32,166 bases of DNA from Candidatus Zixiibacteriota bacterium (lineage in GTDB: Bacteria; Zixibacteria; MSB-5A5; GN15; FEB-12). How positions within the stretch are numbered: position 1 is the stretch's first letter; each line of letters starts with the position of its first letter. The position numbers were made by a program, and so were the translations under genes. Location: contig JAGGTI010000079.1 of the NCBI GenBank assembly GCA_021163775.1, positions 1 through 32,166 of the forward strand. The letters run 5' to 3'. Shown in pieces: positions 1 through 32,166 of this stretch. The notes beneath the pieces are model-generated. The model searched no databases, had not been told where the DNA came from, and worked only from the letters and a program-made list of their open reading frames with translations.

Positions 1-143
1 ATATCTATTAACAGATAAAGACTTAGACTTTATTCAGCAAACCCTAATTATTATGGCTACTTTCCGGCTCATACTGTGGGAATGCCCCCATACTTTTAGC
101 TCTTTTTTTCGCTGGCATTTTGAACTGCTTGGCGAAATCGGCT

Positions 144-158
144 GATAGCACCGCTATC
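144..158. promoter_or_regulatory. Inverted repeat upstream of the flagellin promoter
   Basis: GATAGC-acc-GCTATC is a perfect 6-bp inverted repeat that ends 16 bp before the sigma-54 promoter. It could be a binding half-site or simply a small hairpin. Its closeness to the -24 element is unusual for an enhancer, which normally lies about 100 bp upstream, so the role is open. Confidence 0.3.
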
Positions 159-173
159 CCAGAATCCTATCGG

Positions 174-188
174 TGGCACATCGCTTGC
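174..188 (+). promoter_or_regulatory. Sigma-54 (-24/-12) promoter of the flagellin gene
   Basis: TGGCACATCGCTTGC matches the sigma-54 consensus TGGCAC-N5-TTGC, with GG and GC at exactly the required spacing. Transcription would start near position 200, leaving a leader of about 45 nt before the flagellin ATG. Sigma-54 promoters need an AAA+ activator; an NtrC-family activator is encoded at 13022 in this window, but a link between the two is only inferred. Confidence 0.85.
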
Positions 189-243
189 GCACTATTTCAA
201 TGAATTTGAAACGCGTCACGGGGCGCTGTGGAAGGGACCAATT

Positions 244-1011
244 ATGGGACTCGGTATTCGAACTGATCTTGGGGCAACAATGACCGTTCTCGGCCTCAAC
301 AGAAATCTTGATAATCTGTATAGTTCTTTGGAGCGGTTAGTCACCGGCAAGCGTATCAATCACGCCAAGGATGATCCGGCCGGCCTGGTTATCTCGAAAC
401 AGTTGCAGAGTCAAATAGCTTCACTCAACCAGGAAATTGACAATCTCTCGGCTAACATCAATAAATATCAGACCGTGTCGTCATCAGTGATTGAATTGCG
501 TGACGATCTAACCGAGTTGCGCTCATTAGCTGTCGGAGCCGCTAATTCAGCTTTCAACTCCGAAGAGGCTCAGGAGGCATACGCTATCGCCGCCGAAAGT
601 ATCGTTAACACCTATAATAGTACAATTGCCAATGCTCATTATAATGGTGCGGCTACCCTTGACGGTTCCGATGGATCCCTGGCTTCGGTAAGTGAACTGA
701 TGGACATTGATCTTTCATCGGCAGAAGCGGCCGCCGCATCCCTGGAAAAAATCGATGCCGCTACCAGTGAACTTGATGATATCACAATTAATTTGGGGGC
801 CACACAGAAAAACGAATTTGAGAGCCAACGCCAGTCGCTTGAGGTTACTCGCCAGAACCTGACTGCGGCTGAGTCGGCGATCAGCGATGTCGATTACGCC
901 GCCGAAATGTCGAGGTTCACAGCGAGTTTGATTAAATCGCAGGTCTCGCTTGCTCTTATGGGACACAGTATGATTTCGGCTAAAAGTGTGACATCTCTGC
1001 TTTCGATATAG
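244..1011 (+). CDS. fliC: Flagellin, short form
   Basis: This is the filament subunit of the bacterial flagellum, exported through the flagellar type III apparatus. The N-terminal D0/D1 region (about residues 1-140) has the family pattern LERLVTGKRINHAKDDPAGL, and the C-terminal D1/D0 helices (about 170-255) include SAISDVDYAAEMSRFT. At 255 aa it has almost no variable D2/D3 region, so the filament surface would be minimal. The last residues (SLLSI) replace the more usual LL-R/G ending. A GGGAC stretch precedes the ATG at a good distance. No other flagellar gene is visible, so it stands alone here, expressed from the sigma-54 promoter at 174-188 and closed by the terminator at 1047. The family call is firm; the symbol is generic. 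Confidence 0.93.
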   Translation: MGLGIRTDLGATMTVLGLNRNLDNLYSSLERLVTGKRINHAKDDPAGLVISKQLQSQIASLNQEIDNLSANINKYQTVSSSVIELRDDLTELRSLAVGAANSAFNSEEAQEAYAIAAESIVNTYNSTIANAHYNGAATLDGSDGSLASVSELMDIDLSSAEAAAASLEKIDAATSELDDITINLGATQKNEFESQRQSLEVTRQNLTAAESAISDVDYAAEMSRFTASLIKSQVSLALMGHSMISAKSVTSLLSI

Positions 1012-1046
1012 TTACACACGATTTGCCATAGGATAGGTTATATTGC

Positions 1047-1085
1047 GTTCCGCCGGGTGCCATGACCTGGCGGAACTGTTTTTTT
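1047..1085 (+). terminator. Rho-independent terminator after flagellin
   Basis: The arms GTTCCGCC and GGCGGAAC can pair with further inner GGT/ACC pairing, and the hairpin is followed by TGTTTTTTT. It lies 35 bp after the flagellin stop and makes the flagellin transcript monocistronic. Confidence 0.85.
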
Positions 1086-1111
1086 GTTAAATACCTAAGA
1101 TTTCTAACCAC

Positions 1112-1138
1112 AAAAAAACCGCCCGAAAGGGCGGTTTT
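1112..1138 (-). terminator. Rho-independent terminator after rpmB
   Basis: ACCGCCC-gaaa-GGGCGGT forms a perfect stem with a GAAA tetraloop. On the minus strand it is followed by a run of seven T. It lies just beyond the rpmB stop codon. The T4 on the plus side may give weak bidirectional activity. Confidence 0.85.
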
Positions 1139-1162
1139 GACGTTTTCTTACATTTAGAAAGC

Positions 1163-1384
1163 CTAAGTTGTCGTTGGCTGTGGGCGTTTCTTCTTGATGT
1201 TCTTAGTCACTTTGCCAGCCTTAATGCAAGATGTGCAGACCAGAATCCGCTTGGGGCTACCGTCGACCAAAGCCCTAACTCGTTGCAGGTTAGGCACAAA
1301 ACGCCGCTTGGTGATATTGTGAGCGTGGGAAACGTTGTTCCCGAACATAGTTTTTTTTCCGCAAATTTCACATACTTTAGACAT
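1163..1384 (-). CDS. rpmB: 50S ribosomal protein L28
   Basis: This is a component of the large ribosomal subunit. The 73-aa protein begins [11 protein letters not shown] and carries the L28 core [18 protein letters not shown], followed by a basic C-terminal tail. It keeps two cysteine pairs (CEIC near the N-terminus and CTSC near residue 50), as in the zinc-binding version of L28, so it is probably the zinc-dependent paralogue type. A GAGG motif precedes the ATG. It is transcribed alone on the minus strand between its own terminator and the intergenic region shared with serS. Confidence 0.95.
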
Positions 1385-1420
1385 AATAAAACCTCAACTT
1401 CTCAAATACCGCAGTCTGAG

Positions 1421-1448
1421 AATCTAATGAGAATTTCGGAAATTGCAA
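1421..1448 (-). promoter_or_regulatory. Possible promoter of rpmB
   Basis: On the minus strand TTGCAA and TAGATT are separated by 16 bp, about 35 bp upstream of the rpmB start. Both boxes deviate from consensus, so this is tentative. No convincing promoter for serS was seen in the same intergenic region. Confidence 0.3.
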
Positions 1449-1603
1449 GAGTTTTCTTGAGCATTACTAATTTTACTTTTGGGGCAATTGGGTAATCCGC
1501 TACAAACCACATCGCCGAGGACTGGTGATTTGCGTTGAATTGTGGTAACTTGGAACTTTACGTTAGGTGTTTCCTAAGAGAGTTGCAGAGCAGAGGATTC
1601 TCA

Positions 1604-2869
1604 ATGCTGGATATTAAAATAATCCGCGATAACCCGGACTTGGTAAAAGCCGGTGCGGTCAACAAGAATGACAAATGTGACATTGATCTGATTCTGGATC
1701 TGGACACGCAACGCCGTGAGATAATTCGCGAGGTGGAAAGCCTCAAAGCGGAGCGTAACCAGGCCAGTGCCCAGATCGCAAAGAAGAAGAAAGCCGGCGA
1801 GGATGCCGAGGAAGCGATCCTGGCTACCCGACAATTGGGTGAGCAGATAGCCGCTAAGGATCAGGCACTTCGGGATATTGAAACCAGACTGAGTGAGCAG
1901 ACTGCCCGGGTTCCTAATCTACCGCACGAGTCAGTGCCGATTGGTCGAGACGAGTTGGCCAATCAGGTGATTCGTGAATGGGGCACCAAATCAGAGTATA
2001 ATTTCAAAGTTTTGCCCCACTGGGAAATCGGTGAAAAACTTGGTCTGTTGGATCTCTCTGCCGCCACCGCCATGTCTGGTTCCGGTTTCTGGACACTTCG
2101 AGGTATGGGTGCCCGATTGCAACGTGCTCTGATTCAATATATGCTCGATCTGCACATCGCCGACGGCTTTGTCGAAGTCGCCGTTCCGTTTCTGGTAACG
2201 GGCGATAGTATGTTCGGTACCGGGCAACTGCCTAAACTGGCTGATGATATGTATCACGTCGAGTCTGATGACCTCTGGCTGATTCCCACTGCCGAAGTGT
2301 CGGTGACCAATCTGTATCGCCAACAGATAATAGCTGAAGAACAGTTGCCGATCAAATTAGTGGCCCATTCGCCCTGTTTTCGTCGTGAGGCGGGAGCGGC
2401 CGGCAAAGATACTCGCGGACTATTACGCGTGCATCAGTTTGACAAAGTGGAGATGGTGAAAATTGTCAAACCGGATGATTCCTATAACGAACTCGAGACT
2501 CTTACGGCGCAGGCTGAAAAAGTGCTCCAGGGGCTTAACCTGCATTACCGTGTCGCCACGCTGGCGACCGGTGACCTGTCGTTTGCCTCGGCCAAAACAT
2601 ACGATCTGGAACTTTGGTCGGCTGGGGTGGGACGGTATCTCGAAATATCTTCGATTTCCAATTTTGAGTCGTTTCAGGCCCGACGTATGAACCTGAGATA
2701 TCGCGATGCCAACAAGAAACCAGTCTTCCCGCACACGCTCAACGGTTCCGGGCTGGCCCTGCCGCGTCTGATGGCGGCCATTATGGAGAATTGGCAGAAC
2801 GAAGATGGCACTATAACTATTCCAAAAGTCCTCCAGTCGTATATGGGAGGAGCGGAGCAGATCAGGTGA
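1604..2869 (+). CDS. serS: Serine--tRNA ligase
   Basis: This class II aminoacyl-tRNA synthetase charges tRNA-Ser (and tRNA-Sec). The N-terminal MLDIKIIRDNPDLV is the standard SerRS start, so I place the start at the ATG at 1604, which has AGAGG 7 bp upstream. The longer ORF in the track uses a TTG and adds 23 unrelated residues. A long coiled-coil arm (about residues 28-100, rich in K/E/Q) is followed by the catalytic core: motif 2 FRREAGAAGKDTRGLLR and motif 3 LNGSGLALPRLMAAIMEN. The 421-aa length is normal. It is the first gene of a long packed plus-strand run; the histidine kinase starts 5 bp after its stop. Confidence 0.97.
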   Translation: MLDIKIIRDNPDLVKAGAVNKNDKCDIDLILDLDTQRREIIREVESLKAERNQASAQIAKKKKAGEDAEEAILATRQLGEQIAAKDQALRDIETRLSEQTARVPNLPHESVPIGRDELANQVIREWGTKSEYNFKVLPHWEIGEKLGLLDLSAATAMSGSGFWTLRGMGARLQRALIQYMLDLHIADGFVEVAVPFLVTGDSMFGTGQLPKLADDMYHVESDDLWLIPTAEVSVTNLYRQQIIAEEQLPIKLVAHSPCFRREAGAAGKDTRGLLRVHQFDKVEMVKIVKPDDSYNELETLTAQAEKVLQGLNLHYRVATLATGDLSFASAKTYDLELWSAGVGRYLEISSISNFESFQARRMNLRYRDANKKPVFPHTLNGSGLALPRLMAAIMENWQNEDGTITIPKVLQSYMGGAEQIR

Positions 2870-2874
2870 CTGCT

Positions 2875-4134
2875 ATGTTTAAGGGTAGACCAGGGAGAGT
2901 ATCCGAACTGTACGTGGGCCGCTCCACCATTCTCAAAGTGTTCCTGATCGGCGGTGTGCTGGTCATCTCGGCGATGTTTATCTGGTACACGTTTGATATT
3001 ATCGATCAACTCCAAAACGATACGCGTACCCAGGTCGATAAGTATGTTCGTCTCTGGCAACTTGCGGCCAACCTGCCAACTTCGGGTGATGAACAACAGT
3101 GTCTATTCTTTATTTTTGATGAAATTATTGTCAAAGCCCAGTTTCCAATCGTAGTTCTCGATCATGACCACGTGCCAGTTTCGTGGCGCAACATCTCTGA
3201 TATCCCTTCCGAAGATACGACCCAGGCGGCGTTCGAACAATTGCGTGAAGTGGCCGAGGGTATGTACCGCCAGAATGGTGAGTATCCGCTCTATTTCGGC
3301 GAGACCAATGTCAACTATCTGCGGTACGGCGATTCGGAGCTAATCAACCAACTCAGAGTTGTGCCGTTTGTAGCGGTCGGTATTGTCCTGGCTTTTATGA
3401 TTGTGGCGATTATCGGTTTCCAGAATATTCGACGCTCCGAGGAACGTCACATATGGGTCGGTATGGCCAAGGAAACGGCGCATCAGTTAGGTACTCCTCT
3501 CTCATCATTGTTAGGCTGGTTGGAACTGATTGACAAACCGAATCGACAGCAGTTAAGCAACAGCGAATTGGAGCAACTGCTGGATCAAACCACCATTTAT
3601 ATGAAGACCGATGTTGAACGCCTGCAACAGGTAGCCAACCGATTCGGTCAGATCGGCTCGGTTCCGGAGATTGAGGAGTGTGACCTGAATGCGCTGGTGG
3701 ACGAGGTCGTGCAATACTATATGATTCGACTTCCGTTTGAGGGTAAAGGGGCGCAAATAAAAGTATCGACCGGCGATATCCCCCCGGTGCGCCTTAATCG
3801 GGAACTATTCGGCTGGGTGTTGGAGAACCTGATTAAAAATTCACTCCAGGCGGTAGATCCAAAGAGCGGAATCATTACTCTGGTTACTAGCGTTGCTGAT
3901 GATCGCAAGAATGTCGTACTTGATGTCATTGACAACGGGAACGGTATCCCGGCTGGTGCCGCACGCAAGCTGTTCCGTCCCGGATTTACTACTAAGAAAC
4001 GTGGCTGGGGTATGGGGCTGACATTGGTCAAAAGGATCGTGGAAGAGTACCATGTCGGCCGGATCATATTGATGACTTCACGACCGGGCGAAACTATCTT
4101 TCACATAACTCTGCCAATCTCCGGTGGAAACTAA
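2875..4134 (+). CDS. Membrane sensor histidine kinase, partner candidate for PorX
   Basis: This is a predicted inner-membrane two-component kinase of 419 aa. The track ORF is longer, but its first 28 residues overlap serS; the ATG at 2875, preceded by AGGTGA, gives MFKGRPGRVS. One membrane helix lies at about residues 17-40 (VFLIGGVLVISAMFIW) and another at about 162-183, flanking an extracytoplasmic segment of roughly 120 aa. The H-box ETAHQLGTPLSSL places the phospho-accepting His at 203. The ATPase domain has the N-box NLIKNSLQA, DNGNGIP, FTTKKRGWGMGL and a short C-terminus. It lies 5 bp after serS and 9 bp before porX, so the two signalling genes are co-transcribed. By analogy with Bacteroidota PorY-PorX it is a likely PorX kinase, though partner choice is inferred from position only. 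Confidence 0.88.
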   Translation: MFKGRPGRVSELYVGRSTILKVFLIGGVLVISAMFIWYTFDIIDQLQNDTRTQVDKYVRLWQLAANLPTSGDEQQCLFFIFDEIIVKAQFPIVVLDHDHVPVSWRNISDIPSEDTTQAAFEQLREVAEGMYRQNGEYPLYFGETNVNYLRYGDSELINQLRVVPFVAVGIVLAFMIVAIIGFQNIRRSEERHIWVGMAKETAHQLGTPLSSLLGWLELIDKPNRQQLSNSELEQLLDQTTIYMKTDVERLQQVANRFGQIGSVPEIEECDLNALVDEVVQYYMIRLPFEGKGAQIKVSTGDIPPVRLNRELFGWVLENLIKNSLQAVDPKSGIITLVTSVADDRKNVVLDVIDNGNGIPAGAARKLFRPGFTTKKRGWGMGLTLVKRIVEEYHVGRIILMTSRPGETIFHITLPISGGN

Positions 4135-4143
4135 CAGGATGAT

Positions 4144-5700
4144 ATGAACAAAACTGACGACAAGAAGCGTATTCTCTGGATTGATGATGAAATCGATTCA
4201 CTCAAATCGCATTTCCTTTTTCTCGAGAGCAAAGGATTTGTGCTTACTGGCGCTATGTCCGGCGATGACGGCATTGCTCTGGTGCAACAGCAGAATTTTG
4301 ATGTAGTCCTGCTTGATGAAATGATGCCGGGCAAGGACGGTCTGACAACTCTGGAAGAGATCAAGAATATCCGACCACATCTGCCGGTTGTGATGGTGAC
4401 TAAATCTGAAGAAGAGTCACTCATGGATGATGCGATTGGTCAGAAGATCGATGACTATCTGGTTAAGCCGGTGGTGCCATCGCAGATTCTGCTGGTTATT
4501 AAAAGACTTCTCGATTCGAGGCGCATCATTGGGTCGTCATCAATGAAACGATATATCACCGAGACTAACCGGTTTAGGAATGATCTGTATGGCGTGATTT
4601 CCCCCGAGACGTGGTACGAAGCGGCCCGTATTGCTTCCGAGTGGAACCTGGAACTCGACGAGAGCAACGACAGCGGTCTGCAAGATATACATGTCGGCAC
4701 TAAAAATGAGTGGAACAACGAGTTTACCAAATATATACTGAAGAACTACCAACGTTGGATGACTGACGATGAACGCCCGATCCTCTCTCCCGATGTGACC
4801 GCGCAGTACGTTGTGCCCTTGCTCAAGGAACAGCGGAAGGTGCTCTATATTGTGGTCGACTGTCTGCGTCTCGACCAATGGATGCTGGTGGAGCCGTTAG
4901 TGGCTGAGTTCTTCAATGTTGAACGTCACTATTATACATCGATTCTTCCCAGTGCTACACCATTCGCACGCAACGCGTTGTTTGCGGGGATCTTCCCTGA
5001 TGAGATTCACAAGTTGTATCCCGATACATATGAAGGCAATGAAGGTTCGCTCAATCGGCACGAAGATCGCTTGTTGCTGGACAACCTTGCCCGGCATGGC
5101 GTGCGACTGGATAAAATGGCACGGTTCTTCAAAATTAACGACAACACACAAGGCGAGGAGCTGGCCCGCAAAGTATCCGACCTGTATGGGTATCAACTGG
5201 TCACGATAGTATTCAATTTTCTCGATATACTCGCACATGGTCGCTCAAGCAATGTTATTCTCAAGGAGATCGCCGGGTCGGAATCCGCTTTCCGATCACT
5301 GATGAAAACCTGGTTCACCTATTCGCCCCTGTTTACGATTCTCAAAGCGTTCGCCGAACGTGATTTTACGGTTGTGGTGACTACGGATCATGGTTCAGTG
5401 CTTTGTCAACGAGGCACGATGGCTCACGGTCGCCGGACGACATCGACCAATCTGCGCTACAAATATGGTGATAATCTCAAGGGTGATGAGAAAGAGGCTC
5501 TGATTATCAAGAAACCGGAAGAGTGGCGGCTTCCGTCGTTTACTCTCAGTACCAGTTATCTGATCGCTCGGGAAGATATGTACTTTGTGTACCCCAACAA
5601 CTACAACGAAATGGTCCGGCGTTTTCAGAATTCTTTCCAGCACGGTGGTATTTCGCTGGAAGAGATGATAGTCCCGGTTACAATTCTCAATCCCAAGTAA
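4144..5700 (+). CDS. porX: PorX-type response regulator with PglZ domain
   Basis: The N-terminal receiver domain (about residues 8-125) has the acidic pair in LWIDDE, the phospho-acceptor Asp58 in VVLLDEMMPG and a Lys in LVKPV. A helical linker leads to a PglZ domain of the alkaline-phosphatase superfamily (about 230-515). Likely metal and nucleophile residues are present: Asp239 in YIVVDCLRLD, Thr272 in SATPFAR, Asp415-His416 in TTDHG and the later AHGRR. In Bacteroidota, PorX of this architecture works with PorY to control the type IX secretion system and has been shown to act as a phosphodiesterase. At 518 aa the length is typical. The upstream kinase gene is 9 bp away and tsaE begins 4 bp downstream. 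No type IX secretion gene is visible here, so the regulated process is unknown. Confidence 0.9.
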   Translation: MNKTDDKKRILWIDDEIDSLKSHFLFLESKGFVLTGAMSGDDGIALVQQQNFDVVLLDEMMPGKDGLTTLEEIKNIRPHLPVVMVTKSEEESLMDDAIGQKIDDYLVKPVVPSQILLVIKRLLDSRRIIGSSSMKRYITETNRFRNDLYGVISPETWYEAARIASEWNLELDESNDSGLQDIHVGTKNEWNNEFTKYILKNYQRWMTDDERPILSPDVTAQYVVPLLKEQRKVLYIVVDCLRLDQWMLVEPLVAEFFNVERHYYTSILPSATPFARNALFAGIFPDEIHKLYPDTYEGNEGSLNRHEDRLLLDNLARHGVRLDKMARFFKINDNTQGEELARKVSDLYGYQLVTIVFNFLDILAHGRSSNVILKEIAGSESAFRSLMKTWFTYSPLFTILKAFAERDFTVVVTTDHGSVLCQRGTMAHGRRTTSTNLRYKYGDNLKGDEKEALIIKKPEEWRLPSFTLSTSYLIAREDMYFVYPNNYNEMVRRFQNSFQHGGISLEEMIVPVTILNPK

Positions 5701-5704
5701 TTCG

Positions 5705-6136
5705 ATGAAAGTTCTGAGTATTACTTCACACAACGAAGACCAGACTGTGGCATTGGCTACCAAACTTGCGGCGTCATTTGTCGATGGTGATGTCATGATT
5801 CTCACCGGAGAACTCGGCTCCGGCAAGACGACTTTTGTGCGTGCGCTTGCTATGGCTCGTGGTGTTGATGAAGATCAAATCAATTCGCCGTCGTACACTT
5901 TTGTCAATGAATACCCCAGCGACCCGCCGCTGTTCCATTTTGATTTGTACCGATTGAGCGATGTTTCCGAATTGACCGAGATTGGTTGGGAGGAGTATCT
6001 CGCGCGTCGCGGTATAGTGGTTGTGGAATGGGGTGATCGGGCCGGGGAAATGTTGCCGGATCGCTACTACCTGGCCGAATTCAAAATTATCGATGATCAA
6101 CAAAGACAGATAGAACTCTCGTTGGTGCAACCATGA
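5705..6136 (+). CDS. tsaE: tRNA t6A threonylcarbamoylation ATPase TsaE
   Basis: This small ATPase works with TsaB and TsaD to transfer threonylcarbamoyl to A37 of ANN-decoding tRNAs. The Walker A motif GELGSGKTT is at residues 35-43, followed by the family motifs SPSYTFVNEY, FHFDLYRL and VVVEWGDRA. At 143 aa it is full length. The last 4 bp overlap the start of tsaB, a standard coupled arrangement. Confidence 0.95.
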   Translation: MKVLSITSHNEDQTVALATKLAASFVDGDVMILTGELGSGKTTFVRALAMARGVDEDQINSPSYTFVNEYPSDPPLFHFDLYRLSDVSELTEIGWEEYLARRGIVVVEWGDRAGEMLPDRYYLAEFKIIDDQQRQIELSLVQP

Positions 6137-6822
6137 ACCGGATCGAATACGACAATGTCCTGGCAATTGACACTGCCACTCGAAAACTGAACCTGGCTGT
6201 CCGTTTTGGCGGTGATCGTCTGGTGAAATCGAGTGAAACGGTGGAGAAAACACACGGTCAAATCATCATGAAGAAAATCTCCGACCTGTTTGACTCGGCC
6301 GGTGGTTCGGTGAATGAATTGCAGGCAGTGGTGGTGGGTACAGGTCCCGGATCTTTCACTGGTTTGCGGATCGGTCTCGCCGCCGCCAAAGGGATTGCGG
6401 TTGCTCGCGATCTTCCTGTTGTGGGTGTTGGTGTGTTCGACGTAGCCGCGATATGCCTTCCCGCGGCTATTCATGCCTGGGTGCTGGTGCCGTCACGACG
6501 AGGCGAGTACTATGCTGGCAAGGTCGCCGCCGGGTCTCTCAACGCCGATAGTGTGCGAGTGATTGCTGAAGAAGAACTGTCAAGTCTGATTGGCTCTGAT
6601 CCGGTGTATGGAATTGATTTCAACCCAACCGAGACGCTGGCGTCTCTGATGTCAAACCTGACCGGCGAGCAACTGGTGTACGATGCTTCAGACATGCTTC
6701 AAGTTGGGCTGAGTCGATTGCAAGAATACGGTCCAACGAATCTGGCCGAGCTTGAACCGACTTATCTTCAGAAGGCTATTGCCGAAGTTCGGTTTGATCA
6801 GCGGCAGAAAGATTCTAAGTGA
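6133..6822 (+). CDS. tsaB: tRNA t6A threonylcarbamoylation protein TsaB
   Basis: This is the scaffold partner of TsaD in t6A biosynthesis, an inactive member of the ASKHA/TsaD fold. The N-terminus carries VLAIDTATRKLNLAV, then KTHGQIIM and the typical GTGPGSFTGLRIGLAAAKGIA at about residues 74-94. At 229 aa it is full length. It overlaps tsaE by 4 bp and rimI by 4 bp, so the three genes are translationally coupled. Confidence 0.95.
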   Translation: MNRIEYDNVLAIDTATRKLNLAVRFGGDRLVKSSETVEKTHGQIIMKKISDLFDSAGGSVNELQAVVVGTGPGSFTGLRIGLAAAKGIAVARDLPVVGVGVFDVAAICLPAAIHAWVLVPSRRGEYYAGKVAAGSLNADSVRVIAEEELSSLIGSDPVYGIDFNPTETLASLMSNLTGEQLVYDASDMLQVGLSRLQEYGPTNLAELEPTYLQKAIAEVRFDQRQKDSK

Positions 6823-7280
6823 AACCGGTTATTAGAGAGATGGTCGCCACCGATCTTGACCGAATTGACGAACTAGAGGAACAGATATTTCCTGATCCCT
6901 GGCCGACAGTTGCTTTTGAGGAACACCTCAAAGACCCCGAAGCTGGAGGGGCGGTGTCTCTAAGTGGTGATATAGTAATCGGTTACAGTTGTTATTGGGG
7001 TGACAGAGGGCAGATGCACCTGACTAATATGGCGGTTGATCCGGTATACCGGAGAAAATCTGTTGCGAACGAACTTCTCGGTCATATTTTAGACCTAGCC
7101 CGAAAGCAAGGATGTGAGCTTATCTTCCTGGAGGTTAGAGTCTCCAACGAGATTGCTCACCAATTTTACAAATCGGCCGGATTTCAAACTATTAATAGAT
7201 CTGCCGGCTATTATAATGATCCCACCGAGGATGCGTTGGTGATGTCGCGGTGGATAGAACCTGACCGCGACGGCAAGTAA
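6819..7280 (+). CDS. rimI: Ribosomal-protein-alanine N-acetyltransferase (RimI-like GNAT)
   Basis: This GNAT acetyltransferase is 153 aa and starts at a GTG that overlaps the tsaB stop. It carries the RimI signature LEEQIFPDPWP near the N-terminus, the beta-strand HLTNMAVDPVYRR and the C-terminal EVRVSNEIAHQFYKSAGF. RimI acetylates the N-terminus of ribosomal protein S18 and very often sits next to tsaB, as here. One oddity is the acetyl-CoA loop, normally R/Q-x-x-G-x-G/A. Here it reads R-R-K-S-V-A, with serine in place of the first glycine. Other GNAT targets are possible, but the neighbourhood supports RimI. Confidence 0.85.
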   Translation: MKPVIREMVATDLDRIDELEEQIFPDPWPTVAFEEHLKDPEAGGAVSLSGDIVIGYSCYWGDRGQMHLTNMAVDPVYRRKSVANELLGHILDLARKQGCELIFLEVRVSNEIAHQFYKSAGFQTINRSAGYYNDPTEDALVMSRWIEPDRDGK

Positions 7281-7283
7281 ACT

Positions 7284-8126
7284 ATGGAATGGTTTAGAAA
7301 AAGTAAGTCGGGGGTTGTTGCCCAGGAGAAGAAAAATATCCCGGAAGGGTTGTGGCACAAGTGTGAATCCTGTGGCGAGATAGTCTATAGTAAGAAGATG
7401 GAACAGTACCATTGGGTCTGTCCGTCGTGTAATTTTCATTTTAGGATATCCTGTCGCAAGTATATTGCTCTTCTGCTTGATGACGGTGCTCTCGAAGAAT
7501 ACGACAACAACCTGCAGTCGACCGATCCGCTGAAATTCAAAGATTCCAAACGCTATACGGACCGGATCAAAGCGGCCAATGCGAAGGCGGGTGACACTGA
7601 GGGCCTCGTGGCCGGTATTGCCAAGGTGGGCGGAGTTGAATTGTCGTTTGCCATTATGGATTTCGCCTATATCGGTGGTTCAATGGGCTCGGTTATGGGT
7701 GAAAAAGTGGCCCGGGCGATTGAGCGCTCTATCGACCGCAGAATTCCCCTTATCATTGTCTCTTGTTCTGGTGGTGCCCGGATGCAGGAAGGTGTGCTCT
7801 CGTTGATGCAAATGGCCAAGACCTCCGGACTATTGGCTGTATTGGCTGAAAAGAGAATCCCGTTCATTTCGGTGCTGACTCATCCGACTACTGGTGGGGT
7901 GATGGCGTCGTTTGCCGCCCTGGGCGATGTAATCATTGCCGAACCGAAAGCACTGCTTGGTTTTGCCGGCCCACGGGTGATCAAACAGACGATTGGGCAG
8001 GATCTTCCGGAGGGTTTTCAGTCTTCAGAGTTCCAGCTTGCGAAAGGGTTTATCGACCGGATCGTGGATCGCAAGGATCTCCGCCCTACAATTATTAGTC
8101 TGTTGAATTTCATGTGGAGAAGCTGA
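7284..8126 (+). CDS. accD: Acetyl-CoA carboxylase carboxyltransferase subunit beta
   Basis: This is the beta subunit of the carboxyltransferase that makes malonyl-CoA for fatty-acid synthesis. An N-terminal zinc ribbon is formed by Cys27, Cys30, Cys46 and Cys49 (CESC and CPSC). The crotonase-fold core follows with MDFAYIGGSMGSVMGEK, SCSGGARMQEG, THPTTGGVMASFA and GFAGPRVI. At 280 aa it is complete. It starts 3 bp after rimI, and its stop TGA shares a base with the folC ATG (TGATG). The partner accA is not in the window. Confidence 0.96.
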   Translation: MEWFRKSKSGVVAQEKKNIPEGLWHKCESCGEIVYSKKMEQYHWVCPSCNFHFRISCRKYIALLLDDGALEEYDNNLQSTDPLKFKDSKRYTDRIKAANAKAGDTEGLVAGIAKVGGVELSFAIMDFAYIGGSMGSVMGEKVARAIERSIDRRIPLIIVSCSGGARMQEGVLSLMQMAKTSGLLAVLAEKRIPFISVLTHPTTGGVMASFAALGDVIIAEPKALLGFAGPRVIKQTIGQDLPEGFQSSEFQLAKGFIDRIVDRKDLRPTIISLLNFMWRS

Positions 8127-9405
8127 TGCGGCGTCACACCTATCCTCAGGCCGAGAGATTTATCCTGTCGCGCGAATTCTTCGGGATGAAACTCGGACTG
8201 GATAATATAACCCAGTTTCTTGATTCTATCGGTGACCCACAACGTTCTTACCCGACCATTCATTTAGCTGGTACCAATGGCAAGGGGTCATGTGCCGCTA
8301 TGCTGGCAAATATTCTCCGGCGTGCCGGATACAAAACAGGGTTGTTTACGTCGCCGCACCTGGTTGAGTTCCGCGAACGTATTCGCATTGATGGGCGTAT
8401 GATTCCTCGCTCGGCCGTGACTAGGTTTGTTGATCGCCACCGTCAGACTCTCGTAAAAAAAAACTCTCTTTTTTTGAATTAGTTGCCGCCCTTGCTTTCG
8501 ATTGCTTCGCTCGACAACAGGTTGACGTTGCGGTTATTGAAACCGGTCTGGGCGGGCGGCTTGACGCTACCAATGTCCTGAATCCAGAGTTGACTATCAT
8601 TACCGATATCAGTTTTGATCATGGCGAAATCTTAGGGCCAACCCTCAGGGATATTGCTGGTGAAAAGGCGGGTATTATCAAACCTGGTGTACCGACCGTG
8701 ATCGGTTTCCTGTCGAGCACTGCAAGGTCTGTGATTGCCACCCGCTGTCGACAACTTGGTTCGCCACTGGTGCCACTGGCACGCGATGATGTTCGGATTA
8801 ATCGCTCGACACAAACGCTCGAATCAAATATTGAGGGTTTGCGCTTTAGGCGTCTGGCACCTTCATTACCGGGTGGTCACCAACTGAAAAATACCGCGCT
8901 TGTATTGAAAGCGATCGAAACTTTGCGGCATGGTGGCTTTGATATTCGAAAGGCGGATGTCAAAACAGGTCTCGAAACTACCGACTGGCCGGGGCGGTTC
9001 CAGGTGGTTCCGAAGGGGACCAGTTCACCGACAGTGGTTCTTGATGTCTGTCACAATAGCGGTGGAGCCAAAGCATTTGTTGATACTTTTAAGAAAGAAT
9101 TTCCACGGCGACAGGCACAGATGATAATTGGTTTTGTGCGACGCAAACCGCATCAGGAACTGATTGATCTTCTGGCGTCCATTACCGAACAGTTTTGGCT
9201 TGTTCCATTGGCATCAAAGCGGAGTGTAGACACTATCAAATTAATGAAAACTGTGAACTGGAATGGGGTCCCGGTCAAGCGAGTGGCACAGCTTCGCACC
9301 GCCTGGCAACAGGTACTTAAATGCGCCGCGCCCGATGATATTGTCGCAGTTATTGGTTCTCACTATCTGGTGGGTGAATATCTTAGCCGTTACGGTGGAG
9401 AGTAA
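8126..9405 (+). CDS. folC: Folylpolyglutamate / dihydrofolate synthase, split by a -1 frameshift
   Basis: FolC adds glutamates to folate and often also makes dihydrofolate. I choose the ATG at 8126, with GGAG 7 bp upstream and overlapping the accD stop; the track start at 8114 is a GTG inside accD. The first frame holds the P-loop HLAGTNGKGSCAAML and FTSPHLVEFRERIRIDG and then hits a stop at about 8480. The second frame, entered by a -1 shift, holds AALAFDCFARQQVDVAV, ETGLGGRLDATNVLNPE, SFDHGEILG and EKAGIIKPG and continues to 9405. The two frames join in the A9/T7 tract at 8455-8475. Slippage in the A run gives KKKLSFFEL, which resembles the K-L-T-F-F-E stretch common in FolC. It may be a decoded frameshift, a sequencing error or a recent mutation. 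Neither half alone would be active. Confidence 0.85.
8455..8475 (+). other. Tandem slippery tract (A9 and T7) at the folC frameshift
   Basis: The first reading frame passes through A-AAA-AAC and then T-TTT-TTG, both legal -1 slippery heptamers in the zero frame. A -1 shift is exactly what joins the two halves of folC. GCCGCCC (8485-8491) can pair with GGGCGGC (8554-8560), giving a possible downstream stem about 9 nt after the second slip site. Long homopolymers are also where sequencing and assembly most often go wrong, so this does not by itself show recoding. Confidence 0.5.
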
Positions 9406-10775
9406 TGACCAAGAGGAACAAAAAAAAGAAAGCCAAAAAAGAGGCAGAAGAACCCCTGCCGAAGATCTTATCTGAAGGCGTTGAAGAGATCGTGACGGCT
9501 GGTGCTACTCGGCGGCAATTGGACGAGTTGGGGGTGGCCAATCGCCATATGAAGCGGAAGATATTCGACCTCTATACTATCTTTGAAATCAGCCGTAATT
9601 TCAGCGCTGTTCTCGACTACAAAACATTGCTCGATTCGTTTATCTTTACCTGTCTGGGGCAGGTGGGGGTGTTGCGAGGGGCTATCTTTCTCAAAGAGCG
9701 TATTGACGCCCGTGTTTTCAAACTGGCCGAGGCGAAAGGCTCTGGCTCAATGCCGGGTCCCGAGCTGGTATTCGAAGATGACAGCCGTTTGGCCCGCTAT
9801 CTCACCAGACTTAACCGCCCGGTATTTTTGTATGATCTCAGTTCCAATATGACTACCCCTGAAGAAGCCCGAATCCTTGGGTTTTTCAAAGGTGGAATGA
9901 TCGCACCACTCATATATAAGACCCGACTCGCCGGACTTTTCTTATTGGGCGAGAAGATGTCCGCCCAGGTTTTCAATCAGGATGAAATTGAATTCGTTTC
10001 GGCGCTGGGTAACCAAATATCGGTCGCTATCGAAAACGCCCGTCTATACGAGGCCGAGAAATCTGCGAACGAACAGCTTTGGTCCGCACAACAAAAACTG
10101 GTTCAGGCTGAACGGATGGCCGCTCTGGGTGAAATGTCAGCCAAGATTGCGCACGAAGTAAATAACCCGCTCGGGATTATTAAGAATTACCTGCTACTGC
10201 TCAAGCGGGCCGGAGGGAAGGCCGAGGTGGTCGAAGAATATGTCGATATTGTGAATCAGGAAATTGATCGCATTGCCGTAATTGTTGAAGACCTGCGACA
10301 GTTCCAGCGTCCCAACCGAGTTGAATTCTCAGCGATCAACCTGTACGATACTATCGATTCTACTCTGACCCTTGTGTCTCGACAACTCGGGGTGGCTGGT
10401 ATTGAGTTGGTTCGTGAATACGGCGATGATGAACTGTGGATTAAGGGCAACACTGATCACCTGCGCCAGGTTTGTTTGAATATTATCCTCAATGCCGGCG
10501 AGGCTATGCTTGAGGGCGGAGTGTTGACGGTCGAATTGCATCAAATTGACAATCATGCAGTTGTTACCTTCCTGGATACTGGTCCCGGTATCCCCGATGA
10601 GGTTATACCAAGAATTTTCGAGCCGTTTTTTACGACCAGGGGTAGCGAAGGTTCCGGATTGGGTCTCTCCGTTTGCGATGGGATAATGAAAAGTCACAAA
10701 GGGTCGATAAACTATAGAAATACCGATGTCGGTGGGTGCTTCGAGATTCATCTACCGCTTATAGAGAAACAGTGA
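9405..10775 (+). CDS. Cytoplasmic GAF-domain sensor histidine kinase
   Basis: This 456-aa kinase has no membrane segment. A very lysine-rich N-terminus (TKRNKKKKAKK) precedes a GAF domain (about residues 55-205). A short coiled coil leads to a HisKA domain with the H-box KIAHEVNNPLGIIKN (His250). The ATPase domain contains NIILNAGEAM, DTGPGIPDE, FFTTRGSEGSGLGLS. The ATG overlaps the folC stop by one base and has GGAGAG upstream. The next gene, a hybrid kinase, starts 4 bp after its stop. With that gene and the sigma-54 activator at 13022 it probably forms one signalling unit. The signal sensed by the GAF domain cannot be read from sequence. Confidence 0.9.
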   Translation: MTKRNKKKKAKKEAEEPLPKILSEGVEEIVTAGATRRQLDELGVANRHMKRKIFDLYTIFEISRNFSAVLDYKTLLDSFIFTCLGQVGVLRGAIFLKERIDARVFKLAEAKGSGSMPGPELVFEDDSRLARYLTRLNRPVFLYDLSSNMTTPEEARILGFFKGGMIAPLIYKTRLAGLFLLGEKMSAQVFNQDEIEFVSALGNQISVAIENARLYEAEKSANEQLWSAQQKLVQAERMAALGEMSAKIAHEVNNPLGIIKNYLLLLKRAGGKAEVVEEYVDIVNQEIDRIAVIVEDLRQFQRPNRVEFSAINLYDTIDSTLTLVSRQLGVAGIELVREYGDDELWIKGNTDHLRQVCLNIILNAGEAMLEGGVLTVELHQIDNHAVVTFLDTGPGIPDEVIPRIFEPFFTTRGSEGSGLGLSVCDGIMKSHKGSINYRNTDVGGCFEIHLPLIEKQ

Positions 10776-10779
10776 GAAT

Positions 10780-12921
10780 ATGATCCCGGTAACTTCGAGG
10801 ATAATTATTGTCGATGACGAAGAGAGGATGTGCAATTCCCTCTCTGAGTTGCTGGCTGGAGAAGGTCATGAAGTCGTTGCTTTTCCCAAACCGGCTGAAG
10901 CGGTCGAGGCTATTCGTACCCAAAAAGTAGATCTGGTCATTACTGATATCCGTATGCCGGAAATCGACGGTTTGGAAATCCTGCGGGTGGTCAAGGAGAC
11001 CGATGAAGATATACCGGTAATTCTTCTGACTGGCTATGCCTCGCTTGACAGCGCATTGGGAGCAATTGGAGAAGGAGCATACGATTATCTGCTCAAGCCT
11101 GTTGATTTTAGCCGCCTCGAACTATCGGTTAATCGAGCTTTGGAGCACCGTCACGCCGAGTTGGCCCGTCTACGCCTGGTAGAGGAACTGCGGCTGTCCA
11201 ATCTGATTTTGCAACAGCGGGTTGGTGAGTTAAACGCTTTGTATGAAGCGGGTAAATCGATTGGTTCGTTAATCAATATCAAAGGTCTGCTCCGACAAAT
11301 TGTTGTCCTGGCCGCCAGTGTTACCGAGGCCAATGTTGGCTCAATAATGCTCGTGGATGAGGCCGGGGAATACTTGACCATTGAAGCGGCAATCGGTCTT
11401 CACGATGAGATTGTCCGCAAAACCAAGCTACCGTTGGGTGCCTCAATCGCCGGCTACGTGGCTAAAACCGGTAAACCGCTTATGGTTGAGGATGTGGAAC
11501 ATGATGACAGGTTCCAGCGTATGAATCGCGAGCGCTATGGAGCGGCCTCATTGCTTTGCGCACCATTGCGGATCAAAAATAAAATCCTCGGTGTGATCAA
11601 CATGGCTAATAAGAGCGGAGATCAAGTGTTCACCAAGAATGACTTGCGTCTCCTCACCAATTTCGCGGCGCAGGCGGCAGTGGCGGTCGATGATGCCTCG
11701 GAATTTCAGCGCAACCAGCGTCGTCTCGTGGAGTTCGAAATCCTGCACGATATTGCCCGGGAACTTCCCGGAGTGGATTCGCTCGTAGATTTTCGCCGGA
11801 TGCTGGTGGACCAACTTCGGCGGGTATTCCCGGTTGACTATGCAATATGGTTCGACTGGGACGCTTCTAATAAAATACTAACGCCCGCCGGTGCTCACGG
11901 TAAGACCGAAATACCGCTCACTGATAGCGGCAAGCTTGATGTCAGCCGCACTAAACGTGAAATGTTAGCTATCGCCGGGTTAGATATTGACAATCTTGAT
12001 CTTGAAGATATTGCCGCGGTTAGTTTACTCCTGGGTGAGAAGATAAAAGGCAACAAGCATTTTCCTCAACCCAAAGAAGCATACATGGCGGTTCCGATCA
12101 TTCGCAATGGCAAACCAGCTTATATTTTCTATCTCGGATCCAATGATGAGCGACCGTATGGAACTGATGATATATCTCTGGCCGAACTGGTGATTTCACA
12201 GGCCTCAGTGTTGTTTGAAAAGGAACAGACCCTCCTCAATGCTACCCGCCTTATGACAATGGGCAATATGATTTCTGAGATCTCCCACGATTTGCGCAAG
12301 CCGCTGACTTTAATCAAGGGTGGTCTGCAAATCGTTCGTCAGCGTTGGCCTGAAATCACCGAAAGCTCCGAGTTCTTTCAGATGGCCGAAGATGAAGTCC
12401 ATCGAATGAATGACTTAGTACGCGAACTGGTTGATTTCTCCAACCCAAATCGATACGAAACAGCCAAAATCGATTTGCGTCAAATTGCTGAGCGGGCGGG
12501 GGAACTTGTTGGACCTGATCTAAGAAAACACAAGATTACGTTTGAGATTAGCTTTGGTGCCGCAAACTGGGAGGTAATCGCTAACAAAAATCAGATTATG
12601 GAAGTCTTCCTCAATCTGTTTATAAACGCCATTGATGCTATGCCCGAAGGCGGTTCACTCACGGTTCGAGGAGAGATTGAGCAACCGGCTCACAAGAGCC
12701 AAGAATACTTGGCGATCAAAGTGAAAGATACCGGGGTAGGTATACGGAAAGGTGAGATCTCACGTATCTTTGATCGCTACTTCACGACTAAGGAGACCGG
12801 AACCGGTTTAGGTCTTGCCGTGGTAGAGCGAGTAATATCAGCTCATAGTGGTACTCTTCACATTGAATCGGAAGAAGGCCAGGGAACAACTTTTACTATA
12901 TATTTTCCATATAACTCCTAA
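10780..12921 (+). CDS. Hybrid signalling protein: receiver - GAF - (GAF-like) - histidine kinase
   Basis: The N-terminal receiver (residues 1-120) has VDDEER, phospho-acceptor Asp56 in VITDIRMPE and the Lys of LLKPVD. A coiled coil leads to a clear GAF domain (about 150-310, with APLRIKNKILGVINMANK). A second, weaker GAF-like region covers about 320-480. The HisKA H-box is SEISHDLRKPLTLIKGG (His503). The ATPase domain has NLFINAIDAMPEGG, DTGVGI and FTTKETGTGLGLAVV. A receiver placed before the kinase suggests that phosphorylation, perhaps by the GAF kinase encoded 4 bp upstream, gates kinase output. At 713 aa and without membrane helices it is cytoplasmic. The likely final target is the NtrC-type regulator 100 bp downstream, an inference from gene order. 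Confidence 0.9.
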   Translation: MIPVTSRIIIVDDEERMCNSLSELLAGEGHEVVAFPKPAEAVEAIRTQKVDLVITDIRMPEIDGLEILRVVKETDEDIPVILLTGYASLDSALGAIGEGAYDYLLKPVDFSRLELSVNRALEHRHAELARLRLVEELRLSNLILQQRVGELNALYEAGKSIGSLINIKGLLRQIVVLAASVTEANVGSIMLVDEAGEYLTIEAAIGLHDEIVRKTKLPLGASIAGYVAKTGKPLMVEDVEHDDRFQRMNRERYGAASLLCAPLRIKNKILGVINMANKSGDQVFTKNDLRLLTNFAAQAAVAVDDASEFQRNQRRLVEFEILHDIARELPGVDSLVDFRRMLVDQLRRVFPVDYAIWFDWDASNKILTPAGAHGKTEIPLTDSGKLDVSRTKREMLAIAGLDIDNLDLEDIAAVSLLLGEKIKGNKHFPQPKEAYMAVPIIRNGKPAYIFYLGSNDERPYGTDDISLAELVISQASVLFEKEQTLLNATRLMTMGNMISEISHDLRKPLTLIKGGLQIVRQRWPEITESSEFFQMAEDEVHRMNDLVRELVDFSNPNRYETAKIDLRQIAERAGELVGPDLRKHKITFEISFGAANWEVIANKNQIMEVFLNLFINAIDAMPEGGSLTVRGEIEQPAHKSQEYLAIKVKDTGVGIRKGEISRIFDRYFTTKETGTGLGLAVVERVISAHSGTLHIESEEGQGTTFTIYFPYNS

Positions 12922-12970
12922 TATCGTTGCACCTATTTGCGACAATTCCGCAATCGATGTAATTTTCACC

Positions 12971-12998
12971 TTGATTTGCAAACCTACTTGCCGATAAT
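12971..12998 (+). promoter_or_regulatory. Probable sigma-70 type promoter of the NtrC-family gene
   Basis: TTGATT and GATAAT are separated by 16 bp and lie 24 bp before the ATG at 13022, inside the only gap of 100 bp in this signalling cluster. The gene may therefore be transcribed separately as well as by read-through. GAAGGA at 13005-13010 is the likely ribosome binding site. Confidence 0.5.
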
Positions 12999-13021
12999 TA
13001 GGGCGAAGGAATAGACGACCT

Positions 13022-14452
13022 ATGCCCAAGGAAAAACCGAAAATCAAAGTTCTGGTCATTGATGATGACCCCAAGATTGCCTGGATTCTGTCGGAAGGTA
13101 TAACCTCGAATTTTGAGTTTGTGTCGGCTACTGATGGTATTGAAGGAATCCAGATGGTTTCCACCGAGAAACCGGACTTGGTGTTACTTGATATCAAGAT
13201 GCCCGGCATGAGCGGCTTGGAAGTGCTCGAAAAACTCAACAAGCTGAAGGATCGGCCCGAGGTGGTGATGATCTCCGGTCACGGTGGAACCAAGTATGTG
13301 GTCGACTCCATGCGTTTAGGTGCGGCGGAATTCATCGATAAGCCGTTTGATGTCCGCGAAGTGGAGATCCACTTGAATGGTGTTCTCGAACGGGTTAAAC
13401 TTAAAGACGAGGTCACTGAGCTTAAAAAGGAGTTGGAGGTTCGCTCTGACTATACTTCGTTTGTGGGCGATTCGGAACCGATGATAAGGGTCAAGAGCAT
13501 TATTGAGCAGGTGGCCGATTCCGAACTAACAGTGCTCATTCGTGGCGAATCCGGCACAGGCAAAGAGATTGCCGCCCGGTCGCTTTACCAGCTTTCCTCC
13601 AGGCGTGATTTGCCGTTCGTAAAAGTGAACTGTGCGGCCATCCCGCGAGATCTTCTGGAAGCAGAGCTGTTTGGCTACGAAAAAGGTGCTTTTACCGGTG
13701 CCTATAAGACCAAACGGGGGCGTTTCGAGTCAGCCAATAAAGGGACTATATTCCTCGATGAAATTGGTGATATGTCGTTGGAGTTGCAGTCTAAACTCCT
13801 ACAGGTACTTGAACAACAGGAGTTTGTTCGGGTGGGCGGAATCAACAATATCCGGGTCGATGTGCGTATCATCTGCGCAACCAATCGTAACCTCGAGCAG
13901 GCGATTGCCGACCGGGAGTTCCGGGATGACCTGTTCTATCGGCTCAATGAGATAACACTCTTCCTGCCGCCGCTTCGCGACCGTTTGGAAGATGTCCCGA
14001 TTCTGGTTAGTCATTTTCTGGATAAGTGCAATGCGCTCTATGGCAAGGAACACACCAGTCTGTCGGCGGATATTATCGCCAAGCTGATGGCCTTCCACTG
14101 GCCGGGTAATGTTCGTCAGTTGGAAAACATGGTCAAACAGGTGGTAGTGCGTTCTGATGAACAGATTATTTTCGAACTGATTGCTTCCGCCGCAAATCTC
14201 GGTGTTCCCGCTGGTAGTTCAATGCCGGGAGCCACAATTCAAACATTTGAAACAAGCGAGATTGACCCGGTTGACGGATATTCACTAAAGGCGAGAATCG
14301 GGCGAAAAGTAGCGGCCGAAGAAAAGCAACTTATATCCGAAGTCCTCACCAAGACAAACTGGAATCGGCGCAAAGCGGCTGAGATGCTCGAAATCAGCTA
14401 TCGATCACTGCTCTACAAGATCAAAGACTACAATCTGAACGCCACGAAATAG
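13022..14452 (+). CDS. NtrC-family sigma-54-dependent response regulator
   Basis: This is a transcription activator of 476 aa. The receiver domain (1-120) has VIDDDP, phospho-acceptor Asp57 in LLDIKMPG and Lys in FIDKPFD. The AAA+ domain (about 145-380) has Walker A GESGTGKE, the sigma-54 contact loop GAFTGA, Walker B GTIFLDEIGDM and the arginine-finger region FRDDLFYRL. A C-terminal Fis-type helix-turn-helix (NWNRRKAAEMLEISYRSLLYKIKDY) binds upstream activator sites. The domain set is complete, so it should be a phosphorylation-controlled ATPase that opens sigma-54 promoters. The two kinases immediately upstream are the probable inputs. The only clear sigma-54 promoter seen in the window is at the flagellin gene, but regulation across 13 kb is speculative. 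Confidence 0.95.
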   Translation: MPKEKPKIKVLVIDDDPKIAWILSEGITSNFEFVSATDGIEGIQMVSTEKPDLVLLDIKMPGMSGLEVLEKLNKLKDRPEVVMISGHGGTKYVVDSMRLGAAEFIDKPFDVREVEIHLNGVLERVKLKDEVTELKKELEVRSDYTSFVGDSEPMIRVKSIIEQVADSELTVLIRGESGTGKEIAARSLYQLSSRRDLPFVKVNCAAIPRDLLEAELFGYEKGAFTGAYKTKRGRFESANKGTIFLDEIGDMSLELQSKLLQVLEQQEFVRVGGINNIRVDVRIICATNRNLEQAIADREFRDDLFYRLNEITLFLPPLRDRLEDVPILVSHFLDKCNALYGKEHTSLSADIIAKLMAFHWPGNVRQLENMVKQVVVRSDEQIIFELIASAANLGVPAGSSMPGATIQTFETSEIDPVDGYSLKARIGRKVAAEEKQLISEVLTKTNWNRRKAAEMLEISYRSLLYKIKDYNLNATK

Positions 14453-14641
14453 AGAATTGAAGTGCCGTTCAGTGTTGTTTCTCTGAATCTGTGCAAAAAA
14501 TGAGCATCTATTTGCATGGTGATTGTTTTATGCACACTTGTTAGCCCAGCCCATTGTAGTTCAATGAAATCTCCAAGTTGTAGTGTGACAATAGATAACG
14601 ATTAACGTCGAACCGAACTAACCTCCATAAATGGAAATGAT

Positions 14642-14673
14642 TTCCCAATAATCAAGTAGAGCTCTATTGGGAA
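14642..14673. promoter_or_regulatory. 9-bp inverted repeat in the 14453-14743 gap
   Basis: TTCCCAATA and TATTGGGAA form a perfect 9-bp inverted repeat around a 14-nt spacer. It lies 70 bp upstream of the degenerate-GGDEF gene and 190 bp after the NtrC-family stop. No T-run follows directly, so it looks more like an operator or activator site than a terminator. Apart from this and the repeat at 14701, I see nothing else of note in this 291-bp gap. Confidence 0.4.
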
Positions 14674-14700
14674 CAAATATTGCTTTCTTTTTACTATAAC

Positions 14701-14717
14701 TCTGACTTTTGGTCAGA
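14701..14717. promoter_or_regulatory. Small palindrome before the degenerate-GGDEF gene
   Basis: TCTGAC-ttttg-GTCAGA is a perfect 6-bp inverted repeat. It lies just after a TATAAC sequence (a weak -10 candidate) and before the GGGAG ribosome binding site, which is an operator-like position. Confidence 0.35.
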
Positions 14718-14743
14718 TTGATAGTAGGGAGTTGACGGTTGAT

Positions 14744-15193
14744 ATGGAGGTTTCCCTGACATCGAATAGTAATAAAACTCGCGGTAATTTTGCCGCAAGG
14801 GTTGGGGTTGAGTTGAACCGTGCCGAGCGGTATCGAGTGTTTCTGTCATTGACAGTTCTTGATTTGGGGTCTGCCAGGGACCAGGCAGGGTCTGATGCAA
14901 AGGGAATACTGGAAGACCTGACCGGACAGGTTCAGGGAGCGGTTAGGGCGTGCGATTGTGTCGAACTTCTGGATGGGAAATGTCTGGCGGTGCTGTTACC
15001 CGAGACCAAGCGACAGGATGCTGAAGTAGTTGCGCATCGTTTGGCCGATTTGGTTACTGGCCGACTCAGCAAATCATCGGGTATGAACATAGAACAAGTT
15101 GTCCCGGTTGAGATAGCGTCCTATCCCGACACAGCCGGTGCCAAGACTATGGCCGAATTTCTGGAAGAGCTGGTTACCAAGAGCCAAAACTGA
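14744..15193 (+). CDS. Degenerate GGDEF-fold protein (inactive diguanylate cyclase-like)
   Basis: The 149-aa protein looks like a lone GGDEF domain that has lost its active site. RVGVELNRAERYRVFLSLTVLDL matches the start of the domain. Where GGDEF-A-VLLPET is expected, the sequence reads LDGKC-LAVLLPET. The following DAEVVAHRLADLV and the terminal VEIASYPD...FLEELV also match the fold. Without the signature it should neither make nor bind c-di-GMP in the usual way; a protein-binding or scaffold role is possible. The track start is a TTG at 14732 directly abutting the GGGAG box, so I prefer the ATG at 14744. The homology is judged by eye and moderately secure. It follows the sigma-54 activator gene in the same direction. 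Confidence 0.6.
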   Translation: MEVSLTSNSNKTRGNFAARVGVELNRAERYRVFLSLTVLDLGSARDQAGSDAKGILEDLTGQVQGAVRACDCVELLDGKCLAVLLPETKRQDAEVVAHRLADLVTGRLSKSSGMNIEQVVPVEIASYPDTAGAKTMAEFLEELVTKSQN

Positions 15194-15225
15194 ATCTCAT
15201 CTACTATATATTTTTTCGCTGTTTC

Positions 15226-15335
15226 GTGGGCGGCAGACGCCCTCGTCTGCCCCAACGATGAATAGTTGTTGAAGTCACCACATTTTGTGGGCGGCAGACG
15301 CCCTCGTCTGCCCCACCGATGAATAATTGTTGAAG
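15226..15335 (-). repeat. Pair of REP-like palindromic repeats (direct, 61-bp period) upstream of RAYT
   Basis: Two 49-bp units (15226-15274 and 15287-15335) differ at only two positions. Each begins with GTGGGC followed by the palindrome GGCAGACG-ccct-CGTCTGCC and ends with CGATGAATA-N-TTGTTGAAG. They lie in the gap between the degenerate-GGDEF gene and the RAYT gene, ending 28 bp before the transposase start. The minus orientation is assigned relative to the copy at 15881. They could also act as transcript-end hairpins for the upstream gene. Confidence 0.9.
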
Positions 15336-15363
15336 CCGACGCATTCAAGCCTCACAATACGGC

Positions 15364-15873
15364 ATGGTTGTAAGAAAGAGATTAGACATTAATGGGCCAG
15401 CCATTGCTTTCATCACTACAACAGTATTTGAGTGGAAACCGGTCCTCACACGGGGGAATGTCTGTCCCATTATCATCGAAGAACTCAATAAGACACGCTC
15501 TCTATTTCGACTGAGTATTATTAGCTATGTGATAATGCCAAGTCATATTCATCTTCTTTTGGGGTTTCCGAATATTGAAGACCTGTCAAAATCTATTCAG
15601 AGTTTCAAAAGCATTTCGTCCCGGCAAGTCAAGCAGTTATCTGTTCCAGAATTAGTAGAGAATGGCTACAAATTATGGAAACCTCGTTTCGACGATCTTA
15701 TTGTTACGTCAGAAAAGCAATTGAAGATTAAGATGGAGTATATTCATAACAATCCGGTTAGGGCAGGTCTGGTGGAGGCCGCTGAAGACTGGCGTTATTC
15801 CAGCGCTGTTGATTGGTTGACTTCAAGTACAGGTTTGATTAAGATCGACAAAGAGTTTCAATGGTTGATTTAG
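15364..15873 (+). mobile_element. REP-associated tyrosine transposase (RAYT, IS200-like Y1/HUH)
   Basis: This 169-aa single-strand DNA transposase carries the HUH motif as MPSHIHLLL (His61, His63) and the catalytic tyrosine in KMEYIHNNPVRAGL (Tyr126). That combination is the hallmark of the TnpA_REP/RAYT branch of the IS200/IS605 transposases. RAYTs act on REP palindromes scattered in the host genome rather than moving as an ordinary insertion sequence. Here the gene is flanked by two palindromes in one orientation upstream (15226-15335) and one in the opposite orientation starting 8 bp after its stop (15881). No strong ribosome binding site is visible before the ATG. The reading frame is intact, so it is probably active or recently so. 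Confidence 0.92.
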
Positions 15874-15911
15874 TAAGAAAGGGGCAGACGAGGGCGTCTG
15901 CCGCCCACAAA
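15861..15911 (+). repeat. Repeat A, copy 1: RAYT 3' end plus REP palindrome
   Basis: This 51-bp stretch includes the last codons and stop of the RAYT gene, then GGGGCAGACGAGGGCGTCTG and CCGCCCACAAA. It is repeated with one mismatch at 17593-17643, directly after the stop of the dockerin-like gene. The palindrome itself (15881-15908) is inverted relative to the pair upstream of the RAYT gene. Confidence 0.93.
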
Positions 15912-15985
15912 TATGTATTGGTTCGTACTGGAGTAGAGCTTCAAACTGATTCTTGATTGTTTTTCTGGACACGAGTGGACATGGG

Positions 15986-16003
15986 CATCCGCCTTCGCGG
16001 ATG
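15986..16003. repeat. Second hairpin type, CATCCGC-cttc-GCGGATG
   Basis: This is a perfect 7-bp stem with a CTTC loop. It sits within a roughly 120-bp segment that separates repeat A from repeat B here but is absent from the A-B junction at 17643, so it looks like a separate small repeat inserted into an older A-B unit. The 15874-16185 gap contains only this hairpin, repeats A and B, and a promoter. Confidence 0.6.
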
Positions 16004-16034
16004 TGACAGAGTAAATGGTGGGCCACTGTACGTC

Positions 16035-16089
16035 ACACTTTGACAAGCTTAGCATGACGTCTCGGCAAACGAGGACGTCTGCCGCCCAC
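16035..16089 (+). repeat. Repeat B, copy 1
   Basis: The 55-bp unit ACACTTTGACAAGCTTAGCA... ends in a degenerate REP palindrome and the CCGCCCAC tail. It matches 17644-17698 closely; the left half (GACAAGCT-y-AGCATGACGTCTCGGCA) is nearly identical and the palindrome half differs at several positions. Confidence 0.85.
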
Positions 16090-16103
16090 AAAAATTTTAT
16101 TTC

Positions 16104-16132
16104 TTGACACGGAAGTCAGATTGGTCTATTTT
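16104..16132 (+). promoter_or_regulatory. Promoter of the dockerin-like gene
   Basis: TTGACA and TATTTT are separated by 17 bp and lie about 54 bp before the ATG at 16186. The -35 box is 15 bp after repeat B. GAGG at 16173-16176 is the ribosome binding site. Confidence 0.65.
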
Positions 16133-16185
16133 TACTTAAGGACTATGTAAGTACTGTCAAACGAATAGGTAAGTCGAGGCAGATT

Positions 16186-17592
16186 ATGCGTTTTGTATGT
16201 CGATTAATGGGGTGGAGCCTGATCACGCTCCTGTGGACGGCACCTGCCTCGGGTGATCCGGTCGCCGTGGAATGGGACACTATTGCGACGCATCCAAACC
16301 TGTATGATGATCCGGGAGCCGTTGACCGCGAGTCCGTTGGGCTGATTGTGTCCAATCATGGCGAGATGGGTCATGCCGGTTTGGGTGGCGCCAACATGGA
16401 TTTCGTGGCCTCGGGCTTCGAGTGCGGGACCAGGCCCGAAGACGCCGTCTACCTGTATAGCGGATCGCCGTATGTCATCCTGGCCGATGACTCTTACGGT
16501 GCAAATGCCCTGCTTACCTGCTCGTACGGCCAAATTGACGACACCAGACCATACAGTTGGGTTCCCACCGGTGAACCAGGAAGCATCGGGGGAGGCTTCA
16601 CGCCATGTCCCTATCGTCCCGGACCGATAACGCTTGGCAAGTTCCTGAGCAGAAACGGGGCAATTGCGATGGAGAGAACCTATCATCCGCCGCTCTACAG
16701 CGATGGCGCGCGAAACTTCATAATAGTAGAGACCAAGCTCTATTCTGGCGACGGCCAACCGCACAATCATCTCACAGCGGGGAGCGTGATGGACTGGAAT
16801 ATCCCCTCGGATTCTGCCAACATGAACACAAGTGGTGATACATGGGACGGATGGGGTGGTTTTGTGTATATGCAGGGAACAGACACAGCGATGAGCGAAG
16901 CCTGTCAACCAAATGTCGGCCGTTTTGCTGCCGAGGTTTTCGGCGGTGTAGCGACTGTGGCAGAATTTGCTGCTTTTGGCCGATGCGCCAACGGATCCGA
17001 GTATTGGAGTTGCTGGTCAGGGAGTCAGAAACTTCTTCGCGACACGAATCTTGCCCGCGATGGGGTAACTGTGATTGATCCGCCGCAACCTGATGCCAGA
17101 GCCTGGTGGGACGACATAGGGGCAAACCCGGAATTGCACAGTAACACTACGGCGGAGGACCAGGCGATCTGGCTCACCTACATATACAATTACTACCTTG
17201 GTGCCCAGGATACTCTATGGTTCTGGTCAGTACTTGCTGCTGTGCCCGATGGGACGGTCCATGACCTTCAGTCCGTGGTATCCGAGGCTAAGGTGTGGTG
17301 TACAGAGGTGATCCGTGAATGTCAGGCGGACTGCCAATTCTGTCGCACGGGTAATGCCAACGGAATGGGTGGCGATGAGCCAACAATAGGCGACATCAGT
17401 ACACTGATCGACGCCAAGTTTATCACTGGTACCTGTGACGGTATCATCCAGTGCCTAGAGGAAGCTGATGTCAACCAGTCTGGAGGGTCAGGGCCGACCT
17501 GCGATGATATCACGATTAGTGACATTGCGATGCTGATTGATTACCTGTTCATCACCGGTCCGTCACTCGGCCTGCCGCTCTGCAACCATTGA
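16186..17592 (+). CDS. Secreted protein with C-terminal dockerin-like repeats
   Basis: The 468-aa product starts with a signal peptide (MRFVCRLMGWSLITLLWTA, cleaved around residue 23). The central part (about 25-375) is not recognised; it is rich in Trp, Gly and Cys and appears globular. From residue 389 there are two EF-hand/dockerin-type calcium loops of the form GNANG...TIGDISTLIDAKFITG and ADVNQ...TISDIAMLIDYLFITG, with cysteine-containing inserts. Dockerin-like tails of this sort end many exported proteins in FCB-group genomes and may serve in anchoring; a matching cohesin is not seen here. The gene has its own promoter and is bracketed by repeat modules A and B on both sides. Its function is unknown. 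Confidence 0.8.
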   Translation: MRFVCRLMGWSLITLLWTAPASGDPVAVEWDTIATHPNLYDDPGAVDRESVGLIVSNHGEMGHAGLGGANMDFVASGFECGTRPEDAVYLYSGSPYVILADDSYGANALLTCSYGQIDDTRPYSWVPTGEPGSIGGGFTPCPYRPGPITLGKFLSRNGAIAMERTYHPPLYSDGARNFIIVETKLYSGDGQPHNHLTAGSVMDWNIPSDSANMNTSGDTWDGWGGFVYMQGTDTAMSEACQPNVGRFAAEVFGGVATVAEFAAFGRCANGSEYWSCWSGSQKLLRDTNLARDGVTVIDPPQPDARAWWDDIGANPELHSNTTAEDQAIWLTYIYNYYLGAQDTLWFWSVLAAVPDGTVHDLQSVVSEAKVWCTEVIRECQADCQFCRTGNANGMGGDEPTIGDISTLIDAKFITGTCDGIIQCLEEADVNQSGGSGPTCDDITISDIAMLIDYLFITGPSLGLPLCNH

Positions 17593-17698
17593 ATGGCTGA
17601 TTTAGTAAGAAAGGGGCAGACGAGGGCGTCTGCCGCCCACAAAACACTTCGACAAGCTCAGCATGACGTCTCGGCAGATGTGGACATCTGCCGAGCAC
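17593..17698 (+). repeat. Repeat A-B module, copy 2
   Basis: Repeat A (17593-17643, 51 bp with one mismatch to 15861-15911) begins at the base after the dockerin-gene stop and is followed without a gap by repeat B (17644-17698). The last part, CTCGGCAGATGT-gg-ACATCTGCCGAG (17670-17695), is a perfect 12-bp palindrome. It lies 8 bp from the valS stop and could serve as a shared transcription end for the two convergent genes. Confidence 0.92.
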
Positions 17699-17703
17699 GC
17701 AAC

Positions 17704-20382
17704 CTACCAGCCGAGAATTTGCTCCAGATTACTATTGATGCGCTCAATACGTTCTTCGTAATCAAGCTTCTTGAGCTTTTCGCGTTCAATAACATCGGCC
17801 GGTGCGTTAGCCAGGAAGTCGGCGTTGGCTAGTTTCTTCGAGACCTTAATGAGCTGATTCTTCAGGTTATCAAGATCTTTTTTTAGCCGTGTTTTTTCGG
17901 CATCAATGTCAATTAATCCTTCCAGAGGTATGAATATCTCAGCACCTGAAATAACCGCAGAGGCGGCTACTGGTGGCTTACGGACATCAGTACCGCAATG
18001 GAGATTCTCGACACGGGCCAGCGATCGGAAATAGTCGATATGGTCTTCAAGTAAACGACCGAACGAGGCTTCATTCACGCGTACGTAGAGATCCGATTTC
18101 CTTCCCGGGGGCACGTTCAATTCCGCTCTTGTAGATCGAACAGCCGTTACGACTTCCTGAATTTGCTTCAGGCTATTTTCCAGTTGGTCGTCAACATAGG
18201 TTCCGGATGCCGTAGGCCACGGGCCGAGCATGAGAGTCGCTGACCGCCCATCATCGTCACCGGTGGCAACCAATTGCTGGTATATTTCTTCGGTCACAAA
18301 TGGCATCAGCGGGTGCAGGAGTCTCAGGATCTGGTTGAGAACATAGGTGGCAACATCGAGTGAGGTTTCCCGGATCGGTTCTCCCGCCTTGTCAGGTTTG
18401 ATTAGTTCGACGTACCATGAGCAGTAGTCATCCCAGACAAACTTGTGGAGAGTCTTGGCCGCACTCGACAGCCGGTATTCATCGAATGACCGTTTCACGG
18501 CGGCGATAGTTTTCTCCAGACGAGATAGAATCCAGCGGTCGAAGATGACCAGGTTTTTGTCATCAATCCGGTCCATTACGGCCGGTCGGCCATCAAGGCG
18601 CATCATAACGAAGCGCGAGACTTGGTATAATTTGTTGACGAAATTTCGTCCGCCCTCAAAGGCGTTGCGGCTTATCCAGGGATCCTGTCCATCGGGAGTG
18701 GCCAAAACCATTGATATGCGCAGGGCATCGGTTCCGTACTTGTCAATTATCTCCAGTGGGTCAATGCCATTGCCGAGTGACTTTGACATTTTAACCCCAT
18801 TGGCGTCACGGACAATGCCGTGAATGTAGACATCGGAAAACGGCAGTTGGCCCATGAACTCGATACCAGCCATAACCATCCGGGCGACCCAGAGAAAGAT
18901 GATATCCGGGCCGGTAGTTAGAACTTTGGTCGGGTAGAATTTCTTGAGTTCGTCAGTCTGTTCGGGCCAACCGAATGTTGAAAACGGCCAGAGCCACGAT
19001 GAGAACCAGGTGTCGAGAACATCTTCATCCTGAATCAGTGTCTTAGGGTCATACCCCTTGCACTGCTCTGCGGTGGGTCGGTCGACCGAGACAAAAACAG
19101 TCCCATCCTCGGCGTACCAGACTGGAATCCGGTGACCCCACCACAACTGTCGTGAGATACACCAGTCACGGATATTTTCCATCCAGTGCAAGTATGTTTT
19201 GGACCAGTAGTCCGGATGAAACCGCAATTGGCCAGTCTTTAGGGCTTCCACTGCCGGCCCGGCCAGCTCCTTCATTTTCACGAACCATTGCAAGGATAAG
19301 TAAGGTTCGACAACCACATGACAGCGGTAGCAGGTTCCAACTGACAGTTCATAATCATCGATCTTTTCCAGATGGCCTTTGGCCTCTAAGTCATCGACCA
19401 GTTGCTTGCGGCACTCGTATCGGTCTAACCCTTTGTACTTGCCTGCATTTTCATTTAGGGTACCGTCAGTATTGAGAATGTTTATTTCGGGCAGATCGTG
19501 ACGCTTACCGATGTCAAAATCGTTTGGATCGTGAGCTGGTGTGACTTTAACGATACCGGTTCCGAATTCCGGATCAACATAGCTATCGCTTACAATTGGA
19601 ATCTCGCGCTCAAGGATCGGAAGAATAACAGTTTTGCCCACCAGTTTCTTGTATCGGCTGTCTTTGGGTGAGACGGCCAGTGCCGTATCGCCTAACATTG
19701 TCTCAGGACGGGTGGTCGCCACTGTCAGGAATTCGTCAGAACCTTTGACCTTGTACTTGATGTACCAAAGGTGGCCATCGAAATTCTTGTGTTCGACCTC
19801 GTCATCAGAGAGCGAGGTGCGACAGGAAGGACACCAGTTTACAATCCGATTGCCTCGGTAGATAAGTCCTTTCTTGTACAGGTGTGTGAACACTTCCGCG
19901 ACCGCCTGTGAAAGGCCTTCATCCAGCGTAAAACGGGTACGGTCCCAGTCGCAACTACATCCGATCCGTCGCAACTGGCCCAGTATTATATCTTTGTTGC
20001 GGTAGGCCCACTCCCTGGTCCGTTCAATAAACTTTTCTCTGCCTATTTCGCGGCGGGTGGTGCCTTCTTTGGTAAGTTGTTTCTCGACAATTACTTGGGT
20101 TGCGATACCAGCATGGTCTGAACCCGGTAGCCATTCTGCTTCATACCCTTCCATCCGGTGTTTACGCATTAGAATGTCCTGAATAGTGTTGTTCAGGGCA
20201 TGTCCGAGATGTAAGACATCGGTCACGTTGGGTGGTGGTATGACAATAGAATATGGTTTTTTGTCTGAGTTGGCAGAACCGTGGAAATAGCCAGCATCCA
20301 GCCATTGTTGGTATATTCGGCTCTCTACTTCGGCCGGGGCGTAGGCTGATGATTTCTTCGGTTTTAGTTTCATTTCGCTCAT
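17704..20382 (-). CDS. valS: Valine--tRNA ligase
   Basis: This class I synthetase charges tRNA-Val. I place the start at the ATG at 20382 (MSEMKLKPKK). The track start at 20520 adds 46 residues of no family likeness and would leave 2 bp to the divergent mazG. The HIGH motif is HLGH within PPPNVTDVLHLGHALN, the KMSKS motif is VKMSKSLGN, the editing domain contains VATTRPETMLGDTA, and the C-terminal coiled coil (EKTRLKKDLDNLKNQL) is intact. At 892 aa it is full length. One oddity is PPPNVTD, where nearly all ValRS have PPPNVTG. The gene is divergent from mazG and convergent with the repeat island. Confidence 0.96.
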   Translation of the reverse strand: MSEMKLKPKKSSAYAPAEVESRIYQQWLDAGYFHGSANSDKKPYSIVIPPPNVTDVLHLGHALNNTIQDILMRKHRMEGYEAEWLPGSDHAGIATQVIVEKQLTKEGTTRREIGREKFIERTREWAYRNKDIILGQLRRIGCSCDWDRTRFTLDEGLSQAVAEVFTHLYKKGLIYRGNRIVNWCPSCRTSLSDDEVEHKNFDGHLWYIKYKVKGSDEFLTVATTRPETMLGDTALAVSPKDSRYKKLVGKTVILPILEREIPIVSDSYVDPEFGTGIVKVTPAHDPNDFDIGKRHDLPEINILNTDGTLNENAGKYKGLDRYECRKQLVDDLEAKGHLEKIDDYELSVGTCYRCHVVVEPYLSLQWFVKMKELAGPAVEALKTGQLRFHPDYWSKTYLHWMENIRDWCISRQLWWGHRIPVWYAEDGTVFVSVDRPTAEQCKGYDPKTLIQDEDVLDTWFSSWLWPFSTFGWPEQTDELKKFYPTKVLTTGPDIIFLWVARMVMAGIEFMGQLPFSDVYIHGIVRDANGVKMSKSLGNGIDPLEIIDKYGTDALRISMVLATPDGQDPWISRNAFEGGRNFVNKLYQVSRFVMMRLDGRPAVMDRIDDKNLVIFDRWILSRLEKTIAAVKRSFDEYRLSSAAKTLHKFVWDDYCSWYVELIKPDKAGEPIRETSLDVATYVLNQILRLLHPLMPFVTEEIYQQLVATGDDDGRSATLMLGPWPTASGTYVDDQLENSLKQIQEVVTAVRSTRAELNVPPGRKSDLYVRVNEASFGRLLEDHIDYFRSLARVENLHCGTDVRKPPVAASAVISGAEIFIPLEGLIDIDAEKTRLKKDLDNLKNQLIKVSKKLANADFLANAPADVIEREKLKKLDYEERIERINSNLEQILGW

Positions 20383-20522
20383 GTCTGGATGGCCTGCTTT
20401 CTGATGGCAAATCCTACGATTAAAGCTTTCAATTTTATGGCTGAAAGGCCTCTTTGTCAAGAGCAGAAACCTCGGCAACCGAATGGTGGTCAAACCATTA
20501 GTAAAGGATATTATCGGCACCT

Positions 20523-21338
20523 ATGTCTGATTTGAAAGCGCAAGTATTGGATCCGAGTCTAACGCCGTTTGAGCAATTATGCCGTCTGATGGCCGTTTTG
20601 AGGTCACCTGAAGGCTGTCAGTGGGATCGTGCCCAGACGCACCGATCTTTATTGCCCTATCTAATCGAGGAGGCGTATGAAGTATTGGAAGCCGTCGAAG
20701 CCGAGGATTACCCCGGCCTTAAAGAGGAATTGGGTGATTTGCTGTGTCAAATTGTTTTTCATACCCAGTTGGCCCAGGAGCGGGGAGAGTTCGATATCAA
20801 TGACTCGGTGCGTTCTATCATCGACAAGTTGATTCGACGCCACCCTCATGTTTTTAAGAATCGTGCGGAGCTTGACCCCGACCAGGTACGTGATCAGTGG
20901 GAGAAGATCAAAACTGAATTGGAAGAAAAGAAATCGGTTCTATCGGGATTGCCGCGGTCGATGCCGGCTTTGACGATGGCGTACCGGATTGGTGAGAAAG
21001 CCGCTGGGGTTGGTTTCGACTGGGGAAAAAGCTCCGATGCGTTCGATAAGGTAATTGAGGAACTGGATGAGGTGCGCGAGGTGCTTGTCTCCAGTGACGA
21101 AAATCGCAAGGCTCGGCTTGGGGATGAAATTGGCGATCTGCTGTTTGCGGTCGCTTCGGTGGCTCGCCTGGAAGGAGTCGACCCTGAAGCCGCTTTACGT
21201 CGGGCGTTGGCTAAATTCCGGCAACGTTTTGAGCGGATGGAGGCCAAATTGACTTCTGACGGCCGCCGGTTTGATGATTACACGCTTGATGAGATGGAAG
21301 CTGTGTGGCAACGCATAAAGAGGCAACCGGAAAATTAG
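20523..21338 (+). CDS. mazG: Nucleoside triphosphate pyrophosphohydrolase MazG
   Basis: This all-alpha NTP pyrophosphatase hydrolyses dNTPs and NTPs to NMP and PPi and is implicated in housecleaning and (p)ppGpp control. The first MazG domain has the magnesium-binding pattern EEAYE (Glu49, Glu50, Glu53) followed by EELGD (Glu69, Asp72). A second copy of the domain follows (VIEELDEVREVL and GDEIGDLLFAV). The 271-aa two-domain form is the standard MazG. The ribosome binding site is weak. It is transcribed away from valS. Confidence 0.95.
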   Translation: MSDLKAQVLDPSLTPFEQLCRLMAVLRSPEGCQWDRAQTHRSLLPYLIEEAYEVLEAVEAEDYPGLKEELGDLLCQIVFHTQLAQERGEFDINDSVRSIIDKLIRRHPHVFKNRAELDPDQVRDQWEKIKTELEEKKSVLSGLPRSMPALTMAYRIGEKAAGVGFDWGKSSDAFDKVIEELDEVREVLVSSDENRKARLGDEIGDLLFAVASVARLEGVDPEAALRRALAKFRQRFERMEAKLTSDGRRFDDYTLDEMEAVWQRIKRQPEN

Positions 21339-21420
21339 TCTTGTAGGTCACGGTTGCTTGCAACCTGACAATTGTCAATGTCGGAACCGCCCTTCGATGG
21401 GCTCAGGGTGACCACATTTT

Positions 21421-21482
21421 GTGGGCGGCAGACGTCCCGTCTGCCCCAGGGACTCGTGACACACGGGGACGTACACCACACT
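21421..21482 (-). repeat. Composite REP repeat, inverted orientation
   Basis: GTGGGC and the palindrome GGCAGACGTCCCGTCTGCC are followed by ACTCGTGACACACGGGGACG and TACACCACAC. It is the reverse complement of the composite units at 23051 and 27027. Just before it (21388-21412) is CCCTTCGATGGGCTCAGGGT, related to the left half of repeat B. The 21339-21775 gap otherwise holds one small inverted repeat and no gene I can support. Confidence 0.85.
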
Positions 21483-21524
21483 ATTATGGGGATATATTCT
21501 CGTTTTTTTTCTTGCGTTCGATTG

Positions 21525-21544
21525 GCACAATTGAGACATTGTGC
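21525..21544. promoter_or_regulatory. 7-bp inverted repeat upstream of the barrel-protein gene
   Basis: GCACAAT-tgagac-ATTGTGC is perfect over 7 bp and has an operator-like layout. It is about 230 bp before the ATG at 21776. No clear promoter boxes were identified between the two. Confidence 0.3.
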
Positions 21545-21775
21545 GCGTTCAAACATTTTAGGATTAGTAACAAGTAGGTTAGATATAGATTCATGGATGA
21601 AATGCAATTTGCCAACAGTCATTGTGTGAACGGATTATATGCCGCCACCGGGAGGATGTCTATAGTATAAATGTCTTGACGGTCTTAGGCCGAATAACCG
21701 CGATGCTTATGAAATTGTCTCGCGGTACGATATGGTATTAGAACTGAAGATATACACCTTGATAAGGAAAATGTG

Positions 21776-22990
21776 ATGAAAAAAATTCTAATTCTTGCAG
21801 TTGGCTTGATGATGCTGATGAGCCTCAGCTCGTTTGCGTCCGAGACCCGTACAATGGTTATGGGTGAAAACAACATGATTATGGTTGATGATTACAACAT
21901 GTTCATGTTCCCCGGTCGGGTTAATAACTACCCTAACTTAGTACTGGGCGAGTTTGATTACGACAGTGACGAACTTTACGACTTTGGGGTAACCTGGCAG
22001 TTCAATGATGACAACCCCTGGGTCCTGGGTACATTTGTTTCAACCGAACCCGAGTTCGGTCCCGAAAATTTCTGGGGTTCCGACATTGCTAATTTCGTCG
22101 TAGACATTGAAGACGAGCCGCGCCGCTTTCAGATGCTGTATGGCCGTCAATTGGCCGGTTACAACTTTGGCTTTGGCCTTGAGGCTGTTCGTTTCGGATA
22201 CGAATATGAGGATACTTCCTGGACTGAGGAAGTATCCTTCAGCCAGTACACTTTCACACTTGGTCTTACTGAAGCTACTTCCGGCCAGTGGGATGTAGCC
22301 CTACAATTCATGACCGGTTCCTGGACCAACGAAGAAGATGGTGAAAAGATCTCTGAGCCGAGCGGTTTCAGTGATATTGGTCTGGCTGGTCGCTATTTCA
22401 TGGTCAGAAATCCGAAAGTGACTATGGTTCCGCACTTAAGTGTTATGATATCTAAACGCGGATTCGAGCACTACCAGGGAACACCTGCCGATAACACCGA
22501 TGACCGTATTCGGGAATGGACCAGTACAGATTTTGAACTGGGTATGGGTTTCAATTACACTCCGGCTCCGAAGGTGTTAGCCGTTTTCGATATTGGCTTA
22601 CAGTATTCGAAGGTAAAAGAAGAGCGGAGTGGTGGTTACTACACCGCTGATCAGCAAGGTGAATACACTGATTCCTGGACGTCCATACCGTATTTTAAGA
22701 TCGGTTTTGAGGGTGAAGTACTCAGTTGGATGGATATCCGCGCTGGTGGAACGACTCATCTCTGGTCAAGTAAGTACAAGTATGAGGATAAGGTCGGCGA
22801 AACGAGCGAGGAAACCTATAACGAAGGCGATACCGATACCTATTTCGGTTTCGGTTTCCATTGGGGTAACTTGTACATAGATACCTACACCGATCCTGAA
22901 ATCGTTCTGGATGGCTTCAATTTCATCTCCGGTAGCGAAGATGTCGAAGACCTGAACTGGAAGGTTTCGATGACTTACGAAATGTTCTAA
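21776..22990 (+). CDS. Probable outer-membrane beta-barrel protein
   Basis: The 404-aa protein has a classic signal peptide (MKKILILAVGLMMLMSLSSFA, cleavage after SFA). The ATG at 21776 is preferred over the in-frame GTG one codon upstream because AAGGA sits 7 bp before it. The mature part alternates polar and aromatic residues (FGFGLEAVRFGYEYE, WDVALQFMTGSW, YFGFGFHWGNLYIDTY) as expected for membrane beta-strands, and it ends in MTYEMF with a terminal Phe as in Bam-inserted porins. Loops are rich in Asp and Glu. No specific transport or adhesion family was recognised. It is monocistronic, ending at the terminator at 23011. Confidence 0.75.
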   Translation: MKKILILAVGLMMLMSLSSFASETRTMVMGENNMIMVDDYNMFMFPGRVNNYPNLVLGEFDYDSDELYDFGVTWQFNDDNPWVLGTFVSTEPEFGPENFWGSDIANFVVDIEDEPRRFQMLYGRQLAGYNFGFGLEAVRFGYEYEDTSWTEEVSFSQYTFTLGLTEATSGQWDVALQFMTGSWTNEEDGEKISEPSGFSDIGLAGRYFMVRNPKVTMVPHLSVMISKRGFEHYQGTPADNTDDRIREWTSTDFELGMGFNYTPAPKVLAVFDIGLQYSKVKEERSGGYYTADQQGEYTDSWTSIPYFKIGFEGEVLSWMDIRAGGTTHLWSSKYKYEDKVGETSEETYNEGDTDTYFGFGFHWGNLYIDTYTDPEIVLDGFNFISGSEDVEDLNWKVSMTYEMF

Positions 22991-23010
22991 GTCATTTCGA
23001 TTATGAATCA

Positions 23011-23045
23011 AAAAAGCCCGGCTCAAATCTGAGTCGGGTTTTTTC
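23011..23045 (+). terminator. Rho-independent terminator, probably bidirectional
   Basis: AAAAAGCCCGGCTCA-aatc-TGAGTCGGGTTTTTT forms a long stem with one G-T pair. It has a T-run on the plus side and an A-run on the other, so it can end both the barrel-protein gene and the minus-strand polyamine operon. Confidence 0.88.
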
Positions 23046-23050
23046 TATGT

Positions 23051-23122
23051 TGTGCGTGGTGTATGCCTCCGTGCGCCACGAGGTTTTGGGGCAGACGAGG
23101 GCGTCTGCCGCCCACAAAATCT
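23051..23122 (+). repeat. Composite REP repeat
   Basis: TGTGCGTGGTGTATGCCTCC...GCCACGAGGTTTTG is followed by the palindrome GGCAGACGAGGGCGTCTGCC and CGCCCACAAAATCT. It is the same 72-bp unit as 27027-27098, with about 9 differences, and it lies between the terminator at 23011 and the end of the amidotransferase gene. Confidence 0.88.
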
Positions 23123-23144
23123 TCTCAACCGAGGAAATTCTGCA

Positions 23145-23813
23145 TCAGGTGATAGCTGAGTTGTTGCATCCGGTCGGCTTTTCGCGGTAGACGATTACGA
23201 GACCTTCTTTGGTTAGGCCTTCTTCCGCCAGTTCCTCGGGGTAGGCGTCGCACCAGACGGGGACTTCATCAATTGTCGGTTCGATATGAAACTGCACCGC
23301 CACCGCATTGTTCTTACGAAAGGCTTGATTGGTACAGGTTTCGCTGGTAGCCAATAATGTTGCGCCGTGCGGAATCATAAACGTATCAGAATGCCAGTGG
23401 AAAACATCAAGTTCGGTTCCGAGACCGGTGAACAGCTTGTCCTCTCGGCCGGCGTCGGTGAGCTGGACCCGATACAAGCCAAGCTCTCGAACATCGTTGC
23501 GAATTACGTCGGCGCCGAGTACCCGCGCTACCAACTGGCCGCCGAAACAAATACCGAGAAGTGGGATATCCTTGCGTACGGCGGCGGAAACCAGGGCAAA
23601 CAGCCTGACCAGGTTATCGTGTTCTCGGTAGTTCAGGGCGGAGATCGGCGTGCCGAGGATAATCAGGGCTTCAATATCATCTGCTATTGGTAATGATTCG
23701 TTGGCGTAATTCTTAACCACATTGTAAGGTAATTGGTTGTCTTCGAGAAAAGTTGCCAGGTAACCGGGTGATTCGGCCTCCCAGTTCTGAACAATGCAGA
23801 TCGGTTTGGTCAT
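23145..23813 (-). CDS. Class I glutamine amidotransferase-like protein in the polyamine operon
   Basis: The 222-aa protein has the class I glutamine amidotransferase triad: Cys89 in LLGICFGGQLVARVLGA, with His176 and Glu178 in VQFHIEPT. It resembles the stand-alone GuaA-like amidotransferase group, not the GMP synthase itself. The start overlaps the speE stop by 4 bp, so it is the last gene of the polyamine operon and coupled to speE. Related enzymes act on gamma-glutamyl compounds (PuuD hydrolyses gamma-glutamyl-GABA). By context it could hydrolyse or form a gamma-glutamyl-polyamine bond; this is inference. The reaction is not known. Confidence 0.82.
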   Translation of the reverse strand: MTKPICIVQNWEAESPGYLATFLEDNQLPYNVVKNYANESLPIADDIEALIILGTPISALNYREHDNLVRLFALVSAAVRKDIPLLGICFGGQLVARVLGADVIRNDVRELGLYRVQLTDAGREDKLFTGLGTELDVFHWHSDTFMIPHGATLLATSETCTNQAFRKNNAVAVQFHIEPTIDEVPVWCDAYPEELAEEGLTKEGLVIVYREKPTGCNNSAIT

Positions 23814-24709
23814 TCAGGTACGAGTTCCTTAACGAATCGGGGTAAAGCGAATGATGCGTGATGTGTTTCTGAGTTGTAGTAGCGTGTCTCCAGTTTTAGA
23901 TTATCGTAACGAATCGAGTCAAAGTCTTTGATTGGATCAATCCCTTTACTACAAAAAGCAAACGACCAATAGCCTGAGGGGTAGATAGGCATGAAACAGG
24001 TGTACATGCGAACCACAGGGAATATCTCGCGCAGGTTGCGGTACATCGCGACAACGGTCTCTTTATTGTAGTAAGGCGATTCCGACTGTGTTACCATGAT
24101 ACCGTTGTCGGTCAGGGTGTTATACACCTGTTGATGGAATTCCTTCTGAAAGAGATCGGCCGCCGGGCCGATTGGGTCGGACAGATCAAGAAGGATCAGG
24201 TCGAACTTGTCGGTGATGTCCTCAATGAATTTCTTGCCATCGGCGATCAGCAGGTTGGCGCGAGGGTCATCAAGACCAGCTGTCAGACGGGGGAGATGTT
24301 TCTTTGATGTCTCTACTACCAAGCGGTCAATCTCGCACATCGTACAGCGCTCGACTTCGGGATGTTTCAGCACTTCGGTGAGCGCGCCGCAGTCGCCGCC
24401 GCCGATGATCAGCACCTGTTTGGGATCGGGATGGCAGAAGAGCGGCACGTGGGCGATCATCTCGTTGTAGGCGTTGTTGTCGTTGTCGCAGACCATGAGC
24501 GAGCCGTAGAGCACCAGTAGCTTTCCGAAATCATCGTTCTCGACGACATCAATCCGTTGGAATTCGGATTCGAGCGACTCCACCACCCGGTTGATCTTTA
24601 GTGTGAGCCCGGAAGTGCCGTTGTGCAGTTCGGAATACCAGACATTCCAGAGGTCAGCCATGCCTTCTTCTTTAATATATTTATCGCTGATAGACGGTTT
24701 CTTGTTCAT
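23810..24709 (-). CDS. speE: Spermidine synthase (polyamine aminopropyltransferase)
   Basis: It transfers the aminopropyl group of decarboxylated S-adenosylmethionine to putrescine. The 299-aa protein has the family core VLIIGGGDCGALTEVLKHP (normally GGGDGG), DDPRANLLIADGKKFI, and the active-site region FDLILLDLSDPIGPA followed by QSESPYY. The N-terminal LWNVWYSELHNGTSGLTLKI is typical. The Cys in GGGDC is unusual. AAGG lies before the ATG at 24709, which is 9 bp past the decarboxylase stop. Spermidine is the likely product, but other polyamines cannot be excluded from sequence. Confidence 0.92.
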   Translation of the reverse strand: MNKKPSISDKYIKEEGMADLWNVWYSELHNGTSGLTLKINRVVESLESEFQRIDVVENDDFGKLLVLYGSLMVCDNDNNAYNEMIAHVPLFCHPDPKQVLIIGGGDCGALTEVLKHPEVERCTMCEIDRLVVETSKKHLPRLTAGLDDPRANLLIADGKKFIEDITDKFDLILLDLSDPIGPAADLFQKEFHQQVYNTLTDNGIMVTQSESPYYNKETVVAMYRNLREIFPVVRMYTCFMPIYPSGYWSFAFCSKGIDPIKDFDSIRYDNLKLETRYYNSETHHASFALPRFVKELVPE

Positions 24710-24718
24710 AGGGCGACC

Positions 24719-25888
24719 TTAGTCAATAATCATATAGTCTGGACGTTTCAACGAATTGAATTCGGATCCGGATACCGTACAGTATGCGCCGGTGAGTGGA
24801 AAGACGACTTTGTCACCGATCGAATGTTCCGGGATCATCAAGCCATCGTACATGACATCAAACGAATCACAGGTTGGTCCGGCCAGTACCGAGAGTTTGC
24901 CTTGGCCGGTGCGGTCAGTAATGACCGGATACTGGCACTGATCGTAGACGATACCGCTGAAAGTCGAATACAGGCCATCGTCCAGATAATACCAGACTTT
25001 GCCATCGCGCACCGCTTTGCCGATCACTGAGCAGACCAGTGTGACCGGACTGGCCGCGATAAACCTTCCCGGCTCACAGATGATTTCTATCTCCGGTCTT
25101 ATATGATTGTCAAGTGCTTTTGCGATCGGCTCGCAGAACTTATCAATCGGCATGATTGGATCGATATACTCAACCGGGAACCCACCACCAATGTCCAGCA
25201 ACCTGATATTAAACCCTGAGCCTTCAAGTTTGGTGATAAGTTTACTGGCGGTTTTAATGGCCCGGACGTAGTTCTCTGAGAAAATACACTGAGAACCAAT
25301 ATGGAAACAAAGCCCGTATACTTCGTGTCCGGTTTGCTTGATCGCTTCAGCCAGAACTGAAACCTGGTCAGTGGTGCATCCGAACTTGTATTGGAGATCA
25401 ACCACCGCTTTGGTATTGGTGTTGATCCGGTAGCGAATCATAATCTTCAGTGAGATGTCCTGGTACCTGGCCAGTTTGTTAATCTCGTCGATATTGTCGA
25501 CCACAAAGACTCGTATTCCAGCCGCTACGGCCTGATCAAACTCGCGCTCTGATTTGATCGGATGGCTGTGTATTGTCGAGTTGATATCGGCTCCAGCCCG
25601 AACGGTCGCATCAATCTCCTGCGCCGAGCAGACCTCGAACCGACAACCTTCGCTGTGTAATTCATCGAGGAAAGTTGGGTGATTGTTAGCCTTCACAGCA
25701 TAGTGTATGGTTGCCCGTGGAAGTGCCTGACTGAGAGTGCGGTAGTTACGCCGGATTTCCGAACGGGACAATAGCAGTAACGGGGATTCTGCCTGTTTGC
25801 GCTCGAACAGGTCATGAATCAGGTTAGCGTCAACACCGCGAAGCATTGCCGACTGTCTGACCTGCGAGAAAGCCAAAGAAATGGTCAT
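24719..25888 (-). CDS. Ornithine-type decarboxylase, PLP fold III
   Basis: This alanine-racemase-fold decarboxylase is of the eukaryote-like ODC type. The ATG at 25888 (MTISLAFSQV), with AAGGTG upstream, gives 389 aa; the track start at 25960 would run into speD. Lys66 in HYAVKANNHP binds PLP. The protein also has CFHIGSQC, DIGGGFP, CEPGRF and, near the C-terminus, GPTCDSFDVM with the catalytic Cys and Asp contributed across the dimer interface. Putrescine from ornithine fits the operon, which supplies SpeD and SpeE. A lysine- or dual-specific enzyme, or a carboxynorspermidine-type relative, cannot be fully excluded. It lies between speD (13 bp) and speE. Confidence 0.87.
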   Translation of the reverse strand: MTISLAFSQVRQSAMLRGVDANLIHDLFERKQAESPLLLLSRSEIRRNYRTLSQALPRATIHYAVKANNHPTFLDELHSEGCRFEVCSAQEIDATVRAGADINSTIHSHPIKSEREFDQAVAAGIRVFVVDNIDEINKLARYQDISLKIMIRYRINTNTKAVVDLQYKFGCTTDQVSVLAEAIKQTGHEVYGLCFHIGSQCIFSENYVRAIKTASKLITKLEGSGFNIRLLDIGGGFPVEYIDPIMPIDKFCEPIAKALDNHIRPEIEIICEPGRFIAASPVTLVCSVIGKAVRDGKVWYYLDDGLYSTFSGIVYDQCQYPVITDRTGQGKLSVLAGPTCDSFDVMYDGLMIPEHSIGDKVVFPLTGAYCTVSGSEFNSLKRPDYMIID

Positions 25889-25901
25889 AATAGCACCTTC
25901 T

Positions 25902-26324
25902 TCAGCTGATGGCAGATGCCGTTTTATCCGACTGATCCGAGCCGGTTGGTTTGTGGTCAAGGATTTCTTGTGAGATTGATGGTATCCCGCGCGGTATTTC
26001 GGTCACGGTCGCTTTGGTACTCCCCAGTGATTTCTTGAGATACTCGTTGGCCAGGTAGGGATCAACGGTTTGTCCACAGGTGAAGAAATCAACTGCGGCG
26101 TAATTATACTCTGGCCAGGTGTGTATTGACATGTGTGATTCGGCAATTACTACCACACCAGAGACACCCTGAGGCGCATAGCGATGAAAAACCGAATTGA
26201 CAATAGTAGCGCCGGATCGACGCACTGCTTCGAGCAAACTGTGTTTGATGTGTTCCAGGTTGTCTAGTTTGTCACCGTTACACTTTGTGTATTCGGCGAT
26301 CAGGTGGCGTCCAAGAATTTTCAT
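25902..26324 (-). CDS. speD: S-adenosylmethionine decarboxylase proenzyme
   Basis: It supplies decarboxylated SAM, the aminopropyl donor for SpeE. It is the short bacterial class that cleaves itself: Glu62-Ser63 in AESHMSIHTWPE is the processing site and Ser63 becomes the pyruvoyl group. His68 and Cys83 (DFFTCG) are the expected catalytic residues. At 140 aa it has a short extra C-terminal tail beyond the core. GGAG lies 8 bp before the ATG. It is the second gene of the operon, 19 bp after the regulator. Confidence 0.95.
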   Translation of the reverse strand: MKILGRHLIAEYTKCNGDKLDNLEHIKHSLLEAVRRSGATIVNSVFHRYAPQGVSGVVVIAESHMSIHTWPEYNYAAVDFFTCGQTVDPYLANEYLKKSLGSTKATVTEIPRGIPSISQEILDHKPTGSDQSDKTASAIS

Positions 26325-26343
26325 GCCGATATCTCCAGAAATC

Positions 26344-26886
26344 TTACATCTGTGGGGGAGTTGTTATCCAAAGCAGTTTGGTTACACTGCTATTTGTGTT
26401 CTTTATTTGGCTGGGACGGTTGGCCTGAAAATAGAAACAATGGCCACTCGGTACCCGGTATTCTTTTTTACCCAAAACCAGCGTGACGGTGCCCTTGAGC
26501 ACGTAGCCGAATTGTTCTCCCGGATGTGGGGCGAACCGTTCCAGTTCTTCTCCGGGTATCAATTCGACCATAATTGGATCCATCTCGTTATTGGTCGAGC
26601 CGGGAACTAAGAGTTCGAATTTACTGGCACCCTTGCTGTCGACCGAAATCCTGTTCGCGGGAGAGAAAACGACATCGACTTCAATATAATCGCTGAAAAA
26701 ATCACGCATACTGACCCCGAGAGCGTCCAGAATATCAGCCAGAGAGTCAACCGAAATCGAACACTGGTCGTTCTCAAATTGAGAGATGAACCCCTTGGTC
26801 AAGTTGGCGCGATCAGCCAGTTCGGTCTGGGTCAGGTCCGAAGCCAATCTAAGTGTTTTGGTTTTCTGTCCGATCTTCAGTTCCAA
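26344..26886 (-). CDS. XRE-cupin transcriptional regulator (PuuR-like) of the polyamine operon
   Basis: This 180-aa regulator has an N-terminal XRE helix-turn-helix (residues 5-62: TQTELADRANLTKGFISQFEND) and a C-terminal cupin (about 105-175: PHPGEQFGYVLKGTVTLVLG and SGHCFYFQANRPSQIKN). PuuR of E. coli, which responds to putrescine, has this architecture. The start is TTG, with AGGA 7 bp upstream. The gene is first in its operon, ahead of speD, ODC and speE. An inverted repeat lies just past the predicted transcription start, as expected for a self-repressing operator. Polyamine sensing by the cupin is inferred from context and family. Confidence 0.88.
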   Translation of the reverse strand: MELKIGQKTKTLRLASDLTQTELADRANLTKGFISQFENDQCSISVDSLADILDALGVSMRDFFSDYIEVDVVFSPANRISVDSKGASKFELLVPGSTNNEMDPIMVELIPGEELERFAPHPGEQFGYVLKGTVTLVLGKKEYRVPSGHCFYFQANRPSQIKNTNSSVTKLLWITTPPQM

Positions 26887-26909
26887 AGGTCAATCCTGCG
26901 TAAGCAAAG

Positions 26910-26940
26910 TTTAATAAACAATACATTTTTGTTTAGTTAA
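26910..26940 (-). promoter_or_regulatory. Operator-like inverted repeat at the polyamine operon start
   Basis: AAACAA (26916-26921) and TTGTTT (26929-26934) form the core with a 7-nt spacer, and flanking TTAA sequences extend the symmetry. It covers roughly +2 to +32 of the transcript from the promoter at 26949-26976, so a bound repressor would block initiation or early elongation. Confidence 0.6.
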
Positions 26941-26948
26941 GGCTGACT

Positions 26949-26976
26949 ATTATAACCGGAAACCGAATTTTGTCAA
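26949..26976 (-). promoter_or_regulatory. Near-consensus promoter of the polyamine operon
   Basis: On the minus strand a perfect TTGACA and a perfect TATAAT are separated by 16 bp. They lie about 65 bp upstream of the TTG start of the XRE-cupin gene. A second TTGACA is present further upstream. Such a strong promoter fits an operon that is normally held down by a repressor. Confidence 0.85.
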
Positions 26977-27026
26977 GCGCTTTTTCGTGCGCTGTCAAGG
27001 CAAAATAGAAATGTCCTATTTGGTTT

Positions 27027-27098
27027 TGTGCGTGGTGTACGCCCCCCGTGTGCCACGAGGTTCTGGAGCAGACGAGGGTGTCTGCCACCCACAAAATC
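27027..27098 (+). repeat. Composite REP repeat
   Basis: This is the same 72-bp unit as 23051-23122 (TGTGCGTGGTGTACGCCCCC...GCCACGAGG, then a GCAGACGAGGGTGTCTGC palindrome). It is followed by a partial extra copy of the tail, CTGCCGCCCACGAAAACAC. It separates the polyamine promoter from the barrel-protein promoter in the 26887-27209 gap. Confidence 0.86.
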
Positions 27099-27130
27099 TG
27101 CCGCCCACGAAAACACAACTGTGAATAGGG

Positions 27131-27159
27131 TTGACACTCAGCTCTCCGGGTAATATCTT
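27131..27159 (+). promoter_or_regulatory. Promoter of the small barrel-protein operon
   Basis: TTGACA and TATCTT are separated by 17 bp, about 50 bp before the ATG at 27210. AGGAGAG lies 7 bp before that ATG. Confidence 0.65.
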
Positions 27160-27209
27160 CAATCTATATATTAGACGATCTAAAGAATTCCAAAACAGGA
27201 GAGTAGCAT

Positions 27210-27791
27210 ATGAAAAAAGGACTTATTGCGGTCAGTCTGCTAATCCTGATGGCGGCGACAACGACCCAAGCCCAGGGAGGTGTGACGTTCGGCGTGGGCG
27301 CCTCCGGCGGCTTGACCTATCCAATCGTCCAGGACGATCAGGGTAATGGTACGGTTTTTGCCCTTCGCGGGCGCTGGTCACTGGGCGGGTTCGGCGTGTT
27401 GGAACCGACTCTGGCCTTCACCAAATACGGTGCCCCTGACCCATTTGAGATTGATGGTCACACAAGTCTTGACCTGGGCATTGATGGATCCAAACTTACA
27501 ATGTATGGGCTCAACTTCGTGTTGGGTGCCACGCCGGGCGCTGTTGGACTGAAACCTGTGTTCATGGGTGGTGTCGGATTCTACAAGACGAGCAACGACG
27601 ACACCGAAAATCTCCAGGAGAGCGAAACCAAATTGGGTTTCTCAGGTGGGCTGGGACTTGCGATCGGTCTCTCTCCTCAGTTCGAGCTTGATGCGCGCGG
27701 TCAACTCCATGTCATTCCTTCCGAAGGCGGCGCATCCAAAAAATCAGTAACACTGCTTGTTGGCATAAATATTAACTTTGGCGGAAATTAG
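27210..27791 (+). CDS. Small outer-membrane beta-barrel protein
   Basis: The 193-aa protein has a signal peptide ending in TTTQAQ (cleaved around residue 22). The glycine-rich strands that follow (TFGVGASGGLTYPI, FALRGRWSLGG, GLNFVLGATPG, VFMGGVGFYK, LGFSGGLGLAIGL) are typical of 8-stranded OmpA/OmpX-like barrels, and the last strand is TLLVGININFGGN. It resembles the generic outer-membrane barrel domain found in many FCB-group proteins; no specific ligand or function is recognised. It has its own promoter, and a lipoprotein gene starts 10 bp after its stop. Confidence 0.78.
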   Translation: MKKGLIAVSLLILMAATTTQAQGGVTFGVGASGGLTYPIVQDDQGNGTVFALRGRWSLGGFGVLEPTLAFTKYGAPDPFEIDGHTSLDLGIDGSKLTMYGLNFVLGATPGAVGLKPVFMGGVGFYKTSNDDTENLQESETKLGFSGGLGLAIGLSPQFELDARGQLHVIPSEGGASKKSVTLLVGININFGGN

Positions 27792-27801
27792 GAAGTACCC
27801 C

Positions 27802-28335
27802 ATGAGACTAATTAAAGAAAAACTGGCGGCAATGTCTCTGCTTGGGATCTTGCTCCTCCTGACCGGATGTCTCGTGTCCGGGACTTTTGTAGTTACGATT
27901 TTCATTAATGGTGAAGACTTCTCCACTTTCACCGGGCTATATCATTATGCGGTCGATCTCAGCACCGATTCGGATTGGGAAGACCACAAGGATAAGATCA
28001 AGGATGTTGATGTTATCGGAGTGGAACTGTGGATTACGAACAACGCTTCGGCCGCCACCACTTTCAATGTGTGGATAGATGACATTGGTGAACCGGAGTG
28101 GATGTCACTGGGTGAAGTAGATGCTAACGCGACTCCGATTCTTGAGGATGTCGTGATAGCGGTAGGGCCGAACCATATTACCTACGCCGAATCTCTCGGA
28201 TTAATACAGAATGTGACCACCCTGAAAACACTGGCTGAAAGCGGCCAGTTCCATTTCTATGGTCACTCGAGCTTATTGGCTGAGTACACCCTTGACTCGG
28301 CACGCGTGGTTGTTACCGTTTCTGCCGGTATCTAG
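27802..28335 (+). CDS. Predicted lipoprotein
   Basis: The start is the ATG at 27802, preceded by AGGAAG; the track start at 27778 lies in the previous gene. The 177-aa product has a basic N-terminus, a hydrophobic stretch and the lipobox LLTGC, with the lipidated Cys at about residue 23. The mature part is acidic and rich in beta-strand-forming residues (VELWITNNASAATTFNVWIDD and a C-terminal ARVVVTVSAGI), suggesting a beta-sandwich. I do not recognise a family. Its position 10 bp after the barrel gene and before a terminator suggests the two work together at the outer membrane. Confidence 0.75.
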   Translation: MRLIKEKLAAMSLLGILLLLTGCLVSGTFVVTIFINGEDFSTFTGLYHYAVDLSTDSDWEDHKDKIKDVDVIGVELWITNNASAATTFNVWIDDIGEPEWMSLGEVDANATPILEDVVIAVGPNHITYAESLGLIQNVTTLKTLAESGQFHFYGHSSLLAEYTLDSARVVVTVSAGI

Positions 28336-28367
28336 CGCGCCATAATTGGTATTCAAGTTGATAGACT

Positions 28368-28400
28368 GGCCGGTGTCCACCTCGGGTACCGGCCTTTCTT
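28368..28400 (+). terminator. Rho-independent terminator after the lipoprotein gene
   Basis: GGCCGGT and ACCGGCC form a 7-bp stem with a 13-nt loop, followed by TTTCTT, 33 bp after the lipoprotein stop. Confidence 0.75.
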
Positions 28401-28598
28401 GTGTCTGATACTGTGGAATATATGCTGTCGGCGCAGAATATGTCGATAAACGCACAATAATTGGGCGAAATTCGTGTTATTGAAACGCAGGGGATGCGCC
28501 TCTCATCGTGTTGATATACAATGAGATGGAACGTATGACGTTTTGGTGTAGTAGTATATAGCGCAGAGATTGCGGGAAAAGCATGGTTGATCTACTGT

Positions 28599-28613
28599 CA
28601 TGACAACGTCATG
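28599..28613. promoter_or_regulatory. Palindrome in the 28336-29049 non-coding region
   Basis: CATGAC-aac-GTCATG is a perfect 6-bp inverted repeat with operator-like spacing. It lies about 90 bp upstream of the predicted start of the candidate small RNA. I see no supportable gene between 28336 and 29049; the region holds a terminator, this palindrome and the structured elements listed below. Confidence 0.35.
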
Positions 28614-28690
28614 TTGCTTGTATGGCGTATGGAGGCAACGGATTAGGCGGGTGAACGAGTCGAGAATCCCGAGTTGGCATAGATATTGTA

Positions 28691-28696
28691 TATAAT
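28691..28696 (+). promoter_or_regulatory. Consensus -10 box for the candidate small RNA
   Basis: TATAAT is a perfect -10 box but no good -35 lies 16-18 bp upstream. An alternative reading is a weak sigma-54 site, TGGCATAGATATTGT (28675-28689), with GT in place of the conserved GC at -12. Either would start transcription close to 28700. Confidence 0.4.
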
Positions 28697-28702
28697 ACGG
28701 GT

Positions 28703-28835
28703 GCAGTTAGTTACTCTTAAATATACGCAGTATGGCGGTGAAGGGTATTTAAGAGATGGGGTTAAGGAGTTCTTTGTGAGGGAGGACTCCTTTACCGTTT
28801 AGAGAGGTGGCCAGGGCAGGCCACCTCTTTGTTCT
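28703..28835 (+). ncRNA. Candidate structured small RNA with three hairpins
   Basis: Three stems follow the TATAAT box in order. SL1 pairs CTCTTAAATA (28714-28723) with TATTTAAGAG (28746-28755), perfect over 10 bp. SL2 pairs AAGGAGTTCTT with the GGAGGACTCCTT region (28764-28792), about 11 bp including two G-T pairs. SL3 pairs AGAGGTGGCC (28803-28812) with GGCCACCTCT (28819-28828), perfect over 10 bp and followed by TTGTTCT, so it could be the terminator. The 5' end is set from the -10 box and the 3' end from SL3; both are estimates. It matches none of the RNAs I can recall (RNase P, tmRNA, SRP RNA, 6S). It could also be the leader or processing region of the tRNA transcript. Confidence 0.5.
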
Positions 28836-28836
28836 A

Positions 28837-28893
28837 GGCACGAGCTTTGGCCCGCTTCTCCTTCGGCTGACTTCCGATCGGGCGGCTCGTGCC
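28837..28893. other. Long imperfect hairpin after the candidate small RNA
   Basis: GGCACGAGC (28837-28845) pairs with GCTCGTGCC (28885-28893), and inside it GCCCG pairs with CGGGC. A smaller TCGG/CCGA stem closes the loop. It may be a fourth domain of the same RNA or a separate element. Confidence 0.5.
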
Positions 28894-29049
28894 AACTTAA
28901 TCCCGATTGATGTCGGAACCTGTTGTTTTGCCAGTACAGTATTGGGAGATAGGAATCTTGCCGATAGGGTGGTTTGGGTGAGATCGAATATCCGCTTGAC
29001 TAAGCGGCGCATTTTATTAGATTCATCGCTCCCGCAAGTTTGATGAAAT

Positions 29050-29123
29050 GGCGGTGTAGCTCAGTTGGTTAGAGCAGCGGAATCATAATCCGCGTGTCCG
29101 GGGTTCAAGTCCCTGCACCGCTA
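29050..29123 (+). tRNA. tRNA-Met (anticodon CAT, elongator type)
   Basis: The cloverleaf is complete. The acceptor stem GGCGGTG/CACCGCT has one G-T pair at its end, and the D stem is GCTC/GAGC. The anticodon stem GCGGA/TCCGC encloses ATCATAA (anticodon CAT), and the T arm CGGGG-TTCAAGT-CCCTG is followed by discriminator A. No CCA is encoded. The acceptor lacks the 1-72 mismatch and the anticodon stem lacks the three G-C pairs of initiator tRNA. A lysidine-modified tRNA-Ile2 is the only other option. Confidence 0.95.
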
Positions 29124-29236
29124 TATTCTCCAATAGTACGTTCCTCGACAGTCGCGTGGCACAGCCAGATCAGAACAACGTGTTAACTGGTTTAGAAAAT
29201 AGTCACCTTGGCCGACAATACCTAAGGGAGTAGACA

Positions 29237-30220
29237 ATGTCCTTAGATTCTAGTGCGCCTGCTACAGAACAACAATTTTTCGCGATATTTCTCGATTCGC
29301 TTCGTCTCGATGCGATCCTTGACTTCGATTTATACATCGAACAGGGTCCCGAGTTTATTCTGTATCGTTCTGCGCGTCTGCCATTTACGGAAAAGACGCG
29401 CCGGATGTTGCTGGAGAACAATACTACGCGGTTGTTCGTATCGACAGACAGTCGTCAGAGTTATCAACATTATCTGGAGTGCAACCTGCCGGACATTGTT
29501 CAGGATTCGAGTATCCAGGAGAGCGTTCGAGGAAGCATTGTCTATGACAGCGCCAAATTTCTGGTTAAGGATTTGTTTGCTAAACCATCCCTTGTGGAAA
29601 ATGTCCGGCGTGGGCAGGAGTTGATTGAGTCGACGGTCAGTTTCATTCTCTCCAGTGACTCGGCTATCTCTTGTCTTTTGCAAATCATGGCGTTTGACTA
29701 CACGACCTATACTCATTCAGTCAATGTCTGCACCTTGTCTTTGGCCCTGGCGCAATTTATTGGGATCAGAAATCCGAGCGAACTTGAGGCTCTCGGTACC
29801 GGTGCGTTGCTTCACGACATAGGCAAGACCAGAGTGGGAGAGCCTGTCCTCAACAAGATTGAGCCGTTGACCCCTGACGAGCTGTTCCTGATCAAGCGAC
29901 ATCCGCAGTGGGGTTGTGAACTGCTACAGAAAAGCAATCTGCTGGCGCCTGAGTCCTACTACCCCATCATCCAGCACCATGAACGGATGAATGGTTCGGG
30001 TTATCCACATGGCCTCGGCCGCAATGATATCCACCTCTTTGGCAGGATCACAGCTATTGCCGATGCATTTGACGCCATGACGACCGAAAAAGCCTACCGC
30101 CATGCGATTGACTCATATCCTGCTCTCAAAGAGATGTTCGCCGAGGAGGGCGCTTTCGATCCCGAACTGCTGAGCGAATTCGCCCGGATGTTTGGTCCCT
30201 CCGGCCTGATCGACGATTAA
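29237..30220 (+). CDS. HD-GYP domain protein (probable c-di-GMP phosphodiesterase)
   Basis: The 327-aa protein has an N-terminal region (about 1-120) like the variable domain often fused to HD-GYP proteins, then an HD-GYP domain (about 150-315). Key residues are present: His193-Asp194 in LLHDIGKTRVGEPVLNKI, HPQWGCELL, HHERMNGSGYPHGL with the GYP triplet at 255-257, and AIADAFDAMTTEKAYR. It should hydrolyse c-di-GMP. GGGAG precedes the ATG. It follows the tRNA gene and precedes a large sensor gene 201 bp downstream. Confidence 0.92.
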   Translation: MSLDSSAPATEQQFFAIFLDSLRLDAILDFDLYIEQGPEFILYRSARLPFTEKTRRMLLENNTTRLFVSTDSRQSYQHYLECNLPDIVQDSSIQESVRGSIVYDSAKFLVKDLFAKPSLVENVRRGQELIESTVSFILSSDSAISCLLQIMAFDYTTYTHSVNVCTLSLALAQFIGIRNPSELEALGTGALLHDIGKTRVGEPVLNKIEPLTPDELFLIKRHPQWGCELLQKSNLLAPESYYPIIQHHERMNGSGYPHGLGRNDIHLFGRITAIADAFDAMTTEKAYRHAIDSYPALKEMFAEEGAFDPELLSEFARMFGPSGLIDD

Positions 30221-30421
30221 CGCCACCTGAATCCAAATCTGTCAACCCCCTGTGGTTTCGTTGCTTATCTGCCTTGTGTATCCACGGCAAACAGCCGATA
30301 TTGTCTTAAGGGCAAGTGTCGCCCAGTTGAGCTGAATCAGGATGCGCGGTTAGTCTCCGTGCCTTGTTCGCCTGATTCTTTCCGATACTCAAAGTTGGCT
30401 GGTGGCCATAGAGAAGTAATT

Positions 30422-32166
30422 ATGACAGATAAAAGCAGGTCAAAAGAAGATCTTCTTCGCGAACTCAATCAGTTGAAAAAGCGGGTCGCCAAATTTGAGG
30501 GTGAGACTGTTGCGGTGGGGGATGTTCCAGTACCTAATGTGGCTTGGAAGCAACTTGTACAAGAAGCTCCGATAGGTGTCTTTATCTCTCAGGATCCTTA
30601 CTTTGTGTTTACCAATCCAATGGTGACAGAAATAACCGGCTATTCATCTAAAGAACTCAAGAAAATGTCGCCTTGGGATGTTGTGCATCCCGATATGAGA
30701 GAAAGAGTAAAGCAGAGGGCTATGGCCCGCATGCGGGGTGAGGCGGTTAAGCACCGTTATGAGATACATTGCCAGAAAAGATCAGGGGAATCTATATGGA
30801 TCGACTACTCTGCTGAAACAATTAAGATTGGCGGAAAACTTGTAATATTGGGTACCTTAGTTGACATCACAACTCGCAAGGAAGCCCAGGAGTCACTCGA
30901 TGAGTCAGAGGAAAAATATCGCAATCTTTTAGATAGCATTCCGGTGGGAGTTTTTCAGGCATCCACAAAAGGGAAGGGGAAAGTGGTTTCCGCCAACCCA
31001 GCCCTGGTTCGTATGTATGGTTGTGACAACGTTGAAGAGTACCTGGCGCTTCCAGATCGGGATTCATTTCGTGATCCATCAGAACGCGACAAAATTGTTA
31101 GTATCCTTCGCAAAAAAAAGGAGATTTACGATTATGAAGTTCAGATGAGGAAAAAAGACGGTTCCTATTTCTGGATTACTTTTAATGCCCATGCCGTTTA
31201 TGACAAAAACGGCAAGGTAACTCACTTTGATGGCGTAGAGATTGACATCACGGAGCGCAAGCTGGCAACAGACGCTCTCAAGCAGAGCGGCAAGACTATG
31301 AGCGCCCTGCTCAATGCCCCGAATCAGCCCCTCTTTCTGATAGACACTCAGGGTATCCTGCTGACTCTCAACGAAGCAATGGCCGAGAGGTTGGGCCGGT
31401 CTGTAGAGGAACTTATTGGTACATGTATTCACGATTCTATCCCGGCACCTTTGGTTGAGTCCAGAAAAGAAAAAGAGCTGGAAGTCATCGAATCCGGTAA
31501 ACCTGTGGAGTATGTTGAAGAGCATGAGGGGACTTGGCTCGATATACGATTATATCCTGTTTCAGATGTCCAAGGCAGAGTGGAAGCGATAGCAATCTAC
31601 GCGGTAGATATCACCGACCGAAAACTGGCTGAGGAAGCGCTCAGAGAGAGCGAGCGATTTAATCGGGCGGTTATTGAGAATTCGCCCTTGGGAATCTCAG
31701 TGCGCAATCGGTATGGTAAACTGTTGTCCGTCAACCAGGCGTGGCGGGATATTTGGGAGATTCCTGAAGAAACAATTTGTGAGTATATGGCCGCTAGTCA
31801 GGATAAATTGAGATTGGATCGCAAAGACGCCTATCTGGGCAAGTGGCAGTCGGAGGTGGTGAAGGTCTATCGCGAGGGTGGTCTGCTTCACATACCAGAA
31901 ATTCATGTGAGTGATCATCAGTCAGGTGATCCGCGCTGGGTATCCCACACGTTCTATGCTATCGAGGACGCGAGCGGTCAGGTTGACAGGGTGGTGATTC
32001 TGACCAACGATATCACCGAGCACAAGCGGGCGGAAGAGGAACTGAAGCAGTATCACGGACACCTTGAGGAGCTTGTAGAAGAGCGTACCACCAAGCTTCG
32101 ACAGGAAATCACCGAGCGCAAACAGGCGGAAACACTGATGCTGACAGAGCGCGACCTTGCGTTACA
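30422..32166 (+). CDS. Multi-PAS sensor protein, 5' part (runs off the window)
   Basis: The ORF track omits it because the frame is still open at the window end; I translated 581 codons with no stop. The ATG at 30422 has GAGAAG upstream. A short coiled coil (DLLRELNQLKKRVAKFEG) precedes four PAS domains at about residues 42-155, 163-280, 287-405 and 413-540. Each ends in the usual (V)DIT-R/H-K linker (TRKEAQE, TERKLAT, TDRKLAE, TEHKRAE). A coiled coil (LEELVEERTTKLRQEITERK) then runs toward the missing part, which by family would be a histidine kinase or a GGDEF/EAL output. No membrane segment is seen, so it is cytoplasmic. Output and ligands are unknown. Confidence 0.85.
   Translation, partial: MTDKSRSKEDLLRELNQLKKRVAKFEGETVAVGDVPVPNVAWKQLVQEAPIGVFISQDPYFVFTNPMVTEITGYSSKELKKMSPWDVVHPDMRERVKQRAMARMRGEAVKHRYEIHCQKRSGESIWIDYSAETIKIGGKLVILGTLVDITTRKEAQESLDESEEKYRNLLDSIPVGVFQASTKGKGKVVSANPALVRMYGCDNVEEYLALPDRDSFRDPSERDKIVSILRKKKEIYDYEVQMRKKDGSYFWITFNAHAVYDKNGKVTHFDGVEIDITERKLATDALKQSGKTMSALLNAPNQPLFLIDTQGILLTLNEAMAERLGRSVEELIGTCIHDSIPAPLVESRKEKELEVIESGKPVEYVEEHEGTWLDIRLYPVSDVQGRVEAIAIYAVDITDRKLAEEALRESERFNRAVIENSPLGISVRNRYGKLLSVNQAWRDIWEIPEETICEYMAASQDKLRLDRKDAYLGKWQSEVVKVYREGGLLHIPEIHVSDHQSGDPRWVSHTFYAIEDASGQVDRVVILTNDITEHKRAEEELKQYHGHLEELVEERTTKLRQEITERKQAETLMLTERDLAL

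Follow-up and report, generated by a model that had tools for sequence, protein, structure and literature searches.

Genes at the locus

The window (the whole stretch of 32,166 nucleotides that was analysed, contig JAGGTI010000079.1 of a Candidatus Zixiibacteriota genome) carries serS, a histidine kinase gene, porX, tsaE, tsaB, rimI and accD as consecutive genes on the + strand, spanning positions 1604-8126. The first gene of this operon, serS (1604-2869), encodes seryl-tRNA synthetase (NCBIfam TIGR00414, 498 bits). After a gap of 5 bp comes the gene for a membrane sensor histidine kinase of 419 residues (2875-4134), which matches HATPase_c and, weakly, HisKA, and which we assign below to porY. 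A further 9 bp separate it from porX (4144-5700), whose product of 518 residues comprises a CheY-like receiver, a three-helix linker and a PglZ domain of the alkaline-phosphatase fold (NF052313; Pfam Response_reg and PglZ). There follow, on the same strand, tsaE (5705-6136; TIGR00150, 111 bits), tsaB (6133-6822; TIGR03725, 125 bits), rimI (6819-7280; TIGR01575, 114 bits) and accD (7284-8126; TIGR00515, 377 bits). Spacing throughout the run consists of gaps of at most 9 bp or short overlaps, tsaE/tsaB and tsaB/rimI each overlapping by 4 bp. No terminator-like site with more than 6 stem pairs was found on the + strand from serS to accD; two strong terminator-like hairpins lie upstream of serS (1047-1138). 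A preliminary description of this DNA had given the gene order from serS to rimI and the coordinates 2875-5700, which are correct, and family scans confirmed its gene names.

Several features flank the operon. Upstream, a flagellin gene (244-1011) precedes the two hairpins; SprA-type secretion genes are found in the same genome. Downstream, folC is broken (8114-9405), with its N-terminal part (8114-8482) and its C-terminal part (8590-9405) in differing frames. It is a single open frame in relatives (loci L177 and L179), and the split in the window is either a real break or an error of the draft assembly. A second two-component cluster (9405-14452) encodes a GAF histidine kinase, a receiver-GAF-histidine kinase and an NtrC-type sigma-54 activator. 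Further on we note a REP-associated tyrosine transposase (15364-15873; IS200-like, NF047646, 108 bits), adjoined by a protein of 468 residues (16186-17592) that is without an NCBIfam match.

PorX and its adjacent kinase

The porX product scores 636 bits on NF052313, the NCBIfam equivalog model for PorX (cut-off 300 bits), its residues 9-518 aligning with model positions 2-513. It also matches the solved homologues 7pv7, 8p6f and 8ted with E < 1e-128, aligned nearly end to end; the phmmer score against 7pv7 (P. gingivalis PorX) is 442 bits. Roles for the residues of the receiver site and of the two-zinc site are taken from the crystal-structure paper, in which the PglZ domain of PorX is a phosphodiesterase (PMC10951265). 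In an alignment of 31 sequences the receiver residues Asp14, Asp15, Asp58, Thr86 and Lys108 are invariant, as are the zinc ligands Asp239, Asp361, His365, Asp415, His416 and His500 together with the catalytic Thr272 (codon 4957-4959, + strand, placed by alignment with 7pv7). Asp58 (codon 4315-4317, + strand) corresponds in the alignment to the Asp that accepts the phosphate in P. gingivalis PorX, and is predicted to have the same role. Judged by these matches the protein is a true PorX, in agreement with the name that the preliminary description had given to the PglZ protein. F. johnsoniae PorX (Fjoh_2906; PDB 8p6f, 8ted) has the same domain order and active site. The PglZ domain is common to PorX and BREX, and a role in BREX or other anti-phage defence was considered and rejected: the score on BREX_PglZ_3, 88.6 bits, is far short of the 250 bits required, and the neighbours are housekeeping genes. 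Unlike BREX PglZ, the window PorX carries an N-terminal receiver, and no BREX genes are among its annotated neighbours.

By inspection, the kinase has two hydrophobic stretches, at around residues 20-42 and 160-182, flanking a putative periplasmic sensor region; P. gingivalis PorY has two membrane helices. Its H-box, IWVGMAKETAHQLGTPLSSL, holds the predicted phospho-acceptor His203 (codon 3481-3483, + strand), which is invariant in both alignments, A1 and A2; the motif as a whole (IWVGMAKETAHQLGTPxSSL) is nearly invariant. PorY of P. gingivalis has a mass of 44.6 kDa and autophosphorylates on His193, the phosphate then passing to Asp58 of PorX (PMC5445135). No curated PorY model is among the best NCBIfam matches of the window kinase; the identification was made through the Porphyromonas loveana gene and the published residue numbers and mass, not through the P. 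gingivalis PorY sequence. PorX of P. loveana and PorX of P. gingivalis share 91% identity; the kinase counterpart in P. loveana has 397 residues, a mass of 44.7 kDa and an H-box histidine at position 193. The window kinase is 33% identical to this protein over 413 residues, with His203 aligned to His193. Each of 10 named Bacteroidota genomes holds exactly one full-length counterpart (10/10, 291-344 bits), the next-best kinase in these genomes scoring no more than 104 bits. In a maximum-likelihood tree the kinases encoded beside porX group with the Bacteroidota counterparts as a single clade (100/100), and 15 others, among them the window's two additional kinases, fall outside it. Because there is one counterpart per genome, because the P. 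loveana protein agrees with PorY in His193 and in mass, and because the clade is supported at 100/100, we assign the kinase as the PorY orthologue and not as a new partner. A structure of the kinase predicted from its sequence alone had a pLDDT of 40 and was set aside. Both window proteins are full-length orthologues of P. gingivalis PorX and PorY (PGN_1019 and PGN_2001, PorY being judged via P. loveana), with the phospho-acceptor His and Asp, the catalytic Thr and the zinc ligands all kept.

Gene order in two phyla

The genome from which the window comes is a draft of 2.37 Mb, 77% complete, and we surveyed it along with others of its phylum (133 genomes from 19 families). PorX is found above the cut-off in 119 of the 133, or 122 with fragments counted, and the kinase in 121 (profile A2), as a rule in single copy. 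Genomes that lack one of the pair are mostly incomplete, or have a fragment of porX or of the kinase gene at a contig end. Of the 119 genomes that hold both, 118 have the kinase gene immediately before porX in the same orientation, and so this order is not due to chance. The sole exception (G108) has serS and the kinase gene on one contig and porX-tsaE-tsaB-rimI, as well as accD, on another. In that genome an apolipoprotein N-acyltransferase gene follows the kinase gene (L172:737-3363) and a phosphoglycerate mutase gene precedes porX (L173:164-6456). The preliminary description had tied the kinase to PorX by position and had proposed a survey of gene order across genomes; these counts strongly support the tie, and the kinase, moreover, is assigned to PorY.

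For comparison, 148 genomes were drawn evenly across Bacteroidota. PorX is present in 118, each of which also has a single match to the kinase, and both are missing from the other 30. SprA is found in 117 of the 118 genomes with the pair and is absent from all 30 without it, although these 30 absences may reflect few evolutionary events and the co-occurrence counts are thus not independent trials. In none of the 118 are porX and porY adjacent. The nearest placement in this sample is about 10 kb, in G207, G211 and G223 (L174:3380-15744). The preliminary description was right that the two genes are unlinked in the best-studied Bacteroidota (PMC5445135, PMC10951265). They lie far apart in P. gingivalis, whereas they are adjacent in the operon of the window, whose host is not a member of Bacteroidota; separate genes are the rule throughout the sampled Bacteroidota, and in the window's phylum the rule is contiguous porYX.

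In 22 Bacteroidota genomes porX follows sprA in the same orientation at no more than 1.7 kb, and in 16 of these at no more than 250 bp, distances being measured from profile edges. Two loci read sprA-porX-tsaE-tsaB-(one gene)-accD (L170:2121-10590 in G266 and L171:2261-10805 in G216), with sprA occupying the place that porY has in the window. Since these loci share the downstream genes of the window, gene neighbourhood ties PorX to the SprA translocon. More widely, among the 70 loci from named Bacteroidota whose downstream sequence is long enough, 43 have tsaE next to porX. The porX-tsaE-tsaB-accD backbone is common to the window and part of Bacteroidota, which suggests that the downstream part of the arrangement is old. 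PorX of Bacteroidota is known from experiment to serve type IX secretion, so the tRNA genes beside porX are no evidence of a role in tRNA metabolism. The placement beside tRNA charging and modification genes, which the preliminary description had noted, stands.

Type IX secretion and the role of the pair

SprA matches (E <= 0.001) occur in 130 of the 133 genomes of the window's phylum, and in 124 they exceed the cut-off of TIGR04189 (200 bits). The SprA of the window's own genome (G000:C47) has 2036 residues and scores 537 bits. The same genome has 36 matches to the type A sorting domain (TIGR04183), and such domains are present in 31 of 31 genomes searched. Going by these model matches, the outer-membrane and cargo parts of type IX secretion are present in the window's genome. 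A search for such genes had been recommended in the preliminary description, which had suggested that the pathway might here serve something other than type IX secretion. With SprA, 36 sorting domains and the proximity of sprA and porX in 22 Bacteroidota genomes, that suggestion is unsupported.

The motor protein PorL/GldL is a binding partner of PorX in P. gingivalis and F. johnsoniae (PMC10951265). With the GldL model TIGR03513, PorL/GldL was detected in 8 genomes of Bacteroidota; each scores high on the PorX model (>770 bits where measured) and is taken for a member of Bacteroidia. It was detected in 0 of 7 lower-scoring Bacteroidota genomes, taken for members of other classes, and in none of the genomes of the window's phylum searched; these class assignments are inferred from the PorX-model scores and not from labels. 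A profile built from seven PorL proteins (A3) gave the same distribution in 45 genomes, save for one marginal match (E = 0.04). PorL is short and both models are of the Bacteroidia type, thus a diverged PorL could escape both. The partner known for P. gingivalis PorX, and the GldL known for that of F. johnsoniae, have no detectable counterpart in the window's phylum. On these searches, many lineages retain PorY-PorX together with SprA but show no recognisable form of the known PorX target. The proximity of sprA and porX, together with the undetected PorL outside Bacteroidia-type genomes, raises the question of what PorX acts upon there.

We consider it probable that porY and porX are kept as a contiguous operon pair in which phosphotransfer to PorX controls SprA/sorting-domain (type IX-like) secretion. 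The observations behind this reading are that both proteins are orthologues of PorY and PorX, that their genes are contiguous across the phylum, that the two co-occur strictly in Bacteroidota, that the catalytic residues are intact and that the genome has SprA and sorting domains. Phosphotransfer, dimerisation and control of secretion are added from published work on the homologous proteins of P. gingivalis and F. johnsoniae. In such a scheme the PorY orthologue would sense an envelope signal and autophosphorylate on His203, from which the phosphate would pass to Asp58 of PorX. Phosphorylated PorX would dimerise, its two-zinc PglZ phosphodiesterase would be switched, and the switched protein would control the SprA/sorting-domain secretion of the genome. 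Most likely, the genes for tRNA and lipid functions are long-standing operon neighbours and not targets, because porX is repeatedly found next to tsaE in Bacteroidota (43 of 70 named loci). Counting against this explanation are the undetected PorL/GldL in the phylum and a Bacteroidota genome (G144) that keeps the pair without a SprA match.

PorY has been in doubt as the kinase of PorX: the genes are unlinked, and the effects of deletion differ, loss of porX abolishing T9SS function in P. gingivalis and loss of porY sparing it (PMC11320123). Independent evidence for the pairing comes from another phylum, where the genes are contiguous in 118 of 119 genomes, and from their strict one-to-one co-occurrence in Bacteroidota. 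Given the difference between the two deletions, which also counts against the explanation above, PorX may draw phosphate from other sources too.

The system is not of a new kind; new here are that a second phylum has the two genes in one operon, that PorX and the kinase co-occur strictly, that sprA is linked with porX and that PorL goes undetected. In the literature, of which most subscription papers were not covered and in which prior reports are thus possible, we found nothing relevant on type IX secretion in Zixibacteria or Ignavibacteria, nor on porX-sprA operons. Tentatively, the SprA translocon could have PorY-PorX as its old core controller, one that predates the motor of PorL/GldL type. 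The window's phylum and non-Bacteroidia Bacteroidota would then have SprA-type secretion with an unrecognised motor or none, and the conserved output of PorX would be its PglZ chemistry and not the binding of PorL.

Other explanations fare less well than control of secretion by the pair. PorY and PorX might jointly control something wider, such as nucleotide signalling or envelope stress, and type IX secretion would then be one output among others. This would accommodate both the conservation of the pair without a detectable PorL and G144, and the route from the PorX phosphodiesterase to the T9SS is still elusive (PMC10951265). We think it unlikely, however, in view of SprA being found in 117 of 118 pair-bearing Bacteroidota genomes and in 0 of 30 without the pair. 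G144 has intact porX, tsaE and porY counterparts (L180:7841-9394, L181:8305-9525) and is a possible case of PorXY acting without type IX secretion. It is more doubtful still that the kinase and PorX have been rewired to translation or tRNA modification, so that the phosphodiesterase would serve not secretion but RNA or nucleotide substrates linked to serS, tsaE, tsaB and rimI. The shared operon, the phosphodiesterase nature of PglZ (PMC10951265) and the failure to find PorL would fit, but SprA and sorting domains are present, porX is next to tsaE also in Bacteroidota with a secretion-serving PorX, and part of Bacteroidota has sprA upstream of porX with the same tsaE-tsaB-accD downstream. That an unrelated kinase landed beside porX by chance, the true partner being a distant one, is very improbable: histidine kinases are numerous, with others in the window at 9405-10775 and 10780-12921, but these two fall outside the PorY clade, and the adjacent kinase has its place in 118 of 119 genomes, a PorY orthology supported at 100/100 and, as a rule, one copy per genome. 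The operon pairs of the window's phylum are natural material for biochemistry and for the analysis of residue covariation between PorY and PorX.

Follow-up and report, generated by a model that had tools for sequence, protein, structure and literature searches.

A RAYT gene bracketed by inverted REP palindromes in a Candidatus Zixiibacteriota genome

RAYTs are domesticated transposases that mobilise REPs – the reverse of the original prediction for this DNA, in which RAYTs were said to domesticate REPs – and the way in which they spread REPs is unresolved (PMC8266576). The RAYTs of E. coli, S. maltophilia and Marinomonas recognise REPs in single-stranded DNA by a GTAG-type guide, cleave them with an HUH-Tyr active site and transfer strands (PMC8266576); the same paper has base 4 of the guide pair with the cleavage dinucleotide, GTGG giving CC. 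REPtrons outside the Gammaproteobacteria have been published, including those of Bacteroidetes and Cyanobacteria (PMC6006769, PMC3733652). The original prediction was right to place this locus in the FCB group, but the pairing that it called less explored there, RAYTs with REP-like repeats, has already been reported in Bacteroidetes (PMC6006769). A literature search for Zixibacteria with transposases or palindromic repeats returned nothing relevant, and no earlier report of a RAYT or REP was found for that phylum. The locus described here is of the known RAYT/REP kind, and its guide may be recognised in a variant way.

The closest described systems share much with this locus. RayT of E. coli K-12 (b0228, TnpA-REP group 2, GTAG REPs, structure 4er8) has the same HUH-Y1 fold and W-x-P-R region, inverted REPs around the gene, a hairpin that contains an unpaired irregularity and has its guide on the 5' side, and many dispersed intergenic REP copies. 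The two proteins are about 21% identical; the one studied here has K106 where E. coli has Q95, and no matching C-terminal tail. Its REPs have GTG and a variable base 4 that is predicted to pair, rather than an invariant GTAG, and the predicted bulge is near the foot, not mid-stem. TnpA-REP of subclass 2.4 (GT[AG]G REPs, Cyanobacteria and Bacteroidetes; Quentin et al. 2018, PMC6006769) is also REP-flanked outside the Gammaproteobacteria, with a GTGG-type guide and YIxNNP around the catalytic Tyr. In a comparison of motifs, only the third of the subclass motifs NH[IFV]H, WQ and YIxNNP fits the protein studied here, which has SHIH, WK and YIHNNP; its sister REPtrons have GTGC, GTGA or GTGT, and no REP lies inside the gene. 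The REPINs of Pseudomonas fluorescens SBW25 (PMC3116915) are likewise dispersed, intergenic, inverted REP doublets, with several RAYT/REP sets per genome, whereas here many single REPs have other tails and the doublets often join two REP types.

The RAYT gene and its REPs

The window, meaning the whole stretch of 32,166 nucleotides that was analysed, makes up contig C22 of G000, a Ca. Zixiibacteriota MAG of 2.37 Mb that is 77% complete; such incompleteness blurs calls of RAYT presence or absence. The RAYT (TnpA-REP) gene, RAYT-A, extends from an ATG at 15364 to a TAG at 15873 on the forward strand and encodes 169 amino acids with no internal stop. As originally predicted, the gene is intact, with His-Ile-His at 61–63 and Tyr126 in place; a W105-K106-P-R motif is also present. 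RAYT-A is an HUH-Y1 transposase of the REP subfamily: it scores 107.8 bits with NCBIfam model NF047646, REP_Tyr_transpos (cut-off 80), 43.7 bits with Pfam Y1_Tnp (cut-off 23) and 27.8 bits, under the cut-off of 55, with the IS200 model NF033573. The best PDB match by Foldseek to its AlphaFold2 model (pLDDT 93.2) is E. coli TnpA-REP 4er8 (TM 0.70), followed by IS608 and ISDra2.

Among named genomes, only those of Ca. Zixiibacteriota and one 'FCB group bacterium' have relatives of RAYT-A that are at least 45% identical to it, and RAYTs of this type form a clade of 40 entries, nearly all Zixibacteria (support 100/94). Six Y1_Tnp genes of five kinds are encoded in G000. Compared with its orthologue in G017, RAYT-A has a dN/dS of about 0.08, with dS near saturation, and is under purifying selection. 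This selection and the single intact copy in G000 would fit a gene inherited vertically, as housekeeping genes are, yet a 3' fragment with a REP is present on contig C21, the gene is missing in the same-genus genome G001, and it is at another locus in G017.

The REP type at this locus, REP-A, is 5'-GTGGGC-GGCAGACG-N4-CGTCTGCC-CC, with a CCCT loop and, at the hairpin foot, GTGG, which is of the GT[AG]G form. The copies in the window, and those of other REPs, are:

15226..15253, + strand: REP-A copy 1; GTG guide, predicted bulged foot, 8-bp stem, loop CCCT; palindrome 15232-15251
15287..15314, + strand: REP-A copy 2; 61-nt direct repeat with copy 1 at 89% identity (family D3); palindrome 15293-15312
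15881..15908, - strand: REP-A copy 3; inverted, right after the RAYT stop codon; palindrome 15883-15902
16064..16089, - strand: REP-A copy with one stem mismatch
17589..17640, - strand: REP-A copy with ca. 25 nt of the RAYT 3' end still attached; 96% identity over 55 nt to 15857-15911
17672..17698, - strand: REP-B copy, GTGCTC-GGCAGATG-TCCA..., from the family whose copies flank a second RAYT, on contig C61
21421..21481, + strand (the end was located by manual counting in the sequence): REPIN of REP-A with a 3-nt loop and an inverted second REP of GTGTGGTGTACG type
23052..23115, - strand: REPIN of REP-A and an inverted second REP (families D1, D8); in a tail cluster of 9 copies
27028..27092, - strand: REPIN of a diverged REP-A and an inverted second REP (families D1, D8)

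The predicted arrangement of two upstream palindromes in one orientation and one downstream in the other is present, while the distance from the stop codon, given as 8 bp, is 9 nt, and falls to 7 nt when the palindrome is taken to include its outer GG. The further palindromes that had been reported in the window also exist, except that the one at 17673 belongs to REP-B, with its GGCAGATG stem; another REP-A, at 21425, would escape the N4 pattern through its 3-nt loop. Eight palindromes with at most 3 mismatches are found in the window, against 0.06 expected, which excludes chance, and all nine window REPs are intergenic though 82% of the window is coding.

Other features of the window were also noted. 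A repeat, CACTTYGACAAGCTYAGCATGACGT, at 16036-16060 and 17645-17669 directly adjoins REP-A or REP-B copies (0 expected after shuffling), forming a mosaic of several REP-like families. An Rfam search of the window found no known structured RNA except a tRNA at 29050. A canonical intrinsic terminator was considered for the REP hairpin and rejected, neither strand having a T-run after it. The last ca. 75 residues of the ORF at 16186-17592 (window 17350-17583) are dockerin-like (DxNxSG...) and recur more than 20 times in G001; Pfam gave no match to the whole protein. At 4144-5700 a PglZ domain is fused to a response regulator.

REP families, cognate pairing and copy number

The oriented motif GTGGGCGGCAGACG-N4-CGTCTGCC, with up to 3 mismatches, is listed at 63 places in G000 (about 62 distinct), while the reversed control has none; the cognate REP is thus dispersed in many copies. 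REP-B (GTGCCC GGCAGATG TCCA CATCTGCC G) is listed at 88 places (about 79 distinct; control 0). The RAYT that it flanks on C61, RAYT-B (L005/L229), has Y-L-H at the catalytic site and not H-x-H, so the commonest REP family in G000 may have a dead RAYT; a RAYT of another genome (L015) has H-L-R. A BIME-like tandem array of REP-A units, spaced about 214 bp apart, is present on contig C9 (L232, 45275-45865).

A third RAYT type, with GGTAGCCCACAGC...GCTACC ends, occurs twice on contig C86 (L228), at about 4095-4676 and 5933-6514. The two copies are 97% identical over about 600 bp (593/610) and their flanks are unrelated on both sides, as if the whole REPtron had transposed, with an assembly artefact as the alternative. 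RAYT genes are described in published work as lacking mobility.

RAYTs of the clade and their REPs vary together. Twenty-nine clade members have a REP both upstream and downstream; within these flanking pairs 5% of guide-plus-stem positions differ, compared to 19% between loci (p=1e-4). The distances between REPs are correlated with those between their RAYTs (Mantel r=0.37, p=7e-4, n=38). The stem is unchanged in orthologues 74-76% identical to RAYT-A; at 59-61% identity it is GGCAGGTG or GGCAGGCG, and in remoter orthologues GGCAGATG, GGCAGACC or GGCGTACC. REP-A itself, in the same inverted arrangement, flanks the three closest orthologues, in G017, G049 and G011. The loops of dispersed copies match those of the resident RAYT's REPs – CCCT in G000, CCCT or CCCC in G017, TCCT in G050.

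Some REPINs combine unlike REPs. Four in G050 (L238, L246, L254, L262) and one in G001 (L237) start with a GGCAGACG-TCCT REP and continue to an inverted GGCAGACC-TCCC, and the RAYT of G050 is flanked by exactly those two. Distant RAYTs (L094-L166; Pseudomonas, Cyanobacteria, Brocadia, Sulfurovum and others) have near-identical CGTTCCCA..N..TGGGAACG flanking palindromes, a repeat type strikingly conserved across phyla.

The strict palindrome was counted, and RAYTs were sought, in 118 relatives, and the two were compared in 81 genomes of the order. Genomes with their own RAYT flanked by the GGCAGACG stem (n=9) have a median of 25 copies, while those without such a RAYT (n=59) have a median of 1 (p=3.6e-4); the association remains in genomes at least 90% complete (p=0.0017) and within the family (p=5.6e-4). 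In the 12 genomes with RAYTs flanked by other stems there is no excess of copies (p=0.35). The proposed dependence of copy number on the RAYT is therefore seen for RAYTs with the same stem but not as strict coupling – 14 genomes without a RAYT of this clade still have at least 10 copies each, so these REPs either outlived their RAYTs or came with another one. Among these 14 is G001, 100% complete, with 30 copies, mostly with a TCCT loop.

Hairpin foot and copy boundaries

Only GTG, at guide bases 1–3, is constant among REPs of the clade (61 of 67). In 47 of 57 distinct REPs, compared to 19.9 in shuffles, the bases after it can pair with those that directly follow the stem on its 3' side. When every distinct foot combination is given a single count, 19 of 28 are paired, against 7.1 expected (p=1e-4). 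The pairing either has a one-base bulge (GG.C/CC, CG.C/CG, AG.C/CT) or is full (GCT/AGC, GTT/AAC). Covariation of this kind speaks for a folded single strand that is functional; the fold of REP-A as single-stranded DNA is -11 kcal/mol (z -4.1). GTG would then be the unpaired guide, the later bases would not be free guide, and the stem would usually have a one-base bulge. Pairing of guide base 4 with the cleavage dinucleotide was also considered for the 3' CC; an antiparallel foot helix fits better, because of the covarying base order (M1 = C, M2 = complement of N4). Guide base 4 varies with residue 106 – Lys occurs with G in 29 cases and C in 4, Met with G in 4 and C in 8 (Fisher p=7e-4, ignoring phylogeny) – which is suggestive of a link between K106/M106 and that base.

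REP-A copies start sharply at the TTTY/GTGGGC junction, with TTTY at -4..-1 (binomial p from 3e-5 to 2e-11 per position) and background composition beyond -5. Other genomes show this signal in weaker form. At the other end, the 3' tail is common to another copy in 23 of 34 cases, while the 5' flank is in just 6 of 34, these counts resting on about 34 of some 62 REP-A sites. Nine copies end in an inverted second REP, in the manner of REPINs, and the window has three REP doublets, but other tails lack a second REP. The tail of the RAYT's upstream REP recurs at two other sites (L065, L066). That of its downstream REP is the 3' end of the RAYT gene, and recurs as 146 nt at 92% identity on C21 (L048) and about 25 nt at 17589, a copy also recovered when the whole RAYT/REP unit was aligned. 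The boundaries suggest that the 5' cut is fixed and that the 3' cut varies.

G001 has an empty site. There a response regulator, a GGDEF-like ORF and valS form a block that is syntenic with the window (DNA identity about 72%) and has neither RAYT nor REP in the interval from the ORF to valS. In G017 the regulator and ORF are present with no RAYT in the next 637 bp, and RAYT-A is on another contig. The neighbourhood differences in G017 and G049 were given no strong weight for mobility, since these genomes are only about 71% identical in DNA. Common 3' tails, dispersed copies and the empty site bear out the prediction that the system was active in the past.

Explanations and significance

The locus is very probably a REPtron – a RAYT gene bracketed by inverted cognate REPs, whose product would mobilise REPs as single-strand units. 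The chemistry of the studied RAYTs is the best explanation because of the homology and the cognate evidence. Where DNA is single-stranded, as at a replication fork, a REP would form a hairpin in which GTG stays unpaired as the 5' guide, the next bases make a short foot helix, in most cases with one base bulged out, and a stem of 8 bp follows. The RAYT would bind this hairpin and cut by means of Tyr126 and a metal bound by the two HUH histidines. It would then join the REP and some 3' DNA to intergenic sites next to T-rich tetranucleotides. This cleavage and strand transfer would give rise to the dispersed REPs and REPINs, and REPs may be moving at present. Several points count against the REPtron reading: the RAYT-less genomes with at least 10 copies, where REPs persist or move without this RAYT, the incompleteness of the MAGs, the single copy of RAYT-A in G000, the weaker TTTY elsewhere and the number of sites behind the flank counts.

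A more specific proposal is tentative and somewhat doubtful: RAYTs of the Zixibacteria clade may read a minimal GTG and a bulged, covarying foot, with no fixed GTAG or GTGG, and may mobilise REPs from one end, with the 5' cut fixed at TTTY/GTG and a variable 3' cut leaving tails that include RAYT pieces.

It is unlikely that the REPs are now chiefly host elements under selection, as mRNA 3'-end or nucleoid-protein sites, and that the RAYT no longer mobilises them but serves as a housekeeping nuclease on single strands. Such roles have been described for REPs elsewhere (PMC6006769, PMC8266576), the window REPs are intergenic, several of them between convergent genes, and REP families outlast their RAYT in G001 and G020. 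However, site conservation is lacking: of the window REP-A sites in the block syntenic with G001, every one examined is missing from that genome. The families of 3' tails indicate copying, and the REPs are not canonical intrinsic terminators.

With five RAYT types in G000 and an incomplete assembly, REP-A could have been moved mainly in trans by another RAYT – RAYT-B, or one outside the assembly – the REPs at this gene being bystanders. This is very improbable, as RAYT-B has a different flanking REP and lacks the first His of its HUH pair, and REP-A accompanies RAYT-A orthologues in three other genomes.

An ordinary IS200/IS605 insertion sequence or its remnant, with the palindromes as leftover IS ends, can be dismissed as highly improbable: IS608 and ISDra2 share the HUH-Y1 fold, catalytic core and hairpin-plus-guide logic and are in the same Foldseek list, and the gene's 3' fragment with a REP is on C21, but RAYT-A fails the IS200 cut-off and passes that of the REP model, no tnpB was seen beside it, its flanking hairpins are inverted copies and not two direct-oriented ends, and G000 has one full RAYT-A, not several copies of a whole element, against some 62 dispersed REPs.

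The REPtron reading extends REPtrons to the phylum Zixibacteria. Some 40 RAYT/REP pairs, often several per genome, have natural variation in stems, guides and feet, and would provide ready-made swaps for studying how residues read bases. Where cutting would take place can be predicted concretely from the 5' boundary, which is fixed, and the 3' boundary, which varies.
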